This document shows positions 1 through 64,000 of a stretch of 64,000 nt of DNA, piece by piece. The position numbers were made by a program, and so were the translations under genes. The stretch is taken from assembly GCF_018860365.1 (NCBI RefSeq), contig NZ_JAHKPO010000014.1, forward strand, positions 1 to 64,000, in the 5' to 3' direction. Below the pieces are notes generated by a model. That model had not been told where the DNA came from. It saw nothing but the letters and a program-made list of their open reading frames with translations, and did not search any database. This stretch comes from Arenibacter algicola (GTDB taxonomy: Bacteria > Bacteroidota > Bacteroidia > Flavobacteriales > Flavobacteriaceae). Numbering within the stretch: position 1 is the stretch's first letter; each line of letters begins with the position of its first letter.

Positions 1-714
1 CGTTCCCGTTATCGGTAAGGTTGCCATCGCCCTCGGTATAGGTGGTCCCGTTCAGGGTCACGGTAAGCACGTCGGCCGAATCCGCAGTCCCGGTAATGGT
101 GGGAGTAGTATCGTTTGTCAACAGGGTATTTACGGTGGGTGCCGTAGGATCCGTAAGGTCAATGGATAGTTCGTCCGTAGTGGTATCGTTTGCAGTATTG
201 CCGGCCAGGTCTGTGGTGGTCGCCGCTACATCGTAGGTGCCTTCGGCCAGTTCGCTCCCTGTGGGCACGGTAAGGGTCCAGGTATCGTTCCCGTTATCGG
301 TAAGGTTGCCATCGCCCTCGGTATAGGTGGTCCCGTTCAGGGTCACGGTAAGCACATCGGCCGAATCCGCAGTCCCGGTAATGGTGGGGGTAGTATCGTT
401 GGTCAACAGGGTATTTACGGTAGGTGCCGTAGGATCCGTAAGGTCAATGGATAGTTCGTCCGTAGTGGTATCATCGGCGGTATTGCCGGCCAGGTCTGTG
501 GTGGTCGCCGCTACATCGTAGGTGCCTTCGGCCAGTTCGCTCCCTGCGGGTACGGTCAGGGTCCAGGTATCGTTCCCGTTATCGGTAAGGTTGCCATCGC
601 CCTCGGTATAGGTGGTCCCGTTCAGGGTCACGGTAAGCACATCGGCCGAATCCGCAGTCCCGGTAATGGTCGGGGTGGTATCGTTGGTCAATAGGGTATT
701 GACGGTGGGGGCGG
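1..714. repeat. Tandem 285-bp coding repeats
   Basis: An exact 285-bp period is visible: the same landmark (CGTTCCCGTTATCGG) begins at 1, 286 and 571. Two full units and one partial unit are in view and the array continues past the left edge. The units at 1-285 and 286-570 differ at only about a dozen positions by eye; the unit nearest the N-terminus (ending near 714) is more diverged at its edge. Each unit encodes one 95-residue Ig-like module. The repeats look richer in G+C than the rest of the gene. Confidence 0.95.
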
Positions 715-2707
715 TGGGGACAGTGGTGTCTACCGTATACGATTCGGTATCGGTACCAGTATTCGTGCAAATTCCATTCGTGGTTTCAACGGATGCATCA
801 ATTGTTGTATCTGCATCGGCAACCAAATCACTTCCATTGACCGGAATACTAAAACTAAGATCTGCAGCAACATTACCTTGATAGGATACATTGTTAATTG
901 TTAGGGTAACTACATCGTTCACTTGAGCATCGCCACCAACAACACCGGTGACATTTACTAATCCCATTGCTTCGTCAGAATTCACAATATCATCAGTTGT
1001 AATATTCGAGTCCAATGTAATTGTCGGTGCCAAAGTGTTATCCTGAATTGTTACAACAACTGGTTTTAATTCACCGGCCATATTTTCACACCCACTACCG
1101 GAATCGGTAATACTGACATAATAAGTATATGGACTGTTTAGACCTGAAAGTCCCAAAATGCTCAATTCATCGTTGGCATCAATATTATAAGTGATACCGC
1201 TATCGACCATTCCATCTGTAATTGGATTGGTTTTATTGGCATCCAAATACCAAGAAAAGGCTCCCGTTAAAGCACTTCCCGGCACTAATGTTACTGTATT
1301 TGATGAGCAAATGGTACTTTCATTGCCAGTTACCGTGATATCCGTTGCTTCCGGAGAAGGAACAACTGTTACTTCCACTGGGGTACGCTCAGATTCCTCA
1401 GGACAACCAACTTCCGCTGCCGCTACATAAAAAGTGGTATCCGCCAAAATTGCAGAAGTAACAAAGGGCGTTCCAGACGCCACTGTTCCCAAAAGTGTGC
1501 CGTCAACCGCACTGTCATACCATCTAAGCTCCAGGTCGTTGGGATCTGCTACCGCAATGAGACTGGCTGATTCCCCCTTGCATATATCTACATCTTGAGT
1601 GCTAGCATCGAATGTGGGAGGTCCGGGTACCTTTTTAACCTCATGAACCTCTAATTTCTGTGGTAGGCTAAGAGTTACTAAAGAGCTGAATCTTATGACA
1701 ATCCTGTCTATTGGCGCTCCTGGAGCGAAAGGTACTACTGCATTTTCGTCATTTTGAAACAATCCCAATAAATCTAAATTCAACAAGTCGGTCAAACTTT
1801 CTGAGGCTACTAAATTAGCTCCATTGTACCCCAATATTTCAATATTGTCCAAAACACCCAGAGCCAATAGACCCGAATTCAGTTTTAAATTAAAATTAAA
1901 TACCTCATTGGAATGTGAAAGTTCTTCAAAGTAAAGAATTTGTTCTATAGAAGAACCAACACCTATAAGGCCTAAATTTAGTTCGGAAAAAGTGTTGTCA
2001 TCATCGTCAATGGCATCCTCTGGAGCATTAACACCTACACCACCAACACCTAAAAGTCCAGACGGACTTCCATCGTAAGATGTAAATGAAGGGGATCCGC
2101 AATCACCTATTATTTCGGAGGTGTTGTAAAATGCGCCATATACCCCTAATTTTTTGCGGCCAATGGAAGTTACTCCCTGATCTATACTGTTTACTAGTCG
2201 AATCCTATTAAAATCTTGATCAGGTGTAATGACAATGAAAAATTCCCCAGCTTCATTCATTACGAGCCTCATTCTTGATGTTCCAAATTCTCCTGCGTCA
2301 TTTGAATCTCCTTGGAGAACTACGGTATTCACGTTCTTTACTTGTACAGTGAATTCTTGCTTGCTGACCAACGTAGCCCCTAAAAAATTACCTAAGCCCC
2401 CAGCCAATAAAGGTGCCAGGATAGGCTCCTCTGCATCAATCTTTACATATACGGTAGTTTCTGCTGGTATTAATGAAGGAAATTCCAATTCTAGATGCCC
2501 GGAATAACTACCTATACCATCTTTAGCCTCAATATCAGCCTTGGTACTTAAGTCTGAATCAATAGCATTTGCTGAATCATCAGTGTTGCTTTGGCTTATT
2601 ATGCTATTGGCAAAAACCCTAGTTTGGCCAAATCCGGATATGGACATCAATAGGCATACAAGTAGGCACCAATAAAAATTAATTAATTTGGTATAATTAA
2701 ATCCCAT
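1..2707 (-). CDS. Large secreted Ig-like repeat protein (adhesin-like), C-terminus beyond window
   Basis: The reading frame is open from an ATG at 2707 to the left edge, giving 902 visible codons and no stop, so the C-terminus is missing. Residues 8-25 are hydrophobic and end in GFGQ, a normal signal peptide for this phylum. Residues 30-360 are unique, rich in Gly, Leu and Asp. Residues 362-442 look like an Ig-like domain of the type found in gliding-associated surface proteins (CKGESASL, YDSAVDGTLLGT, FYVAAAEVGCPEE). Two further Ig-like segments follow (about 445-550 and 550-655), then 95-residue Ig-like repeats from about residue 662 (motifs TNDTTPTITGTADSADVLTV and GTYDVAATTTDLAGNTADD). 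It is likely exported and perhaps surface-anchored by the type IX route, but the C-terminal sorting domain that would show this is outside the window. The role in adhesion is inferred from architecture only. Confidence 0.85.
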   Translation of the reverse strand, partial: MGFNYTKLINFYWCLLVCLLMSISGFGQTRVFANSIISQSNTDDSANAIDSDLSTKADIEAKDGIGSYSGHLELEFPSLIPAETTVYVKIDAEEPILAPLLAGGLGNFLGATLVSKQEFTVQVKNVNTVVLQGDSNDAGEFGTSRMRLVMNEAGEFFIVITPDQDFNRIRLVNSIDQGVTSIGRKKLGVYGAFYNTSEIIGDCGSPSFTSYDGSPSGLLGVGGVGVNAPEDAIDDDDNTFSELNLGLIGVGSSIEQILYFEELSHSNEVFNFNLKLNSGLLALGVLDNIEILGYNGANLVASESLTDLLNLDLLGLFQNDENAVVPFAPGAPIDRIVIRFSSLVTLSLPQKLEVHEVKKVPGPPTFDASTQDVDICKGESASLIAVADPNDLELRWYDSAVDGTLLGTVASGTPFVTSAILADTTFYVAAAEVGCPEESERTPVEVTVVPSPEATDITVTGNESTICSSNTVTLVPGSALTGAFSWYLDANKTNPITDGMVDSGITYNIDANDELSILGLSGLNSPYTYYVSITDSGSGCENMAGELKPVVVTIQDNTLAPTITLDSNITTDDIVNSDEAMGLVNVTGVVGGDAQVNDVVTLTINNVSYQGNVAADLSFSIPVNGSDLVADADTTIDASVETTNGICTNTGTDTESYTVDTTVPTAPTVNTLLTNDTTPTITGTADSADVLTVTLNGTTYTEGDGNLTDNGNDTWTLTVPAGSELAEGTYDVAATTTDLAGNTADDTTTDELSIDLTDPTAPTVNTLLTNDTTPTITGTADSADVLTVTLNGTTYTEGDGNLTDNGNDTWTLTVPTGSELAEGTYDVAATTTDLAGNTANDTTTDELSIDLTDPTAPTVNTLLTNDTTPTITGTADSADVLTVTLNGTTYTEGDGNLTDNGN

Positions 2708-2885
2708 AGGCAGAAATAATCACATTTCAATATTTTTTTTGTGTATAACACCTTTTTATAACGCATCAAGCCTTACTTTATTGAGTTCTAAGACGGTGAG
2801 ATGGAGATAATTAGTGGTTTCAATTTAAATTATACCATAAGGTGCTTTTAAAACGAGGTATGTATTAGGAATTGGTGCCACCCTT

Positions 2886-3773
2886 TTATTGGAATTCTAC
2901 GGGGACTTTATTTCGGTGTTTCCATCGCTTATGGGTCCAAAGGTAGTACTCAGGTTTTTCCCGTATCTGATCTTCGGTCAACCTTAAGAATCGGTCCGTA
3001 ATCTCGTTCTTTTTGGTTTGCTTACCAGCTGTTGTAATGGGAATAAATTCTGCCTTATAATATCCTCTTTTTACTTTTGATACTTTTAGGAAAACCACTG
3101 CCAGATCCAATTTTCTGGCCATGCTTTCGGGGCCGTTAAATATAGGCACCTTAACACCCATGAATTCACTCCAATATTGAGCTCTTTTTACTTGAGGAGA
3201 TTGATCGCTCACCATACCATAGGCAGATATTACCCCATTTTGGACATTCCTATATACCGTTTTTACAGTTTCCTGCTGGGTTATGAGGGTGGTATTCCAT
3301 TTGGCCCTTATTTTCTTTATCAAATCATCAAAATAGGAATTCCCAATTCTTTGGTAAACGGCATAACCTTTTGCATTCACATAGTTATTAATGCTCACGT
3401 TCCACTCCCAATTGGCGTAATGTGAACATACAATAAGAACACTTTTATCTTTTACGATTTCCTGTAGCACCTCAATATTGACGATCTTATAACGTTCTTT
3501 GAGTTCCTCTTTGGACAGGTTCAAGGTCTTCACCATTTCTAGGAACATATCGCACATATGGCGGTAGAAATCTTTCCGGATTTTTTGTATTTCTTCCTTG
3601 GTCTTATTGGGAAAAGCGCGCCTAAGGTTTTCTTTCACCACTTTTTTGCGGTAACCAACAACATGGTAAAGAATAATAAAAACAAAATCTGAAAAAAAGT
3701 AAAAAAGTCTAAAAGGTAATATGGAAATAAGCCATAGTAGGGGGTAAACCAGAATATATACTAGAAACTGCAT
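2886..3773 (-). CDS. LpxL/HtrB-type lysophospholipid acyltransferase
   Basis: This is a lipid A biosynthesis-type acyltransferase, expected to add a secondary acyl chain to lipid A or an aminolipid at the inner membrane. The start at 3773 (MQFLVY) gives 295 residues; a longer frame from 3842 would overlap the divergent promoter and the neighbouring start. Residues 1-38 form a membrane anchor. The acyltransferase signature HX4E is at His118-Glu123 (SHYANWEW), followed by the expected region with SDQSPQVKRA, and PIFNGPESMARKLD. Length and layout match LpxL-family proteins. It is transcribed divergently from the rhomboid gene with only 58 bases between start codons. The exact substrate cannot be told from sequence; some relatives in this phylum acylate other lipids. 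Confidence 0.85.
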   Translation of the reverse strand: MQFLVYILVYPLLWLISILPFRLFYFFSDFVFIILYHVVGYRKKVVKENLRRAFPNKTKEEIQKIRKDFYRHMCDMFLEMVKTLNLSKEELKERYKIVNIEVLQEIVKDKSVLIVCSHYANWEWNVSINNYVNAKGYAVYQRIGNSYFDDLIKKIRAKWNTTLITQQETVKTVYRNVQNGVISAYGMVSDQSPQVKRAQYWSEFMGVKVPIFNGPESMARKLDLAVVFLKVSKVKRGYYKAEFIPITTAGKQTKKNEITDRFLRLTEDQIREKPEYYLWTHKRWKHRNKVPVEFQ

Positions 3774-3789
3774 GCAGATATAATTAGGG

Positions 3790-3807
3790 CAAATATAGCT
3801 ATATTTG
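3790..3807. promoter_or_regulatory. Back-to-back -7 elements of divergent promoters
   Basis: The 18-base perfect palindrome CAAATATAGCTATATTTG contains TATATTTG on both strands, each fitting the Bacteroidota -7 consensus TAnnTTTG. The minus-strand copy is 17 bases before the acyltransferase ATG and the plus-strand copy is 25 bases before the rhomboid ATG. I see no convincing TTG -33 element for either direction, so this is a likely rather than proven promoter pair. Confidence 0.55.
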
Positions 3808-3831
3808 AACCCAAAAATAATAGTTTTCTTC

Positions 3832-4482
3832 ATGAATAACATTCATCTTGCTACCATTGCCATTATGGCCGCCAATGTCATTGCCTCCCTAAAGGGTTTT
3901 AATAACCAGACTTTCTTTGAACGTTACAAGTTTGGCGTTGGTGCTATTCAGGCAGGACAGAAAGATAGGATGGTTACCTCGGGTTTTTTACATGTAGACC
4001 TTTCCCATCTATTTTTTAATATGTTTACACTTTATTTCTTTGCAGATGTGGTCATTGATTGGTTTGGTCCCAGTAAATTCCTTATCCTTTATTTTATTAG
4101 TCTGGTTGCCGGTAGTTTATTGGCATTGTACTTTCATAAAAACGAACCTTATTACAGCGCTGTGGGAGCCAGTGGAGCCGTTACAGGTATATTGTATTCT
4201 GCCATCCTATTGGAACCGCAAATGCGATTGGGAATTATGTTCATTCCTATTCCTTTACCAGCTTACGTTTTAGGAATTCTTTATTTATTTTATTCTATCT
4301 ATGGAATGAAAACAAGATTGGGGAACATTGGGCATACTGCCCACTTTGGTGGTGCTATTGGCGGGTATGTTGTAACCTTGTTCTTTAAACCAGATCTACT
4401 TGTTACAGATACCTTAATGGTACTATTATTGGCTTTGCCTATTGTACTTCTTTTTATTCTAGGGAAAATGGGCAAGATTTAG
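3832..4482 (+). CDS. Rhomboid family intramembrane serine protease
   Basis: A polytopic membrane protein of 216 residues with the rhomboid catalytic dyad: Ser114 in the GxSG motif (VGASGAVTG) and His171 in GHTAHFGGAIGG. The HVDLSHLFFNM segment near residues 54-64 matches the usual second-helix motif with its conserved His and Asn. It should cleave membrane-anchored substrates within the bilayer; the substrates are unknown. The ATG at 3832 is chosen over the in-frame ATG at 3805 because 3805 lies inside the -7 element and would add a non-homologous leader. It is divergent from the acyltransferase and ends before a strong terminator. Confidence 0.9.
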   Translation: MNNIHLATIAIMAANVIASLKGFNNQTFFERYKFGVGAIQAGQKDRMVTSGFLHVDLSHLFFNMFTLYFFADVVIDWFGPSKFLILYFISLVAGSLLALYFHKNEPYYSAVGASGAVTGILYSAILLEPQMRLGIMFIPIPLPAYVLGILYLFYSIYGMKTRLGNIGHTAHFGGAIGGYVVTLFFKPDLLVTDTLMVLLLALPIVLLFILGKMGKI

Positions 4483-4588
4483 TTCTGTTTCCAGAACTAC
4501 CGAATGAGGGTTCAATTGTGCTGCTGGGTTAAGGATTGTTCAAAATTGAACACGGATCAAAAGGCAATGTAGGAACGGGAGATGTATA

Positions 4589-4631
4589 AAATAATAAAGG
4601 CCCGTAGATTTTACGAGCCTTTATTATTTTA
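4589..4631. terminator. Bidirectional intrinsic terminator
   Basis: AATAATAAAGGC and GCCTTTATTATTTT form a long stem between the convergent rhomboid and TlpA-like genes. Runs of A before and T after the stem allow it to work on both strands. Confidence 0.85.
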
Positions 4632-4642
4632 TGTAGTATATT

Positions 4643-5773
4643 TTACTGTAAAAGTTCTGCAATTTTCGACTCCAATTCAGGGCCTCTAAGGTTTTTTGCT
4701 ACAATAACTCCGTTTTTATCAAGGATAAAAGTAGCAGGTATGGCTTCTACATTGTAAAGTTTGGCTACGGCATCATTGAAGTAATCCAAACTGGAAATAT
4801 GGTTCCAGCTAAGTTTGTCATCCGCAATGGCCTTTTTCCAATCTTCTTCCTTTCTATCCAAGGATACGCCAATTATATTAAGTCCTTTGGAATGGTACTT
4901 GTTGTAGATATTGACCACATTTGGATTTTCAACCCTACAAGGTTTGCACCAGGCAGCCCAAAAATCGATGATGGTCACTTTTCCCATGGCTTCTTTTAGG
5001 GACAATTCCTTACCCTCTGGGGTAGGTCCTGAAAAGTCGGGGGCAGTGGCGCCAATAGCTGTACTCTTCCCTTTTTCTTCCCTAGCTTTGGCTGCTTCCA
5101 AACTTTTTAGGATGTTTTTGGCGGGCAGGGTTTCCTTTATCTCTGGAGTTAAGGCATCATACATTTTTTGTGCTTCTTCGCTCTCCACTATTCTTGTATT
5201 AAGTCCTTTTTCTATCAATAAAGCAGAAATAAGACCATTAGGATTGTTTTTAATGAAGTTCAATTCAAAATTCTTATATTCTTCCTGAAGTTCGGCAAAC
5301 TCGTCACGCAAGGAGTTTACAGTAGCTTCGTTTCCGCCCATATTGGCGTTTTGCATATCTCTTTGAATAGACATTGCCTGATCGGACAAGGCCCTTGATT
5401 CATTTAGATAGTTAAAGAATATATTATTTTGCTCAGTGCCTTTAACCTTGGCAAAATTTAAACTATCCTTCTGGGCACTAAGTTCTATTTCACCTTTCTC
5501 GGCAACAACCGGAGTGTAGCCTTGTACTTTATCAACAAAAACATATATTAGATCGGGTGAATCAGCAGGACCACTAATAGTAAACTTACCGTTTTCCACA
5601 GTGGTGGTGTCAATATCATATGGCTGATTGTTTTCATCAATCTTTCTTATAAATATTTGGGTACCGTTTTCCACATCACCGGTTAAAGTTCCGGTCAATA
5701 CAAAACCTTCAGGTTTACTGTTGCACGCTACAACTCCTACAATTACGGTAAGCGATAATAATATTTTTTTCAT
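4643..5773 (-). CDS. TlpA/ResA-like thiol-disulfide oxidoreductase lipoprotein with DUF4369 domain
   Basis: A lipoprotein with its lipobox ending at Cys17 (GVVAC). Residues 25-125 match the DUF4369 beta-rich domain common in Bacteroidota (FVLTGTLTGDVENGTQIFIR). A charged helical linker follows (about 125-235), then an AhpC/TSA-thioredoxin domain (about 240-376) with the redox motif WCKPC near residue 275 and the cis-Pro segment EAIPATFILD. It probably reduces or exchanges disulfides in envelope proteins. A -7-like element (TACATTTG, minus strand, 5803-5796) lies 23 bases upstream of the start. It appears to be a single-gene unit ending at the terminator it shares with the rhomboid gene. Confidence 0.9.
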   Translation of the reverse strand: MKKILLSLTVIVGVVACNSKPEGFVLTGTLTGDVENGTQIFIRKIDENNQPYDIDTTTVENGKFTISGPADSPDLIYVFVDKVQGYTPVVAEKGEIELSAQKDSLNFAKVKGTEQNNIFFNYLNESRALSDQAMSIQRDMQNANMGGNEATVNSLRDEFAELQEEYKNFELNFIKNNPNGLISALLIEKGLNTRIVESEEAQKMYDALTPEIKETLPAKNILKSLEAAKAREEKGKSTAIGATAPDFSGPTPEGKELSLKEAMGKVTIIDFWAAWCKPCRVENPNVVNIYNKYHSKGLNIIGVSLDRKEEDWKKAIADDKLSWNHISSLDYFNDAVAKLYNVEAIPATFILDKNGVIVAKNLRGPELESKIAELLQ

Positions 5774-5883
5774 TTCTGTTTTCTTTTAATTGCCGCAAAT
5801 GTACTTATATATAAGTAATAAAAAAAGCCATAAATGCTACAAGAACATTCATGGCTGAATAAAATAGTATTTCGTTATTTATA

Positions 5884-6393
5884 TCAAAACTGATAGCGAA
5901 TTCCCAAGGCAATATCAAAATCAAAATTATCTGAGAAATCTTTATAGCCCACAATGCCAATTTCAGGTCTAAAATCCAATGAAATCAGTAAAGGAATGTC
6001 AAAGTTGTATTCAATACCAATATCTCCGGCAGCCAAAACAAATAGGCCACCATCTGGTGTGTAGTATCCACCATTGCCATTAGGTTTGGAAGCGAAGTCC
6101 ACACTTCCCAGTCCGCCACCGGCTCCGTAGTACCAATTGAAATTTCCGTCCAAGGGTCTAACCCATTGGTAAAGGGCCGTTAATTTAAAAGCATCAAAAT
6201 AACGACTGTCCCGCCATCCAAGGTTGGCTTCCAATCTGTTGTCACGATCCAAAGATTTTTGATAGGAAATTTCTGCACCAAAACCATCACTGTCCCCCAA
6301 GCGCAGACCAATGGCGTGATCGGATATTTCCTGGGCACTCATAGAGAACCAGGAACAGAACATAAATAGGGTAAATAATTTTAAAATTTTCAT
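5884..6393 (-). CDS. Small outer-membrane beta-barrel protein
   Basis: The start at 6393 (MKILKLFTLFMF) gives 169 residues and places a signal peptide ending MSAQ at the N-terminus; an ATG at 6450 would bury that signal. The mature part alternates aromatic and polar residues as in an eight-strand barrel, with Gly-rich turns (GAGGGLGSV, KPNGNGGYYTPDG) and ends in the typical aromatic C-terminus (IRYQF) recognised by the barrel assembly machinery. No enzymatic motif is seen. It resembles uncharacterised outer-membrane beta-barrel proteins of this family; the function is unknown. Confidence 0.75.
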   Translation of the reverse strand: MKILKLFTLFMFCSWFSMSAQEISDHAIGLRLGDSDGFGAEISYQKSLDRDNRLEANLGWRDSRYFDAFKLTALYQWVRPLDGNFNWYYGAGGGLGSVDFASKPNGNGGYYTPDGGLFVLAAGDIGIEYNFDIPLLISLDFRPEIGIVGYKDFSDNFDFDIALGIRYQF

Positions 6394-6496
6394 AAGTGTT
6401 CTAAAGTTAATTAATGTAAAAATTAAAAATTCATTATTAATCTGAAACAATAAAACTTAATTTAGTGCCCAAAATTGTTTTGAGTTGGATAAAAAT

Positions 6497-9397
6497 ATGC
6501 TAAATAAATTAAAGGACGATTTAGAGGGCGATTTGTTTGTAGACAAATTAATGACCACCCTATATGCCACTGATGCTTCTGTATATAGAAAAATGCCAAT
6601 GGCAGTGGCCTATCCGAAGACTGAAGAGGATATTAGAAAACTAATTCTATTTGCAGGTGAACACAAAATTGGTTTAATACCCAGAACTGCAGGAACCTCC
6701 CTTGCCGGACAATGTGTTGGGGATGGTATAGTAGTGGATGTCTCCAAAAATTTCACCAAGATTCTCTCCGTTGATGTAGATAAAAAACAAGTAACCGTAC
6801 AACCAGGGGTGATCCGTGACGAGTTAAATCTCTACTTGGAACCTTATGGCCTATTTTTTGGACCAAACACTTCTACTTCCAATCGCTGTATGATCGGGGG
6901 AATGGTAGGTAACAACTCCTCGGGAACTACCTCCATACAATACGGGGTTACCCGTGATCAAGTGGTATCCTTACAGACTTTTTTATCCGATGGAAGCAAG
7001 GTAGAATTCAGGGATTTGTCCTTGAACGAATTTCTGGGTAAAATGTCCTTGGATAATTTTGAAGGAAAAATTTACAACAACATACATAAAGAATTAAGCA
7101 ACAAGGAAATACAGGCGGAAATTGTTAAGGAATTTCCAAAACCCCAGATCCATAGGCGCAATACAGGATATGCTGTGGACGAGTTGCTCAGGAACAATAT
7201 TTTTGGTGATAGCGCCGAAGGCATAAACTTATGTAAATTATTGAGCGGTAGTGAAGGCACCTTGGCTTTCACTACAGAAATAGTACTGCAATTGACCGAG
7301 TTGCCTCCCAAACTTTCCGCCATGGTAGTTACCCATTACAAAACCTTGGAAGATTGTTTGTTGGACGTTGCTCCCCTAATGACCCACAATCTGCATACCT
7401 GTGAAATGATGGATAAGGTAATTTTGGATTGTACCAAAAATAACCGTACCCAATTGGAGAACAGGTTTTTTGTGGAAGGCGACCCCGCGGCATTGTTAAT
7501 GTTGGAGGTTAAAGCGGATACCGAAGAGGACTTGGACAAACAACTTCAGCAATTATTGGAGACCGTTAAAAAGTCTGGATTGAGCTATGCCAGCCCTATA
7601 TTGAGGAGGGCCGACGTAAATAAGGCCATTGAACTTAGAAAGGCCGGATTGGGTCTTCTTGGAAATATAGTCGGGGACCGCAAGGCGGTTGCCTGTATAG
7701 AGGATACGGCGGTAGCGCTGGAAGACCTTAAGGATTTTATAGGCGAGTTCTCCCAAATAATGAAGGACTATAAGCAAGATGCGGTCTACTATGCCCATGC
7801 AGGGGCAGGGGAGTTGCATTTAAGGCCAATACTAAATTTAAAGAAATCTACAGATGTGGCCTTGTTCAGGTCCATTACCACGGACGTGGCCAAGCTTACC
7901 AAAAAATACCACGGATCCTTTAGCGGGGAACACGGTGATGGAATTGTAAGGGCGGAGTTCATTCCCTTAATGATCGGACAGAAGAATTACGAGCTCCTTA
8001 AGCGGGTAAAGACCTATTTTGATCCATACAATATTTTTAACCCAGGGAAAATTGTGGATGCCTATCCCATGGATGAATCCCTGAGGTATGAAATTGACCG
8101 CCAGGAACCGGAAATAGAAACCTTGATGGATTTCTCCGATAGTGAGGGCATTCTAAAAGCGGCAGAAAAATGTAATGGTAGCGGGGATTGTAGAAAGACC
8201 CATGTGGTATCTGGAGCCATGTGCCCCAGTTACCATGCTACAAAGAATGAAAAAGATACCACACGGGGCCGTGCCAACACCCTGCGCGAATTTTTAACTT
8301 CTTCGGAAAAGACGAATAAGTTTAACAATAAGGAGCTAAAAGAAGTTTTTGATCTTTGTTTAAGCTGTAAGGCCTGCTCCAGTGAATGCCCCAGCAACGT
8401 TGATGTGGCTACGCTTAAAGCAGAGTTTTTATATCAATATCAGGAAGAGAATGGCTACCCGCTCAGAGCGAAGCTTTTTGCCTATAACACCCAGCTGAAT
8501 AAATTGGGAAGTAGTATGGCAGGTATTACCAATGCCATGTACGATTCCAAATTTGTTGGCGGATTGCTTAAAAAATCGGTCGGAGTAGCAGAGCAAAGAA
8601 GTTTACCGAAAGTCTATAAGTTCAATTTTGATAAGGAGCTTGAAAAGGCTAAAGGTCAGGTAATTGTCACCAGGTCCAAAGTTGTGTTGTACATAGATGA
8701 ATTCACCAACTATTTGGATGTTGAACTGGGTAGGGATGCTATTGAAGTATTGACACGACTGGGGTATGAGGTGGAACTTTTTTATGCAGAGAGTGGAAGG
8801 ACCTATATTTCCAAAGGGTTTTTAAAACAGGCCAAAAAATTGGCCATTAAGAATGTAGATAGACTTTCGCAGCTAACAGATAAAGGACTTCCAATAATTG
8901 GACTGGAACCTTCCGCTATACTTACGTTTAGGGATGAATATAAACGATTTGGTTTTGATAAAAAGAAGATGGATGCCGTTGCTGCCAATTCTTTTTTGAT
9001 AGAAGAATTTTTGGCCAAAGAAATTCAGTCCGGCGCTTTAACCGCCGATCTGTTTACAAAGGAAGCCAAGACTGTAAAGATCCACACACATTGCCATCAA
9101 AAGTCAATATCCAACCAAAAGGTAACTTTTGACATATTGAATCTTCCAAAGAACTATACTGTTTCTATCATTAGTTCCGGATGTTGTGGTATGGCAGGGT
9201 CCTTTGGGTACGAAAAGGAACATTACGAGGTAAGTATGCAGGTAGGGGAGTTAAAGTTGTTTCCAGCCGTTAGGAAGTCTGCAGAGGATGTGATTATTGC
9301 TGCCAACGGCACCAGTTGTAGGCATCAGATATATGATGGTACCCAAAGAAAGGCCTTGCACCCTATTTCTATTTTGAAAGAGGCTCTTATTGTGTAA
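6497..9397 (+). CDS. FAD-binding and Fe-S-binding oxidoreductase (D-lactate/2-hydroxyacid dehydrogenase type)
   Basis: A fused flavoprotein of 966 residues from the ATG at 6497 (a TTG at 6485 is also in frame). Residues about 30-185 form the PCMH-type FAD domain (GTSLAGQCVGDGIVVD, GGMVGNNSSGTTS). Residues about 255-540 match the FAD-linked oxidase C-terminal domain (GSEGTLAFTTEI, HAGAGELHLRP, GSFSGEHGDG, NPGKIVD). Two cysteine clusters follow: CNGSGDCRK with a distant CP, and CLSCKACSSECP, which should bind [4Fe-4S] centres. The last third carries GlpC/heterodisulfide-reductase-type cysteine motifs (HTHCHQKS, SSGCCGMAGSFGYEKEHYE). This is the architecture of YdiJ/Dld-like respiratory dehydrogenases that oxidise D-lactate or D-2-hydroxyglutarate and pass electrons to quinone. 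The substrate is not settled by sequence. Confidence 0.9.
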   Translation: MLNKLKDDLEGDLFVDKLMTTLYATDASVYRKMPMAVAYPKTEEDIRKLILFAGEHKIGLIPRTAGTSLAGQCVGDGIVVDVSKNFTKILSVDVDKKQVTVQPGVIRDELNLYLEPYGLFFGPNTSTSNRCMIGGMVGNNSSGTTSIQYGVTRDQVVSLQTFLSDGSKVEFRDLSLNEFLGKMSLDNFEGKIYNNIHKELSNKEIQAEIVKEFPKPQIHRRNTGYAVDELLRNNIFGDSAEGINLCKLLSGSEGTLAFTTEIVLQLTELPPKLSAMVVTHYKTLEDCLLDVAPLMTHNLHTCEMMDKVILDCTKNNRTQLENRFFVEGDPAALLMLEVKADTEEDLDKQLQQLLETVKKSGLSYASPILRRADVNKAIELRKAGLGLLGNIVGDRKAVACIEDTAVALEDLKDFIGEFSQIMKDYKQDAVYYAHAGAGELHLRPILNLKKSTDVALFRSITTDVAKLTKKYHGSFSGEHGDGIVRAEFIPLMIGQKNYELLKRVKTYFDPYNIFNPGKIVDAYPMDESLRYEIDRQEPEIETLMDFSDSEGILKAAEKCNGSGDCRKTHVVSGAMCPSYHATKNEKDTTRGRANTLREFLTSSEKTNKFNNKELKEVFDLCLSCKACSSECPSNVDVATLKAEFLYQYQEENGYPLRAKLFAYNTQLNKLGSSMAGITNAMYDSKFVGGLLKKSVGVAEQRSLPKVYKFNFDKELEKAKGQVIVTRSKVVLYIDEFTNYLDVELGRDAIEVLTRLGYEVELFYAESGRTYISKGFLKQAKKLAIKNVDRLSQLTDKGLPIIGLEPSAILTFRDEYKRFGFDKKKMDAVAANSFLIEEFLAKEIQSGALTADLFTKEAKTVKIHTHCHQKSISNQKVTFDILNLPKNYTVSIISSGCCGMAGSFGYEKEHYEVSMQVGELKLFPAVRKSAEDVIIAANGTSCRHQIYDGTQRKALHPISILKEALIV

Positions 9398-9454
9398 CAG
9401 GGTTCTTCCTATTGGTATGAGCTTGTGCTTTTTTAATTAAGAATAGAAAATTTT

Positions 9455-9501
9455 GGCCCCGTCACGATATTTGTTATGCAATATGGGACGGGGCTTTTTT
9501 T
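9455..9501 (+). terminator. Intrinsic terminator of the oxidoreductase gene
   Basis: GCCCCGTC and GACGGGGC pair and are followed by seven T residues, the standard form of a rho-independent terminator on the plus strand. Confidence 0.9.
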
Positions 9502-9566
9502 ATAAGCAGCCATTTCCTTCTAAGGGAAAAAGGTTTGTCTTAATTAAAGATATTTCAGGGGTACTC

Positions 9567-10415
9567 CTAAATTTTAGTTTTTTTGGGTGACTTTATATTT
9601 ATGGATGTGGCAGCGAATAATTCGTGTATTTCCATGCCCTTAAGTTCTTCATCCGCAAAGAAAGGGGAGAGTTTGTCCGCACTATATCTATATATTTTCC
9701 AACGTTTAAAGGTGTATTCAAGAGCTGTTAGGTTTTCTACCCAATCCCCGGAATTTAAATAGGTACATTTGCCTTGTTCACTTTCATAAATCTCTTTTTT
9801 GGGTTGATGGATATGGCCGCAGATAACATAATCATAGTTCTTGTCGATGGCCAATTCCTTTGCGGTATGTTCAAAATTCTGGATAAATCTAACAGCACCC
9901 TTTACGCTGTTTTTAATTCTTTTTGACAAGGAATATTTTTCGCGCCCCAATTTGCCCAAGATCCAGTTAATGGTTCTGTTAAGGAGAATTAATAGACTGT
10001 AACCATGCCTTCCCAGTTTGGCCACCCATTTTGCATTCTGAATGGATATATCAAAGACATCACCGTGAAAGAACCATGCCCTTTTGCCATTTAATTCTAG
10101 ACTCAATTGATCTACGAAATGGATATTACCCAAAGAGGTGCCACAGAACCTTCGAAGCCTTTCATCGTGGTTCCCTACAACGTAATACACTTCGGTTCCG
10201 TTAGCGGCCATTCCCATAATTTTTCTCAGTACTTTTAGGTGTATGGCAGGGAAATATTTCTTGCTAAATTGCCAGACATCAACTATATCTCCGTTTAATA
10301 TTAGTGTTTTAGGGTTTATACTGTTCAAATAGGCCAGTAGTTCATCCGCATGGCAAGCGAACGTTCCTAAATGTACGTCGGAAATAACTGCCAATTCTAT
10401 TTGTCGCTTTTTCAC
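9567..10415 (-). CDS. Metallophosphoesterase, UDP-2,3-diacylglucosamine diphosphatase (LpxH) type
   Basis: A calcineurin-like phosphoesterase of 282 residues with the full metal-binding set: SDVHLG (about 13-18), NGDIVD, GNHDERLRRF, FFHGDVFD and CGHIHQPKK. In this phylum such proteins are annotated as LpxH, which hydrolyses UDP-2,3-diacylglucosamine to lipid X in lipid A synthesis at the inner face of the inner membrane. The GNHDERLR motif fits LpxH-like enzymes, but LpxH2 and LpxG relatives are hard to separate by eye. It stands alone, divergent from aroC. Confidence 0.8.
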   Translation of the reverse strand: MKKRQIELAVISDVHLGTFACHADELLAYLNSINPKTLILNGDIVDVWQFSKKYFPAIHLKVLRKIMGMAANGTEVYYVVGNHDERLRRFCGTSLGNIHFVDQLSLELNGKRAWFFHGDVFDISIQNAKWVAKLGRHGYSLLILLNRTINWILGKLGREKYSLSKRIKNSVKGAVRFIQNFEHTAKELAIDKNYDYVICGHIHQPKKEIYESEQGKCTYLNSGDWVENLTALEYTFKRWKIYRYSADKLSPFFADEELKGMEIHELFAATSINIKSPKKTKI

Positions 10416-10576
10416 GGAGGTGGAATTTTCTCAAATTAAACCTTTGGATTTAAATTTATGGTGAAGGTAAAATCAATTTAGGATAAGGAAATAGTTAAGT
10501 TTACATTAAGTAGGTCCAATTCTGTTTTAATTTGCAATAAGCAAGTTTTCTATTTTCGTATCTCTTTTTTAAGATT

Positions 10577-10584
10577 TACCTTTG
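10577..10584 (+). promoter_or_regulatory. Probable -7 element of the aroC promoter
   Basis: TACCTTTG fits TAnnTTTG and lies about 60 bases before the aroC start. No good TTG -33 element is present at the usual distance, so support is moderate. Confidence 0.4.
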
Positions 10585-10644
10585 GATCTTTGAGTTGAAA
10601 TGATTCTTTAAACCATTTCATAACCACAATTTTTAATTACAAAC

Positions 10645-11709
10645 ATGGCAGGAAATACTTTTGGAACCCTTTTTAAACTATCTACGTTTGGAGAATCGCA
10701 CGGTGTGGCCATAGGCGGCGTACTGGATGGATGTCCGGCAGGAATTGAATTGAATCTGGAGGCCATTCAGGAAGATCTGAACAGACGTAAACCAGGTCAG
10801 TCGGCCATCGTTACCCAACGTAAGGAGCCTGATACCGTGGAGTTTTACTCCGGGATTTTTGAAGGGAAGACCACAGGGACACCTATAGGGTTTGCCATAC
10901 ACAATACCAATCAGAAATCACATGATTATTCACATATAAAGGACTCTTACAGACCTTCGCATGCCGATTATGTATACGACCAAAAATATGGTTTCAGGGA
11001 TTATCGCGGAGGAGGAAGAAGTTCGGCCAGGGAAACTGCCAGTAGGGTAGTTGCTGGCGCTATTGCCAAACAATTCTTGGGCGATATGAAAATAAACGCC
11101 TATGTTTCCCAGGTGGGCGAGTTAAGCTTGAACAAAAGTTACCAGGAACTCGATTTTTCTTTGATCGAATCCAACCCGGTACGATGTCCGGATACCGCCA
11201 CTGCAGCTAAAATGGAAGATTACATCAAAAAAATAAAAAAAGAAGGCGATACCATAGGTGGGGTTATTACCTGCGTTATCCAAAATGTTCCAATAGGCTT
11301 GGGAGAACCTGTTTTTGATAAGCTGCATGCCGAATTGGGTAAAGCTATGCTTTCCATCAATGCTGTAAAAGGCTTTGAGTACGGTAGCGGATTTGAAGGA
11401 GTAAAGATGAAGGGGAGTGCACATAACGATCAGTTTAATACCGACGGTACTACCAAGACCAATCATAGTGGCGGTATTCAAGGTGGTATCAGCAACGGTA
11501 TGGATATTTACTTCAATATTGCCTTTAAGCCCGTTGCTACTGTTATTCAGGCCTATGATACCATAGATAAGGAAGGGAATAAAGTAACCACCCAAGGTAA
11601 AGGTAGGCACGACCCATGTGTAGTGCCCAGGGCGGTACCAATTGTGGAGGCAATGGCCGCCTTGGTTATGGCAGATTATGCATTGTTGAATAGGACCATT
11701 AAATTATAG
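10645..11709 (+). CDS. aroC: Chorismate synthase
   Basis: AroC converts 5-enolpyruvylshikimate-3-phosphate to chorismate, the last step of the shikimate pathway, using reduced FMN as a catalyst. The 354-residue protein begins [20 protein letters not shown], which contains the conserved family signature and the catalytic His, and has [14 protein letters not shown], the Arg-rich [14 protein letters not shown] motif, and the C-terminal [18 protein letters not shown] segment. Length is standard. It is monocistronic or starts a unit with the symporter 63 bases downstream; no other aro gene is nearby. Confidence 0.97.
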
Positions 11710-11772
11710 CGTTATATTTTTTGGTGCTTTGCACCACAAAATACTATCTTTCCAATCTAAATCATTGTTTTT

Positions 11773-13080
11773 ATGAGGAAGTTGGAATTGCACTGGCAAA
11801 TTATTTTGGGAATGGTGGGCGGAGTTCTTTTTGCTTTGGCCATGGTACAATTCGATTGGGGCCCCAAAATTGTCTCGGATTGGATTAAACCCTTTGGGAA
11901 TATTTTTATCAATTCTCTAAAGCTTATTGCAGTTCCATTAATATTGGCTTCCCTCATCAAGGGAGTTTCCGATCTAAAGGATATTTCCAAACTTTCAAAA
12001 ATGGGAGGGAGGACTATCGGAATTTACCTTATAACTACTATTATTGCCGTTTCCATCGGACTTACCATAGTGAATATCATAAAACCTGGATCCTCCATTT
12101 CAGAGGAGACTAGGAACGAATTGGTGGAAAACTACAAGGGTGATGCCGATTCCAAAATATCCCAGGCCAACCAACAAAAAGAGTCAGGGCCGCTACAGGC
12201 CTTGGAAGACTTGGTCCCCAGTAATATTTTTAGTGCCGCCAGCGATAACGGAAATATGTTGCAGGTTATCTTTTTTGCAATCTTTTTCGGGATAGGGTTA
12301 ATCCTGATACCGGCAGAGCAGGCCGATCCGGTAAAGAAATTTTTTGATGGCTTCAATGAGGTAATTCTAAAGTTGATAGATTTGATTATGCTGGCCGCTC
12401 CCTACGGCGTTTTTGCCTTATTGGCCGCTTTAGTGGTGGAGTCTCCCAGTTTAGATCTATTTAAGGCACTTGGATGGTATTCGATAAGTGTACTATTGGG
12501 CTTGATTTTAATGATAGGCGTTTATGTTTTGTTTGTTTGGATTTTTACAAAACGCAAACCATCATTTTTTATAAATGGAATTTCCCCGGCACAATTATTG
12601 GCATTTTCTACCAGTTCCAGTGCCGCCACACTACCTGTGACCATGGAAAGGGTAGAGGAGCATTTAGGGGTTGAAGAAGAGGTTGCCAGTTTTGTATTGC
12701 CCATTGGGGCTACTATAAACATGGACGGTACCAGTCTTTATCAAGCTGTTGCAGCGGTGTTCATTGCGCAGGCCTTTGGAATGGATCTTAGTTTTGGTGC
12801 GCAATTGGGAATTATAGTTACCGCCACCCTGGCCTCTATAGGTAGTGCCGCTGTACCGGGAGCAGGGATGGTGATGCTCGTTATTGTTTTGGCTCAAGCT
12901 GGAATTCCAGAAGCGGGACTGGCATTGATCTTTGCTGTAGATAGGCCTTTGGATATGTGCAGAACGGTAGTTAATGTTACCGGGGATGCCGCGGTATCCA
13001 TGATGGTGGCAAAGTCTGTGGATAAATTAGGGGAACCTAAGGTAAAGGAATGGAGCGATCATTATAAGCCCTCAAAATAA
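11773..13080 (+). CDS. Dicarboxylate/amino acid:cation symporter (DAACS family)
   Basis: A glutamate/aspartate- or C4-dicarboxylate-type symporter of 435 residues with about eight transmembrane helices and two re-entrant loops. The diagnostic serine-rich loop is present (STSSSAATLPVTMERVEE), as are NMDGTSLYQAVAAVFIAQ and the C-terminal segment AVDRPLDMCRTVVNVTGD, whose Asp and Asn residues bind substrate and sodium in GltPh-like structures. The periplasmic stretch between helices 3 and 4 is long and charged (about residues 110-140). Substrate preference cannot be assigned. It follows aroC on the same strand. Confidence 0.93.
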   Translation: MRKLELHWQIILGMVGGVLFALAMVQFDWGPKIVSDWIKPFGNIFINSLKLIAVPLILASLIKGVSDLKDISKLSKMGGRTIGIYLITTIIAVSIGLTIVNIIKPGSSISEETRNELVENYKGDADSKISQANQQKESGPLQALEDLVPSNIFSAASDNGNMLQVIFFAIFFGIGLILIPAEQADPVKKFFDGFNEVILKLIDLIMLAAPYGVFALLAALVVESPSLDLFKALGWYSISVLLGLILMIGVYVLFVWIFTKRKPSFFINGISPAQLLAFSTSSSAATLPVTMERVEEHLGVEEEVASFVLPIGATINMDGTSLYQAVAAVFIAQAFGMDLSFGAQLGIIVTATLASIGSAAVPGAGMVMLVIVLAQAGIPEAGLALIFAVDRPLDMCRTVVNVTGDAAVSMMVAKSVDKLGEPKVKEWSDHYKPSK

Positions 13081-13190
13081 TTCATTGCCTTTTAATTTTT
13101 GGCGGTGCAACTTATTGGTGGCCCACTTACTTATTAAAGGTTCAGTTTTTCAAGGGTGCTCCATGGTCTTATATTTATAGTTAGGGTTTT

Positions 13191-14363
13191 ATGATAAAAG
13201 AACGAAGTCAGCAGGAAATTATCAGTCAATTTCCCAATGTATTTGCAATTGATGCCAACCTGGACAGGTTGGTAAAAAAAATTGAATTACTTACCTATTT
13301 AAATCCTTTAAATATTGAAAAGGAAAAACATCGGTTTTTTTCATCCAAGTTCGTAGATGAACCCATATTTAAGTATAAAAAACTACAATTCGACCCTTAT
13401 AAACTAAACCGTTTGTTCTTCTCCCAGCGCTTGGAGCGCATAAAGGATGAACAGATAAGGAAATTTTATCAGGAAGTAGTGTATTACTATGCCAATATGA
13501 TACAGTGTATCGAGACCATTGGCCAAAACAAAAAGTTTTATTACAATTCCCTTAGGGTTTACGGTACTCCCACGGAGAAAGATGTACAGAATGCCAGGTT
13601 TATTCTTCATTTGGCTGATGAGCGGGATACCGAGGACATGGAAAAAATATATACCCCGGAAGACGCAAAGGTTTATTTTGAAGAGTTTGTACAACAATAT
13701 AATTTCCCTCTAAACATTTCCTTTTCCAATAGTATTGCTGCTGATGCTATGGTGAGCAATAATACCCAATCTCTCCTAATCAAGAAAAATACCACCTTTA
13801 GCAGAAACCAATTACTTACTTTGGCCAATCATGAAATTGGAGTGCATTTGGTAACTACCTATAATGGCATGTTGCAACCTTTAAAAGTCTTTTCCAATGG
13901 TTTTCCAAAAAACGTGGAAACCCAAGAGGGCCTAGCGGTATTTAGTGAATATATGAGTGGGGCCCTAAGTTTAAAAAGATTAAAGGAGTTGGCCTACAGA
14001 GTCTTGGCTTCTGACAGTTTAATAAAAGGATATAGTTTTTCGGACACCTTCGACATGCTGCACGGGCAGTACAAGCTGGACCGGAACAAAGCCTTTACCA
14101 TAACTATGCGGGTCCACAGGGGAGGCGGATTTACCAAGGACCGCCTGTATCTAAGTGGATTGAAAAAGATTTATAAAAGACATAAAAATGGCATGTCCAT
14201 GGATACTTTATTAACAGGTAAGGTTACTATGGAATCTGAGGCCACTATAAACCGTTTTAAGGACTTGGGCTTGGCAAATGATCTAACACATACCAATATG
14301 GCTTTTGAGCGCAATTGCAATAAGAATAGTACCTTGGATTTTATATTGGACAACTTGAAATAA
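13191..14363 (+). CDS. QEGLA-motif metallopeptidase-like protein (DUF1704)
   Basis: A 390-residue soluble protein of the family labelled 'flavohemoglobin expression-modulating QEGLA motif protein'. The QEGLA motif is at 245-249 (VETQEGLAVFSEY). Upstream is a gluzincin-like HExxxH at 214-219 (NHEIGVH), so His214, His219 and Glu246 could form a zinc site with Glu215 as the base. From established knowledge, the eukaryotic proteins with this domain (MATCAP/KIAA0895) are tubulin tyrosine carboxypeptidases; the bacterial substrate is unknown. The N-terminal 130 residues are helical and charged. No signal peptide is seen, so it should be cytosolic. Confidence 0.85.
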   Translation: MIKERSQQEIISQFPNVFAIDANLDRLVKKIELLTYLNPLNIEKEKHRFFSSKFVDEPIFKYKKLQFDPYKLNRLFFSQRLERIKDEQIRKFYQEVVYYYANMIQCIETIGQNKKFYYNSLRVYGTPTEKDVQNARFILHLADERDTEDMEKIYTPEDAKVYFEEFVQQYNFPLNISFSNSIAADAMVSNNTQSLLIKKNTTFSRNQLLTLANHEIGVHLVTTYNGMLQPLKVFSNGFPKNVETQEGLAVFSEYMSGALSLKRLKELAYRVLASDSLIKGYSFSDTFDMLHGQYKLDRNKAFTITMRVHRGGGFTKDRLYLSGLKKIYKRHKNGMSMDTLLTGKVTMESEATINRFKDLGLANDLTHTNMAFERNCNKNSTLDFILDNLK

Positions 14364-14471
14364 GTGATAGGGTACTTCTATTTACTTTTGTTTGGATGCG
14401 TAGACCTGGTGTGGTATATGGGGGTAATTGAAGAAGTTTATGTATTAAGGTTAAATTATTTTAAATAGCCC

Positions 14472-14503
14472 TTGGAATAATAACTTAGATTTTGATATCT
14501 TTG
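14472..14503 (+). promoter_or_regulatory. Bacteroidota-type promoter for the 57-residue membrane protein
   Basis: TTG at 14472-14474, a 21-base spacer and TATCTTTG at 14496-14503 fit the TTG / TAnnTTTG consensus of this phylum closely. The start codon is 27 bases downstream of the -7 element. Confidence 0.7.
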
Positions 14504-14530
14504 TACCACCATTAAAAAAACATAGCAATC

Positions 14531-14704
14531 ATGTTCGATTTTGACCAATATTTAGGGTTTTTAGCATTTTTGACCATCTTGACCATCGGGTTTTGGTTGA
14601 TGATTTTTTTGTTGACTTTTGTTATTCCCTACTGGATAGGAGGTGCAATCCTGGAAATATTGAAAGAAAAGCGCGAAGCTAAAAAAGCAAAACGTAACCA
14701 ATAG
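14531..14704 (+). CDS. Small membrane protein, 57 residues
   Basis: MFDFDQYLGFLAFLTILTIG starts a single long hydrophobic stretch (about residues 8-42), ending in a strongly basic, Lys/Glu/Arg-rich tail (LKEKREAKKAKRNQ). It has its own good promoter upstream and a strong terminator right after the stop codon, so it is probably a real monocistronic gene despite its size. I do not recognise a family. It could be a single-pass inner-membrane microprotein with a cytosolic tail. Confidence 0.7.
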   Translation: MFDFDQYLGFLAFLTILTIGFWLMIFLLTFVIPYWIGGAILEILKEKREAKKAKRNQ

Positions 14705-14727
14705 GGATACGACGATATACTGTAAAT

Positions 14728-14755
14728 AAAAAGGGAGCCCAATGGCTCCCTTTTT
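14728..14755. terminator. Bidirectional intrinsic terminator
   Basis: AAAAAGGGAGCC and GGCTCCCTTTTT pair around a 4-base loop (CAAT) and serve the converging small membrane protein gene and the TonB-type receptor gene. Confidence 0.9.
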
Positions 14756-14775
14756 ATGTTTAGGGGTTCTAATAT

Positions 14776-17286
14776 TTACCCTTCGAAGTCCATATCTTCC
14801 CCACCGCCACTTCTGCCTTGCCTACTTCTATCATTTTTGTTTTGGGGTTGGTTGAACCTGTATTGAAACGACAAGGTAATTTGCCTTTCCCTAAATTGAA
14901 ATTCACTATAGGTAGCTACATTCTCTGTTCTGGTATCGCTTCTACGTTTTCTAGAATTGAATATGTCCCCTACGTTCAAAGTCAGTGAGCCTTTATCCTT
15001 TAGAATATCCTTACTCAAGCCAAGGTCTGAACTTAACATACCCTTGTTAGTGTTTTGAGCATCTTCGGAAGGACCCATATAAAAGAAATTGGTCTGAAAA
15101 TCGATTTTTCCGGGCAATGGTATTTTAGCGCTAAAGCGGGTAAACCAGGAGAAGTTGTTGGCATCAAAATTTTGAACTATTTCTTCATTTTGACTGTTGA
15201 TATAGGTGAAATCTCCTTGAAGATCCCTTTGAAAAGCATTGACATTCCATGTTAATCTCCAATTTCTTTTTGGGGTATACGTCGTGGTAAACTCCATGCC
15301 ATATCGATCTTCAGTAGCTAGATTTATAGGGCTTCGTACCTGTACGGGTACTACAATAGGGTTCTGTGGGTCGTCCGGATTTTCAATGGTTACGAAGTCG
15401 CCCGTCTCCCTGGAAACAAATTGAAATACTCCAGTAGATCTGTTAAAGTATCCGGAGGTAGTAAAAGTAAACTTATCCCATCTTTTCAAATATCCCAAAT
15501 CGTACGCATCTGTAAAAGTAGGGTCCAAATCCGCATTTCCTTGAAAAAGATTGGTGTTGCTGGATCTGGAAGGGAATGGGTTGATAAACCTTGATCGCGG
15601 TCTTCTAAGTCTTTTGCTATAGCTTAAGGTAACTTGTTCCTTCTCGGAGAATTCATAGCCCAGGAATATGGATGGGAACCAATTTACATAGTCCTTATTG
15701 GTAAGTTCGTTAGAGTTGACCAGTTCGATCCCGATATCGGAAGCCTCCATTCTCAATCCGCCTAGAATACTGAATTTGTTAAATTTAGACCCCAATTGGG
15801 TATAGGCCGCATTTACGTACTCCTTATAATTTAATTCATTGCTGAAGTTAGGGTCGCTATTGAATCCCCCATCTTGTTGTTCGATACCAAAATCAAAATC
15901 GGTATTGTTATTGTTGAAGGTCCCGCGATACCCAATTTCAAATTGGGACTGATTATCCTTTCCAAAGGGAAGTACATAATCCATCTGCACCAATTGGGAT
16001 ATCTGTGTTTGGTCATCTATGGTCCTTTCGGTATCCAAAGCAATATTATCCCCTAGGATGACCTCCTCGATAATCGAATTTTCATTGTCAATTCCCTTTG
16101 AGTACTGGTAGTCGAAGGTAAGGATATGTCCTTCCCTTTCAAATTTCTTTTGGTAATTCAATGAGTATTGAACCTCCTCCTCAAACTCGTCCTCAGTGGT
16201 AAATCGGTTTCTTTGGATGGTTGGGGTTCTATTGGCATCAAAATTGGAAAAATCCACATTCACTGTGTTATCCCCATTAGATTTGCTAAACACAAAAGAA
16301 TTGGTAATGCTGCTGCTTTCATCCAAAAACAGTTCAAAACCAACATTGGTGTTAAAACTTTTGTCCTTTCTTTGGTAATCCCTTACTTCATTCTGATAAC
16401 TCAAGGTGTTGCCGTTACTGTCAAAGTTCTCCTGATCGAACAATGCATTCCCTGGGCCGCTGCGATAACGGTAGGTGGTATTGGTGAAGATATTGAAGTT
16501 GTCCCGTCTTAAATTTAGGCTCAAGGACCCTCCATAAGTCTCTGGATGCCCTGTATAAACATTGACGGATCCGTTTACCCCGGCGGTCTTGCTCTGCTTT
16601 AGAATTATATTCAAAATACCTGCTGTTCCTTCGGCATCATACCTTGCGGAGGGGTTGGTAATTACCTCTACCTTTTCTATGGCATCCGCAGGCAACTGTT
16701 GCAGGGCCTCGGGACTCAGGCCCGACAAGGCCGATGGTTTGCCATTGATAAGGATTCTAACACTTTCGTTTCCCCTGAGACTAATGTTACCTTCCACATC
16801 CACGGAAACCGAAGGTACGTTGCTCAGTACATCGGTTACCGAACCACCTTTCACGGTTAGGTCCGAACCAACGTTATATACTTTTTTATCCAGCCGTAAT
16901 TCTACTGTGGTGCGCTCGCCGACCACTTCTACTTCGGCCAACTGGGCAACGTCTAAGGAAAGACGGATTACGCCAAGGTTGGTGGAAGATCTTAGACTTT
17001 GATTATTTAATTTATAGGATTTATACGAGATGTATTCTACACTGATATTATAGTTTCCAGGAGCTGTCTCAACTTCGAATTGCCCGTTGACATCCGTAAT
17101 CCCACCTGTAACTTTTTCTGGATTTCTAACACTTTGTAATACCAAAGTGGCATATTCCAAGGGTTGATCTGTTTCTTGGTCCAAAACGGTCCCAGTTATT
17201 TTTATCGGTTCTTGCGGGCCTTGGCCCCCTTGTGCATAACCTATTAAAGTGATGAATAATAGTGTAACTGGGAGTAGTTTTTTCAT
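14776..17286 (-). CDS. TonB-dependent receptor-like outer-membrane protein (OMP_b-brl_3 type)
   Basis: An 836-residue outer-membrane transporter. A signal peptide (about 1-20) precedes a CarboxypepD_reg-like domain (about 30-112, ITGTVLDQETDQPLEYATLV), then a plug domain (about 135-235: SVTDVLSNVPSVSVD, ISLRGNESVRILING, IEKVEVITNPSARYDAEG) and a large beta-barrel of the Bacteroidota OMP_b-brl_3 family. The end is a Gln/Arg/Gly-rich tail with no terminal Phe (GGGEDMDFEG), unusual for a barrel that inserts via a C-terminal aromatic signal, although the last strand before it (ITLSFQYRF) supplies one. No clear TonB box is visible. The cargo is unknown. It is the second gene of an operon with the Tyr/Gly-rich protein, 3 bases apart. 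Confidence 0.88.
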   Translation of the reverse strand: MKKLLPVTLLFITLIGYAQGGQGPQEPIKITGTVLDQETDQPLEYATLVLQSVRNPEKVTGGITDVNGQFEVETAPGNYNISVEYISYKSYKLNNQSLRSSTNLGVIRLSLDVAQLAEVEVVGERTTVELRLDKKVYNVGSDLTVKGGSVTDVLSNVPSVSVDVEGNISLRGNESVRILINGKPSALSGLSPEALQQLPADAIEKVEVITNPSARYDAEGTAGILNIILKQSKTAGVNGSVNVYTGHPETYGGSLSLNLRRDNFNIFTNTTYRYRSGPGNALFDQENFDSNGNTLSYQNEVRDYQRKDKSFNTNVGFELFLDESSSITNSFVFSKSNGDNTVNVDFSNFDANRTPTIQRNRFTTEDEFEEEVQYSLNYQKKFEREGHILTFDYQYSKGIDNENSIIEEVILGDNIALDTERTIDDQTQISQLVQMDYVLPFGKDNQSQFEIGYRGTFNNNNTDFDFGIEQQDGGFNSDPNFSNELNYKEYVNAAYTQLGSKFNKFSILGGLRMEASDIGIELVNSNELTNKDYVNWFPSIFLGYEFSEKEQVTLSYSKRLRRPRSRFINPFPSRSSNTNLFQGNADLDPTFTDAYDLGYLKRWDKFTFTTSGYFNRSTGVFQFVSRETGDFVTIENPDDPQNPIVVPVQVRSPINLATEDRYGMEFTTTYTPKRNWRLTWNVNAFQRDLQGDFTYINSQNEEIVQNFDANNFSWFTRFSAKIPLPGKIDFQTNFFYMGPSEDAQNTNKGMLSSDLGLSKDILKDKGSLTLNVGDIFNSRKRRSDTRTENVATYSEFQFRERQITLSFQYRFNQPQNKNDRSRQGRSGGGEDMDFEG

Positions 17287-17289
17287 TTG

Positions 17290-17778
17290 CTATGTTTTGG
17301 ATTTGTTTTTTCTCTTCTTCTTTTTTTCTTTAACCTTTTTAAAACCGCTTTTCTGAAGTTCTACAAAGGCCTCATACTTATCTGCTGGTAATCCTGCCTT
17401 AAGTTCTTCATCTTGCTTTAAAGTGATTTTTTCATAACTTTCCCTCATCTTATCGGCCGGTAGCTCCAGTATCTGCAATTCTATACGTTCCTGCAGGTAT
17501 TTTTTTAAGGTGGTGCTCAAAACAGCTTCCTCAAACGGGTTTAAGCCTAATTTTTCTGTAATGCTCGGCATTTCCTGATCCACAATTTGAGCAGCCGTTA
17601 ATTTTTCCGGTTCCTTAGGCGTTTCCTGTACTTGTGGAATAGTATTGCGCTGTCTACCATATCCTCCGTATCCATATCCATTTCCGTATCCATTACCATA
17701 CCCATATTGGGCACTTAAAAAAGGGAATGATAATACGATCAATAAAAAACTTAAAAATAATTTCTTGTTCGTTTTCAT
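17290..17778 (-). CDS. Secreted Tyr/Gly-repeat protein with basic tail, unknown function
   Basis: A 162-residue protein with a signal peptide ending LSAQ, followed at once by short tandem YGNG/YGYG repeats (about 25-42), a proline-rich linker, a helical middle region (about 58-145: EMPSITEKLGLNPFEEAVLS) and a C-terminus that is almost all Lys and Arg. The helical part, with its many Glu and Lys and a motif like LKQDEELKAGLPADKY, faintly resembles Spy/CpxP-like or other secreted helical sensors of this phylum, but I cannot assign a family. It is the first gene of the operon with the TonB-type receptor and sits behind a palindrome. It may assist or regulate the receptor; this is inference from position only. 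Confidence 0.75.
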   Translation of the reverse strand: MKTNKKLFLSFLLIVLSFPFLSAQYGYGNGYGNGYGYGGYGRQRNTIPQVQETPKEPEKLTAAQIVDQEMPSITEKLGLNPFEEAVLSTTLKKYLQERIELQILELPADKMRESYEKITLKQDEELKAGLPADKYEAFVELQKSGFKKVKEKKKKRKNKSKT

Positions 17779-17802
17779 AATGTCAACTGCTTAGTGGGAT
17801 TC

Positions 17803-17838
17803 CAAAATTAATAGATGGTTTAACCCTTAAGGGTTAAA
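17803..17838 (-). promoter_or_regulatory. Promoter with 20-bp palindromic operator
   Basis: On the minus strand a -7 element TAATTTTG (17810-17803) lies 24 bases before the start of the Tyr/Gly-rich gene. The perfect palindrome TTTAACCCTTAAGGGTTAAA (17819-17838) covers exactly the region where the -33 element would lie and no TTG is present there. This is what a repressor- or activator-controlled promoter looks like. Confidence 0.6.
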
Positions 17839-17960
17839 TGTTTGTTAAAATGAATATTTCAAGAACTGTGCCGTATTGCGGCGGCAATTGCTTTGATTCT
17901 TTGGGAAGTACATAATATAATAATAAATGTTCCTTTTTTCAAATCAGTTTAACTCAGATC

Positions 17961-18305
17961 CTAATTTAAAAGGTCCTTTATTTTTTCGGGAGGTCGTCCA
18001 ACCACCCCTTTGCTGTCCTTGATGACTATGGGGCGTTCTATGAGTTTGGGAAACGCTATCATGGCAGCTATTACTTCATCGTCCGTCATGGATTTTCCCT
18101 TGAATTTTTCTTTCCAAATGGCTTCGTTGGTTCGCACCAACTCCATTGGTGATATACCTAAAATTTTTAGAATGGCTTCGAGTTCTTTTTTGGTAGGTAC
18201 GTTTTCAAGATATTTAATGATCTCGAAGTCTTTTCCCGAATTTTCTAGAATGGCCAATCCTTCTCTGGACTTTCCACATCTGGGGTTGTGATATATTTTA
18301 ATCAT
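17961..18305 (-). CDS. arsC: ArsC family arsenate reductase (glutaredoxin-coupled type)
   Basis: A 114-residue cytosolic protein with the catalytic Cys10 in HNPRCGKSREGL. Three arginines that bind the oxyanion in plasmid R773 ArsC have counterparts here (LVRTNEAIW, LIERPIVI, VVGRPPEKI). It should reduce arsenate to arsenite using glutaredoxin/glutathione-type thiols. No arsR, acr3 or other arsenic gene is adjacent, so it may be a housekeeping ArsC/Spx-family reductase rather than part of a resistance operon. Confidence 0.85.
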   Translation of the reverse strand: MIKIYHNPRCGKSREGLAILENSGKDFEIIKYLENVPTKKELEAILKILGISPMELVRTNEAIWKEKFKGKSMTDDEVIAAMIAFPKLIERPIVIKDSKGVVGRPPEKIKDLLN

Positions 18306-18449
18306 ATTTATTGGATTTTAAGTTTCGTGGCCAAAAATCTCCGGTCTCCTAATGGTCATGATACATGATAATAATCTTCAAAACAGGTACCCGAAACTTT
18401 CTAGCCTTATCCATTAACAATTTTACAGGTTGTAATATGGAGTCATGGT

Positions 18450-19548
18450 TCAGCTTTCTTCCTTTTGCCCCATCATCATAAGATAGGCCTTTAAGAACTG
18501 ATCTATATTGCCGTCCATTACCGCATCAACGTTTCCTGTTTCTTCACCCGTACGCACGTCCTTCACCAATTTGTATGGGTGCATTACATAATTCCTAATC
18601 TGTGAACCCCATTCAATTTTCATTTTGGACGACTCAATTTCCTGTCGGGCTTCCATTTTCTTGCGCAATTCTATTTCGTACAATTGGGATTTAAGCATTT
18701 TTAATGCGGTGGCCCTATTGTCGTGCTGTGATCTTGAATCTGAACAAGAAATCTGTATTCCGGAAGGTTTGTGGGTCAGCTGTACCTTGGTTTCTACTTT
18801 GTTGACATTCTGTCCCCCGGCACCACTTGATCTAGCCGTGGTGATCTCCACATCGGCAGGGTTTATATCTATTTCTATACTGTCGTCCACCAGTGGGTAA
18901 ACATATACGGAAGCAAAAGAAGTATGGCGCTTTGCGTTACTGTCGAAAGGTGAAATACGTACCAGCCTGTGTACTCCGTTCTCTCCCTTAAGCCATCCAA
19001 AGCTATAATCCCCTTCAATTTCCAAGGTCACGGTTTTGATTCCTGCAACATCACCTTCCTGATAATTGAGCTCTTTTACCTTGTAACCATTTTTTTCACT
19101 CCACATCATGTACATCCGCATCAACATTGATGCCCAATCACAACTTTCCGTGCCTCCGGCACCCGCAGTAATTTGAATTATGGCTGTGAGTTCATCTCCC
19201 TCTGCAGAGAGCATATTTTTGAATTCCAATTTCTCCAAGGCCTCAATGGTCTTGTCGTAATGACCTTCAACATCAGCTTCGGACATTTCACCTTCTTTCT
19301 GAAATTCCAAGAAAATCTCAAGGTCCGCTACTAAGCTTTGAGCGCTATTATAATCATCAACCCATTGTTTCTTGGATTGAATTAATTTCATCTGTTCCTG
19401 GGCTTCCTGGGGATGGTTCCAAAAGTCTGGAGCCAGGGTTTTTTCCTCCTCGTTTTCTATTTCTACAAGCTTGGCATCTATGTCAAAGATACCTCCTTAA
19501 CGCACCAAGGCGATCAATGAGACTCTTATAATGGTCCGTAGTTATCAT
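18450..19548 (-). CDS. prfB: Peptide chain release factor 2, with programmed +1 frameshift
   Basis: RF2 reads UGA and UAA stop codons. Translation starts at the ATG at 19548, reads 21 codons ending in LRRYL, meets an in-frame TGA at 19485-19483 and continues after a +1 shift, giving 365 residues, the usual RF2 length. The second part contains the stop-codon recognition tripeptide SPF ([12 protein letters not shown]) and the catalytic GGQ motif ([13 protein letters not shown]). Without the shift the product would be a 21-residue peptide. The frameshift autoregulates RF2: low RF2 slows termination at the TGA and favours shifting. A plain ORF search gives only a truncated 313-residue gene starting at 19391. 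Confidence 0.97.
19482..19497 (-). promoter_or_regulatory. prfB programmed +1 frameshift site
   Basis: On the minus strand the sequence is AGG AGG TAT CTT TGA C. It has an internal Shine-Dalgarno-like AGGAGG, a 3-base spacer, the slippery CTT codon and the TGA stop followed by C, which weakens termination. Layout matches the E. coli site (AGG GGG TAT CTT TGA C) nearly base for base. Confidence 0.95.
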
Positions 19549-19615
19549 ATGCTAATTATTTTCAGCCAAAAATAGGATTCTTTTTTCTGATTATGTACCA
19601 AATATGAAATGATAT

Positions 19616-20467
19616 TTATTGTTCGGCCTGTACTTCCACGGAATGGGAGGTTTTATTAGCGCCTTGGGAATATACTACGCCTTTTAAAGGGGAGCAATCA
19701 TTATAGTCTTTGCCGTGGGCTACTTTAATATGGTTGTCATTGACCAATAAATTGTTGGTAGGGTCAAAGCCTATCCAGCCAACTTGGGGGATATATGCTT
19801 CTGCCCAAGCATGCATTTGCGAGTCGCCAAAGTAACCATTACCCTGGTGCAGGTAACCCGAGACATAGCGGGTGGGAATATTATTTGCTTTTGCCAAAGC
19901 ACAGAACAAATGTGTGAAATCCTGGCATACCCCCTCAGGATTATTAATGATTTCTTCCAATAAGGTATTCACATGGGTAACGCCAGTATTGAAATGAATA
20001 AAAAGATAGATCCATTTATTTAGTTTTTGAAGATTCTCGAATATACTTATGGAGGTATCAAAAACAAACAAGTTTTCTGAACCGGCTGGCAAGGCAGTAT
20101 ATTTGGTCTCACGCAGATAAGGCTCATGATCTACCTTGAAATTCAAACTTTTAACAAGTTCATAGTTGCTTGGGATATCAAAGATTGGAATTTGTCCAAA
20201 AGGGTTGAAGCTTATTTTTTTAAGTTTAAAAGTGGCACTGAAGTTAATTTTCTGGAATCGTTCCGAAGTATTTATTCTAATGGTCTGAAATCCAAAACCA
20301 TTTTGGGAAAAAGCACTTTTGGCTTCCAATGAATTTTTTATTTCCACGCTGATCAATTCTTGCGTGTCGTTATTCTCAGGAACAATCAAAAATTGCCAAT
20401 ATGCATTTTCTACAGGATTTTCGTAGTTATTTTCGGCACAATAAGTAACTGAATATTCAAATGACAT
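19616..20467 (-). CDS. Transglutaminase-like (cysteine peptidase fold) protein
   Basis: A 283-residue cytosolic protein with a bacterial transglutaminase-like N-terminal region (about 1-90) and a transglutaminase core with the Cys-His-Asp triad Cys181 (GVCQDFTHLF), His219 (SQMHAWAEAYIP) and Asp235 (WIGFDPTNN). Members usually act as peptidases or amide-bond transferases rather than protein cross-linkers. It is the third gene of an operon after the ATP-grasp and alpha-E genes (43 bases after the latter), a trio seen in many bacteria and predicted to make and process a small peptide or amide. The product is unknown. Confidence 0.88.
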   Translation of the reverse strand: MSFEYSVTYCAENNYENPVENAYWQFLIVPENNDTQELISVEIKNSLEAKSAFSQNGFGFQTIRINTSERFQKINFSATFKLKKISFNPFGQIPIFDIPSNYELVKSLNFKVDHEPYLRETKYTALPAGSENLFVFDTSISIFENLQKLNKWIYLFIHFNTGVTHVNTLLEEIINNPEGVCQDFTHLFCALAKANNIPTRYVSGYLHQGNGYFGDSQMHAWAEAYIPQVGWIGFDPTNNLLVNDNHIKVAHGKDYNDCSPLKGVVYSQGANKTSHSVEVQAEQ

Positions 20468-20510
20468 TATAAGTAGTTGTTAAAGCAAAGGTAATCCAAT
20501 GGATTATAAA

Positions 20511-21458
20511 TCAATAGGTAAAAAATTCATTTTCCATTTTAAGACTAATCTGCACCAGACTATTGAGTATTTTTTCAATAAAGCCCTGAATGTCTTCCTC
20601 AATTTCTTCGGCAAATTTAAATTCATATTCTCCCTTAACTTTACTTATTAAAAAAGCGGTAGAATTTTTATCCGGAGTTTTGGATTCATCCAAAACTTTA
20701 ATATGCTTATATACTTGGTTTATACTATTGATGACAGATCTTGGACAATCTGGATTTAAAATTAAGAATTCCAAAGTGGAAATACTGGTAGGTGTCTTTT
20801 TATAATATCTGCGCATCATATCATAAGATTCCACACATTTAAGAAGTGTGGTCCATTCAAAGCTATTGCTAATTTTATCGCCATAACTCCCTTTGGCCTT
20901 TACGGCATCATTGTATTTGGCATTAATGATTCTGATTACCTGCGTGGCCCTCTCCAGATTTATACCGAGCATAATAATTGCATACACCTCGTCATGCAAA
21001 AGCGTACCTCTTATTTTTCCTCTTAAAATGGCGGTCATTTCAGTGATGTTAACGGTAAAATCGTATAGACCCTTTTTTGTGAAATCCTCTATCGAATACC
21101 TGATTACAAAATGATAAAATTTATTGATGGATTCGTACAGTTCCGTAGAAATAAGGTCTCTGGCACTATTGGCATTCTCTCGGGCATATTTTACATTATT
21201 GATAATGGAATAAGGTAAATTGGCATTTAGTCCTATGTTGAATAAAATATCTTCTTCTTTAAGAATTATGCTATCGTCATCCAATGGCTCCCCTACCAGG
21301 AACATCATGGATTGAAGAACAAATTGTCTGGATTGTGACAGCTCGTTCGGTGCGTCCAATGATGAGAAATAATTTACATTTAAGTATCTGGCAACATGTT
21401 CGGAACGTTCAATATAACGTCCCATCCAAAAAAGGTTATTGGCAACTCTAGCTAACAT
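20511..21458 (-). CDS. Alpha-E domain protein (DUF403)
   Basis: A 315-residue, mostly alpha-helical protein beginning MLARVANNLFWMGRYIERSE, the hallmark start of the alpha-E family, with further conserved GINLERATQVIRIINAKYN. The family is known only from operons with circularly permuted ATP-grasp proteins and transglutaminases, and no biochemical activity is established that I know of. It starts 9 bases after the ATP-grasp gene ends, so the two are probably co-translated and may form a complex. Confidence 0.9.
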   Translation of the reverse strand: MLARVANNLFWMGRYIERSEHVARYLNVNYFSSLDAPNELSQSRQFVLQSMMFLVGEPLDDDSIILKEEDILFNIGLNANLPYSIINNVKYARENANSARDLISTELYESINKFYHFVIRYSIEDFTKKGLYDFTVNITEMTAILRGKIRGTLLHDEVYAIIMLGINLERATQVIRIINAKYNDAVKAKGSYGDKISNSFEWTTLLKCVESYDMMRRYYKKTPTSISTLEFLILNPDCPRSVINSINQVYKHIKVLDESKTPDKNSTAFLISKVKGEYEFKFAEEIEEDIQGFIEKILNSLVQISLKMENEFFTY

Positions 21459-21467
21459 AAGATTTTT

Positions 21468-22952
21468 TTATTTTTTTAATACCCAGGTATCTTTGGAACC
21501 ACCTCCTTGAGAGGAATTTACAATTAGGTTTCCTTTTTTTAGTGCTACTCGAGACAATCCACCTTTGAGTACAAACTCCTTTTTATTGCCCAATAGGGTA
21601 AATGTCCTAAGGTCTACATGTCGTTGTTCAAAAGATTCACTGTCATCTATATAGGTTGGATGTACCGATAAGGACATAATAGGCTGGGCAATGTATTTTC
21701 TAGGATTTTGTTTTATTTCTTCCTGAACTACCTTAATTTCAGCCTTAGAGAGTCTGTTGCCAATTGATATACCATAACCGCCTGCTTCATCCACAGGCTT
21801 CACCACTAGTTCATGTATGTGTTCCAATACATATTTAAGTTCATTGGGCCTGCTGCAATGGTAGGTGTGTACATTGTTGAGAATGGGAGTCTCATCCAAA
21901 TAATATTTAATGATTTTCGGCATGTAGGTGTAGATGGCTTTATCATCTGCTACTCCTGTGCCCGGAGCATTTGCCAAACAAACATTGCCTTTTATATAGG
22001 CAGCGAAAAGACCTGGTACCCCCAATGACGAATCGGCCCTAAATTCCAGGGGATCTATATATTGGTCATCCACTCTTCGGTAAATCACATCAACCTTAAT
22101 GGGTCCACGAATGGTCTTCATGTAGACAAAATCGTTCTCAACAAATAGATCTCTACCTTCCACCAATTCCACACCCATAGCTTTTGCCAGATATGAATGT
22201 TCGTAAAAGGCAGAATTGTACATACCTGGTGTAATAACCACACAATTTGGGACATCGACCCCTTTTGGTTTTACACTTTCCAATATATCCAATAGGTTTT
22301 CGGCGTAGTTGGTCACCGAATGCGTTTTATAATGATTGAAAACCCCGAAGAGCGCTCTTTTTAAGGCGGTACGATTACAAATAACATAACTTACCCCGGA
22401 AGGACATCTAATGTTGTCCTCAAGGACATAATAGTTGCCATCCGAGTGCTTAATAATGTCAGTGCCGGATATGTGGTTGTAGATGCCCCCAGGAGGGTCA
22501 ACTCCAATCATTTGATGCAAATAGTTTGCAGAGGAACTGATCAAGTCCAGTGGAACTATGCCATCTTTGATGATTTTTTTATCGTGGTAAATATCCCATA
22601 AAAATAAGTTTAATGCCCTACTGCGCTGTATAGCGCCCCTTTCAATGATTTCCCATTCATCCTCATCTATGATTCTTGGAAATAGATCGAATGGAAATAT
22701 TTTCTCCTGCGTTTCTTTATTGTCGTATACCTGGAAAGTGATTCCTTGGTTAAAAAATGAGGACTTAGCCTTATTGTTCAATTGCACATAGTCTTGAATG
22801 GAATGATTCCCGTACAGATCTAACAATTTTTGATAAACATTTTTAGCCGCTCCATCATTGTTGAAAACTTCATCAAAAAGTGCAGGATTGTTGATGTAAG
22901 AAGAAAATATCGGTTTTTTTACCTCTGGCTTCATAGGCATATTTTTCTTCAA
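21468..22952 (-). CDS. Circularly permuted ATP-grasp type 2 protein
   Basis: A 494-residue enzyme of the DUF404/DUF407 family. Typical segments are present: GVDPPGGIYNHISGTDIIKH, YYVLEDNIRCPSGVSYVICN, VVITPGMYNSAFYEHSYLAK, ELVEGRDLFV, VDVIYRRVDDQYIDPLEF, NAPGTGVADDKAIYTYMP and VVKPVDEAGGYGI. The family is predicted to join a carboxylate to an amine at the cost of ATP. It heads the operon with alpha-E and transglutaminase genes. The annotated start is the first ATG; a second in-frame ATG four codons later is possible. Substrate unknown. Confidence 0.9.
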   Translation of the reverse strand: MKKNMPMKPEVKKPIFSSYINNPALFDEVFNNDGAAKNVYQKLLDLYGNHSIQDYVQLNNKAKSSFFNQGITFQVYDNKETQEKIFPFDLFPRIIDEDEWEIIERGAIQRSRALNLFLWDIYHDKKIIKDGIVPLDLISSSANYLHQMIGVDPPGGIYNHISGTDIIKHSDGNYYVLEDNIRCPSGVSYVICNRTALKRALFGVFNHYKTHSVTNYAENLLDILESVKPKGVDVPNCVVITPGMYNSAFYEHSYLAKAMGVELVEGRDLFVENDFVYMKTIRGPIKVDVIYRRVDDQYIDPLEFRADSSLGVPGLFAAYIKGNVCLANAPGTGVADDKAIYTYMPKIIKYYLDETPILNNVHTYHCSRPNELKYVLEHIHELVVKPVDEAGGYGISIGNRLSKAEIKVVQEEIKQNPRKYIAQPIMSLSVHPTYIDDSESFEQRHVDLRTFTLLGNKKEFVLKGGLSRVALKKGNLIVNSSQGGGSKDTWVLKK

Positions 22953-23170
22953 GTTACTTTATTTTAGTTACATACATGCGATTTAATTTTTTTAAGCAAG
23001 AGAATTATCCATACTTAAAAAATGGAATGGTATTATTGATAATTCACATTAAATGAAAGGAAAAAAATAGCTACTTGAAAAATGTTTAATACGTTTACAT
23101 AAATTTAGGAACCCACGTTCAATAAGTTTGTTCATCCTGATTCATTTGTTATATATAATTTTCAATTTTT

Positions 23171-24193
23171 ATGTTTATAAATCTTATTAGTGATACCGTC
23201 ACAAAACCTACGCCTGGTATGTTGCAGGCCATGATGACCGCTGAGGTAGGGGATGATGTTTTTAAAAATGATCCTACTGTCAACAAGTTGGAAGAAATGA
23301 TGGCGAACTTGTTCGGTATGGAAGCGGCCTTGTTTTTTCCAAGTGGTACTATGGCCAACCAAACGGCTATAAAATTGCACACCCAACCAGGGGAGCAATT
23401 AATCTGTGATAAGTATGCCCATGTTTATAATTATGAAGGGGGAGGGGTGAGTTTTAATAGTGGAGTCTCCTGCAGATTGGTAGATGGTCATAGAGGAATG
23501 ATGACCGCAAGTCAGGTCGAGGAAGTAATAAACCCACCAGACTTTTATCATAGCCCGTTAACCTCGTTGGTCTGTATAGAAAACACTACCAATAAGGGAG
23601 GTGGGGCCTGTTGGGATCTGGAGGAGTTGAAGTCCATAAAAAAGGTTTGTGAAAGGCATAATCTAAAATATCATTTGGATGGAGCCCGACTTTGGAATGC
23701 CCTGATTGCCAAAAAAGAATCTGCCTTGGATTATGGGGCACTGTTCCATACTATTAGTGTTTGTTTAAGCAAGGGGTTGGGATGTCCCGTAGGTTCCGTT
23801 TTGTTGGGGGACAAGGAGCATATTGACAAAGCGCTAAGGGTGAGAAAGGTACTTGGCGGCGGTATGCGACAGGCGGGATACCTTGCGGCAGCGGGAATTT
23901 ACGCCTTGGAAAACAACAGGGAAAGATTGGCGGAAGATCATAGGAAGGCCAAGGAAATAAGTGTATTGCTAAACGGGTTGTCCTACATTAAAAAGGTAGA
24001 ACCTACGGAAACCAATATTGTTATTTTTGAAATAGATGAAAAGTATATGTCCTCTGATGATTTCATGGACAAACTGAACAAAAGGAATGTTCAAATCATT
24101 GGGATGGGGCAAAATAAACTGCGTATTGTAACCCATATGGATTATACCGATGAAATGCACGAGGCTTTTTTGGATATGCTTCCAAAATTATAG
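23171..24193 (+). CDS. Low-specificity L-threonine aldolase / beta-eliminating lyase family
   Basis: A PLP enzyme of fold type I, 340 residues, beginning with the family signature LISDTVTKPTPGMLQAM and GDDVFKNDPTVNKLEEMMA. The PLP lysine is in SVCLSKGLGCPVGSVLLG, and the aspartate that contacts the ring is in YHLDGARLWNA. Expected reaction: L-threonine or L-allo-threonine to glycine and acetaldehyde. Its stop codon overlaps the end of the converging DUF1508 gene by 6 bases. Confidence 0.92.
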   Translation: MFINLISDTVTKPTPGMLQAMMTAEVGDDVFKNDPTVNKLEEMMANLFGMEAALFFPSGTMANQTAIKLHTQPGEQLICDKYAHVYNYEGGGVSFNSGVSCRLVDGHRGMMTASQVEEVINPPDFYHSPLTSLVCIENTTNKGGGACWDLEELKSIKKVCERHNLKYHLDGARLWNALIAKKESALDYGALFHTISVCLSKGLGCPVGSVLLGDKEHIDKALRVRKVLGGGMRQAGYLAAAGIYALENNRERLAEDHRKAKEISVLLNGLSYIKKVEPTETNIVIFEIDEKYMSSDDFMDKLNKRNVQIIGMGQNKLRIVTHMDYTDEMHEAFLDMLPKL

Positions 24194-24511
24194 GCCAATG
24201 GCATCAGGCAATAAGGAAATGCTGGTTTTAAGATTTTTTATGCCATTTTCCATTCCGGCCTCGGAACTATAAAGCATGGAGTTACCTAAAATTTTACCTT
24301 CACTATCCTTAAGGGTAAACAGAAATTTGCCATTATAGTCGGTCTTACGTTCAAAAACCGAAGATTGCCCAATCAGAACCTTGAGATTGGCAATGGTCCT
24401 ATTCATCTCCTCCCTTTTACTGAAGGGGATACTGTTCAGAAGTGTCTGTCCACTTTCAGACTGCAGACTAAAGGTATATGTGGTATCCGATTCCTTTTTT
24501 ATTTTTAGCAT
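24188..24511 (-). CDS. DUF1508 (YegP-like) two-repeat protein
   Basis: A 107-residue protein made of two similar halves, each with the YegP-type pattern of a short beta hairpin then a helix (FSLQSESGQTLLNS... / FTLKDSEGKILGNSMLYSSE). Such proteins are small, cytosolic and of unknown function, and are often induced by stress. It is convergent with the aldolase gene and shares 6 bases with it. No upstream motif stands out. Confidence 0.85.
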   Translation of the reverse strand: MLKIKKESDTTYTFSLQSESGQTLLNSIPFSKREEMNRTIANLKVLIGQSSVFERKTDYNGKFLFTLKDSEGKILGNSMLYSSEAGMENGIKNLKTSISLLPDAIGL

Positions 24512-24750
24512 AGCCTACGGCAACTTTTTTTAAAGTTACACAAAAAAATGTGAATCTTTAAGTTTAACAATCTTATCCAGATAAATTTGCGTTTATCTAC
24601 ATATGGACTTGTTTAAGGGTTTGAGACCTTTAGTGTCGGTCCCTCTGCGGGGAAGTTCGCAAATAGGTGGGCTAGGAGTAGTATGATACAAAAAGCGTAT
24701 GTTTTGGCCAGCTATAATGAGAAGTCGACCAACGGGAAAGTTCCCTAATT
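24512..24750. other. Intergenic region with no gene found
   Basis: Together with the trpB terminator this gap is about 300 bases. I found only short open frames, the longest being 27 codons from an ATG at 24603, with no family likeness and no promoter. No RNA structure beyond the downstream terminator is evident. Confidence 0.6.
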
Positions 24751-24793
24751 AAAAAGGCGTCCAAATAGCCTTGAATTTTCAGCCTTTGGACGC
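24751..24793 (-). terminator. Intrinsic terminator of trpB
   Basis: On the minus strand GGCGTCCAAA and a matching TTTGGACGCC form a 10-bp stem followed by TTTTT, 23 bases after the trpB stop codon. Confidence 0.85.
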
Positions 24794-24815
24794 CCCTCGG
24801 TGAAGATTTTATAAA

Positions 24816-26030
24816 TTATTTTCCATCTTCAGGTAGCCCGTAGGTATCTACCACATAATCCAGATCCTTATCGCCCCTACCACTTAAATTGACTAAAATG
24901 GAGGATCGCGGATCTTGTTGCGCCAATTTTATGGCATATGCTACTGCATGCGCACTTTCCAAAGCAGGGATAATACCTTCCAGGCGACTCAATTCATAAA
25001 AAGCATCAACTGTTTCCTTGTCCGAAACAACGTCATAGGTTACTTTTTTAAGATCTTTAAGCATACTGTGTTCAGGTCCAACTCCGGGATAATCCAAACC
25101 ACTGGCCACCGAATGTACTGCGCCCGGTTCCCCTTTATCATCCTTCAGCATATAGCATTTAAATCCATGGATGATTCCTGGACTGCCCAAGGTCATTGTA
25201 GCGGCATGTTCACCGTATTCCATGGAGCGGCCACCAGGTTCTACGCCGTATAAGGTACATTCCGATTCTTCCAAAAATGAGGAGAATATACCCATGGCAT
25301 TACTTCCCCCGCCAACACAGGCTACTACCTTATCCGGTAATTCTCCAGTCATTTCAAAAAACTGCTCTTTGGCCTCTATGCCGACCACCCGCTGAAAATC
25401 CCGTACCATCATGGGAAATGGATGTGGGCCAACGACAGAGCCTATACAGTAAATGGTGTTTATAGGATCCTTTAAATATGCCTCAAAAGCTGAATCCACA
25501 GCTTCTTTTAATGTTTTTAAACCATGGGAAACCGGTACTACTTTTGCACCAAGGATTTTCATTCGAACTACATTGGGATGTTCTTTGGCAATATCCACTT
25601 CTCCCATATGAATCTCACATTCCAATCCAAAATAGGCTGCTGCAGTTGCCAAGGCAACTCCGTGCTGCCCGGCCCCTGTCTCGGCAATTAGTTTCTTTTT
25701 GCCCAAATGTTTAGCCAAAAGCGCCTCTCCCATGCAATGGTTGAGTTTATGTGCACCTGTATGGTTAAGATCTTCTCGTTTAAGATATATTCTTCCTCCG
25801 TATTTTTCGGAGAGCCTGTTGCAATAATAAACTGGCGTGGGCCTACCCTGATAGTGTTTGCGTATGCTTCGCAATTCCGAAATAAAATTGTGCGATTTGC
25901 TTATGGAATAATAAGCATCCGTAATTTTTTTCATTTCTTCTTCCAGAACTGGGGGGATAAAGGCACCACCGTATTCTTTAAAAAAACCATTTTCATCTGG
26001 ATAGGTCTTAAAATAATTGTCCGTCAACAT
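24816..26030 (-). CDS. trpB: Tryptophan synthase beta chain (orphan copy)
   Basis: A 404-residue PLP enzyme of fold type II that would condense indole with serine. The N-terminal segment [17 protein letters not shown], the PLP lysine Lys95 ([13 protein letters not shown]), [16 protein letters not shown], the phosphate loop [12 protein letters not shown] and the C-terminal [11 protein letters not shown] are all present. It is alone: no trpA, trpC or other trp gene lies next to it. Some usually constant positions differ (HKLNH where most TrpB have HKINN, and a [12 protein letters not shown] stretch), so it may be a second, specialised TrpB. A structured leader with a terminator stands between it and the thioredoxin gene. 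Confidence 0.88.
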
Positions 26031-26069
26031 ATAGGAGAATTTTGTAAATGTTAATATAGATTTTAGGCT

Positions 26070-26148
26070 AAAAAAAAATGCCCTTACAATTATAATAAAT
26101 TTTAGGGCAATACCCTCTTTTTTGAAGCATAGAATAGGGGAGGGTATT
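26070..26148 (-). promoter_or_regulatory. Structured leader/terminator upstream of trpB
   Basis: Read on the minus strand, AATACCCTC (26148-26140) pairs with GAGGGTATT (26117-26109), and TGCCCT (26109-26104) pairs with AGGGCA (26084-26079) followed by a run of eight T plus one more. The second hairpin is an intrinsic terminator 40 bases before the trpB start. AGGG of the first hairpin's right arm could instead pair with CCCT of the terminator's left arm, a 1:2 / 2:3 / 3:4 arrangement like an attenuator, but the 2:3 pairing is only 4 bp. It may simply terminate the thioredoxin operon. Confidence 0.6.
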
Positions 26149-26273
26149 AGTAAGAATACGGTATTTGGCTACTGCAAAAAAGAATAGCAGTACCAGAATT
26201 AAATTCTGAGGCCAATTATTGAAAAAAGAAATAACGACTAATTTGAAAAAGTGCGCGCGCCTTGGGATTAAAA

Positions 26274-26732
26274 TTACATTTTTCTGTTCTTTCTAAGAAA
26301 GTCCAAATACTTTTCCACATCCCCTTTGGAACCGTAACCGGACAGTGAGGCTACTTCTTTTTCTTCGGTGTTGACCAAGCTTATCAGGGGAAAAACGCCC
26401 TTTTTGTTCCATTGTGATAATAAGGCCTTGTTATGTTGCATTTCATTAGCGCTAAGAAGTTCTTTCTTTCTGGGGAGATCCACGTATAGGAGGACATAGT
26501 CCTTGGCCACTTCCTTAAATTGACTGGTGTTGAAAAGGTCTTTTTTTAAGGCCTTACATGGCGAGCACCAATCACTGCCAGTAAAATACATAAGAATGTT
26601 GGAATTGGTTTTTTTTGCAACTTCTTGGGCATTGACGTAATCGGTCAGCCATTCAGTTTCATTTGTATCGGCACTTTTATTTTGTGCGTTAACAAGAAAC
26701 GGAAACAGTAGTAGCAAGAAAAACTTCTTCAT
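26274..26732 (-). CDS. Periplasmic thioredoxin-like protein
   Basis: A 152-residue exported protein with a signal peptide (about 1-16, ending VNAQ) and a thioredoxin fold of the Thioredoxin_7 or DsbD-gamma kind. The redox motif is WCSPC (YFTGSDWCSPCKALKKDLF) and the cis-Pro segment is KKGVFPLISLVN. It probably acts in envelope disulfide chemistry. It starts 45 bases after ybaB on the same strand and ends ahead of the terminator that precedes trpB. Confidence 0.85.
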   Translation of the reverse strand: MKKFFLLLLFPFLVNAQNKSADTNETEWLTDYVNAQEVAKKTNSNILMYFTGSDWCSPCKALKKDLFNTSQFKEVAKDYVLLYVDLPRKKELLSANEMQHNKALLSQWNKKGVFPLISLVNTEEKEVASLSGYGSKGDVEKYLDFLRKNRKM

Positions 26733-26777
26733 AATTATAAGTTATGGTTAAAAAGGTCTGGATAAACTTACTGAAAT

Positions 26778-27104
26778 TTATTTTAAAAACGAATCCATAC
26801 CGGGAATGTTGGGCATTCCTTCCTTGGCAACCGCGGCCAATTCGTTTTCATTTATGGTTGTGGCCTTTTCTATAGCCTTGTTCAGGGTAAGGATCAAATA
26901 ATCTTCCAGCTGTTCCTTGTCGTTTAGAAGACTATCATCTATAGCAATGGATTTTATAGTTCTATTGGCCGTTATACTGACCTTGAGCAAATTATCCGGA
27001 GATTGCTCTTCAAGTATTACAGTATTCATTCTTTCTTTGGTGGCCTTTACTTTTTCTTGGGTTTCCTTCAATTTTCCCAACATGCCCATCATATCTCCAA
27101 ACAT
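26778..27104 (-). CDS. ybaB: YbaB/EbfC family nucleoid-associated protein
   Basis: A 108-residue protein, the usual YbaB length, with the N-terminal [20 protein letters not shown], a beta sheet region ([19 protein letters not shown]) and a C-terminal helix with [19 protein letters not shown]. The family forms dimers that bind DNA with little sequence preference. A -7-like element TAATTTTG on the minus strand (27139-27132) lies 27 bases upstream. It is usually next to recR/dnaX in other phyla; here it precedes a thioredoxin gene. Confidence 0.88.
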
Positions 27105-27260
27105 AATTATAGATTTAAAAAGTTCTTAAGCCAAAATTACTAAAATGATCGGGATATATTGGAATTTAAGGTCACAGTTATTCATATGGATACCTCAATG
27201 GTTGGTCAATATAATTATGGAGAAAGGACACATTTAATCAGGTCGGTTGCATTTAAATAC

Positions 27261-27268
27261 TATTTTTG
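27261..27268 (+). promoter_or_regulatory. Probable -7 element of the oligopeptidase B promoter
   Basis: TATTTTTG fits TAnnTTTG and lies 26 bases before the chosen ATG at 27295. No TTG is found at the expected -33 distance. Its position inside the longer frame from 27247 supports the downstream start. Confidence 0.45.
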
Positions 27269-27294
27269 CGGTTTCTATAAAATATACCACACTC

Positions 27295-29355
27295 ATGCAG
27301 CGGGAATTAAAAGCACCAAGTGCAAAAAAAATTGAGAAGCAATTAATAAAGCACAATGATGTACGGATTGATGATTACTATTGGCTTAACGAAAGGGAAA
27401 ATCCGGAAGTCATTGCTTTTTTGGAACAGGAAAATGCGTACTATGAGGCAATGACGGCCCATACCAATGAGCTTAAGGATAGCTTGTTCCTAGAGATGAA
27501 GTCCAGGATAAAGGAAGATGATTCTTCCGTTCCCTACAAGTTTAATGGCTATTGGTATGCTACCAGATATGAAGTGGGTAAGGAGTATCCCATTTTTACC
27601 AGAAGGTTTGAAAAAGAGGATGCGGAGGAAGAAATAATGTTCAATTGCAACCTTATGGCAGAGGGGTTGGATTATTTTAACCTAGGAGGCTTGTCCATAA
27701 GTCCCAATAACGAACTGGCGGCCTATGGGGTGGATACTGTTTCCCGAAGGCAATACACCCTGCAAATAAAAAATTTGCGAACCCAAGAGATTTATGGGGA
27801 TAAAATAGAGAACACCACGGGCAGCGCGGTATGGGCCAATGACAATAAAACCTTGTTCTATACCAAAAAAGATCCGGTTACCCTTAGGTCCAACAACATC
27901 TATAGGCATATATTGGGAACATCTCCGGAAGAAGATGAACTGGTTTTTCATGAGGATGACGAAACCTTTACCACCTTTGTTTACAAAACTAAATCCAAAG
28001 AATTTATAGTTATAGGTTCTTCCAGTACATTGACTACCGAATTTCAAATTCTGAGGGCAGATGACCCTAATGGAAAGTTTCATGTGTTTTCCAAAAGAGT
28101 TAGGGGGATGGAGTACTCCTTGACCCATTACGAGGACAATTTTTACATACTGACCAATATGGAAGGGGCAACCAATTTTAAATTGATGACGACTCCTGAA
28201 GACCAAACCGAATCCGAACATTGGGTAGACTTTATTCCGCACAGGGAAGAAGTATTGCTCGAGGATATTGAAATGTTCAATGAATACTATGTTTTGTCCG
28301 AGCGGGAGAATGGCTTGAATAAGTTGAAGATTGTGCGGTGGGATACCGGGGAAAGCTATTATTTACCCTTTGATAATGAGACCTATACGGCCTATGTGGG
28401 TACCAATCCGGATTTTGACACCGAAATTCTTAGATATGGATATAACTCCATGACGACTCCCAGTTCCATCATAGATTTTAATATGAGGACCAAGGAAAAG
28501 GAAATAAAAAAGGAACAAGAGGTATTGGGAGGGAAATTTAACAAGGAAAATTATATTTCAGAACGAATTTGGGCCCCGGCCAGAGATGGTAAAAAAGTTC
28601 CAATCTCCCTGGTCTATCATAAAAACACCAAACTGGACGGTTCCAGTCCGCTATTGCAATACGCATACGGCTCTTATGGTCATACCATAGACCCATATTT
28701 TTCCACAGTACGGTTAAGCCTGTTGGACAGAGGGTTTATTTATGCCATAGCCCATGTACGTGGTGGGGAATATCTGGGCCGTAAATGGTATGAGGAAGGT
28801 AGGTTGCTGAATAAGATCAATACGTTTACCGATTTTATTGATTGTTCCAAATATTTAATAGAAAGAAAATATACAAGTGCCGGACACCTTTATGCCTCGG
28901 GAGGTTCCGCGGGAGGCCTTTTAATGGGCGCCATAGTAAATCTATGCCCTGAAATATATCACGGGGTAATTGCAGCTGTTCCGTTTGTAGATGTGCTTAC
29001 GACCATGTTGGATGATACTATTCCACTGACCACTGGGGAATATGATGAATGGGGCAATCCAAACGAAAAGGAATACTACAGTTATATGAAATCTTATTCG
29101 CCATATGACAATGTATCGCGTCAATTGCAGCCAAATTTGCTGGTTATTACAGGATTTCACGATTCCCAAGTGCAATATTTTGAACCTGCCAAATGGGTTG
29201 CGAAACTTAGAGAGAATAAAATGGACAATAATTTATTGTTGTTCAATATTAATATGGATGCAGGTCATGGCGGTGCTTCGGGCCGATTTGAATCCTTAAA
29301 GGAGGTGGCAAAAGAGTATGCATTTTTGTTAGATTTAGAGCATAAAATTCGATAA
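27295..29355 (+). CDS. S9 family peptidase, oligopeptidase B-like
   Basis: A prolyl-oligopeptidase family serine peptidase of 686 residues that should cleave short peptides, in OpB after basic residues. An N-terminal beta-propeller (about 60-400) caps a C-terminal alpha/beta-hydrolase domain. The triad is Ser538 (ASGGSAGGLLMG), Asp623 (GFHDSQVQYFEPAKW) and His658 (MDAGHGGASGRF), nearly the same spacing as E. coli OpB. The ATG at 27295 (MQRELKAPSA) is chosen because family members start there and because a -7 element lies just upstream. No signal peptide is seen, so it should be cytosolic. Confidence 0.92.
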   Translation: MQRELKAPSAKKIEKQLIKHNDVRIDDYYWLNERENPEVIAFLEQENAYYEAMTAHTNELKDSLFLEMKSRIKEDDSSVPYKFNGYWYATRYEVGKEYPIFTRRFEKEDAEEEIMFNCNLMAEGLDYFNLGGLSISPNNELAAYGVDTVSRRQYTLQIKNLRTQEIYGDKIENTTGSAVWANDNKTLFYTKKDPVTLRSNNIYRHILGTSPEEDELVFHEDDETFTTFVYKTKSKEFIVIGSSSTLTTEFQILRADDPNGKFHVFSKRVRGMEYSLTHYEDNFYILTNMEGATNFKLMTTPEDQTESEHWVDFIPHREEVLLEDIEMFNEYYVLSERENGLNKLKIVRWDTGESYYLPFDNETYTAYVGTNPDFDTEILRYGYNSMTTPSSIIDFNMRTKEKEIKKEQEVLGGKFNKENYISERIWAPARDGKKVPISLVYHKNTKLDGSSPLLQYAYGSYGHTIDPYFSTVRLSLLDRGFIYAIAHVRGGEYLGRKWYEEGRLLNKINTFTDFIDCSKYLIERKYTSAGHLYASGGSAGGLLMGAIVNLCPEIYHGVIAAVPFVDVLTTMLDDTIPLTTGEYDEWGNPNEKEYYSYMKSYSPYDNVSRQLQPNLLVITGFHDSQVQYFEPAKWVAKLRENKMDNNLLLFNINMDAGHGGASGRFESLKEVAKEYAFLLDLEHKIR

Positions 29356-29437
29356 TCAAAAAAAAAGACTAATTTTGTCCTATCAATATTGACATAAATT
29401 AAAAGATGTCGATAAGTTCTAAACCTAGAAACTGTTT

Positions 29438-30478
29438 ATGGAACATAAGATAAACGCTTATAACAACCTCCTAGAACTTGTAGGAAACACCCCATTAATC
29501 AAACTAAATAAAATAGCTGCCAACTTAGAAGGTAATTTTTACGCTAAGGTGGAAGGTTTTAATCCAGGACATTCCTCCAAAGACCGTATTGCCCTTTACA
29601 TAATTGAAGAGGCGGAGCGTAGGGGAATATTAACGGAGGGGAGTACTATAATAGAAACCACTTCGGGAAATACGGGTTTTAGCATTGCCATGATCAGTAT
29701 CATAAAAGGTTATGATTGTATCTTGGCGGTGAGTTCAAAATCTTCCAAGGATAAAATAGACATGCTGAGGTCTATGGGGGCAAAAGTATATGTATGCCCT
29801 GCACACGTAAGCGCAGATGACCCAAGGTCTTATTACGAAGTGGCTAAAAGACTGCACGAGGAAACCGAGGGGTCTATATATATCAATCAATATTTTAATG
29901 ATTTAAACGCCGAGGCCCATTATAAAAGTACGGGACCGGAAATTTGGAATCAGACCAACGGTCATATTACGCATTTAGTAGCCTGTAGTGGTACGGGAGG
30001 TACTATTTCCGGTACCGCTAAGTATCTGAAGGAACAAAATCCCAATATCCGTGTAATAGGTGTGGATGCATATGGTTCCGTTCTTAAGAAATACCACGAG
30101 ACCGGGGAATTGGATACCAAGGAAATTTATCCATACCGTATTGAAGGTCTGGGTAAAAATTTAATACCTACGGCAACCAATTTCAAGGTAATAGATGAAT
30201 TTATTAAGGTTACCGATGAAGAAAGTGCCCATACGGCAAGGGAGATATCCAGAACGGAAGGACTCTTTGTTGGATACACCAGTGGTGCAGTAATGCAAGC
30301 CGTAAGGCAACTGGAGGAAATGGGAGAGTTTAATGAAAATAGCAATGTAGTAGTTATTTTCCCAGATCATGGTTCCAGGTATATGAGTAAGATATATAGT
30401 GACCAGTGGATGTCCGACCAGGGCTTCTTTGATAGTAAAAATGTTGAAGAACCACAAAAAATAGAATTTGTAAAGTAA
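29438..30478 (+). CDS. Cysteine-synthase-family PLP enzyme, likely cysteate synthase
   Basis: A 346-residue PLP enzyme of fold type II with Lys48 as the Schiff-base lysine ([13 protein letters not shown]), the substrate loop [13 protein letters not shown] and the phosphate loop [14 protein letters not shown]. It lacks CBS regulatory domains. Family members make cysteine, cystathionine or related amino acids. Because the next gene is an alpha-oxoamine synthase of the kind that makes 3-ketocapnine, the most likely reaction is O-phosphoserine plus sulfite to L-cysteate, the first step of sulfonolipid synthesis as described for Capnocytophaga. That assignment is inference; an ordinary cysteine synthase is the alternative. 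A terminator and a separate promoter separate the two genes. Confidence 0.8.
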
Positions 30479-30501
30479 GGGTTATGCAAAATTTATGATA
30501 T

Positions 30502-30533
30502 AAAAAGCAACGGTTCATAAGTCGTTGCTTTTT
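30502..30533. terminator. Intrinsic terminator
   Basis: AAAAAGCAACG and CGTTGCTTTTT pair around a 10-base loop, 24 bases after the cysteine-synthase-like gene. Confidence 0.88.
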
Positions 30534-30547
30534 ATGTATTAAATAAG

Positions 30548-30579
30548 TTGCATATGCATATTAAAAATATATACTTTTG
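30548..30579 (+). promoter_or_regulatory. Bacteroidota-type promoter of the alpha-oxoamine synthase gene
   Basis: TTG at 30548-30550, a 21-base spacer and TACTTTTG at 30572-30579 match the phylum consensus. The start codon follows 23 bases after the -7 element. It shows that the gene is transcribed on its own rather than only by read-through from the upstream enzyme gene. Confidence 0.72.
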
Positions 30580-30602
30580 CAGTAATAATCAATGTAGGCT
30601 AG

Positions 30603-31862
30603 ATGAGAGATTTATTTGACAGAATTATCGAGAATAAAGGTCCTTTAGGTAAATGGGCTTCCCAAGCAGAGGGATATTTTGTATTTCCAAAATTAGAAGG
30701 TCCGATATCCAATAGGATGAAGTTCCAAGGAAAGGAAGTAATTACCTGGAGTATTAATGATTACTTGGGTTTGGCCAATCTTCCGGAAGTGAAGAAGGTA
30801 GATGGTGAGGCAGCATTGGAGTACGGTGCGGCTTTTCCTATGGGGGCAAGAATGATGAGCGGGCACACGGATTTCCACGAGCAATTGGAACAGGAATTGG
30901 CAGCTTTTGTTAAAAAAGAATCTGCCTATTTGTTGAACTTTGGATACCAGGGGATGGTTTCTGCCATTGATGCTTTGGTTTCCAAGGATGATATTATTGT
31001 GTACGATGTTGATTCGCATGCCTGTATTATAGATGGCGTACGTTTGCATATGGGTAAGCGATTTACCTTTAAGCACAATGACATGGAGAGTCTTGAGAAA
31101 AACTTGGATCGGGCCGTTAAAATGGCGGAACAGACCGGAGGAGGTATATTGGTAATATCCGAAGGGGTATTTGGTATGCGAGGAGAACAGGGCAAGCTTA
31201 AGGAAATTGTTGCTCTTAAGAAAAAATATAATTTCAGATTGTTTGTAGATGATGCACACGGTTTTGGAACCTTGGGTAAAACCGGGGCCGGAACAGGTGA
31301 GGAGCAGGGAATTCAGGATGATATTGATGTTTATTTTGCAACTTTTGCCAAATCTATGGCTGGAATCGGAGCCTTTTTGGCTGCAGATAAAGAGATTATA
31401 GAATATCTTAAATACAACTTGCGATCTCAAATGTTTGCCAAATCATTACCGATGATTTATGTTAAAGGAGCGCTGAAAAGGTTGGATATGCTACGTACCC
31501 AACCGGAGCTTAAGGCAAAACTTTGGGAGAATGTAAATGCATTGCAGAACGGACTAAAGGAAAGAGGTTTTGATATTGGTACTACCACTAGCTGTGTAAC
31601 ACCGGTTTATCTTAACGGTAGTATTCCTGAAGCCATGGCATTGGTTAAGGATTTAAGGGAGAATTTTGGTATTTTCTGTTCTATTGTAGTATATCCGGTA
31701 ATCCCCAAAGGGTTGATTCTTTTGAGAATGATTCCGACGGCCACACATACCTTACAGGATGTATCAGAAACTTTGGAGGCCTTCTCCGTAATACGTGAGC
31801 GATTACAGAACGGTACCTACAAAAGGTTGTCTGCGGCAGTAGCGGCGGCGATGGGAGAATAA
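30603..31862 (+). CDS. Alpha-oxoamine synthase, likely cysteate (or serine) acyltransferase of capnine synthesis
   Basis: A PLP enzyme of fold type I, 419 residues, of the family of serine palmitoyltransferase, KBL and BioF. His139 (DSHACIIDG) stacks on the cofactor in relatives, DDAHGFGTLG (216-225) holds the PLP aspartate and His, and Lys250 (FATFAKSMAGIG) is the Schiff-base lysine. The extended N-terminus (LGKWASQAEGYFVFP) is a feature of the Bacteroidota SPT-like group rather than of BioF or KBL. In Flavobacterium johnsoniae and Capnocytophaga such enzymes condense L-cysteate with an acyl thioester to 3-ketocapnine, needed for sulfonolipids and good gliding. The neighbour favours this; sphingolipid synthesis from serine is the alternative. 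Confidence 0.82.
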   Translation: MRDLFDRIIENKGPLGKWASQAEGYFVFPKLEGPISNRMKFQGKEVITWSINDYLGLANLPEVKKVDGEAALEYGAAFPMGARMMSGHTDFHEQLEQELAAFVKKESAYLLNFGYQGMVSAIDALVSKDDIIVYDVDSHACIIDGVRLHMGKRFTFKHNDMESLEKNLDRAVKMAEQTGGGILVISEGVFGMRGEQGKLKEIVALKKKYNFRLFVDDAHGFGTLGKTGAGTGEEQGIQDDIDVYFATFAKSMAGIGAFLAADKEIIEYLKYNLRSQMFAKSLPMIYVKGALKRLDMLRTQPELKAKLWENVNALQNGLKERGFDIGTTTSCVTPVYLNGSIPEAMALVKDLRENFGIFCSIVVYPVIPKGLILLRMIPTATHTLQDVSETLEAFSVIRERLQNGTYKRLSAAVAAAMGE

Positions 31863-31880
31863 ATTTATTTTGACTTATAT

Positions 31881-31915
31881 AAAAAAGCCAACTTATTAAT
31901 TAAGTTGGCTTTTTT
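31881..31915. terminator. Bidirectional intrinsic terminator
   Basis: Perfect 15-bp arms (AAAAAAGCCAACTTA and TAAGTTGGCTTTTTT) with a 5-base loop end both the alpha-oxoamine synthase gene and the converging GNAT gene. Confidence 0.93.
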
Positions 31916-31954
31916 GATTTTGGATTGGTTTTAATTCCTTTTTTATAAGACCAC

Positions 31955-33073
31955 TTACAGTTCCTTTTTGTAGGTCCTTCGTCTCTTATATATTTTTGGG
32001 TCGAAATGTTTCCATATCTGGCGAATGGCGACATTTTCCTCCAATTCTGGAGTCCTAACACATTTTTCAATTCCCTTGGCCTTAAAGGTCTTGTAATATT
32101 CATTGAACATTACGGCAGTAACTCCTTTGTTCTGGTATTCTGGAAGAACCCCTATCAAATAAAATATAACTTCTTTGCTATTTTTTTTTGCGCTGAGCAA
32201 ATGAAATATGCCAAAAGGGAATAATTTTCCCTTCGCTTTCTGCAAGGCTTTGGAAAATGAAGGCATTACTATTCCGAATGCTATTAATTTGTCATCCTTA
32301 TCCAATATGAATTTGATATACTCGGGATTTATAAAACTGATGTATTTTTTCTTGAAGTATTCTTTTTGGATATCGGTGATGCGGACAAAGGAAGAAAGAG
32401 AGGAGTAGGTCTCGTTAAAAAGATCGAACATCTTATCTGCCCAGGGCATTACATCCTTGGTTTTAGTAAAGTTTAATTCCTTTACACCATATCTTTTTCG
32501 GACCAATTCGTTTGCCTTTTGAAAGAATTTGGGCTCCGCATTGCTAAAGGGGAATTTGTTTTCCATGTATTCCTTTTCCTTTACAAACCCAAAGCGTTCA
32601 AAATGATTTACATAGTACGGATGGTTATACCAAGTAATCATGGTGCCTATCTCATCAAAACCTTCGGTTAGTACGCCTACCTTGTCCAGATTGGAAAAAC
32701 CTACAGGTCCTTCCATGTATGATAACTTATGTTCTTTTCCTATTTCGGCCACCTTATTGAACAGTGCCTCCGTAACTTCAAAGTCGTCCACAAAATCGAA
32801 CCAACCAAAACGCATCTTATTTACCTGCTGTTGGTTCACTTCCAATCTGTTGATAATGGCTGCGACCCTGCCCACAATTTTATTGTTCTTATAAGCTAGA
32901 AAAAACCAGGCATCGGCATCCTTAAAAATCGGATTTTTGCTTTTATCAAAAGAATCCAGCTCATCATTTATAATAGGAGGGACCCAATAAGGGGAATCCT
33001 TGTAAAGTGAAAAAGGAAATTGTACGAAATCTTTAAGTTCCGATTTTGTTTTTGCTTCTTTTAGAGTAACCAT
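31955..33073 (-). CDS. Large GNAT-fold acyltransferase-like protein
   Basis: A 372-residue soluble protein that appears to hold two GNAT-like halves. The N-terminal half has SLYKDSPYWVPPIINDE, FFLAYKNNKIVGRVAAIIN and FGWFDFVDDFEV, a pattern I associate with a family of long GNAT proteins. The C-terminal half carries the acyl-CoA-type motif VIFYLIGVLPEYQNKGVTAV. The substrate is unknown. GNAT-family enzymes include the bacterial ceramide synthase that N-acylates a sphingoid base, and this gene converges on the likely 3-ketocapnine synthase gene, so an N-acyltransferase for capnine is a tempting but unproven idea. It is monocistronic. Confidence 0.65.
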   Translation of the reverse strand: MVTLKEAKTKSELKDFVQFPFSLYKDSPYWVPPIINDELDSFDKSKNPIFKDADAWFFLAYKNNKIVGRVAAIINRLEVNQQQVNKMRFGWFDFVDDFEVTEALFNKVAEIGKEHKLSYMEGPVGFSNLDKVGVLTEGFDEIGTMITWYNHPYYVNHFERFGFVKEKEYMENKFPFSNAEPKFFQKANELVRKRYGVKELNFTKTKDVMPWADKMFDLFNETYSSLSSFVRITDIQKEYFKKKYISFINPEYIKFILDKDDKLIAFGIVMPSFSKALQKAKGKLFPFGIFHLLSAKKNSKEVIFYLIGVLPEYQNKGVTAVMFNEYYKTFKAKGIEKCVRTPELEENVAIRQIWKHFDPKIYKRRRTYKKEL

Positions 33074-33141
33074 ACCATTTATCTTGTATGGTTCAATATT
33101 AGCAATATTAATCTATAGGAAAAAGTACAAAAGTTATTTTG

Positions 33142-34188
33142 TTAGAAATCAATTTCAGAATCGTCCCTATTCTTTTCCTTTTTCTTTAGTTTTCGCAGTT
33201 GTTTTTTAGTAGGCCCCAAATCAACATCCTCAGCGCCGGAACCTTTGTTTTTCTTTTTTTTCTTTTTCTTCATGGCGTTCTTGTTGATGGGCCCGCCATT
33301 TTCTCCTGCTTTTTGATCCTCTATGGCCTTCACCTTGTCCCTGTGCATGTCTATCCTATAGGAGAATCCCATTGTGGCAAAAATCCTGCTGGGCGTATTT
33401 TTAAAACTAGCACCCAAGTTCATATCTACCTGCATATTCTCGCCCAACAAATGGGCCACCCCACTTCTTAAAAGAACGTCCGAATACCGATCACTTTTTA
33501 TCCCTTGGTTTTCTACAAAGACACTCCATTTTGGGTCTCTGAAGGCGTGGGATAAGGATACCGTGTAGTTCCATTCCGGAAAATCCGTTCCCAATCTGTC
33601 ATAGGCAATATTGGAAATAAGTACAAATCTTGGGGTGAGCCTGCTTTGTGTCGCAACCATTACCCTTGGGGAGACTGTTGGGTCACCTCGGTAAAACGGA
33701 TTATCACCCAATACAAAATTGGCACCTGCGTAGACCGATACGGCCGGGATTAGATTTTTTAGCTTAAATCCGTAGTTGGCCTTCCAGCTATAAAGATTGG
33801 GCTTGTTATTTTCGGGATTCTTGAAAGGATCGTAAACCAAAAATTTTAAACCTATTCTGTTTCTGGAAAAATCGGTGTTCGTAATTTCTACCCCTGTGTT
33901 GGTATATGTTTTATTTTGATTGTCGAAAGTACCTTCATAATTCAACTCCAAGGTTTCGAAAAGTAGGCCATAGCGCAATGACAGATCGGCTCCAAAAATA
34001 TTGGATTCGGTAGCTAGCCTAGTATGGTCCTGTTGTTCATAAGCAACGCCAAACTCGGCCTGTAAAACATTGGTGCCAATGGCATATGCACTTACAGATA
34101 GTCCAGGTCTATTGGAGTTGATGACATCGGTGTATTGCGAAAAAGCGACCAATGGAATGGTGAAAATTCCAAATATTAGTATTTTCAT
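33142..34188 (-). CDS. Outer-membrane barrel protein (transporter family) with poly-Lys tail
   Basis: The start at 34188 (MKILIFGIFTIP) gives 348 residues with a signal peptide ending AFSQ. The mature part begins INSNRPGLSVSAYAIGTNVL, characteristic of a family of outer-membrane transporter-like barrels of Bacteroidota, and goes on with alternating strands to about residue 280. The last 65 residues are not barrel: they hold seven Lys in a row and further Lys/Arg-rich stretches (KKQLRKLKKKEKNRDD), ending in an acidic EIDF. Such a basic tail on a barrel protein is odd. Function unknown. It is divergent from the DUF4834 gene. Confidence 0.75.
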   Translation of the reverse strand: MKILIFGIFTIPLVAFSQYTDVINSNRPGLSVSAYAIGTNVLQAEFGVAYEQQDHTRLATESNIFGADLSLRYGLLFETLELNYEGTFDNQNKTYTNTGVEITNTDFSRNRIGLKFLVYDPFKNPENNKPNLYSWKANYGFKLKNLIPAVSVYAGANFVLGDNPFYRGDPTVSPRVMVATQSRLTPRFVLISNIAYDRLGTDFPEWNYTVSLSHAFRDPKWSVFVENQGIKSDRYSDVLLRSGVAHLLGENMQVDMNLGASFKNTPSRIFATMGFSYRIDMHRDKVKAIEDQKAGENGGPINKNAMKKKKKKKNKGSGAEDVDLGPTKKQLRKLKKKEKNRDDSEIDF

Positions 34189-34276
34189 AAGGCGTTTCGT
34201 GGAAACATTATACTCCATAGGTACTATTTTATTATTATTTTAAGACTTTTGCACTATTAATACAACGTTAGAATTG

Positions 34277-34284
34277 TACTTTTG
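34277..34284 (+). promoter_or_regulatory. Probable -7 element of the DUF4834-YfhO operon
   Basis: TACTTTTG lies 22 bases before the DUF4834 start. A TTTTG ends at 34251, giving a 25-base gap to the -7 element, slightly longer than the usual 17-23 bases. Confidence 0.5.
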
Positions 34285-34306
34285 ATATAAAATTTGTCAA
34301 CTTATT

Positions 34307-34570
34307 ATGGGTTTTTTAAAAACGATACTAATTGTACTCTTAGTATACTATTTGCTTAAAATACTGGCTAAATGGTTTGCGCCTAAATTGTTTAAGTACG
34401 CAGCAAAGAAGACCGAGGAACATTTCAAGGAACAGTTTGAAGGTTTTGCCGGTCAGCAAACTCAGGAAGAAGAGCAAATAGGTGACGTTATAATTGATAG
34501 GAAAACGACCAAGAAAAAGAACAGCTCAAAAAATGTTGGAGAATACATAGATTTTGAGGAAATTGAATAA
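34307..34570 (+). CDS. DUF4834 family small membrane protein
   Basis: An 87-residue protein with a single N-terminal membrane helix (about 3-24, LKTILIVLLVYYLLKILAKW), then a charged region and an acidic C-terminus (GEYIDFEEIE). The layout matches DUF4834, which is found almost only in Bacteroidota and has no known role. It is the first gene of an operon with YfhO, 19 bases apart. Confidence 0.85.
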   Translation: MGFLKTILIVLLVYYLLKILAKWFAPKLFKYAAKKTEEHFKEQFEGFAGQQTQEEEQIGDVIIDRKTTKKKNSSKNVGEYIDFEEIE

Positions 34571-34589
34571 CCTTTTACCATAACCAAAC

Positions 34590-37025
34590 ATGAGAAACGG
34601 TCTAAGAGCCTTTTTTATCCATTTTTTTGTAACCGTATTTTTTATAATTGTAGCGCTAGCCTATTTCCATCCAGTACTTCAGGGGAAGGTGATAGAGCAA
34701 TCCGATATTGTCCAGTTTACGGGAATGGCCAAGGAACAAAACGATTTTCGAAAGAAAACTGGAGAGGAACCGTATTGGACCAATAGCGCCTTCGGCGGAA
34801 TGCCCACTTATCAATTGGGAGCCTATTATCCACATGATTATGTAAAAAAGTTGGATCGGATTATCCGATTTTTACCTAGACCAGCAGATTATCTTTTTAT
34901 ATATCTTATCGGTTTTTATATTTTGCTATGCTGTCTCAAGGTAGATTACAAGTTGGCGGTGCTGGGAGCACTGGCCTTTGGTTTCTCTACCTATATGATT
35001 ATTATATTGGGGGTAGGGCACAACGCAAAGGCGCATGCTATTGGCTATATGCCTATGCTCTTAGGGGGAATAATTTTGGTGTTTAGGAAGAAATACCTCT
35101 GGGGGTTTCTCCTAACGGCCATTGCCATGGCCTTGGAAGTCGGTGCCAACCACTACCAGATGACCTACTACTTTATGTTGTTGGTGCTTATTCTTGGGGG
35201 TGTATATCTAGTGGATGCCATTAAGAAAAAGAAATTGAAACATTTTGGTATTTCGGTCGGAATCCTGGTTTTGGCGGTGTTGTTGGGAATAGCCGCCAAT
35301 GCTACTGGTCTAATGGCGACAAAGGAATATGCGGATTGGAGTACAAGGGGAAAATCGGACCTTACCATAACTGCCAATGGAGAGCCCAAAGAAAGCGGTT
35401 CTGGCCTGGACCGGGAATATATTACGCAATATAGTTACGGCATTGTAGAATCCTTGAATTTATTCGTGCCAAGACTTTTTGGCGGTTCCGGAGGCGAGGA
35501 TCTGGGAGCCGATTCCAAAACCTATACTTTTTTAACGGAGAACGGAATATCCAGGACCAAGGCATTGGATTTTACCAGTGCTTTGCCACTTTATTGGGGA
35601 GACCAGCCTATTGTTGCCGCCCCTGCCTATATTGGGGCCGTTGTGTTCTTTCTCTTTGTTCTGGGGCTATTTTTGGTTAAGGGAAAAGTAAAATGGTGGC
35701 TTTTGGGAGGTACTATAATGGCACTACTTCTTTCATGGGGCAAAAATTTTGGTCTTCTTACGGATGTAATGATCGATTATTTTCCGTTGTACAATAAATT
35801 TAGAGCGGTGTCATCCATTCAGGTCATTCTGGAACTTTGCGTTCCTGTTTTGACCATCCTTGCTTTGGTACAACTTTTTGATCCCAAAGAGGATACTTCC
35901 AAGAAACTAAAGGACTTAAAATTAACGCTTTTCATTACTTTGGGTATCGGAGTACTTCTTTTTCTGGTCAAGGGAATGTTTAGTTTTACCGGACAGAGCG
36001 ATGAAACCTATCGCCAGTATTATGGCGATGACATTGTCTCCTTAATTGTGGCAGATAGGAAGGCCGTTTACAATGCGGACATTTTTAGGTCACTGATCTA
36101 TGTCGCTTTGGCTGCTCTTGTTGTTTGGTTCTATTTAAAGAATAAATTGAAACAGAATTTGGTGATTGTTCTGTTGGGGGTGCTGGTAGTGTTCGATTTG
36201 GTAGGGGTTGCCAAGCGCTATGTAAATGAGGACGATTTTGTAGCCCAACGAAGAATGCTGGAACCTTTTCAGGAAACTGAAATGGACAAGCAGATTGCCA
36301 AGGATACTTCCATTTTTCGGGTGTACGACCCTTCCGAGATCGGCGGGGGAGGCCGTACTGCCTATTTTCACCAATCCATTTGGGGCTACCATGCTGCTAA
36401 ACCGGCGGGAATCCAAGATTTGTTCGACTTTCACATTTCCAAGAACAACGTTCGGGTTTTAAGTATGCTCAATGTAAAATATGTGGTACAGCAAGATGAA
36501 GAGGGCAGGAGCTATCCGGCATTAAATCCTGATGCCAATGGCAACGCATGGTTTATAGATGAATTGGTGCCGGTTTATAATGCCAATGACGAAATAATGG
36601 CCTTGAATACTCTGGATGTAAAGCACAAAGCTGTTTTTGACAAATCAAAATTTGCAGATATAAAGGAGCTCAATTATAAGACGGACTCTACTGCGAGTAT
36701 AAGGCTTACTCAATATAAGCCTAACCATTTAACCTATAGTTCCAATAATGCCAATCCTGGTGTTGCCGTATTTTCCGAAATGTACTATCCACATGGCTGG
36801 AATGCCTATATCGACGGGAAATTGAAAGAGCATTTTGAGGTAAATTATGTGCTCAGGGCAATGGAAATTCCTGCGGGAACACATAAAATTGAGTTTAAGT
36901 TTGAGCCTAGCCTTATTAAGGTTGGAGGCAACATAACTATGGCAAGCTCAATAATCTTGATCTTGGTGTTCTTTTTTGGAATTGGTCATGCTTTTTGGGG
37001 TTCTAGGAAAAAACCAGCGGCTTAA
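34590..37025 (+). CDS. YfhO family polytopic membrane protein
   Basis: An 811-residue inner-membrane protein with about a dozen helices and a large C-terminal soluble domain (about 560-770), the YfhO layout. Segments such as SDIVQFTGMAKEQNDF, TNSAFGGMPTYQLG and SMLNVKYVV are typical. YfhO proteins resemble GT-C glycosyltransferases that use polyprenyl-linked sugars; in Bacillus YfhO glycosylates lipoteichoic acid. The terminal TAA overlaps the next ATG (TAATG), so translation of the glycosyltransferase is coupled. Together with the GT4 enzyme and flippase it probably helps build an envelope glycan. Confidence 0.88.
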   Translation: MRNGLRAFFIHFFVTVFFIIVALAYFHPVLQGKVIEQSDIVQFTGMAKEQNDFRKKTGEEPYWTNSAFGGMPTYQLGAYYPHDYVKKLDRIIRFLPRPADYLFIYLIGFYILLCCLKVDYKLAVLGALAFGFSTYMIIILGVGHNAKAHAIGYMPMLLGGIILVFRKKYLWGFLLTAIAMALEVGANHYQMTYYFMLLVLILGGVYLVDAIKKKKLKHFGISVGILVLAVLLGIAANATGLMATKEYADWSTRGKSDLTITANGEPKESGSGLDREYITQYSYGIVESLNLFVPRLFGGSGGEDLGADSKTYTFLTENGISRTKALDFTSALPLYWGDQPIVAAPAYIGAVVFFLFVLGLFLVKGKVKWWLLGGTIMALLLSWGKNFGLLTDVMIDYFPLYNKFRAVSSIQVILELCVPVLTILALVQLFDPKEDTSKKLKDLKLTLFITLGIGVLLFLVKGMFSFTGQSDETYRQYYGDDIVSLIVADRKAVYNADIFRSLIYVALAALVVWFYLKNKLKQNLVIVLLGVLVVFDLVGVAKRYVNEDDFVAQRRMLEPFQETEMDKQIAKDTSIFRVYDPSEIGGGGRTAYFHQSIWGYHAAKPAGIQDLFDFHISKNNVRVLSMLNVKYVVQQDEEGRSYPALNPDANGNAWFIDELVPVYNANDEIMALNTLDVKHKAVFDKSKFADIKELNYKTDSTASIRLTQYKPNHLTYSSNNANPGVAVFSEMYYPHGWNAYIDGKLKEHFEVNYVLRAMEIPAGTHKIEFKFEPSLIKVGGNITMASSIILILVFFFGIGHAFWGSRKKPAA

Positions 37026-38305
37026 TGCAGAAGGTACTCATCATCACGTATTATTGGCCTCCGGCAGGTGGACCTGGAGTACAGCGATGGTTGAAGTTTG
37101 TGAAATACCTTAGGGATTATGATATAGAACCTATTGTATATATTCCGGAAAACCCCAATTATCCCATAATAGACGAATCTTTAGTGGATGAAGTACCGGC
37201 AGGTGTAAAAATATATAAAAAGCCCATTTATGAACCTTATGGCTTTGCTCGAATATTTTCCAAAAAAAAGACCAAAAAGATCAGCGCTGGAATAATCAAT
37301 TCCAAAAATCAATCTGTTGTAGAAAAAGCGTTGTTATGGATACGGGGTAATCTGTTTATTCCCGATGCCAGAAAATTTTGGATAAAACCTTCCGTTGATT
37401 TTTTGGTGGATGTCCTTGAAAAAGAAAACATTGGAACCGTTATAACAACCGGCCCTCCACATAGTCTGCATCTTATTGGCCTTGAACTAAAAAACCGTAC
37501 CAAAATTAGGTGGATAACGGACTTTAGGGATCCGTGGACCTCGATCGGCTATCATAAAAAATTGAAACTGACCAAGGCTTCCCAAGCAAGGCATAAACAG
37601 CTGGAGCACTTGGTGCTAAATAAAGCCGATAAGATAATTGTGACCAGTGATACAACAAGACGGGAGTTTTCCAATATAACCCAACAACCTATTACTGTTA
37701 TCACCAATGGGTATGATACAACCCTGGGCGGTTCCGTGGCTTTGGATGTCGATTTTACCATTTCCCATATAGGGTCACTGCTTACAGGGAGGAACCCCTT
37801 GAATCTTTGGAAGGCCATATCAGAATTAATTCAGGAATACCCGGATTTTAAAAAATGTTTCAAATTGCAATTGGCGGGAGTCATTAGTTCGGATGTATTG
37901 GAAAGTATCTATTTCTATGGACTTCAATCGTATACCAAATTATTGGGCTATATTTCGCACGATGAGGCACTCCAATATCAAAGAAAGTCACAAGTGCTGT
38001 TGTTGATAGAGATCGATTCTGAAGAGACCCAAGGTATTATTCCGGGAAAAGTATTTGAGTATATGGCGTCAAAAAGGCCTATCTTGGGTGTAGGTCCAAC
38101 CAACTGGGAGGTTGGAGATCTAATTGCAGGATCCAAAACGGGGGAGACCTATACCTATGCCCAGTTGGGTGAATTAAAAAGTACCCTGTTGCAATGGTTT
38201 CAAGAATATAAAAAAGATCAATTGGTTTTGCCTCAGGCAGAGGTTGAACAATATCACAGAAGGGAATTAACGGCAAAGTTGTCCAGGTATTTAGCATGGG
38301 AATAG
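37025..38305 (+). CDS. GT4-like glycosyltransferase
   Basis: A 426-residue GT-B glycosyltransferase. The N-terminal half opens with VLIITYYWPPAGGPGVQRW, the motif of this GT4 subgroup, and has TTGPPHSLHLIGL and WITDFRDPWTSIG. The C-terminal half has ITNGYDTTLG and the nucleotide-sugar region VFEYMASKRPILGVGP with the usual E-x7-E-like spacing approximated by EETQGIIPGKVFEYM. The donor and acceptor are unknown. It overlaps the flippase gene by 10 bases. Confidence 0.88.
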   Translation: MQKVLIITYYWPPAGGPGVQRWLKFVKYLRDYDIEPIVYIPENPNYPIIDESLVDEVPAGVKIYKKPIYEPYGFARIFSKKKTKKISAGIINSKNQSVVEKALLWIRGNLFIPDARKFWIKPSVDFLVDVLEKENIGTVITTGPPHSLHLIGLELKNRTKIRWITDFRDPWTSIGYHKKLKLTKASQARHKQLEHLVLNKADKIIVTSDTTRREFSNITQQPITVITNGYDTTLGGSVALDVDFTISHIGSLLTGRNPLNLWKAISELIQEYPDFKKCFKLQLAGVISSDVLESIYFYGLQSYTKLLGYISHDEALQYQRKSQVLLLIEIDSEETQGIIPGKVFEYMASKRPILGVGPTNWEVGDLIAGSKTGETYTYAQLGELKSTLLQWFQEYKKDQLVLPQAEVEQYHRRELTAKLSRYLAWE

Positions 38306-39765
38306 TCTTAAAACAATCATTGAACAATACTTTGATTACCTATGGTGGCTTTGCCATAGGGGCCTTGAACCTACTTTTTCTATATACACGGTTTTTATCG
38401 GACGAATATTTTGGCTTGGTCAATGTAATACTGTCCGCATCGTCCGTTTTAATGCCGCTATTGGCATTTGGGATTCCAAACACCTTGGTCAAATATTATT
38501 CGGGTTTCCAGGAACTTAATGGGAAGGATGGTTTTTTGACCCTTATGGTTTTCTTACCGCTAATACTTATTGTACCTATTGGGGCCATTTCCTACCTGGC
38601 CAATGAGACCATTGGTAATTTCTTGTCCAAGGAGAACCCAATAGTGAAAGGGTATGTATGGCATATTTTCATTATTGGTGTGGCCATGGCCTATTTTGAA
38701 GTGTTTTACGCATGGGCCAAGGTTCAGATGAAATCGGTTTTTGGGAACTTTATGAAGGAGGTATTCAGCAGAATAGTGATTACATTTCTACTTCTGTTGG
38801 TTTATTGGGACCTGATTTCGGTACTGACCTTTCTCAATGCCATGGTAGGGATGTATATCCTTAGGACGCTTATAATGCAGATCTACGCTTTAAGGTCGCT
38901 ACGATTAAAGTTGGATTTTAATTTTCCTGCAAACAGCCGTGAAATTATAAATTATAGTACCCTAATTATATTGGGCGGATCTGCCGCAATAGTTCTGTTG
39001 GAGGTAGACAAGGTGATGATCAATCAATTTATAGAAATTAAAAATGTAGCCTATTACAGTGTTGCAGGATATATAGCAACCGTCATTGCCGTTCCGTCCA
39101 GGTCTATGCACAACATTACTTATCCCTTAACTGCGGAAATACTTCATAAAAAGGATATGAAGGCTCTTAAAACATTATATCAAAAGAGCTCGCTTACCTT
39201 GTTTATAGTATCTGGGCTCATATTTATTTTGATTATTCTAAATCTAAATGATTTGTACAATTTATTGCCCGAATCCTATCGTGGCGGATATGCAATTGTT
39301 TTTATCATTGGATTTGCCAGAGTATATGATGCCCTTTTGGGCAACAATAATGCTATAATGTACAATTCGGATTTTTATAGGGCATTGCTCCTTATGGGGG
39401 TTGCCTTGGCAATCCTAACCATTTTGTTGAACCTATGGCTTATTCCAAAATACGGCTTGGACGGTGCGGCCATAGCTAGTTTTATGGCTTTTTTTATTTA
39501 CAATACCATAAAATTGGGTTTTGTTAAATTAAAATTTGGTATTCAACCAATTACAAAGGAGACTTTTAAAGTTGTTTTTCTTCTCGTTATACTATCTGCC
39601 ATTTTTTACTTTGTATCGTTTCCATTCCATCCATTCGTGAACATTGCCCTAAGGGGTATGTTGATTCTGCTTGGTTATGTTTTTGTTTTATATCGCTTCA
39701 GAATTTCCGAAGACGTATTTGGGGCCATTTCATTTTATTTGGGAAAGTTGGGGAGGAAAAAATAG
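38296..39765 (+). CDS. Polysaccharide/oligosaccharide flippase (Wzx-like)
   Basis: A 489-residue protein with about 14 transmembrane helices and the fold pattern of the MVF/Wzx group (LNNTLITYGGFAIGALNLLF, LEVDKVMINQFIEIKNVAYY, YGLDGAAIASFMAFF). It should flip a lipid-linked sugar unit across the inner membrane. It is the last gene of the operon that starts with DUF4834 and overlaps the glycosyltransferase gene. Confidence 0.88.
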   Translation: MGIVLKQSLNNTLITYGGFAIGALNLLFLYTRFLSDEYFGLVNVILSASSVLMPLLAFGIPNTLVKYYSGFQELNGKDGFLTLMVFLPLILIVPIGAISYLANETIGNFLSKENPIVKGYVWHIFIIGVAMAYFEVFYAWAKVQMKSVFGNFMKEVFSRIVITFLLLLVYWDLISVLTFLNAMVGMYILRTLIMQIYALRSLRLKLDFNFPANSREIINYSTLIILGGSAAIVLLEVDKVMINQFIEIKNVAYYSVAGYIATVIAVPSRSMHNITYPLTAEILHKKDMKALKTLYQKSSLTLFIVSGLIFILIILNLNDLYNLLPESYRGGYAIVFIIGFARVYDALLGNNNAIMYNSDFYRALLLMGVALAILTILLNLWLIPKYGLDGAAIASFMAFFIYNTIKLGFVKLKFGIQPITKETFKVVFLLVILSAIFYFVSFPFHPFVNIALRGMLILLGYVFVLYRFRISEDVFGAISFYLGKLGRKK

Positions 39766-39873
39766 GACAAGGTGGATTATCTCTAGGACAGGCCTTACAT
39801 TCATTAAGCGAAAAGCATTTTTAATATTTCGAAGAACGGGTTGGAGCACACCAATCTCACTAAGAAAGTAAAA

Positions 39874-39900
39874 CCCCGCAGGAACGAATTCGCTGCGGGG
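39874..39900 (-). terminator. Intrinsic terminator
   Basis: CCCCGCA and TGCGGGG pair and, on the minus strand, are followed by TTTTAC. The T run is short, so it best fits the Arg/Ser-rich protein gene but may also end the flippase operon. Confidence 0.6.
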
Positions 39901-39930
39901 CTAAACAACTAACCAACCTAAAAACTATTT

Positions 39931-41247
39931 TTAATTACTTCTAGAACTTCTTCCTCTTGTGGAAGCCGTTGAAACTTTTCTTGCACTGCTGGAAGATGAC
40001 TTTGTCACCGACCTTTTTACAGTACTTTTCGACTGTACATTTGGTCGTTTTACAGTAGTATTCCTTACAGATGAACCGCTATTGCTTCTACTTGAAGAAC
40101 TTCTACTTATCGAAGTATTTCTAGGGCTTCTGTTAACTTCCTTTTTTACCACTGTTCTGGTATTTCCGGAAGGTCTGGATACAACTGCTTTGCTCCTTGT
40201 TACAGAACTTCCATTGCCATTACTACTCCTTGTATTGGTTGTTCTACTTACGGTTCTTTGAACATTGCCCTTATTATTTGGGCGGATCGAAGAACTTCTG
40301 GAAACTGATCTGTCATTTCTAGAACTTGGTGTACTGCTTCTTACAGTAGTACTTCTCTTTACCGTACCGTTTCCATTGCTACGTTGAGTGGTAGATCTTG
40401 AAACATTATTGTTTCTGCCACTAACATTGTTGCTTCTGGATGTAGTACTTCTGGAAACAGTGTTATTTTTTCTTAACCCATCATTTCTACTTGCAACGGA
40501 CCTGTTGGATCTTAGGTTACTGTTATTTCTATACCCATTATCCCTAACGGCAACTCGTTTGTCGTTTCTATAAATGGTACTTCTCTTATTATGATGCCCT
40601 TTGTCGTATTTGTAATGGTGACCTATTTTAGCATATGCTTTTCTGTGGTTGTGATGATATGGCCTATAGTAGGTATATCTTACAGGTTGGTAATACCTTC
40701 TGTAAGGGCTACCAAATACTAGACTAAAGCCTAAGGCCGGTCTTACGAAAAAGCTGTGGAAAGGGCTATACACATAATGCCTGTTATAGACATTAATGAA
40801 CCCCCTGTGGTGGCTGTAAAGCCCACGGTTGTTGTAGTACACATAAAGACCACCAACTCTGGATACCCTGCCACTATTATAGTTGATATCTACCTCCCCA
40901 ATTTGGGTTACCCTACCGTAGTAATCATAGTATATGGGAACATTCTCAACCTGTATAACTGCACCGTAATCGTCATACTGTACATAAGGGTTGTAATCGT
41001 AACCTGAATTGAAAGTAATATTGGTATGTCCAAAATTTACATTAGCATTCACGCCACCTCTATTGTCAATATAGAAATCGAACTCCCCATCAGGATAAAC
41101 TGAAAATGTAATGCCATTTTCAACAAAAATAAATGAGTTGTTGTTTCTATAAGAATTGCTTGTGGCAACCTTATCTTCCACTGAAGCTGCCTTGGAACCC
41201 GAAGTACCTAATATAAGCGCTGTAAAAAGGAGTATTAAATTTCTCAT
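39931..41247 (-). CDS. Secreted Tyr-rich/Arg-Ser-rich basic protein, unknown function
   Basis: The ATG at 41247 (MRNLILLFTALILG) gives a clear signal peptide in a 438-residue protein; the ATG at 41274 adds nine residues before it. The first part of the mature protein (about 35-165) is a beta-rich region dominated by Tyr, Asn and Gly with short repeated units (YPDGEFDFYIDNRGG, YYDYYGRVTQIGEVDINYN). A His/Tyr-rich stretch follows (YYRPYHHNHRKAYAKIGHHY), then about 220 residues of low-complexity Arg/Ser/Thr/Asn sequence with repeated RSTT, RSNN and SRSSS patterns. No catalytic motif is visible. The tail is strongly positive and could bind DNA, RNA or anionic glycans outside the cell; that is a guess. 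Confidence 0.7.
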   Translation of the reverse strand: MRNLILLFTALILGTSGSKAASVEDKVATSNSYRNNNSFIFVENGITFSVYPDGEFDFYIDNRGGVNANVNFGHTNITFNSGYDYNPYVQYDDYGAVIQVENVPIYYDYYGRVTQIGEVDINYNSGRVSRVGGLYVYYNNRGLYSHHRGFINVYNRHYVYSPFHSFFVRPALGFSLVFGSPYRRYYQPVRYTYYRPYHHNHRKAYAKIGHHYKYDKGHHNKRSTIYRNDKRVAVRDNGYRNNSNLRSNRSVASRNDGLRKNNTVSRSTTSRSNNVSGRNNNVSRSTTQRSNGNGTVKRSTTVRSSTPSSRNDRSVSRSSSIRPNNKGNVQRTVSRTTNTRSSNGNGSSVTRSKAVVSRPSGNTRTVVKKEVNRSPRNTSISRSSSSRSNSGSSVRNTTVKRPNVQSKSTVKRSVTKSSSSSARKVSTASTRGRSSRSN

Positions 41248-41412
41248 GATATAAGGTTTTAATTTTGAATGCAACTATTTACATTCAATTTGTATATACC
41301 AAACAGCATGCCAAAAAATCAATTAATAATTTAATATATTGATTTTTAGATGTTTATAATTTATTTGTTTATAACCTTGTGAAGGAAATAGGTTGAAGGA
41401 AAAATAAACCGG

Positions 41413-41461
41413 TGGGCAAAAGCCATTGGCAAATAGCCAAGAGCCAATAGCCTATAGCCAA
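41413..41461. repeat. Heptamer repeat array
   Basis: About seven consecutive 7-base units related to TAGCCAA fill this interval (TGGGCAA, AAGCCAT, TGGCAAA, TAGCCAA, GAGCCAA, TAGCCTA, TAGCCAA). It lies between the start of the Arg/Ser-rich gene and the end of uvrA. I see no inverted arms, so it is not the uvrA terminator. Confidence 0.75.
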
Positions 41462-41484
41462 AAGTTTTAAACCAACGACTATAT

Positions 41485-44268
41485 CTAATTGGGCAGTTTT
41501 TCTTTTAAATACTTTGCCGTGTAGGAAGCTTTGTTCTTTGCAACAATTTCAGGGGTTCCCTGCGCCAATAGTTGTCCTCCCTTATTTCCTCCGTCCGGGC
41601 CTAGGTCTATGATGTAATCGGCACATTTTATCAAGTCTATGTTGTGCTCTATTACAATTATGGAATGTCCTTTGCCGATCAATGCATCAAACGATTTAAG
41701 CAATTTTTTAATATCGTGGAAATGGAGACCTGTTGTGGGCTCGTCAAAAATAAATAGGGCTTTGTCCTTGGTGTTCCCTTTTACTAGAAATGAGGCCAGC
41801 TTAATACGCTGCGCTTCCCCTCCTGAAAGGGTGGAGGAAGATTGTCCCAAGGTGACATATCCCAGCCCAACATCTTGAAGTGGCTTTAGCTTGGTTACAA
41901 TTTTGGATTGATTGTTTTTGTCAAAGAAATCTACGGCATCATCAATGGTCATATTAAGGACATCATCTATATTGGCGTCTTCAAATTTCACTTCCAAAAC
42001 TTCTTTTTTGAACCTTTTTCCGTTGCAGGTTTCGCATTCCAAATGCACATCGGCCATGAATTGCATTTCTACGGTAATCTCTCCTTCGCCTTTACATTTT
42101 TCACACCTGCCACCGTCAACATTAAAAGAAAAATGTTTGGGCTGATACCCTCTTAATTTGCTTAATTTCTGGTTGGCAAAAAGATTACGGATATCGTCAT
42201 AAGCCTTAATGTAGGTTACGGGGTTGGATCTGGAAGAACGACCAATTGGGTTTTGATCAACGTATTCTACGTGCTTTAAGGATTGAAATTTACCTTCCAT
42301 GGAACTGTATTGCCCGGCTTTCTCACCGTAGCCTCCAAGTTCCTTTAGAACTATAGGATATAGAAGCTTTTTTACCAAAGTACTTTTTCCACTTCCCGAT
42401 ACTCCGGTAATGACTGTTAAGACGTTTAAAGGAAAGGTAACATCAATATTTTTAAGGTTATTTTCCCGAGCTCCCTTTATTTCTATGTAATTTTTGAAAG
42501 GTCTTCTTGTTTTTGGTACTGCAATTTCCATTTTACCGTTAAGGTAAGCCGCCGTAAGGGAATTGGATTTAAGAATTTCATCCATGGTGCCATGGGCAAC
42601 CACCTCTCCGCCATGCGTGCCCGCCTCCGGGCCAATATCGATAACCTCATCTGCAGCCTTCATAATGTCTTCATCATGTTCCACTACAATTACGGTATTG
42701 CCCAAGTCCCGCAACGATTTTAGTACGGTTATTAGATTCTCGGTATCTTTTGGGTGAAGGCCAATACTGGGTTCGTCCAATATGTACATTGAGCCTACCA
42801 AGCTGCTTCCCAATGAAGTTGCCAAATTTATTCGTTGACTTTCCCCACCGGACAAGGAATTGGATTTTCTGTTCAACGTTAAATAACTAAGTCCTACATT
42901 ATTAAGAAACCCCAATCTACTTTCTATTTCCCTAAGTAATCTGTTGGCAATTTTCTCTTCGTTATAATTAAGTTTAATGTGGTTAAAGAAGCCGATAAGA
43001 TCTTCTATTGGGAATTCCACAAGGTCGGAAATAGATTTCCCCGAAACTTTTACATAGTCGGTTTCCTTCCTTAAACGCCTTCCCTTACAAGTACTGCATT
43101 TGGTTTTGCCCCGATATCGGGATAGCATTACCCGATTCTGTATTTTATAGCTTTTTTCTTCTAGGCCTTCAAAGAATTTATGGATACCGGTAAAATAGCT
43201 GTTTCCTTCCCAAACTAGTTGCTTTTGCTCATCGGATAGCTGATACCAAGGTTTATGGATAGGGAAATCGAATTTATAAGCTACATTCACCAATTCATCC
43301 CTGTACCATCCCATACTTTCCCCTCGCCAAGGAAAAATTGCGTTTTCATAAACCGAGAGTGAGGTGTTGGGAATAACCAGGTCTTCATCTATTCCTATAA
43401 CATCCCCATAGCCCTCACATTTGGGACATGCCCCATAAGGGTTGTTGAAACTGAACAAATGAACATTGGGTTCTAGGAATTGCATTCCGTCCAATTCAAA
43501 TTTATTGCTAAAATGGGTATTTTGGCCAGTTGCCAGGTCCTGAACAATACATTCGCCCTTTCCTTCAAAAAAGGCCGTATCTATGGCATTGCCCAATCTA
43601 TTGAAGAAGTCCTCGTCGTTTTTATATATAATTCGGTCTACCACCAGTTCAAATTCCCGGCCTATATCCTTTAGGTCCTCATCTATCCTAGTAACCTCTC
43701 CATTGTACAATATTCTTGCAAATCCCTGCTTGGAAAATAATTGGAGCGATTTATAGGGGTCTCTATCGGCACTTATTTTAATAGGGGCAAGCAAAAGTAA
43801 TTTTGTGCCTTCTTCAAAGGTTTTAATATGCTCAACTACGTCCGAAACAGTATGTTTTTTAACCTCATTGCCCGAAATTGGGGAAAAAGTTTTCCCAATA
43901 CGCGCGAACATTAACTTTAAATAGTCATAGATTTCAGTAGTGGTTCCCACGGTAGATCTAGGATTGGTAGAATTTACCTTTTGTTCAATGGCAATGGCCG
44001 GAGCTATACCTTTAATATAATCCACTTTGGGCTTGTCCAACTTTCCTAAAAACTGCCTGGCATAGGAGGAGAGACTTTCAACATATCTTCTTTGTCCTTC
44101 GGCATAAAGGGTGTCAAAGGCCAAACTTGATTTTCCCGAACCGGACAGCCCCGTAATGACCACTAGTTTATTACGTGGTATTACAACGTCGATATTCTTT
44201 AAATTATGGAGCTTTGCCCCTTTAATTATAATATTATGCTTGGGATTAACGTCTGTTATAGTGGTCAT
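41485..44268 (-). CDS. uvrA: UvrABC excinuclease subunit A
   Basis: UvrA is the DNA damage sensor of nucleotide excision repair. The 927-residue protein has two ABC ATPase modules, each with a Walker A (GLSGSGKSS near residue 41, GVSGSGKST) and a signature motif ([16 protein letters not shown]). Zinc-binding cysteine pairs are present ([29 protein letters not shown] with CETCNGKRF). Length is close to the E. coli protein (940). A -7-like TATCTTTG on the minus strand (44293-44286) lies 17 bases upstream. It is monocistronic; uvrB is not in the window. Confidence 0.97.
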
Positions 44269-44424
44269 GCTCGTATTTAAGTTTGCAAAGATACGATATG
44301 TGAGTTTTATTAGCTAGTAGCCTTTGTCTTACAACTAAATTATATTCATTGAAGGAAAGTAGTAAGATTCGATTTAATTTTTTTTATATTTGATGCATAA
44401 TAAACCCTAAATAGCCTATACGTA

Positions 44425-44510
44425 ACAAAATTACTTTTTTAAAATTTTGCTCAAAATGCACTTGTAACACAAAACAGGTCTGGCATTTTAGCCTCAAAAA
44501 AGTAATTTGT
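44425..44510. repeat. Nested inverted repeat before the first sigma factor gene
   Basis: Outer arms ACAAAATTACTTTTTT (44425-44440) and AAAAAAGTAATTTGT (44496-44510) pair with a single bulged base. Inner arms AAAATGC (44453-44459) and GCATTTT (44483-44489) pair within the loop. The right outer arm ends at the base before the sigma ATG, so a folded RNA would hide the translation start region. It may be an RNA control element or overlapping operator. Confidence 0.7.
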
Positions 44511-45092
44511 ATGGAACTATTAATAGAAGATTCAGTACTAGTAAAAGACTACATGAACGGGGACGAAAGAGCCCTGGAAAAACTAATTGACCGCCACAAC
44601 CAGCGACTTAGCAGTTTTATTTATTCCAAAGTACAAGATCGGGAAATTACAGAAGATATTTTTCAAGATACCTTTATAAAGGTTATAAGAACCCTAAAGA
44701 AGGGTAATTATAATGAAGAAGGAAAATTTCTGCCTTGGGTAATGCGTATTTCGCATAATCTAATAATCGATTATTTTAGGAAGAATAAACGAATGCCCAG
44801 ATTTGAAGGCAGCAATGATTTTAATATCTTCTCCATAATTAGCGATGATCAGTTAAATGCTGAAAGGAGACTTATTAAGGACCAGATAGATCAGGATCTG
44901 ACACTTCTTATCAAGGAATTACCGAAAGACCAGATGGAAGTTCTGGAAATGCGCTTATATAAGGATATGAGCTTTAAGGAAATATCTGAAAATACAGGGG
45001 TTAGTATTAACACAGCCTTGGGCAGAATGCGCTATGCACTTATCAACCTTCGGAAGATTGTAGAAAAGAACAACATTATTTTAACGAATTAA
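44511..45092 (+). CDS. ECF-like RNA polymerase sigma factor, copy 1
   Basis: A 193-residue sigma-70 family protein with only regions 2 and 4. Region 2 has LIDRHNQRLSSFIYSKV, ITEDIFQDTFIKVIRTL and WVMRISHNLIIDYFRKNKR; region 4 has LPKDQMEVLEMRLYKDMS and the helix-turn-helix FKEISENTGVSINTALGRMR. It is about 80% identical by eye to copy 2 and has the same length. No transmembrane anti-sigma gene of the FecR or RseA type is next to it; instead a 50-residue microprotein gene follows after 71 bases. A -7-like TATATTTG is at 44385-44392. Confidence 0.93.
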   Translation: MELLIEDSVLVKDYMNGDERALEKLIDRHNQRLSSFIYSKVQDREITEDIFQDTFIKVIRTLKKGNYNEEGKFLPWVMRISHNLIIDYFRKNKRMPRFEGSNDFNIFSIISDDQLNAERRLIKDQIDQDLTLLIKELPKDQMEVLEMRLYKDMSFKEISENTGVSINTALGRMRYALINLRKIVEKNNIILTN

Positions 45093-45125
45093 TAGGCCTT
45101 ACAACCGCTTTTGGTTAATTTCTTC

Positions 45126-45152
45126 ATAACACTTGCGTTATTTGACAATAAC
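45126..45152 (+). promoter_or_regulatory. ATAAC/GTTAT repeated element before microprotein 1
   Basis: ATAAC (45126), GTTAT (45137) and ATAAC (45148) begin exactly 11 bases apart, alternating in orientation. GTTAT and the following ATAAC can form a 5-bp hairpin with a 6-base loop, 11 bases before the microprotein start. The same GTTAT/ATAAC pair with the same spacing precedes microprotein 2. Confidence 0.55.
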
Positions 45153-45163
45153 AATATATTATT

Positions 45164-45316
45164 ATGGGGAAATTCAACGTTACTACTAAGAACAATTGTA
45201 AACTAATGTCTACACGTAGGTCCAAAATAGATTTTTTGTTGAATTACTCTAAATCACTTTATATCATTAAATGCGATAAGTGTAAGGATGAATTGGATGA
45301 GCATTGCTTAAACTAG
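45164..45316 (+). CDS. Sigma-linked microprotein, copy 1 (50 residues)
   Basis: A 50-residue protein from the ATG at 45164. Its middle (NNCKLMSTRRSKIDFLLNYS, then KSLYI) matches microprotein 2 (CKL, then IKFLIGYSKSLQI), and both end in LN. It has four cysteines, three of them near the C-terminus (CDKCKDELDEHC), not shared with copy 2. There is no signal peptide or membrane helix. Synteny with a paralogous sigma gene and conservation at the protein level argue that it is real. It could act as a small anti-sigma or co-regulator; no family is recognised and this is inference. Confidence 0.75.
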   Translation: MGKFNVTTKNNCKLMSTRRSKIDFLLNYSKSLYIIKCDKCKDELDEHCLN

Positions 45317-45350
45317 AGGCTTACAACAGTTTTATCAATAGTATGTGCTT

Positions 45351-45390
45351 ACCCATGTATTTAAGTAATGGTTTACTTAAATACATGGGT
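45351..45390. terminator. Perfect 18-bp stem hairpin after microprotein 1
   Basis: ACCCATGTATTTAAGTAA and its exact complement flank a 4-base loop (TGGT). It begins 34 bases after the microprotein stop. It lacks a strong T run (AATTAGTTTT follows), so it may end or protect the transcript rather than be a classic terminator. Confidence 0.6.
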
Positions 45391-45837
45391 AATTAGTTTT
45401 AAAAAGCTATACCTTAATAAGTATACTCCCAGGATTTCATTTCACAATGTAATACCCTGCCCATTAATTTTATAACCAGGGTATCCTTATAGTAGGACCA
45501 TTAGAATAAACTGTACGTGTTTTCTTTATTCATTAATATATAGGTTATTCTATCTTTCCAGCAGCTGATAATAATAAATAGTCTTACCAATAATTCCTTT
45601 AGGCCCTTTCAACTTCATTTTTGACCAATTATTATGCGTAAAATAAGAAAATTGGCATTTGACATCAATTAACGGGGGTTTTACAACATAGTTTTTTGCA
45701 CACCTTACCATTTATATACTTTTATCCTGTTGCTAATTAATAATGAAGATTTAAAGTCTTCAAAAAAAAGAAGTAATAAAAAAAAAGTCCGAACCGAAAG
45801 GGGAGGCCCCCTAGTTTAACCAAAAACAATATTTTGT
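45391..45837. other. Intergenic region upstream of the second sigma factor
   Basis: No convincing gene is seen in this gap of about 450 bases. It holds small hairpins GAAGA-N7-TCTTC (near 45745) and AGGGG-AGGC-CCCCT (near 45800), the latter shortly before the sigma start. It is long enough for a promoter and leader; the large inverted repeat found before copy 1 is not repeated here. Confidence 0.6.
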
Positions 45838-46419
45838 ATGGAACTGCAAATAGATGACTCAGTATTAGTAAAGGATTACATTAACGGTAATGAAAAAGCT
45901 TTAGAGGTTTTGATCAACAGGCACAACCAACGTATTAGTAGCTTTATTTATTCTAAGGTATTGGACCGGGATGTTTCAGAGGACATTTTTCAGGATACCT
46001 TTATTAAAGTGATTAAAACCTTAAAAAAGGGAAATTATAGCGAGGAAGGTAAGTTTTTGCCTTGGGTAATGAGAATAGCCCACAACTTGGTAATTGATCA
46101 CTTTAGAAGAAACAAAAGAATGCCAATGTTTGAAGGGAATGATGATTTCAATATCTTTTCCGTAATTGGTGATGATAAACTTAATGTAGAAAAACAACTT
46201 ATCAAGGATCAAATAGATTCTGATCTTACATTATTAATAGAAGAATTACCGGACGATCAAAAAGAAGTTCTTTTAATGCGTATTTACAGAGACATGAGCT
46301 TTAAGGAAATCTCTGAAAACACTGGGGTTAGTATCAATACGGCCTTGGGAAGAATGAGATACGCACTTATAAACCTTAGAAAAATTATTGAAAAACATAA
46401 TATCGTTTTAACGAATTAA
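45838..46419 (+). CDS. ECF-like RNA polymerase sigma factor, copy 2
   Basis: A 193-residue paralogue of the upstream sigma factor. Region 2 (VSEDIFQDTFIKVIKTLKKG, WVMRIAHNLVIDHFRRNKR) and region 4 (LPDDQKEVLLMRIYRDMS, FKEISENTGVSINTALGRMR) are both complete, and the recognition helix is identical to copy 1, so both probably read the same promoters. Differences cluster in the linker and in surface positions (for example EGNDDF against EGSNDF). It is followed after 72 bases by microprotein 2, the same order and spacing as copy 1. Confidence 0.93.
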   Translation: MELQIDDSVLVKDYINGNEKALEVLINRHNQRISSFIYSKVLDRDVSEDIFQDTFIKVIKTLKKGNYSEEGKFLPWVMRIAHNLVIDHFRRNKRMPMFEGNDDFNIFSVIGDDKLNVEKQLIKDQIDSDLTLLIEELPDDQKEVLLMRIYRDMSFKEISENTGVSINTALGRMRYALINLRKIIEKHNIVLTN

Positions 46420-46461
46420 TAGGTCATAGGACGAACCGGACAATATTTCCATTTTAGTAGC

Positions 46462-46477
46462 GTTATCTTATCATAAC
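46462..46477 (+). promoter_or_regulatory. GTTAT/ATAAC element before microprotein 2
   Basis: GTTAT (46462-46466), a 6-base spacer and ATAAC (46473-46477) repeat the arrangement seen before microprotein 1, 14 bases before the ATG. Conservation between otherwise diverged spacers suggests function. Confidence 0.5.
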
Positions 46478-46491
46478 AATACTATAATCTT

Positions 46492-46635
46492 ATGGAAAAA
46501 ATTTACTCTGAGAATCAACACAAGTGTAAACTTGCCAAAGCGAGTCCTGAAACTATAAAGTTTTTGATTGGCTATTCCAAATCTTTGCAAATAGTTGAAT
46601 ATAGTAATATTCAATTCGAAAATAATTTAAACTAG
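46492..46635 (+). CDS. Sigma-linked microprotein, copy 2 (47 residues)
   Basis: A 47-residue protein from the ATG at 46492 with the core CKLAKASPETIKFLIGYSKS, then LQIVEY, paralogous to microprotein 1, and the same ending LN. It has one cysteine, shared with copy 1. The PETIKFLIGYSKSL helix looks amphipathic. The stop codon is 3 bases before a strong terminator, so the sigma-microprotein pair forms one closed transcription unit. Function unknown. Confidence 0.78.
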   Translation: MEKIYSENQHKCKLAKASPETIKFLIGYSKSLQIVEYSNIQFENNLN

Positions 46636-46638
46636 ACT

Positions 46639-46669
46639 AAAAAATCCCAACTCCTAGTTGGGATTTTTT
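46639..46669. terminator. Bidirectional terminator between microprotein 2 and nth
   Basis: AAAAAATCCCAACT and AGTTGGGATTTTTT pair around a 3-base loop. The right arm also encodes the last residues of nth (KNPN) and the nth stop codon begins in the loop, so the hairpin is shared by coding and terminator functions. Confidence 0.92.
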
Positions 46670-47316
46670 GTTTTGTAGTAGGCATCCAAAACCTTTTTTC
46701 TTCCTATTGTTTTGGTTATTATGTCTTTTTCCAAATTCCACCCTCTCGCAGGGGAATATTCCCTTCCGTACCAAATTATCTGTAAATGAAGATCGTTCCA
46801 TAACTCTTTTGGGAATAATCTTTTCGCGTCTCTTTCTGTTTGTACCACATTTTTACCATTGGAAAACCCCCATCTGTACATGAGTCTATGTATATGGGTA
46901 TCCACGGGAAAAGCCGGTATGCCAAATGCTTGGGAAACCACTACGCTCGCAGTTTTGTGTCCAACTGCCGGGAATTGTTCCAATAATTCGATATCTTGAG
47001 GAACTTGTCCGTCATATTTTTCAATCAGGATTTTAGAAAGCCCATAAATTCCTTTGGATTTCATGGGTGATAGTCCAACCGGTTTAATAATTTCCCTTAT
47101 TTCATCTGCCGTCATTTTTACCATATCGTATGGATTGTCTGCCTTGGCAAATAGTATCGGAGTTATCTGATTGACCCTAACATCGGTACTTTGTGCGGAC
47201 AATAATACTGCAATCAGCAGGGTGTAAGGGTCTTTGTGGTCTAGAGGAACTGGAATGGTGGGATATATTGTTTGTAAAGTTTCAATGGTAAAGTTTACTT
47301 TTTCCGCTTTCGTCAT
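46654..47316 (-). CDS. nth: Endonuclease III homologue without iron-sulfur cysteines
   Basis: Endonuclease III removes oxidised pyrimidines and cuts the abasic strand. The 220-residue protein has the helix-hairpin-helix FPAVGHKTASVVVSQAFG with catalytic Lys121 and the catalytic Asp139 in PVDTHIHRLMYRWG, at nearly the same positions as in E. coli (120 and 138). The usual C-terminal C-x6-C-x2-C-x5-C cluster loop is replaced by GREYSPARGWNLEKDI, and the whole protein has no cysteine. Loss of the cluster is known in some members of the superfamily. It should still be active because catalytic residues are intact. Confidence 0.93.
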   Translation of the reverse strand: MTKAEKVNFTIETLQTIYPTIPVPLDHKDPYTLLIAVLLSAQSTDVRVNQITPILFAKADNPYDMVKMTADEIREIIKPVGLSPMKSKGIYGLSKILIEKYDGQVPQDIELLEQFPAVGHKTASVVVSQAFGIPAFPVDTHIHRLMYRWGFSNGKNVVQTERDAKRLFPKELWNDLHLQIIWYGREYSPARGWNLEKDIITKTIGRKKVLDAYYKTKNPN

Positions 47317-47404
47317 TTATTGCGTAATTTTATAAAAATATAATTATGGAAACGCCCTTTCTTTTGGGTGTGTTTTTAAATATAAATTTACTTAAAATAT
47401 AACT

Positions 47405-47854
47405 ATGAATACTTTAAAAGTAGGGGACAAGGTACCCGCATTTTCGGCTAAGGATGAAAACGGCAATGATATTAAGCTTTCCGACTATAAGGGTAAAAAA
47501 CTAATTGTCTTTTTCTATCCAAAGGCAAGTACTCCCGGGTGTACCGCTGAGGCCTGTAATTTGAGGGATAATTATACCGAACTAAAAGCACAGGGTTATG
47601 AGCTGCTAGGTGTTAGTGCCGACTCACAAAAACGTCAATTAAATTTTAAAAATAAATATCAATTTCCCTTTCCGTTGTTAGCGGATGAAGACCATACCAT
47701 CCTCAATATTTTTGGGGTTTGGGGGCCAAAACAGTTTATGGGAAAAAAATATGATGGTATTCACAGAATGACTTTTGTTATTGATGGGGACGGAGTTGTA
47801 GAAAAGGTAATAGATAAGGTCAAGACCAAAGACCACGCTGCACAAATTCTATAA
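47405..47854 (+). CDS. bcp: Thioredoxin-dependent thiol peroxidase (Bcp/PrxQ)
   Basis: A 149-residue peroxiredoxin that reduces hydrogen and organic peroxides. The peroxidatic Cys46 and resolving Cys51 lie in KASTPGCTAEACNLRDNY, the same five-residue spacing as E. coli Bcp (45 and 50). The segment GVSADSQKRQLNFKNKYQFP is typical. It is cytosolic, monocistronic and ends at a strong terminator. Confidence 0.95.
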   Translation: MNTLKVGDKVPAFSAKDENGNDIKLSDYKGKKLIVFFYPKASTPGCTAEACNLRDNYTELKAQGYELLGVSADSQKRQLNFKNKYQFPFPLLADEDHTILNIFGVWGPKQFMGKKYDGIHRMTFVIDGDGVVEKVIDKVKTKDHAAQIL

Positions 47855-47870
47855 ATGCTGATACAAGCAC

Positions 47871-47909
47871 AAGGGGCTGTAATTATCCAAAAGATTATTA
47901 CAGCCCCTT
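47871..47909. terminator. Intrinsic terminator
   Basis: AAGGGGCTGTAAT and ATTACAGCCCCTT pair over 13 bases between bcp and the converging unknown gene. The T run is short on both strands. Confidence 0.7.
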
Positions 47910-47928
47910 ACATTAAAACCCTGGTAAA

Positions 47929-49389
47929 TTAGGCTTTTTCCTGTTCTTCCTCTATGGGTTTACGGATGAAAAGTTTCTTCTTTTTTATTATTTCCGCTAT
48001 GCCCTCAGGAAGTACGGATTCCCAACCTTCTTCTCCGTTGATTATTTTTTTGAGTACATCCCTGGAGAAAACATGTAGTATTTCCGGATCGTAATCTATA
48101 ATGTCCATCACCTTTCCATTGTATTTGAAGAATTTGTACAATTCTTTCATTCTAGGGTGGACTTTTATGGTGTTACTGGTCATAATTTGCCCGGTTTCCT
48201 CGTTGCGCATTGGGTACAAGTAAACTTTAAGATCTTTAAAGAATAATTTACCAAAAGCCTCTAGGATACCCCCACTAAGATGACGGTAGTATTTTTCATC
48301 AAAAATATCGACCAAATTGTTTACCCCCATGGTAAGACCTATCTTGGATTTGGTATAATTGCTAAAATATTCAACAAGTTTAAAGTACTCCTGAAATTTC
48401 GAAATCATTACCGTATGGCCCAAAGAACATAATAGTTCTGCCCGATCCATAAAATCCTGTTCATCTATTTCCCCGGAAGCACGAAGGTTGGAAAGGGTAA
48501 TTTCAAAAATAACAACGGTATTTTCCTCCTCAACACTGGGCTCCCTGATAAATATTTCATAGGATTTTTTAAACATGTCCATATTAACCATGGTCACTGG
48601 TCTAAAGCTACCACGTAAGGCCAAAATATTTTTTTTGTAAAGAATGGTCGCCGGCAAAAGATTATTGCCATCGGGTCCAAACATTACCGCATCGGTCATA
48701 TCATTTTTAACGAGCTGTAAACTCATTAACCTATTATCGACTTCAGTAAAATTTGGTCCTGAAAAATTAACCATATCTATTTCAACCGTATCCTTGTCGA
48801 TATGGTCATAAAGGTATTTAAGTAATTTTCTAGGCTTATCGTATTTGTAAAATGCACCGTAAATAAGGTTGACCCCAACTATACCCAAGGTTTCCTGTTG
48901 TAACCTCGCTTCATTTTGTTTAAAGCGAATATGTAGGATAATTTCGTTTAATTCTTTTTGTTTGGGATCCAATTGATATCGGATTCCGATCCATCCATGG
49001 CCTTTATATCTCTTGGAGAAATCAATAGTAGCAACGGTATTGGCATAGGAAAAAAACAATCTGTCGGGGTGTTTTTCCCGGCTTATCCTATTGTCCATGT
49101 TCTCCATTTCATGGGCCAACATCTTTTTTAACCTGGACTGGGTCACGTATCTACCGTCTTCCTCTATACCGTAAATAGCATCACTAAAATCCTTGTCGTA
49201 CGCACTCATTGCTTTAGCAATGGTACCCGAAGCACCGCCCGACCTAAAAAAGTGCGCGGAAGTTTCCTGCCCTGCACCTATTTCAGAAAATGTACCGTAA
49301 ATATCAGGATTCAAATTTATCCTTAAAGTTTTTGCCTTAATGGACGGGACATTGGTAAAAGCGATTTCCTTCTTAAAAATATTGGACAT
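47929..49389 (-). CDS. Conserved 486-residue protein of unknown function
   Basis: A soluble 486-residue protein with no signal peptide or membrane helix. Strong motifs include LRINLNPDIYGTFSEIGAGQ, FFRSGGASGTIAKAMSAYDK, HPDRLFFSYANTVATIDFSK and ILALRGSFRPVTMVNMDMF. I recall close relatives across Flavobacteriaceae carrying the label TonB-dependent receptor; the sequence does not support that, since it has no signal peptide, plug or barrel. The GTFSEIGAGQETSAHFFRSGG and MLAHEMENMDNRI parts hint at a nucleotide- or phosphate-binding fold, but I cannot assign one. A -7-like TAACTTTG on the minus strand (49417-49410) is 20 bases upstream. Monocistronic. Confidence 0.7.
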   Translation of the reverse strand: MSNIFKKEIAFTNVPSIKAKTLRINLNPDIYGTFSEIGAGQETSAHFFRSGGASGTIAKAMSAYDKDFSDAIYGIEEDGRYVTQSRLKKMLAHEMENMDNRISREKHPDRLFFSYANTVATIDFSKRYKGHGWIGIRYQLDPKQKELNEIILHIRFKQNEARLQQETLGIVGVNLIYGAFYKYDKPRKLLKYLYDHIDKDTVEIDMVNFSGPNFTEVDNRLMSLQLVKNDMTDAVMFGPDGNNLLPATILYKKNILALRGSFRPVTMVNMDMFKKSYEIFIREPSVEEENTVVIFEITLSNLRASGEIDEQDFMDRAELLCSLGHTVMISKFQEYFKLVEYFSNYTKSKIGLTMGVNNLVDIFDEKYYRHLSGGILEAFGKLFFKDLKVYLYPMRNEETGQIMTSNTIKVHPRMKELYKFFKYNGKVMDIIDYDPEILHVFSRDVLKKIINGEEGWESVLPEGIAEIIKKKKLFIRKPIEEEQEKA

Positions 49390-49477
49390 AGTGTCTTATT
49401 TACTTGTAGCAAAGTTAAAAAGTTTGGGCTATCTATTAAATAAAATAGTTATAAATTTGGATTAAATAGATGTAAGA

Positions 49478-50242
49478 TTGAAAATAACTTTTCTAGGTAC
49501 TGGAACATCACAGGGAATCCCCGTAATTGGGAGCAAACACCCTGTTTGTTTAAGCAATAATTCCAAGGATAAAAGGCTGCGGGTTTCGGTAATGGTTTCT
49601 TGGGATTCGTATAATTATGTAATAGATTGTGGCCCCGATTTTAGACAGCAAATGCTTACCAACAATGTGGTAAAGATAGATGGAATTTTGTTTACCCATG
49701 AACATTCCGATCATACCGCAGGAATAGATGATATAAGACCATTTTTTTTCAGACAAGGGGATATTCCTATCTACGCCCATGAACGGGTTGTTACTTCTAT
49801 AAAACAACGGTTCGATTATATATTCGCCGATGAAAATAGATATCCTGGGGCCCCTGCCGTTGAGATCAATACTATTAAAAATAATAAGCCGTTTAGGATT
49901 GGAAACTTAATGGCCATACCTGTAGAGGCGCAACACAATAGATTACAGGTTTTTGGGTTTAGAATACAGGACTTTGTATATCTAACCGATGTAAAAAGTA
50001 TGGAAAAAGAAGAAATGGAAAAAATAAAGGGGGTAAAAACCTTGGTAATCAATGCCTTGCGAATAGAGCCCCACCATTCACATTTCAATTTGGAGGAAGC
50101 TTTGGAATTTATTGATATAGTGAAGCCTAAAACGGCTTATTTGACCCATATAAGCCACTTATTGGGTTTTCATGATGAGGTTGAGAAACAGCTTCCGGAT
50201 AATGTGCATTTGGCCTATGACAATCTGGTTATAGAGGTTTAA
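49478..50242 (+). CDS. MBL-fold metal-dependent hydrolase (PhnP-like)
   Basis: A 254-residue metallo-beta-lactamase-fold enzyme with the metal motif THEHSDHTAGID (His74, His76, Asp78, His79) and later ligands in AQHNRLQVF and LTHISHLLG. It resembles PhnP and related phosphodiesterases. The start is a TTG at 49478: the product then begins MKITFLGTGTSQGIPVIG, which is where the family normally begins, and no nearby ATG gives that start. The SNNSKDKRLRVSVMVSW insert is normal for the group. Substrate unknown. Confidence 0.85.
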   Translation: MKITFLGTGTSQGIPVIGSKHPVCLSNNSKDKRLRVSVMVSWDSYNYVIDCGPDFRQQMLTNNVVKIDGILFTHEHSDHTAGIDDIRPFFFRQGDIPIYAHERVVTSIKQRFDYIFADENRYPGAPAVEINTIKNNKPFRIGNLMAIPVEAQHNRLQVFGFRIQDFVYLTDVKSMEKEEMEKIKGVKTLVINALRIEPHHSHFNLEEALEFIDIVKPKTAYLTHISHLLGFHDEVEKQLPDNVHLAYDNLVIEV

Positions 50243-50322
50243 ACAGCCTTATATATCTGGGTTAATGGAAATATTTCAACTTAAAACAATTTTATTAAAC
50301 CAATTAAATAGAAAATAAGGGA

Positions 50323-50817
50323 ATGAAACATAAGATTTACTTGTATTTGTTCATATTCGTTGCACTAATAGCACTTTACCAATTTGTAAGTACCAATAAC
50401 ATGGTGAAGACAAAAAACACCAAAATAGAAGCCCAGGAGGAGAAGCTTTCCCAGTTGGAGGATTCTATACAGAAATTACATATAAAGGTTTTGGACAATC
50501 AATATTTTTCTTTGGAAAATAATGATGACGCCTTGGCCTATTACGATCATTTAAATTTAAAGGATCCCAGCCTCTATATTTCGGATAAATTATTGGAGAC
50601 CAATGAAAGTAAAGGTGATAATCCGCTAATCCCTTATGAGGGTATGGAAAATGATTTTAAAATAAACAAAATCAACATTTTAAACCATAAATGGATTTTG
50701 GCCGATTTCTCAGATGGGAAATATTGGGGAGAAGTATTGATCAAGTATGAACTTAAGGATGATCTGGGTGTGGATTTTTCTTTGATGGACCATTTATTGT
50801 ATACCCGCAGCAATTAA
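50323..50817 (+). CDS. Membrane-anchored coiled-coil protein, unknown function
   Basis: A 164-residue protein with one N-terminal membrane helix (about 4-23, IYLYLFIFVALIALYQF), a coiled coil (about 35-58, KIEAQEEKLSQLEDSIQKLH) and a globular C-terminal part ending YWGEVLIKYELKDD and FSLMDHLLYTRSN. The layout suggests a type II membrane protein with its domain in the periplasm. I do not recognise the family. It overlaps the converging esterase gene by 4 bases. Confidence 0.7.
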   Translation: MKHKIYLYLFIFVALIALYQFVSTNNMVKTKNTKIEAQEEKLSQLEDSIQKLHIKVLDNQYFSLENNDDALAYYDHLNLKDPSLYISDKLLETNESKGDNPLIPYEGMENDFKINKINILNHKWILADFSDGKYWGEVLIKYELKDDLGVDFSLMDHLLYTRSN

Positions 50818-51473
50818 ATTTTGCCCTGTAGCCACGACTTGAAAGAGTAGAAATTTTGAGGGGCCACACCATGGCCAACAGGGAATTCCTCATATACATA
50901 ATCTATATTTAGATCTTTTAAAATAGCGGGGGCTTGCTGCGCCCAAGCAACAGGAATTACCTGATCTACACTTCCGTGGGAGACATAGATTTTTAGATTT
51001 TTGAAGTCGTTTTCCTTATAATTCTTCAACATAAGGTTTTCATTGATATAACCGCTCAGGGCAATTACATTTTTGACCAACTCTGGGTAGGACAGGGCTA
51101 CCGCATAACTTAGGATGGTGCCTTGGCTGAACCCTAATAGGGTTACATTTTTTTCGTCCAGTCCATAGGTTCTGCAAGCTTCCTCTATAAATACTTTAAT
51201 TTTATCCCTGGAGAGAACCGCTTCTTCCTCATTGTTCCATTTGCCTTTTTCTGCTTCAAAGTTAATGGCATACCAAGCATTGCCATAGGGTTGCATAGGG
51301 TAGGGGGCCCTAACGGATATGATGCAAAGTTCTTTAGGGAGTTCGGAGGCAAAGGAAAACAGATCTTCCTCATTGCTTCCATAGCCGTGGAACATAAAGA
51401 GTACTGGGGGCTTGCCCTCGTTACTATTTGAAGGTCTAATAAGGTGTTCCAATGAAAGGGGAGCTGTAGTCAT
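50814..51473 (-). CDS. Alpha/beta hydrolase (carboxylesterase/phospholipase family)
   Basis: A 219-residue esterase from the ATG at 51473, one base after the stop codon of the DUF4870 gene; the longer frame from 51515 lies inside that gene. The oxyanion region is FMFHGYGSNEEDL, the nucleophile is in LLGFSQGTILSYA, the Asp is in SHGSVDQVIPV and the His in FPVGHGVAPQN. The family includes acyl-protein thioesterase-like carboxylesterases. Tight coupling to DUF4870 suggests joint expression. Confidence 0.85.
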   Translation of the reverse strand: MTTAPLSLEHLIRPSNSNEGKPPVLFMFHGYGSNEEDLFSFASELPKELCIISVRAPYPMQPYGNAWYAINFEAEKGKWNNEEEAVLSRDKIKVFIEEACRTYGLDEKNVTLLGFSQGTILSYAVALSYPELVKNVIALSGYINENLMLKNYKENDFKNLKIYVSHGSVDQVIPVAWAQQAPAILKDLNIDYVYEEFPVGHGVAPQNFYSFKSWLQGKI

Positions 51474-51474
51474 T

Positions 51475-51801
51475 TTAAGATATAAAAGTGAACCATTTTT
51501 GAAAATAGGGACCAAGTACAGGAACTTCTTGTTTCTTGTTGTTCAAGGCTCCCAGAAAGCCGTAGAACCAAAGTACTATATAAAAAACATAAAGGCCATA
51601 CCAGGCATATTCGTTGTACCAATTGCTTAAAAAGATAGCAAAGCCAAGGAAAACGAGATGCAATCCAAATGCCTGCCGGGTATGAAACCGGGCAAACTCG
51701 TTCTTGGGGTCCGAATTCATCGAAATGGCAATCAACGCCCCAACCATTGTGAGGTAAGCCACAATTGCCGTAGTCTTTCCTTCCTTAATAACATTATCCA
51801 T
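51475..51801 (-). CDS. DUF4870-like membrane protein, copy 2
   Basis: A protein of 108 residues from the ATG at 51801 (MDNVIKEGKTTAIVAYLTMV), with three likely membrane helices and the conserved NEFARFHTRQAFGLHL between helices 1 and 2. It is a diverged paralogue of the neighbouring 105-residue protein; both share EGKT.AI..Y.T..G and KNEF..FH..Q. Function unknown. Confidence 0.78.
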   Translation of the reverse strand: MDNVIKEGKTTAIVAYLTMVGALIAISMNSDPKNEFARFHTRQAFGLHLVFLGFAIFLSNWYNEYAWYGLYVFYIVLWFYGFLGALNNKKQEVPVLGPYFQKWFTFIS

Positions 51802-51883
51802 AGAGGCAAAGTTAGTCAAGTTTAAAATTTGAACAAAAAAAGAGGCCCTTATTAGACCTCCCTGAATTTATTGATTCTTATAA

Positions 51884-52201
51884 TTACTCCCCAATAGACC
51901 CAATAATAGGTAATTTTTCCAATTTACCATTGTTGGCATTTATGATACCCATTATAGCCAAAATCCATGGGGCCCACTGTAATATTCTAAGGAAACCCAT
52001 ACCCATAGTAACAGCTATAAGTCCAAGGACAATGGAAAGTGCAATGGCTAATATCCAAACCCTTAATGATTGTCCAATATGGAATTTGACAAATTCATTT
52101 TTTTTATCACTGTTCACTATAAAGGCAATGAGCAGGCCAATTACAGTAATGTAACTAATTATTGCCATAGTTTTTCCCTCACTTATAGTATTCTGGTCCA
52201 T
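51884..52201 (-). CDS. DUF4870-like membrane protein, copy 1
   Basis: A 105-residue membrane protein starting MDQNTISEGKTMAIISYITV, with about three membrane helices, the charged NSDKKNEFVKFHIGQSLRVW segment between helices 1 and 2, and a conserved end NNGKLEKLPIIGSIGE. The family is widespread in Bacteria and has no known function. It starts 25 bases after the dihydroorotase-like gene ends, in the same direction. Confidence 0.82.
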   Translation of the reverse strand: MDQNTISEGKTMAIISYITVIGLLIAFIVNSDKKNEFVKFHIGQSLRVWILAIALSIVLGLIAVTMGMGFLRILQWAPWILAIMGIINANNGKLEKLPIIGSIGE

Positions 52202-52226
52202 CTTTAAGATTTTAGTTCCTATAAAT

Positions 52227-53480
52227 TTAGTTAATTATTTGATTGTTGGATACAATTCCGTAAACCTTTCCTTTAAGTTTACTTCCCAAAAAGCAGCTAT
52301 TCTTTGAATTGGATAAAATGTCCTGCTCTTCAAAGGTGTATTCCTGATCGGGATCAAAAAGGGTAAGTGCTGCATTTTCACCTACTTTGAAACTAGGTGT
52401 TTCAATGCCATATCTTTCGCGACCTTTGGTCAAGAGGGAAATGGTGGTATCAAGATCAAAAATCTGATTTAGCATTCCAAAAGCGCTTTCCAGACCTATA
52501 GTGCCGTCCGAGGCATTATCGAATTCCACTCTTTTGTGTTCAATATCCATAGGCCTATGGTCTGTGGTAACAAAATCTATGGTCTCATCCTTTAATCCTT
52601 TTATCAAAGCCTTGCGGTCCGATTGGATCCTGAGCGGTGGCATCAATTTATAGTGGGAATCGAACTCTGCCAAGGTCTCGTCGGTGAAGCATAGGTTGTG
52701 TACTGCTACGCTGCAGCTAACATCCATTCCCTTTTTTTTGGCCTCCGCAATGAGTTTTACGGAATTGGCAGTTGAAATAGTGGGGATGTGCAGTTTTCCT
52801 CCCGTATATTCCAATATGAACAGATCCCTCACAATATTTAGCTCTTCGGCCAAATTGGGAATTCCTTTCAGACCCAGTTTTGTGGAGACTTCCCCTTCAT
52901 TTACAATTCCTTTTCCGGCAATCTGCAGATCCATAGGAAAAGAATGTACAAGGCCATTGAAATTATGGGCATATTGAAGGGCAATTTTTAGAAGGTTAGA
53001 GTTCCTTAAAGGTAATTTATAATCATAAAAACCTACGGCACCGGCAGTTTTCATATCATATAGTTCGGCCAAACTTTCTCCTTCAGACTTAACGGTCAAT
53101 GTTCCTAAAGCATGAAGTGTAGTAGCTGCATTTTTGGAAGCATTCTTTAAAAAAACAATATCGGAGCTGCTATCGGGGAGGGGATTGGTATTGGGGTTGA
53201 GGACAATGTCTGTAAAACCGCTCTTTGCCGCAGTGTATAGGCCATTTTCTATGGTTTCCCTTTCCTCATATCCCGGTTCACCAAAACTTACGCTGGAATC
53301 GAACCATCCGAGGGATACATGTAGATTCTTTAATTGGATAAGCTTTGTCTTACCTTGAACATCCAAATTGGTAGCAATATCTTCAATTACCCCTTTTTTT
53401 ATAAGAATATCACGTTTTTTTAAATGAAGTTCCTTGTTGTTAGGAGCAACTATCTTGGCAGATTTTAAAAGTATGTTCAT
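52227..53480 (-). CDS. Dihydroorotase-like protein lacking the metal-binding motif
   Basis: A 417-residue protein of the dihydroorotase/amidohydrolase fold, long form. In active enzymes the motif is D-x-H-V-H-x-R-x-P-G; here the same place reads DSSVSFGEPG (61-70), so both metal-binding His are Ser and the substrate-binding Arg is Gly. The later KLHIPTIST segment has Pro where a metal-binding His is usual (HxxHVST). The TDH segment near the C-terminus (FVTTDHRPMD) is kept. It is therefore likely to be inactive as a dihydroorotase; known inactive PyrC-prime proteins act as scaffolds for aspartate transcarbamoylase. It overlaps the BatA-domain gene by 4 bases (ATGA). Confidence 0.85.
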   Translation of the reverse strand: MNILLKSAKIVAPNNKELHLKKRDILIKKGVIEDIATNLDVQGKTKLIQLKNLHVSLGWFDSSVSFGEPGYEERETIENGLYTAAKSGFTDIVLNPNTNPLPDSSSDIVFLKNASKNAATTLHALGTLTVKSEGESLAELYDMKTAGAVGFYDYKLPLRNSNLLKIALQYAHNFNGLVHSFPMDLQIAGKGIVNEGEVSTKLGLKGIPNLAEELNIVRDLFILEYTGGKLHIPTISTANSVKLIAEAKKKGMDVSCSVAVHNLCFTDETLAEFDSHYKLMPPLRIQSDRKALIKGLKDETIDFVTTDHRPMDIEHKRVEFDNASDGTIGLESAFGMLNQIFDLDTTISLLTKGRERYGIETPSFKVGENAALTLFDPDQEYTFEEQDILSNSKNSCFLGSKLKGKVYGIVSNNQIIN

Positions 53481-55399
53481 TTCAGAAATTTTTGTATAAG
53501 AACTTCAATAAATATAAATGCTAATGCTAAAATAACAAACCATTTCCAAAGCTCGTTGATGCTATTGTCTTTTTCTATATTTTGGAACAAGGCTGAAATA
53601 TTGTTGTTTTTGCTACTTGCATTAAGTTCATCAAGGTCCATATAATGTAGCTGACTTTCTTCCCTGGGAAAGTTGAAACTTATGTTCTTAATTATCTTTC
53701 CTTCATCCGTTATATTGTATATCCCGGAAATCTCAGGATAATCATCAAAAGTTAAGGTGGTTTTGTTGGTAAATGATTGTTGAAAGGGAATAAATTCAAA
53801 ATCTTTTTGAGACACTTTCAAAATCCGATCTTTTGTAAGATTGACTGGGATATCAACAGAGGTTTTACTACCTATCATTTCATAAATTCTGGGAATCTTA
53901 AGACTTGCCATACCCATGTTGTATAAGGTTGGGACAATTAAGGGAGAATTTAAAATATTTGAATTTTCCTTTGATATGGGTGCCGTAAATAAATAAGTAC
54001 CGTCTTCCCCTACCAAAAATGGATCACCACTTTGGTAAGAAAGGATTTTTGGCTTGGCCGATTTAATACTGTAAAAAGAATTGACAGAGGGATATTGGAA
54101 GTTGGTTACTTCTTTTTCGAATACATTCTTATACAAGGGGTGGGCAAAAGCAATCTGACTAATTTTTCTTTCTTCCATAACCGAAGAAATTAGCATAGTA
54201 TTGGAAAGCCCCATTAAAAAGGAATTGTAATTTTCCATATTAGCTTGGCCACTTGGAATAACCGCTAAACTGCCTCCGGCATTTTTAAAGGCTTGTAGGG
54301 CGTTCTGCAAGGCTATGGGGACAGCGTTAAGTTCGTTGAGAATTATCAAATTTTGCGACTCCAATAGGCTGTAATTTAAAGACTTTAGGCTTAAATTGGA
54401 ATACTGAAACACCTCCTTGTCGTAAATACGTCTTAAAAAATCACTATCGGCATCCCCTACGGATAATACCTTGATTTTATCTTGCTTGGCCAAATTGAAG
54501 TAAAGTTGATTGTCATAATTAAGTCCTGAATCGGAAATCAAAATTTCGCCATTGATAAGTTCGTTCGCCGGAATGGTAAAAATTACCTCGCCCTTTTTAT
54601 TCTTGTTGAAGGTAACCGATGTTTTTGCAATCAATTTTTCTCCATTATACAGGGAAACCGGAGTGTTGTCCAATTCAGCGTTGGTAGAGAGTATACTTTT
54701 TAAATCTAAATTCTCTGAGGAAATACTATTGATAAATACAGTATCGATTGAAATATTAACAAGGTTTTCCGGTGTCATTTTTACCAAATGCCTGTTTATG
54801 TCTGGAAGCGAGTCTGTAGAGGAAGGACCAATTCTCTTTTGAAAATCCGAAATCAGGACTAGATCTTTTTGTGCGCCTACAGCTTCGGAGAATAAGGTTT
54901 TGGCCTTTAAATTAATTTCTTTCAACTGTAATTGGTTGTTGGAATAGGGCAGGGCAAGCAAATCGTTTTTGATGTCGCCAATACGAACTTCCCGAAATAT
55001 TTTATCATTGGTAAAAAGAGTGAAAATATTTTCTTCAGGAACAGATTTTAGTATCCCCTGCACCATATTTTCCAATAAGGTTGCAGTTCCCATTTTGGCC
55101 TGCATACTTAGTGAATTATCAAGGTAGATAACTATTTCGTTGCTTTTCAGCGCCGATTTTCCTGGTATAAAGGGTTGGGCAAAAGCAATAATTAGTGCAG
55201 TTAGGAGCAATAGGCGGGTAAATAAAAGTAGCCACTTTTTTAAGGAGTTGCTCTTTCTGGATTCCGCTACTACTTTTTTTAAGATTTTTACATTGGTAAA
55301 TGGGGTTTTCTTAAATCTACGGAGTTGGAAAAGATGAATGAAAATAGGAATAAGGAGAAGTAAAAGGGCCCAAAGGAGTTCCGGATGTTTAAACAGCAT
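53477..55399 (-). CDS. BatA-domain / vWA-like membrane protein
   Basis: A 640-residue protein with an N-terminal BatA-type membrane segment (MLFKHPELLWALLLLLIPIF then IHLFQLRRFKKTPFTNVKIL), a second helix near residues 58-75, a vWA-like domain (about 88-200) with VIYLDNSLSMQAK, a DxSxS-like MIDAS start, and a C-terminal membrane helix (about 620-637). The remainder is extracytoplasmic and beta-rich. In Bacteroidota this kind of protein is common and its role is unclear; related Bat proteins are linked to aerotolerance and MoxR chaperones, none of which is next to it here. Coupled to the dihydroorotase-like gene. Confidence 0.85.
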   Translation of the reverse strand: MLFKHPELLWALLLLLIPIFIHLFQLRRFKKTPFTNVKILKKVVAESRKSNSLKKWLLLFTRLLLLTALIIAFAQPFIPGKSALKSNEIVIYLDNSLSMQAKMGTATLLENMVQGILKSVPEENIFTLFTNDKIFREVRIGDIKNDLLALPYSNNQLQLKEINLKAKTLFSEAVGAQKDLVLISDFQKRIGPSSTDSLPDINRHLVKMTPENLVNISIDTVFINSISSENLDLKSILSTNAELDNTPVSLYNGEKLIAKTSVTFNKNKKGEVIFTIPANELINGEILISDSGLNYDNQLYFNLAKQDKIKVLSVGDADSDFLRRIYDKEVFQYSNLSLKSLNYSLLESQNLIILNELNAVPIALQNALQAFKNAGGSLAVIPSGQANMENYNSFLMGLSNTMLISSVMEERKISQIAFAHPLYKNVFEKEVTNFQYPSVNSFYSIKSAKPKILSYQSGDPFLVGEDGTYLFTAPISKENSNILNSPLIVPTLYNMGMASLKIPRIYEMIGSKTSVDIPVNLTKDRILKVSQKDFEFIPFQQSFTNKTTLTFDDYPEISGIYNITDEGKIIKNISFNFPREESQLHYMDLDELNASSKNNNISALFQNIEKDNSINELWKWFVILALAFIFIEVLIQKFLK

Positions 55400-55529
55400 T
55401 CCTAAATTTAATTTTTCAAATATAAGAAAAGAATTTCGAGGCAGTCTTAAATTTATTGTCCATCTGTGAACTAATTAAGTTACCGGTAAAAGCAAGGATA
55501 TTCTTTAAAGAAGTGGGGCAATTACAAGT

Positions 55530-56537
55530 TCAACAAAAAAAGAAAAAGTCTTGAACAGTTTTTTTTCCCTGTGCCAACAAATGGTCTTTTATAAATTCCT
55601 GGGCTTCTTTGTTGGCAACGGTAATTATGATCTGGGCTTTTTGAAGTTTATTTATTTCCAAATAGTGATCCATCCTTTTACCATAAATATCCAATCCAAT
55701 TTTGTTGGAGTTATTGCAAACCCATGTAAACGCTATGTTTTTTTTTAGAAGTTTTTTGGCCAAAGTTTTTCCTTTGTTGCCTGCACCCCAGAGTACTAAG
55801 GGGCTTTTGTTATCATGGTCTAGTTGTAAAAAATAATGAAGTTTAATGTCCAAGAAATAATTTTGGGCATAGTGTTCACTAGTTCTGGAAGTCCTATGGC
55901 CATAATCGCGCCAATAGTGAAGAAGTTCATTGGTTGGTACACATTTCAGACCCTGCTCATAAAAACGGAATGCTAGGTCGTAATCTTCCGGATAACGATT
56001 TGAAGAAAATGACCCTGCCTTTTCCAGATCGTTCCTATGTACCATCCAACAAGGGGAGGGTATTACACATTCCTTATATATTTCTGAATAATTTAATCCC
56101 TTTTCCGTTAAGCGGTTCAACCATTTTTCATAACTCTTGTAACCATCCCCAACCCCATCTTTGGAAAAGTATTTCACCTTACCTAGGGCTAGGTGGCCCT
56201 GCCCATGGGCTTTAAGGGAATTGACCATGATTTCCAACTTGTTTGGGGACATAATGTCATCAGAATCCATTCTGGTTATATAAGTGCCCTTGGAATGGGA
56301 ATATGCTGTTCTAAGGGCCTGAATTATTCCCTTGCCTTCATTTTTCAATACTTTGATCCTGGTTTCCTTTTGCGCATACGAATGCATGATATCCAAGCTA
56401 TTGTCGGTAGAATGGTCATTTACGGCCAAAATTTCCCAGTCGTCATATGTTTGGTCAATTATGGATTGCATGCAATCCGGTAGAAATTCCGCGGTATTCT
56501 TAAAAGGAATAAGGATGCTGGTACTACTTTTGTTCAT
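55530..56537 (-). CDS. GT2 glycosyltransferase fused to a Rossmann-like domain
   Basis: A 335-residue protein. Residues 1-230 are a GT-A glycosyltransferase of family 2 with SILIPFKNTAEFLPDCMQSI, VNDHSTDNS, the metal-binding RMDSDD and RYPEDYDLAFRF. Residues 245-335 form a separate domain beginning LVLWGAGNKGKTLAKKLLKK, a Rossmann GxGxxG-like motif as in the N-terminal domain of PglD-like acyltransferases. The very end is FFFFC. It likely transfers a sugar to an envelope glycan. Monocistronic. Confidence 0.82.
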   Translation of the reverse strand: MNKSSTSILIPFKNTAEFLPDCMQSIIDQTYDDWEILAVNDHSTDNSLDIMHSYAQKETRIKVLKNEGKGIIQALRTAYSHSKGTYITRMDSDDIMSPNKLEIMVNSLKAHGQGHLALGKVKYFSKDGVGDGYKSYEKWLNRLTEKGLNYSEIYKECVIPSPCWMVHRNDLEKAGSFSSNRYPEDYDLAFRFYEQGLKCVPTNELLHYWRDYGHRTSRTSEHYAQNYFLDIKLHYFLQLDHDNKSPLVLWGAGNKGKTLAKKLLKKNIAFTWVCNNSNKIGLDIYGKRMDHYLEINKLQKAQIIITVANKEAQEFIKDHLLAQGKKTVQDFFFFC

Positions 56538-56718
56538 TTGCCAAAATTAGAAATATATTTTGCTATGAGGGCATCCTTCGCTGCTCAATGGAAGTTGTAA
56601 TTAGAGGACTTCCCGGTATTTCAATTAATCAATAAAACTTCTGCCGGATGTATTTAAGTATAGTTTTTGTTGTTTTGAAATGAGAAATGAAACAATTGGA
56701 TAGAGAGTCATCCCACGT

Positions 56719-57411
56719 TTAATTGGGATGTAAGGCCTTATTTATTGCTGCTTCCACCAAGGGCTCCATTACGGCATAACCCGCTGGGGTAGGATGAACC
56801 TCATCGTCCGCATATTTTTTGGGAAGTCCGTTTCTATCATCGGCCATAGCGGTAAAATAGTCCAAATAAATATGACCATTTGCTTCTGTATATTCTTTTA
56901 ATAGTTTGTTCAATGCAGGTATTTTTTCATTGGGATTTAATCCAGGTCTCCAAGGGTAGTCATAGGCAGGGAGCACGGATGAAATAATAACTTTAATTCC
57001 GTTGGCCTTTGCCAGTTCTGCCATGGACTTTATATTGTCCAATATCATTTTGGGGGTGGAAGGGCCTGTGTTTCCCGCAATATCATTGGTTCCAGCCAAA
57101 ATAACCACTACTTTGGGATTTAAATCGATTACGTCCTGTCTAAAACGCAATAACATTTGTGGGGTAGTCTGCCCACTAATACCTCTGTTGATGTAAGGTC
57201 TCCCCTCAAAAAATTCTGGTCTTTTGTTCAGCCAACCTATGGTAATGGAATTGCCCATAAATACCACACGATTTTCATTGGCAAGAGGTGGGCCTATTTT
57301 TTTATTGTCTTCTGAAAAGCGTTCTAGATTTGCCCAATCTTGGGAAAAACTAGAATTCATGGTAAAGATGGTCAGTACAAACAAGGCAATGGATAATTTC
57401 ATGGTTTTCAT
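56719..57411 (-). CDS. SGNH/GDSL hydrolase, secreted
   Basis: A 230-residue exported esterase/lipase-like protein with a signal peptide ending FSQD or nearby. Block I is FMGNSITIGW (Ser nucleophile), block II RGISGQTTPQM, block III LAGTNDIAGN, and block V DEVHPTPAGY with the Asp-His pair. The relatives deacetylate sugars or cleave esters, for example in polysaccharide breakdown. No polysaccharide utilisation gene is next to it. Same direction as the next gene upstream, 36 bases apart, so possibly co-transcribed. Confidence 0.88.
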   Translation of the reverse strand: MKTMKLSIALFVLTIFTMNSSFSQDWANLERFSEDNKKIGPPLANENRVVFMGNSITIGWLNKRPEFFEGRPYINRGISGQTTPQMLLRFRQDVIDLNPKVVVILAGTNDIAGNTGPSTPKMILDNIKSMAELAKANGIKVIISSVLPAYDYPWRPGLNPNEKIPALNKLLKEYTEANGHIYLDYFTAMADDRNGLPKKYADDEVHPTPAGYAVMEPLVEAAINKALHPN

Positions 57412-57447
57412 ATTGGTAAAAGTGGTTATAAAATAATAATACTTGGA

Positions 57448-59151
57448 CTAGTTTTGAATTTTCATTGATTTTTTTTCATTTGATAGCAATCGAGCTTTTC
57501 TCAAATTTATTTTTTGTCGGATATCTGTTGGATAGTCAGTATGGTCCTCCGCTTCAAAGATCCTAATGTTCTGGGAATTATCTGGTTTTATCAGGTCATC
57601 CTGTCTGCAATTTAGTATAACAGCTGCCGTTTGGACCCCGGAATAACTGGCACCGGCCACTCCATGGGATTGAATACTTGCCCCGCACATATACAAATTT
57701 TCAATTTCGCTCTTAGCCCTAAACGCAAAGGGACCTATCTGCCCAAAACTCTTTTCTGTACCATATACGCTGCCATTGGTACTATTCAAATAGTACTTGT
57801 TGGTGATTGGTGTTCCCAATTCTTTATGAACAATATGGTCGCTAATACCGGGTAGGGCACGTTCCAAAGTGTTTATCATTTTATGGGTCAATATTTCCTT
57901 GAATTCCAAATATTCCTTTGACCGTTGTTTATCTTCTTCGTTAAATTTGGAGAACGAATCGGGATTAATATAAGTAATAACTTCCAGGGAGTGGTGTTTT
58001 CCATCGAAACTTGTGGGGTCTTTTAGCGTTGTACAGCTTATGAACAAACCTGGAAACACGTCGCCACTAGTAATATCAACTGCGGTCATCTCCTCGTAAA
58101 TGCTGTCCATATCCCTGTTATCCATCATCCATATATTTCCCGAATCCATTCCTAATTTTCGAACGTCTATATCAACGCTTAGAAAAAGCATTAGGGAACT
58201 ACAGGAATACTTTGTCTTTTTAAGTTTTTTACGAAGTTTTGTGCTTAGGTTTTGTTCTTTTACCAAGTTTAGATAGGTTGTTCCCGGGTCAGCATTGGAA
58301 ATGATTCTTGACGCAAATATTTTCTCCCCACTTTCCAATTCCACCCCAATGGCTTTTTTCCTTTTATCCCCTTCCAAAAGAATGCTTTTTACCGCTGTGC
58401 TTGTTCGGATGGTTCCACCATTTTTTTGCAGTGACCTGGTCATGGCTTTTACAATGGCAGCACCGCCACCCATGGGGTAGTATCCCCCGCTAAAATAATG
58501 GTCCATAACAGCGCAGTGCAAAGGGAAACTGGCCCGCGAAGGAGCCAATCCGTGGTCTCCCCATTGTATATTTAGGACTTTTTGAAGTAGGGGGTCCTTG
58601 ATATGCCAGTTGATAACACGCTTCAAGCTGAAAAGCGCATACTTACCCATATGCTTGGTTCTAAAAGGAATAGTGATATTGTCCCAAAAACCGTTCATCT
58701 TGGGAATCAGTTGTATTTGTCGGGAAACATTCCTGACCAACTTCAAATAATTATAGATACGCTTTTTTTCCTTAGGGAACCTTTGCCCTAGCGAGGTGTT
58801 CAAATCATTAAAATTACCGGGCAGGTCAATTCTTTCCTTTCCAATAAAGCAGTGTTCATATCCCTTAGGGTTCATTCTAAAGAAAACCAGATCATTGGCT
58901 ATCCCCAATCCTTCATAAAGGGTTCTTGTAGATTCTCCTTCCCCGAGCAGGCCAATATAATGTACTCCTGGAGAAAAACGGTGGCCATTTAAATAGAAGC
59001 TATGGCACCAGCCACCTGGAACATCGTGTTGTTCCAATACCAATACCCGCTGGCCTGCTTTTGATAGACAAATGGCGGCAGACAATCCGCCGGCCCCAGA
59101 GCCGATAATAATCGTATCTATGTCGTTGTATATTTTATTTTTGATGTCCAT
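57448..59151 (-). CDS. CrtI/CrtISO/RetSat-like FAD oxidoreductase
   Basis: A 567-residue flavoprotein with the dinucleotide-binding motif IIIGSGAGGLSAAICLSKAG and VLVLEQHDVPGGWCHSF at the N-terminus, HYFSGGYYPMGGGAAIV in the middle and a C-terminal FAD motif YMCGASIQSHGVAGASYSGV. The PGGWCHSF and GVHYIG parts place it near carotene isomerase and retinol saturase-like enzymes rather than classical phytoene desaturases. The substrate is probably a polyene or other hydrophobic compound. No carotenoid gene is adjacent. Confidence 0.85.
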   Translation of the reverse strand: MDIKNKIYNDIDTIIIGSGAGGLSAAICLSKAGQRVLVLEQHDVPGGWCHSFYLNGHRFSPGVHYIGLLGEGESTRTLYEGLGIANDLVFFRMNPKGYEHCFIGKERIDLPGNFNDLNTSLGQRFPKEKKRIYNYLKLVRNVSRQIQLIPKMNGFWDNITIPFRTKHMGKYALFSLKRVINWHIKDPLLQKVLNIQWGDHGLAPSRASFPLHCAVMDHYFSGGYYPMGGGAAIVKAMTRSLQKNGGTIRTSTAVKSILLEGDKRKKAIGVELESGEKIFASRIISNADPGTTYLNLVKEQNLSTKLRKKLKKTKYSCSSLMLFLSVDIDVRKLGMDSGNIWMMDNRDMDSIYEEMTAVDITSGDVFPGLFISCTTLKDPTSFDGKHHSLEVITYINPDSFSKFNEEDKQRSKEYLEFKEILTHKMINTLERALPGISDHIVHKELGTPITNKYYLNSTNGSVYGTEKSFGQIGPFAFRAKSEIENLYMCGASIQSHGVAGASYSGVQTAAVILNCRQDDLIKPDNSQNIRIFEAEDHTDYPTDIRQKINLRKARLLSNEKKSMKIQN

Positions 59152-59199
59152 TGTATAGGTGTTGCATATGCCAAGCTATAAGTAGTGACCAATTTTATT

Positions 59200-59688
59200 T
59201 TATTTCCTCGTTTTTTTTTGGAAAAATTGTTGGTCCTCCAATTTTAATTCCAAATCGCTTATCACCTTATTCTTGGTGGGTCTAAGTTTAAAAAGATAAA
59301 GAATTAAAAGTAAGGAAATAACCAGATAAAAAATATGGTTGTTCAACCTATAAGCAATAGTACTCAATATTGCTGCCCCCTCTATAAATGCAAATCTTAC
59401 CACAGATGCCTGTAGGTATAGTACCAATTTACCTTTTAAAGAGTTAAGTTTTGTTAAGTCCTTTAATTGTTTACCGAACACATAGTTGCTTATAAAATAG
59501 CTCAACATGGCAATGGTTGGGACAAGATATACAAAAACATTATTGTCTTTTGTGAAATCTATCAAAAAACCTTCCCCCGTTGCATAGATGAAAATGGTAA
59601 ACAACAAAACTCCAATAAGCAATGCAGCATGTATGAATATAAGGGTATTGAGGTATTCCTTGGGGCTTTGGGTCTTGGATTTGGTCAT
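59200..59688 (-). CDS. Small polytopic membrane protein, unknown function
   Basis: The ATG at 59688 (MTKSKTQSPKEYLNT) gives 162 residues and a clean N-terminus; the frame from 59754 adds 22 residues with no membrane character. Four hydrophobic stretches are visible (about 14-36, 46-66, 84-107, 112-132), then a basic end (PTKNKVISDLELKLEDQQFF). No family is recognised. It lies 48 bases before the FAD oxidoreductase gene on the same strand, so the two may form an operon. Confidence 0.75.
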   Translation of the reverse strand: MTKSKTQSPKEYLNTLIFIHAALLIGVLLFTIFIYATGEGFLIDFTKDNNVFVYLVPTIAMLSYFISNYVFGKQLKDLTKLNSLKGKLVLYLQASVVRFAFIEGAAILSTIAYRLNNHIFYLVISLLLILYLFKLRPTKNKVISDLELKLEDQQFFQKKTRK

Positions 59689-59978
59689 ATGGCATTTTAA
59701 AGTACAGTGGTGCTTGGCAATGCCATAACTAAATGAAACTTGTGTAAACCACACATTTGTTCCTAAAGGTATAAGCCTTTCCGTTTAAAAGCAAGGAAGA
59801 TAAGCCAAAAATAATAGTATATATAAAAGGTCCCATATTTTTAGTCCAGAAGAATCTAAAGAATATACCTGTGATAAACAATCTCAATGGAAATTCAATT
59901 GGCGTTTATTTTTGTTTATTTTTACGTATGAGGAATTAATGAGGCAAATGTTAATTTCAATATCTAAACCAATAGGAC

Positions 59979-60425
59979 GTGGCCAATAGGGACTTTCAAA
60001 TACTTCTTGCAGACGATGATGAAGACGATTGCATGTTTTTTAAGGAAGCTTTGGACGAGCTTTCATTGTGTGCAACATTGAAAACTGTTAACAATGGGGT
60101 AGAGCTTATGGATTTTCTTGAAAATAATTTGCCCAATCTGCCACAAGTGCTCTTTCTGGATCTGAACATGCCCCGAAAGTCTGGAACAGAGTGTTTATCG
60201 GAAATAAAACAAAGTGAAAAATTTAGACATTTGCCTGTAATAATTTATTCCACTTCTTCCAATATTGATGTCATGGACCAATTATACGGCAAAGGGGCGC
60301 AATACTACATTCGCAAACCAGCCGATTTTTCTACACTCAAATCTGTAATTGGTAGGACCATTGATTTGATCAAACAAAACGAAGTATTACAAGCCTCTAG
60401 AGAAGAATTTGTGATACAACCTTAA
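59979..60425 (+). CDS. Single-domain response regulator (Rcp1-like)
   Basis: A 148-residue receiver domain with the acidic pocket LADDDEDD near the N-terminus, the phospho-acceptor Asp61 (LFLDLNMPR) and the conserved Ser/Lys positions IIYSTSS and YIRKP. There is no output domain. The start is a GTG (MANRDFQILLADDDEDD). It lies 5 bases before the histidine kinase gene, so the pair forms an operon and the receiver is likely phosphorylated by that kinase. Confidence 0.93.
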   Translation: MANRDFQILLADDDEDDCMFFKEALDELSLCATLKTVNNGVELMDFLENNLPNLPQVLFLDLNMPRKSGTECLSEIKQSEKFRHLPVIIYSTSSNIDVMDQLYGKGAQYYIRKPADFSTLKSVIGRTIDLIKQNEVLQASREEFVIQP

Positions 60426-60430
60426 AGTAA

Positions 60431-62917
60431 ATGAAATTGAATTCTACCCATAAAGCAAATAATCTCTCGTTCCTTGAGAATAGTGGCCACATGGGCGAGC
60501 TTATTAGGGAGATGGACTGGAATAACACCTCTCTGGGCCCTATCAGTAATTGGCCTGTAAGTTTGCGTACCACCCTAGCTATAATTTTGCACTCATCCTA
60601 TCCCATGTTTCTTTTTTGGGGTGATGAGCTTATCTGCTTTTATAATGATGCGTACAGACCAAGTTTAGGGATAGAAGGAAAACATCCGGCTATTGGAAAA
60701 AAGGGCAAGGACGTTTGGCCGGAGATATGGGAGTTTATTGGCCCTTTGATCAGTAAAGTGGTCACTACTGCCAAACCTATTTCATATAGTGACCAATTGG
60801 TGCCATTTCACCGAAATGGGAGCATGGAGGACATATATTGGACATTCTGCTATAGTGCCGCTTTTGATGATGATGGCAAGGTAAATGGCGTAGTTGTTAC
60901 CTGCACAGAGACTACCGAAACCGTAATTACCAAAAAGGAATTACAAGAAAGTGAACGTAGGCTTCGCACAATGATTGCTCAAGCCCCTGTATCGATAGCT
61001 ATATTTCAAGGTAAGGACCATGTTACGGAATTGGTCAATTCACTTGCACTGCAAATGTGGGGGAGAAGGGAGGATGAAGTATTGGGACAACCAATTTTGG
61101 AAGCAATGCCCGAACTTAGGTCACAAGGTATTAAAGAGTTGTTGGACGAGGTCTATAGTACTGGCAATTCTTTTTCTACTTCAGAGTTTCCTGTGGAAAT
61201 CATGAGAAAGGGGAATTTAAATATGGCTTATCTAAACTTCAGCTTCGAACCACTTTTAGATACTACCGGGAAAATTGAAGGAATAATGGCTTTGGGTATT
61301 GAAGTTACGGATCAAGTAATTACCCGCAAGAAAATAGAAGAAAGTGAAAAAAAATTCAGATTACTGGCAGACTCGCTTCCCCAGTTAGTTTGGACTGCAG
61401 ATCCAAAAGGGAATTTGAATTATTTTAATCAATCAGTTTTTGAATTTTCTGGATTGCCGCAGGATCAATTAATTAATAAAGGATGGTTACAGATGGTGCA
61501 TCCGGCCGATAGGAAAAGAAATTTTAAAACTTGGGAAGAAGCCATTACAACCGGTAAGGATTTTTTATTGGAGCACCGCTTTCAAAGACATGATGGTGAA
61601 TACCGTTGGCAGTTGAGCCGTGCAAAGCCACAACGTAATGATGGCGGAATTATACAAATGTGGGTAGGAAGTAGTACGGATATTCAGGAACAGAAAATTT
61701 TCCTTAATAAATTGGAAAAACAAGTTCAGGAACGCACTGCCGAGCTGGTAGAATTAAACGAGTCGCTTAAAAAAAGCGAACAGCGCTATCACCTAATGGT
61801 GGAGGAAGTGCAGGACTATGCAATACTTTATTTGAACCCCGAGGGAATTGTGGAGAACTGGAATACAGGAGCAGAAAAAATTAAGGGCTATAAGGCTCAA
61901 GAGATAATAGGTAAGAATTTTTCCAATTTTTACACGGAGGAAGATAGAAAAAGTGGACTTCCTAAAAGGTTATTGGGCCTGGCTGCCAGAAACGGCAAGG
62001 CATTACAGGAAGGATGGCGCGTAAGAAAGGACAATACTTTATTTTGGGCAAGCGTGGTAATTACAGCAGTGCATAATGAAAAAAATGAGGTTATAGGATA
62101 TTCAAAAGTAACCCATGACCTTACAGCCAAGAAAGAATCAGATGATGCACTTAAGGAAAAGCAAGCCGAGCTGGAACAAAAGAACATTGAGCTGCAGAAA
62201 ATGAACAAGGAACTCCAATCCTTTGCATACATATCAAGCCATGATTTACAGGAGCCATTAAGAAAAATTCAAACGTTTGCTTCCAGAATAATTGAAAAGG
62301 ATCACGATACACTTTCAGAAAATGGAAAATATCTATTTAAAAGGATGCAATTGTCCGCAGAAAGGATGCAGACGCTGATCGACGATTTGTTGGCCTATTC
62401 CCGAACACATAATATGGAGGGCGATTTTGAGAAAACCAATCTTAATCTTATCATAGAGGAAGTGAAACAAGACCTTAGTGAAGAACTTCTTCAGAAAAAT
62501 GCCATTATCGAAACAGATAAAACTTGCATGGTCAACATAATTCCATTTCAATTTAAACAGCTCTTCTATAACTTGCTAAGTAATTCTTTAAAGTTTGCAA
62601 AACCAGAAAAACCTGTCCACGTAACTATAAAAAACGAGTACGTTCCCGGAAATTTATTGGAAGGCGAAAATTTTCATGACGATACTAAATATTGCCATAT
62701 CACATTTGCGGACAACGGTATAGGCTTTGAACAAGAATACAGTGAAAAGATCTTTGAACTATTTCAGCGCCTTTATGGGAGGACAGAATATCCAGGAACA
62801 GGAATAGGACTCGCTATAATAAAGCGTATTGTAGAGAATCATCACGGTGTTATTACGGCACAGGGTGAATTGGGCAAGGGTGCTACTTTTAACATATATC
62901 TTCCCGTAGAGGACTAA
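60431..62917 (+). CDS. Multi-PAS sensor histidine kinase
   Basis: An 828-residue kinase without a membrane helix, so cytosolic. The order is an N-terminal PAS-like domain (about 35-165, FLFWGDELICFYNDAYRPSL), PAS domains at about 180-300, 305-420 and 450-570, a coiled coil, a HisKA domain with the phospho-acceptor His604 (ISSHDLQEPLRKIQ), and an HATPase domain with the N-box LFYNLLSNSLKFAKP and G boxes DNGIGF and GTGIGLAII. It ends with FNIYLPVED and has no receiver of its own; the preceding small response regulator fills that role. Confidence 0.93.
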   Translation: MKLNSTHKANNLSFLENSGHMGELIREMDWNNTSLGPISNWPVSLRTTLAIILHSSYPMFLFWGDELICFYNDAYRPSLGIEGKHPAIGKKGKDVWPEIWEFIGPLISKVVTTAKPISYSDQLVPFHRNGSMEDIYWTFCYSAAFDDDGKVNGVVVTCTETTETVITKKELQESERRLRTMIAQAPVSIAIFQGKDHVTELVNSLALQMWGRREDEVLGQPILEAMPELRSQGIKELLDEVYSTGNSFSTSEFPVEIMRKGNLNMAYLNFSFEPLLDTTGKIEGIMALGIEVTDQVITRKKIEESEKKFRLLADSLPQLVWTADPKGNLNYFNQSVFEFSGLPQDQLINKGWLQMVHPADRKRNFKTWEEAITTGKDFLLEHRFQRHDGEYRWQLSRAKPQRNDGGIIQMWVGSSTDIQEQKIFLNKLEKQVQERTAELVELNESLKKSEQRYHLMVEEVQDYAILYLNPEGIVENWNTGAEKIKGYKAQEIIGKNFSNFYTEEDRKSGLPKRLLGLAARNGKALQEGWRVRKDNTLFWASVVITAVHNEKNEVIGYSKVTHDLTAKKESDDALKEKQAELEQKNIELQKMNKELQSFAYISSHDLQEPLRKIQTFASRIIEKDHDTLSENGKYLFKRMQLSAERMQTLIDDLLAYSRTHNMEGDFEKTNLNLIIEEVKQDLSEELLQKNAIIETDKTCMVNIIPFQFKQLFYNLLSNSLKFAKPEKPVHVTIKNEYVPGNLLEGENFHDDTKYCHITFADNGIGFEQEYSEKIFELFQRLYGRTEYPGTGIGLAIIKRIVENHHGVITAQGELGKGATFNIYLPVED

Positions 62918-63071
62918 AAGATGATAATTGTGCCTTTTGTACGCTGTACCTAAAAGGCAAAAATGTGATTAATATATCCGTTCGCTTTATTGGAATAAGG
63001 TCGCAGTCCACCAAATTTGACATAGGCGATAGGATTAAAAAAGTAAAAACTTATGTATAATTGCTGTAATT

Positions 63072-63509
63072 CTAGACAATAACCATAAAACTTAAATCGT
63101 CATTGGTTTTTGAGGTTGTATTTTGAATAGGTTTCAGAGATTTATATAAGACGGTTTTTAATTGATTGTACGAGTTGGGTTTCTTAATGTAAAGATTGGC
63201 CCCACTCTCTTTCAGTTGTTCTACTTCATTTTCATTATAGGATGTGGAATAAATGATTATTTGTATTTCTGATAATTCAGGTATGTTACGGATATCCGTT
63301 AGGCATTCAAATCCGTCCATAAGTGGCATTCGAAGGTCTAAAAAAATGGTGTCTGGCTTGGGGTGGTCAGAGTACAATTCCGCCATTAGATCAACGCCGT
63401 TTTCAAATTGTTTTACCGAAGTTTCAATAGGTAATTCGGACAAAGCGTCCATAAAAAGTTCTCGATCATCTTGGTCATCGTCTGCTAGAAAAATGTTAAT
63501 AGGATTCAT
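63072..63509 (-). CDS. Single-domain response regulator
   Basis: A 145-residue receiver domain with FLADDDQDDRELF, phospho-acceptor Asp58 (IFLDLRMPL), IIYSTSY and IKKPNSY. No output domain. It resembles the response regulator in front of the kinase gene and converges on the kinase gene from the other side, so the kinase has two receiver partners nearby. It could be a phosphate sink or a second target. Confidence 0.92.
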   Translation of the reverse strand: MNPINIFLADDDQDDRELFMDALSELPIETSVKQFENGVDLMAELYSDHPKPDTIFLDLRMPLMDGFECLTDIRNIPELSEIQIIIYSTSYNENEVEQLKESGANLYIKKPNSYNQLKTVLYKSLKPIQNTTSKTNDDLSFMVIV

Positions 63510-63939
63510 AACTGTATATTTTAATTGATTAACTGCCGGCTAAGAATATTTATTATAAACTGATTTATGAACTTAAATCCTGATTATCACCATATAGTTT
63601 GTCACCATTTCAACCTGGCTTACAAGTTTTTCATTTTAGCATTCTCAATCTTTGGAAGGCTCTAAAATGTCTTATAAGCTGTTTAATTGCCACATAATCA
63701 TAAATTTAAGGAAATTTTAATTATTGGATGTGTCAAATGAATTGAATATTAACTCGAAAAATATTTGAGTCAATCAGGATAAATACAATGGATTCGGAGA
63801 ATAGGCCGATTATATAGGTACGGCAACCTTACTCCTCTGTTGGTATATAAAACGGAAAGGAAGTTGTTGGGTTGGTTATCAGCACATTTGAAATACAGGT
63901 GGAAAGTATTAATGGGAGATAAACGGCGGTCCTAAAATA
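63510..63939. other. Intergenic region with no gene found
   Basis: No gene of any size is convincing here on either strand. An imperfect inverted repeat (ACTCGAAA with TTTGAGT, near 63752-63770) is present. The region ends at a strong terminator. Confidence 0.6.
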
Positions 63940-63969
63940 AAAGAACCGCTCTGTAAAGAGCGGTTCTTT
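63940..63969. terminator. Bidirectional intrinsic terminator near the right edge
   Basis: AAAGAACCGCTC and GAGCGGTTCTTT pair over 12 bases around a 6-base loop. It probably ends a gene coming from beyond the right edge on the minus strand; one frame has a TGA at 63980-63978 preceded by six in-frame codons. Confidence 0.8.
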
Positions 63970-64000
63970 GTTTCGCTTCATTTAGAAGCATGAGCTTGAG

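Follow-up and report, generated by a model that had tools for sequence, protein, structure and literature searches.

In the DNA of the marine bacterium Arenibacter algicola analyzed here (the window, 64,000 nucleotides), two ECF sigma factor genes stood in tandem, and each was followed by a microprotein gene. This arrangement raised the question of how an ECF sigma factor may be controlled when no anti-sigma gene of a familiar kind lies beside it, and of what the microprotein contributes. According to a published survey, a class I anti-sigma neighbor is found for 6% of Bacteroidetes ECF sigma genes versus 32% overall. The survey did not decide between broken synteny and a predominance of other control modes in Bacteroidetes, and it set aside anti-sigma domains shorter than 50 aa (PMC7406223).

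Organization of the locus

The features of the locus are listed in Table 1. The initial annotation had described two sigma factors of equal length and about 80% identity with an identical recognition helix, separated by 71 or 72 bases from the microproteins. All of this was confirmed. Both proteins were 193 aa long with 156 of 193 residues identical (81%), the residues were the same through the region-4 recognition helix, and the gaps were 71 and 72 nt. The microproteins had been called paralogous, and BLASTP aligned them with 15/43 identical residues (E 2e-7); the motifs CKL, IxFL, and YSKSL and the terminal LN were present in both copies. Both units were closed by terminator-like hairpins as had been proposed, and five terminator-like sites were found versus 1.4 expected on both strands of 44200-46800. 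The neighbors were named by eye from the translations. These were uvrA, divergent, on the upstream side, and nth (convergent) followed by bcp on the downstream side. No FecR- or RseA-like gene adjoined the units among these frames, which agreed with the first reading, and the adjacent FecR gene that defines FecI/FecR membership was absent.

Both sigma factors matched Pfam regions 2 and 4 above the cut-off with region 3 unmatched, which assigned them to the ECF group. They scored 89.3 and 83.4 bits against TIGR02937 (cut-off 42.9). In the case of NCBIfam NF009166 (PRK12513), the scores of 147.3 and 152.7 bits were below the 206 bits needed for membership. The solved structures related to them by sequence included AlgU (6in7), RpoE (1or7), and SigW (5wuq). 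The sigma dN/dS values were 0.047 and 0.027.

Table 1. Features of the tandem sigma-microprotein locus (positions in the window)
Feature	Position	Strand	Basis
Putative sigma 1 promoter, TATATTTG	44385..44392	+	matches -7 element TAnnTTTG
Sigma-1 leader RNA, start codon within predicted helix	44414..44513	+	covariation; fold z -3.1
ECF sigma factor 1, 193 aa	44511..45092	+	Pfam region 2 and 4, TIGR02937 above curated cut-offs
Predicted microprotein 1 start-codon hairpin	45114..45178	+	fold z -3.5; covariation
Microprotein 1, 50 aa	45164..45316	+	ORF, paralogy, dN/dS 0.17-0.25
Terminator-like hairpin ending unit 1	45349..45392	+	terminator prediction
ECF sigma factor 2, 193 aa	45838..46419	+	Pfam region 2 and 4, TIGR02937 above curated cut-offs
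ECF-promoter-like element ACAAT-N16-CGTTAT before microprotein 2	46440..46466	+	overlaps anti-start arm
Predicted microprotein 2 start-codon hairpin	46446..46498	+	fold z -2.5; covariation over all cases
Microprotein 2, 47 aa	46492..46635	+	ORF, paralogy, dN/dS 0.119
Terminator-like hairpin between unit 2 and nth	46638..46670	+	found on both strands

Conservation of the microprotein gene

A microprotein gene followed 80 of the 85 sigma genes of this group in a panel of 80 genomes of the host's family, and 104 of the 105 sigma genes in 80 named loci. With these counts, the linkage between the two genes was beyond chance and close to obligatory within the family. No microprotein-like frame was found after three of the 85, which were the three most divergent sigma genes. 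The microproteins were unmatched in Pfam and NCBIfam. The dN/dS value was 0.119 for copy 2 and 0.174 and 0.248 for copy 1, and microprotein residues were invariant or almost so across 30 diverse sequences. Absence of the small frames beside homologous sigma genes, or a synonymous/non-synonymous ratio typical of noncoding DNA, had been named as grounds for rejecting them, and neither was observed. Judged from these comparisons, the microprotein is a conserved gene that is under purifying selection and tied to one ECF sigma factor.

The small frames might also be decaying relics that have no function. Of 18 genomes of the host genus, two retained sigma 1 but lacked microprotein 1, and copy 1 was under the weaker constraint, which would suit decay. 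However, the range of dN/dS (0.12-0.25), the nearly invariant residues, and the presence after almost every sigma gene made this reading hardly credible. The proposal that the whole cassette was duplicated also held. The tandem pair was present in many genera, and the copies clustered by position with modest support in trees that include single-copy loci with a copy-2-like sigma.

Similarity to longer anti-sigma-like proteins

Outside the host's family, the same sigma was followed by a soluble protein of 70-90 aa or by a membrane-type protein of 173-194 aa. The proteins downstream of the same sigma formed a size series of 193-194, 173-174, 70-90 (soluble), 49 (L135), and 47 aa. A hydrophobic membrane-like segment was seen by eye in the 193-194 and 173-174 aa forms (L190, L201, L204, L200, L209). 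In profile comparison, the microprotein matched the long forms only at their C-terminal end (95%, E 3e-8, with the 49-aa row in the profile), and the same match was obtained without this row (75%, E 2.6e-5).

Among four soluble long forms, only L142 gave an NCBIfam anti-sigma match, in which the N-terminal half resembled NF010501 (E 0.0033). In the case of two membrane-type forms, only L190 gave such a match, again by the N-terminal half, to NF052375 (E 0.00023). Both matches were under the curated cut-off. Pfam gave nothing relevant for the long forms. Searched against PDB sequences, the long-form profile found no anti-sigma factor, the best match being geminin with E 0.21, and the microprotein profile had no match at E 10. 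In 8 of 30 long-form loci, a sigma of this group was absent from the locus. The anti-sigma likeness of the long relatives was weak in these searches. The best match of the long form in the host genome (E 0.064) lay within a 924-aa frame, so a separate anti-sigma half was not found there. The profile matches showed that the microprotein resembles the longer anti-sigma-like proteins in their C-terminal (post-ASD) segment. The reading we favor is that of an anti-sigma factor stripped of its main sigma-binding domain. The initial annotation had known of no described system of this form; since the graded size series traces the microprotein to anti-sigma-like proteins, a precedent exists.

As in RpoE-RseA, SigW-RsiW, and AlgU-MucA (ASDI systems), the sigma factor here consists of regions 2 and 4 only, the partner gene lies downstream, and the N-terminal half of the relatives weakly resembles anti-sigma factors. 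Unlike these systems, the partner is only 47-50 aa long and is without the ASD, the membrane segment, and (judged by eye) the Hx3Cx2C zinc signature. It falls short of a class I anti-sigma factor, which has a domain of about 50 or more aa with four helices. CnrY is a membrane-anchored protein and stands for the class II anti-sigma factors, in which a short segment wraps sigma 2 and sigma 4. It is described in PMC7406223 as a class II anti-sigma factor in which a very short sigma-binding segment suffices to hold an ECF sigma, and the contact of its last helix with region 2 resembles that of helix 4 of ASDI. In contrast to CnrY with its two binding helices, the microprotein was predicted as one helix plus a beta-hairpin (fused model of moderate quality) and had no PDB sequence match. 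Soluble anti-sigma factors can arise by truncation of membrane ones, as stated in PMC8103513, and the size series is most simply explained by evolution in the same direction. Unlike in those truncated proteins, the ASD itself would have been lost here and the tail kept.

Loss of the inhibitory domain may instead have made the anti-sigma factor a helper, namely a chaperone or co-sigma that stabilizes either the sigma itself or its attachment to core RNA polymerase. The domain expected to occlude sigma is gone, yet linkage and purifying selection persist, and the two genomes that kept sigma 1 after losing microprotein 1 are consistent with a positive partner. The promoter-like element between sigma and microprotein, however, suits feedback inhibition at least equally, and we regard a helper as unlikely.

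Hairpins at the start codons

The putative sigma 1 promoter corresponded to the Bacteroidota housekeeping -7 consensus (PMC9723704), and a TAnnTTTG-like element was seen by eye upstream of many sigma genes of this group. The sigma-1 leader contained a conserved GCCTATA, a 5' arm ATTACTTTTT, and a 3' arm AAAAAGTAAT. When the leader model was searched against the 5.7 Mb genome, the sigma-1 site was the sole reported match (E 1.4e-8; 150 of 7888 first-look candidates were scored). The element was not detected at sigma 2. In the microprotein 1 hairpin, the arm 45114-45129 paired with 45162-45178 around an inner hairpin at 45137-45152, and CGTTAT was held at 45136-45141 without CAAT 16 nt ahead. 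In the microprotein 2 hairpin, TTTCCAT (46446-46452) paired with ATGGAAA (46492-46498), with inner stems at 46455-46484. Fold z was calculated for seven single stretches, of which a wrongly placed one from L027 (z +1.8) was set aside.

Complementarity to the start window gave z 6.8 for the sigma genes (45 leaders) and z 7.6 for the microprotein genes (84), and was weaker elsewhere. Covariation of the sigma stem was measured on 73 of 80 non-redundant leaders (without L009, L066, L115, L138, L145, L136, and L131). Paired cells amounted to 83.8% versus 75.3% in shuffled alignments (0/500), and slid controls gave 34-52%. There were 78 doubly changed cells versus 38.9 shuffled (0/500). Pairs with a double change numbered 8 versus 5.8 (15/500; slid versions 5-8) and further pair types 23 versus 20.5 (45/500); these two counts, the ones least likely to be inflated by shared ancestry, were the weaker ones. 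RNAalifold found no base pairs when run on this alignment. In the named loci, the anti-start test for the microprotein gave 0/500 for all cases, 0/500 for single-copy loci, and 1/500 for unit 1, and it was not significant for unit 2 alone (154/500). Conserved arms and compensatory change over the start codon, the features of a start-codon-sequestering leader, were found. These comparisons showed that the start codons of the sigma and the microprotein lie in covarying predicted hairpins.

In E. coli, an mRNA hairpin over the start codon of rpoH, which encodes an alternative sigma factor, controls its translation. A similar hairpin was predicted for the sigma gene here, but the sigma class and sequence are different, and no Rfam match near the gathering score was found in positions 44000-47000 and in 10 loci.

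Such hairpins might indicate that the microprotein acts not on the sigma protein but on the leader RNAs, or on the ribosome where the sigma and microprotein genes join, as in translational autoregulation. The hairpins on both genes are in line with this, as are the gap of 37-154 nt (median 71) from sigma stop to microprotein start and the overlap of the long-form frame with the sigma frame in L150, L151, L153, L155, and L159. However, the longer relatives weakly resemble anti-sigma proteins and not RNA binders, and unit 2 has a microprotein yet no sigma leader. An RNA or ribosome target is improbable.

A promoter-like motif and its division between the copies

CAAT-N16-CGTT preceded most microprotein genes. 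The leader and this motif were divided in the tandem named loci: the leader was found at unit 1 in 25/25 and at unit 2 in 0/25, and the motif at unit 1 in 0/25 and at unit 2 in 25/25. Every tandem locus therefore carried the leader on copy 1 and the motif on copy 2. Single-copy loci usually had both (leader 46/55, motif 48/54). In the host genome, RCAAT-N16-CGTTAT had six matches versus three for the reversed control. Besides the microprotein 2 site, the other five fell within reading frames or at their ends, so no regulon was seen.

Part of an RNA leader, or the operator of another regulator, could account for the motif in place of a sigma-dependent promoter. The anti-start arm is formed by the 16-nt stretch, GTTAT pairs with ATAAC, the exact motif is without other plausible genomic targets, and CGTT was often kept without CAAT in unit 1 spacers. 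On the other hand, the distance between CAAT and CGTT was 16 in 91 of 157 distinct spacers and 17 in 3, which is stricter than a hairpin requires, and the predicted stems do not include CAAT. For F. psychrophilum, an ECF motif whose -10 box is CGT has been reported (PMC9723704). We consider a non-promoter role a real possibility but the less probable one.

Proposed mechanism

We propose, with a probability of about one half, that the locus is a duplicated module of a sigma and an anti-sigma-derived protein with hairpin-gated synthesis and a feedback promoter. The membrane anti-sigma factor would be gone and control shifted to synthesis. The sigma gene would be poorly translated as long as its leader is closed, and the leader would be opened by heat, a trans factor, or some other signal; the sigma would then fire the CAAT-N16-CGTT promoter in the spacer. 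Because a transcript started there would be without the anti-start arm, the microprotein could be translated freely, and negative feedback would result. Where the module is in tandem, the leader-controlled input would be at sigma 1 and the feedback promoter at microprotein 2.

A further formulation, which we rate as rather doubtful, is that ASD-less sigma partners, post-ASD remnants of a membrane anti-sigma factor, act in a two-hairpin relay that gives a self-limiting pulse. The sigma start codon would be closed until a signal opens the leader. The microprotein would be closed on read-through mRNA and free on a sigma-dependent transcript starting within its hairpin, and tandem pairs would divide input and feedback between the two copies. 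If true, this relay would be one general answer to how ECF sigmas that lack anti-sigma genes are controlled in Bacteroidota.

With about 47 aa, the partner falls under the 50-aa cut-off of the survey (PMC7406223). Together with translational gating of both genes, it would be a concrete candidate for the control of ECF sigmas in most sampled genera of one large family. The covarying start-codon hairpins on both genes, the placement of leader and motif on different copies, and the apparent origin of the microprotein from anti-sigma-like proteins were added to the initial annotation.

Proposed contact between sigma and microprotein

In the module proposed above, the microprotein would bind its sigma through the retained segment. 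The site would most likely be sigma region 2, as with helix 4 of anti-sigma factors, and the microprotein would restrain the sigma weakly. A fused sigma-microprotein model had a mean pLDDT of 72.4 and a pTM of 0.47 and gave no interface. The 50 matches listed in a fold comparison of this model all aligned within residues 1-195. Mean-field coupling was calculated for 227 pairs (Neff 161), and no enrichment in sigma region 2 was observed; 20 of the top 40 inter-protein couplings were in sigma residues 1-95, close to what the length of this part alone would give. The top pair joined sigma I26 and microprotein L25.

Sigma Factor and Microprotein Pairs in the Window

The gene order in the window was uvrA, sigma 1, microprotein 1, sigma 2, microprotein 2 and nth, where uvrA and nth were named by eye. 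Profile matching gave ECF factor scores for both sigma 1 and sigma 2. The two were 81% identical, which agreed with the initial annotation of two ECF-like sigma factors of about 80% identity. Sigma 2 was 100% identical to that of the named relative Arenibacter echinorum. The microproteins were 35% identical to each other across 43 residues, and neither had a family match in Pfam or NCBIfam. Microprotein 1 carried extra cysteines close to its end (CDKCKDELDEHC), absent from copy 2, which could form a metal or redox site.

We read the locus as a duplicated module derived from a sigma/anti-sigma pair. The microprotein would bind the sigma factor and act on it negatively, the CAAT-N16-CGTT motif in the sigma-microprotein spacer would be a sigma-dependent promoter, and some signal would open the start-codon hairpin of the sigma gene (sigma leader). 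The probability of this reading was put at roughly 0.5, because we infer the binding, its sign, the promoter and the leader opening; in the fused sigma-microprotein model the microprotein was predicted as one helix plus a beta-hairpin, with no reliable interface, and coupling analysis of the two proteins showed no enrichment in sigma region 2. Gene status, linkage, the similarity series, the covarying hairpins and the split between copies were established at the level of sequence.

Features of the two units and adjoining stretches in the window
Feature	Position	Length	Remark
Protein adjoining uvrA	39931-41274		minus strand; long low-complexity tail, serine-, arginine- and asparagine-rich
Sigma 1	44511-45092		unit 1 (upstream copy)
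Microprotein 1	45164-45316	50 aa	unit 1
Stretch upstream of sigma 2	45760-45837		hairpin-like, GC-richer (CCGAAAGGGGAGGCCCCCT), and AACCAAAAA before the start codon
Sigma 2	45838-46419		unit 2 (downstream copy)
Microprotein 2	46492-46635	47 aa	unit 2

Conservation of the Microprotein

The microprotein 2 search matched 179 of 199 Flavobacteriaceae genomes, one per genus, at the lenient threshold of E 1. A panel of 80 genomes was drawn from the genomes of this search, and the sigma factor was found in 76 of them at E 1e-40 or better, with 85 sigma genes in total. A profile-detected microprotein followed 80 of the 85. Among the remaining five, L123 and L125 had a diverged frame of the same kind (40-45 aa), and the frame was absent after the sigma genes of L130, L131 and L132, which were the most divergent of the panel. 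In 80 named loci, which partly overlapped the panel, a microprotein followed 104 of 105 sigma genes (the exception was L275), and one extra match was not positioned behind a sigma gene. The gap between the two genes had a median of 71 nt (range 37-154 nt, 157 cases).

Pooled dN/dS was calculated by a simple counting method. In the 18 genomes of the genus, the value was 0.119 for the copy 2 microprotein (17 distinct sequences), 0.047 for sigma 1 and 0.027 for sigma 2. For the copy 1 microprotein it was 0.174 in the 47-aa form (9 sequences) and 0.248 in the 50-aa form (7 sequences). Copy 1 was present in 16 of the 18 genomes; G207 and G211 kept sigma 1 without it. Judged from sequence, the microprotein is a real gene tied to the sigma factor. 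Two of the refuting outcomes named in the initial annotation, a lack of conserved small frames beside homologous sigma genes and noncoding-type synonymous/non-synonymous ratios, were contradicted by these results.

Longer Relatives and Origin

Beyond the Flavobacteriaceae, other families within the order and class had longer anti-sigma-like proteins (long forms) behind the same sigma factor. Their lengths were 88 aa in L142, 90 aa in L139 and L148, 70 aa in L171, and 76-78 aa in L150, L151, L153, L155 and L159; L135 had an intermediate form of 49 aa. When the class was searched with a long-form profile, 49 of 119 genomes had a match at E 0.01. Thirty of these loci were fetched, at least four of which had contributed to building the profile, and the same sigma was directly upstream in 22 and not in eight. 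No sigma of this group was seen in the fetched loci L184, L189, L191, L192, L194, L196, L202 and L210, and the long forms of L191 and L194 sat behind similar upstream frames. Such sigma-less genes may be orphan partners. Five of the 30 were longer still (L190, L201 and L204, 193-194 aa; L200 and L209, 173-174 aa). Their tail segment was followed by a hydrophobic membrane-like helix, recognized by eye, and another domain, as membrane anti-sigma factors are built. The N-terminal half was weakly similar to curated anti-sigma families in L142, among four soluble forms tested, and in L190, among two membrane-type forms tested.

Alignment placed the microprotein at the end of the long family, with the terminal LN included (95%, E 3e-8 with a profile containing the 49-aa row; 75%, E 2.6e-5 without that row). 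Since it matched only this end, the tail and MxKxYT-like start residues appear to have been kept and the middle lost. We infer that evolution ran from the long to the short form. In known complexes, helix 4 of the anti-sigma factor touches region 2 (PMC7406223), and the microprotein tail would be the counterpart of this helix. The long-form start lay 17-80 nt within the sigma frame in L150, L151, L153, L155, L159, L200, L203, L205 and L209. This overlap suggests translational coupling.

Sigma Leader

The order upstream of sigma was TATATTTG, GCCTATA, a 5' arm (for example ATTACTTTT) and, immediately before the start codon, the complement of that arm. Across 73 leaders, 83.8% of the cells in the 12-pair stem were paired; with shuffled partners the share was 75.3% (0/500), and with the stem slid out of register it was 34-52%. 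Doubly changed cells numbered 78 against 38.9 in shuffles (0/500). Weaker measures were pairs with a double change (8 against 5.8, 15/500) and further pair types (23 against 20.5, 45/500). Because the shuffles ignore relatedness of the leaders, a window control was run: the 5' arm paired better with its own start-codon window than with those of others (z 6.8, 45 leaders), and six other windows gave z of -1.5 to 1.6. The sigma 1 leader of the window folded with z -3.1 and had its AUG inside the helix. RNAalifold on the 73-leader alignment returned no pairs, which was counted against a leader structure; long loops and misplaced rows were perhaps the cause. The leader model reported one genomic site, with 150 of 7888 first-look candidates scored, and Rfam had no match for leaders within the stretches searched. 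The type of stretch seen upstream of sigma 2 was recognized by eye in several genera and is possibly a replacement leader for unit 2.

Microprotein Leader and CAAT-N16-CGTT Motif

The 17 nt preceding CGTT were complementary to the first microprotein codons. The mean stem at the start window was 6.87 against 5.92 shuffled (z 7.6, 84 cases). Other windows gave z of 0.2-2.1, except for the adjacent upstream window containing the inner hairpin partner (4.4). A separate run over 88 cases gave the same outcome. The named loci taken together also agreed (0/500 shuffles), but unit 2 alone was not significant (154/500).

The same stretch lay between CAAT and CGTT. Of 157 distinct spacers, 91 had the two exactly 16 apart, against 0.13 in shuffles, and three had them 17 apart. 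This spacing matches the geometry of ECF promoters. No regulon was visible from the exact motif in the genome. For F. psychrophilum, a CGT box has been reported as part of an ECF-type motif (PMC9723704). AGGTCGA or a near variant was seen shortly 3' of the sigma stop in unit 1 spacers of most tandem named loci (L211-L251; e.g., L221), most often 27 nt upstream of CGTT.

Duplication and Split of Elements

The tandem arrangement was present in 25 of the 80 named loci. A first quick tree, built from 108 sigma sequences, lacked most single-copy loci having a copy-2-like sigma. Here 20 of 22 upstream copies formed one group (support 93), and the other two joined the downstream copies in a second group (support 82). 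A second quick tree contained 101 sequences, from the named loci and the single-copy loci with a copy-2-like sigma. It required one change per position label among tandem rows (support 75). All tandem rows were within one 66-row clade (support 98), which also included 18 single-copy rows, e.g., Cellulophaga and Flagellimonas. Tandem copies sorted largely by position in both trees, with modest support, consistent with the earlier proposal that the whole cassette was duplicated, and a single ancient duplication would be the simplest reading. The single-copy lineages nested in the clade may have lost a copy or may never have undergone the duplication.

The sigma leader model, built from other loci, some in the same genomes, matched 25/25 of unit 1, 46/55 single-copy loci and 0/25 of unit 2, and all 71 matches ended on the ATG at the sigma start. 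The CAAT-N16-CGTT motif was found in 0/25 of unit 1, 48/54 single-copy loci and 25/25 of unit 2. Single-copy loci usually had both elements, and tandem pairs had one per copy, the leader in unit 1 and the motif in unit 2.
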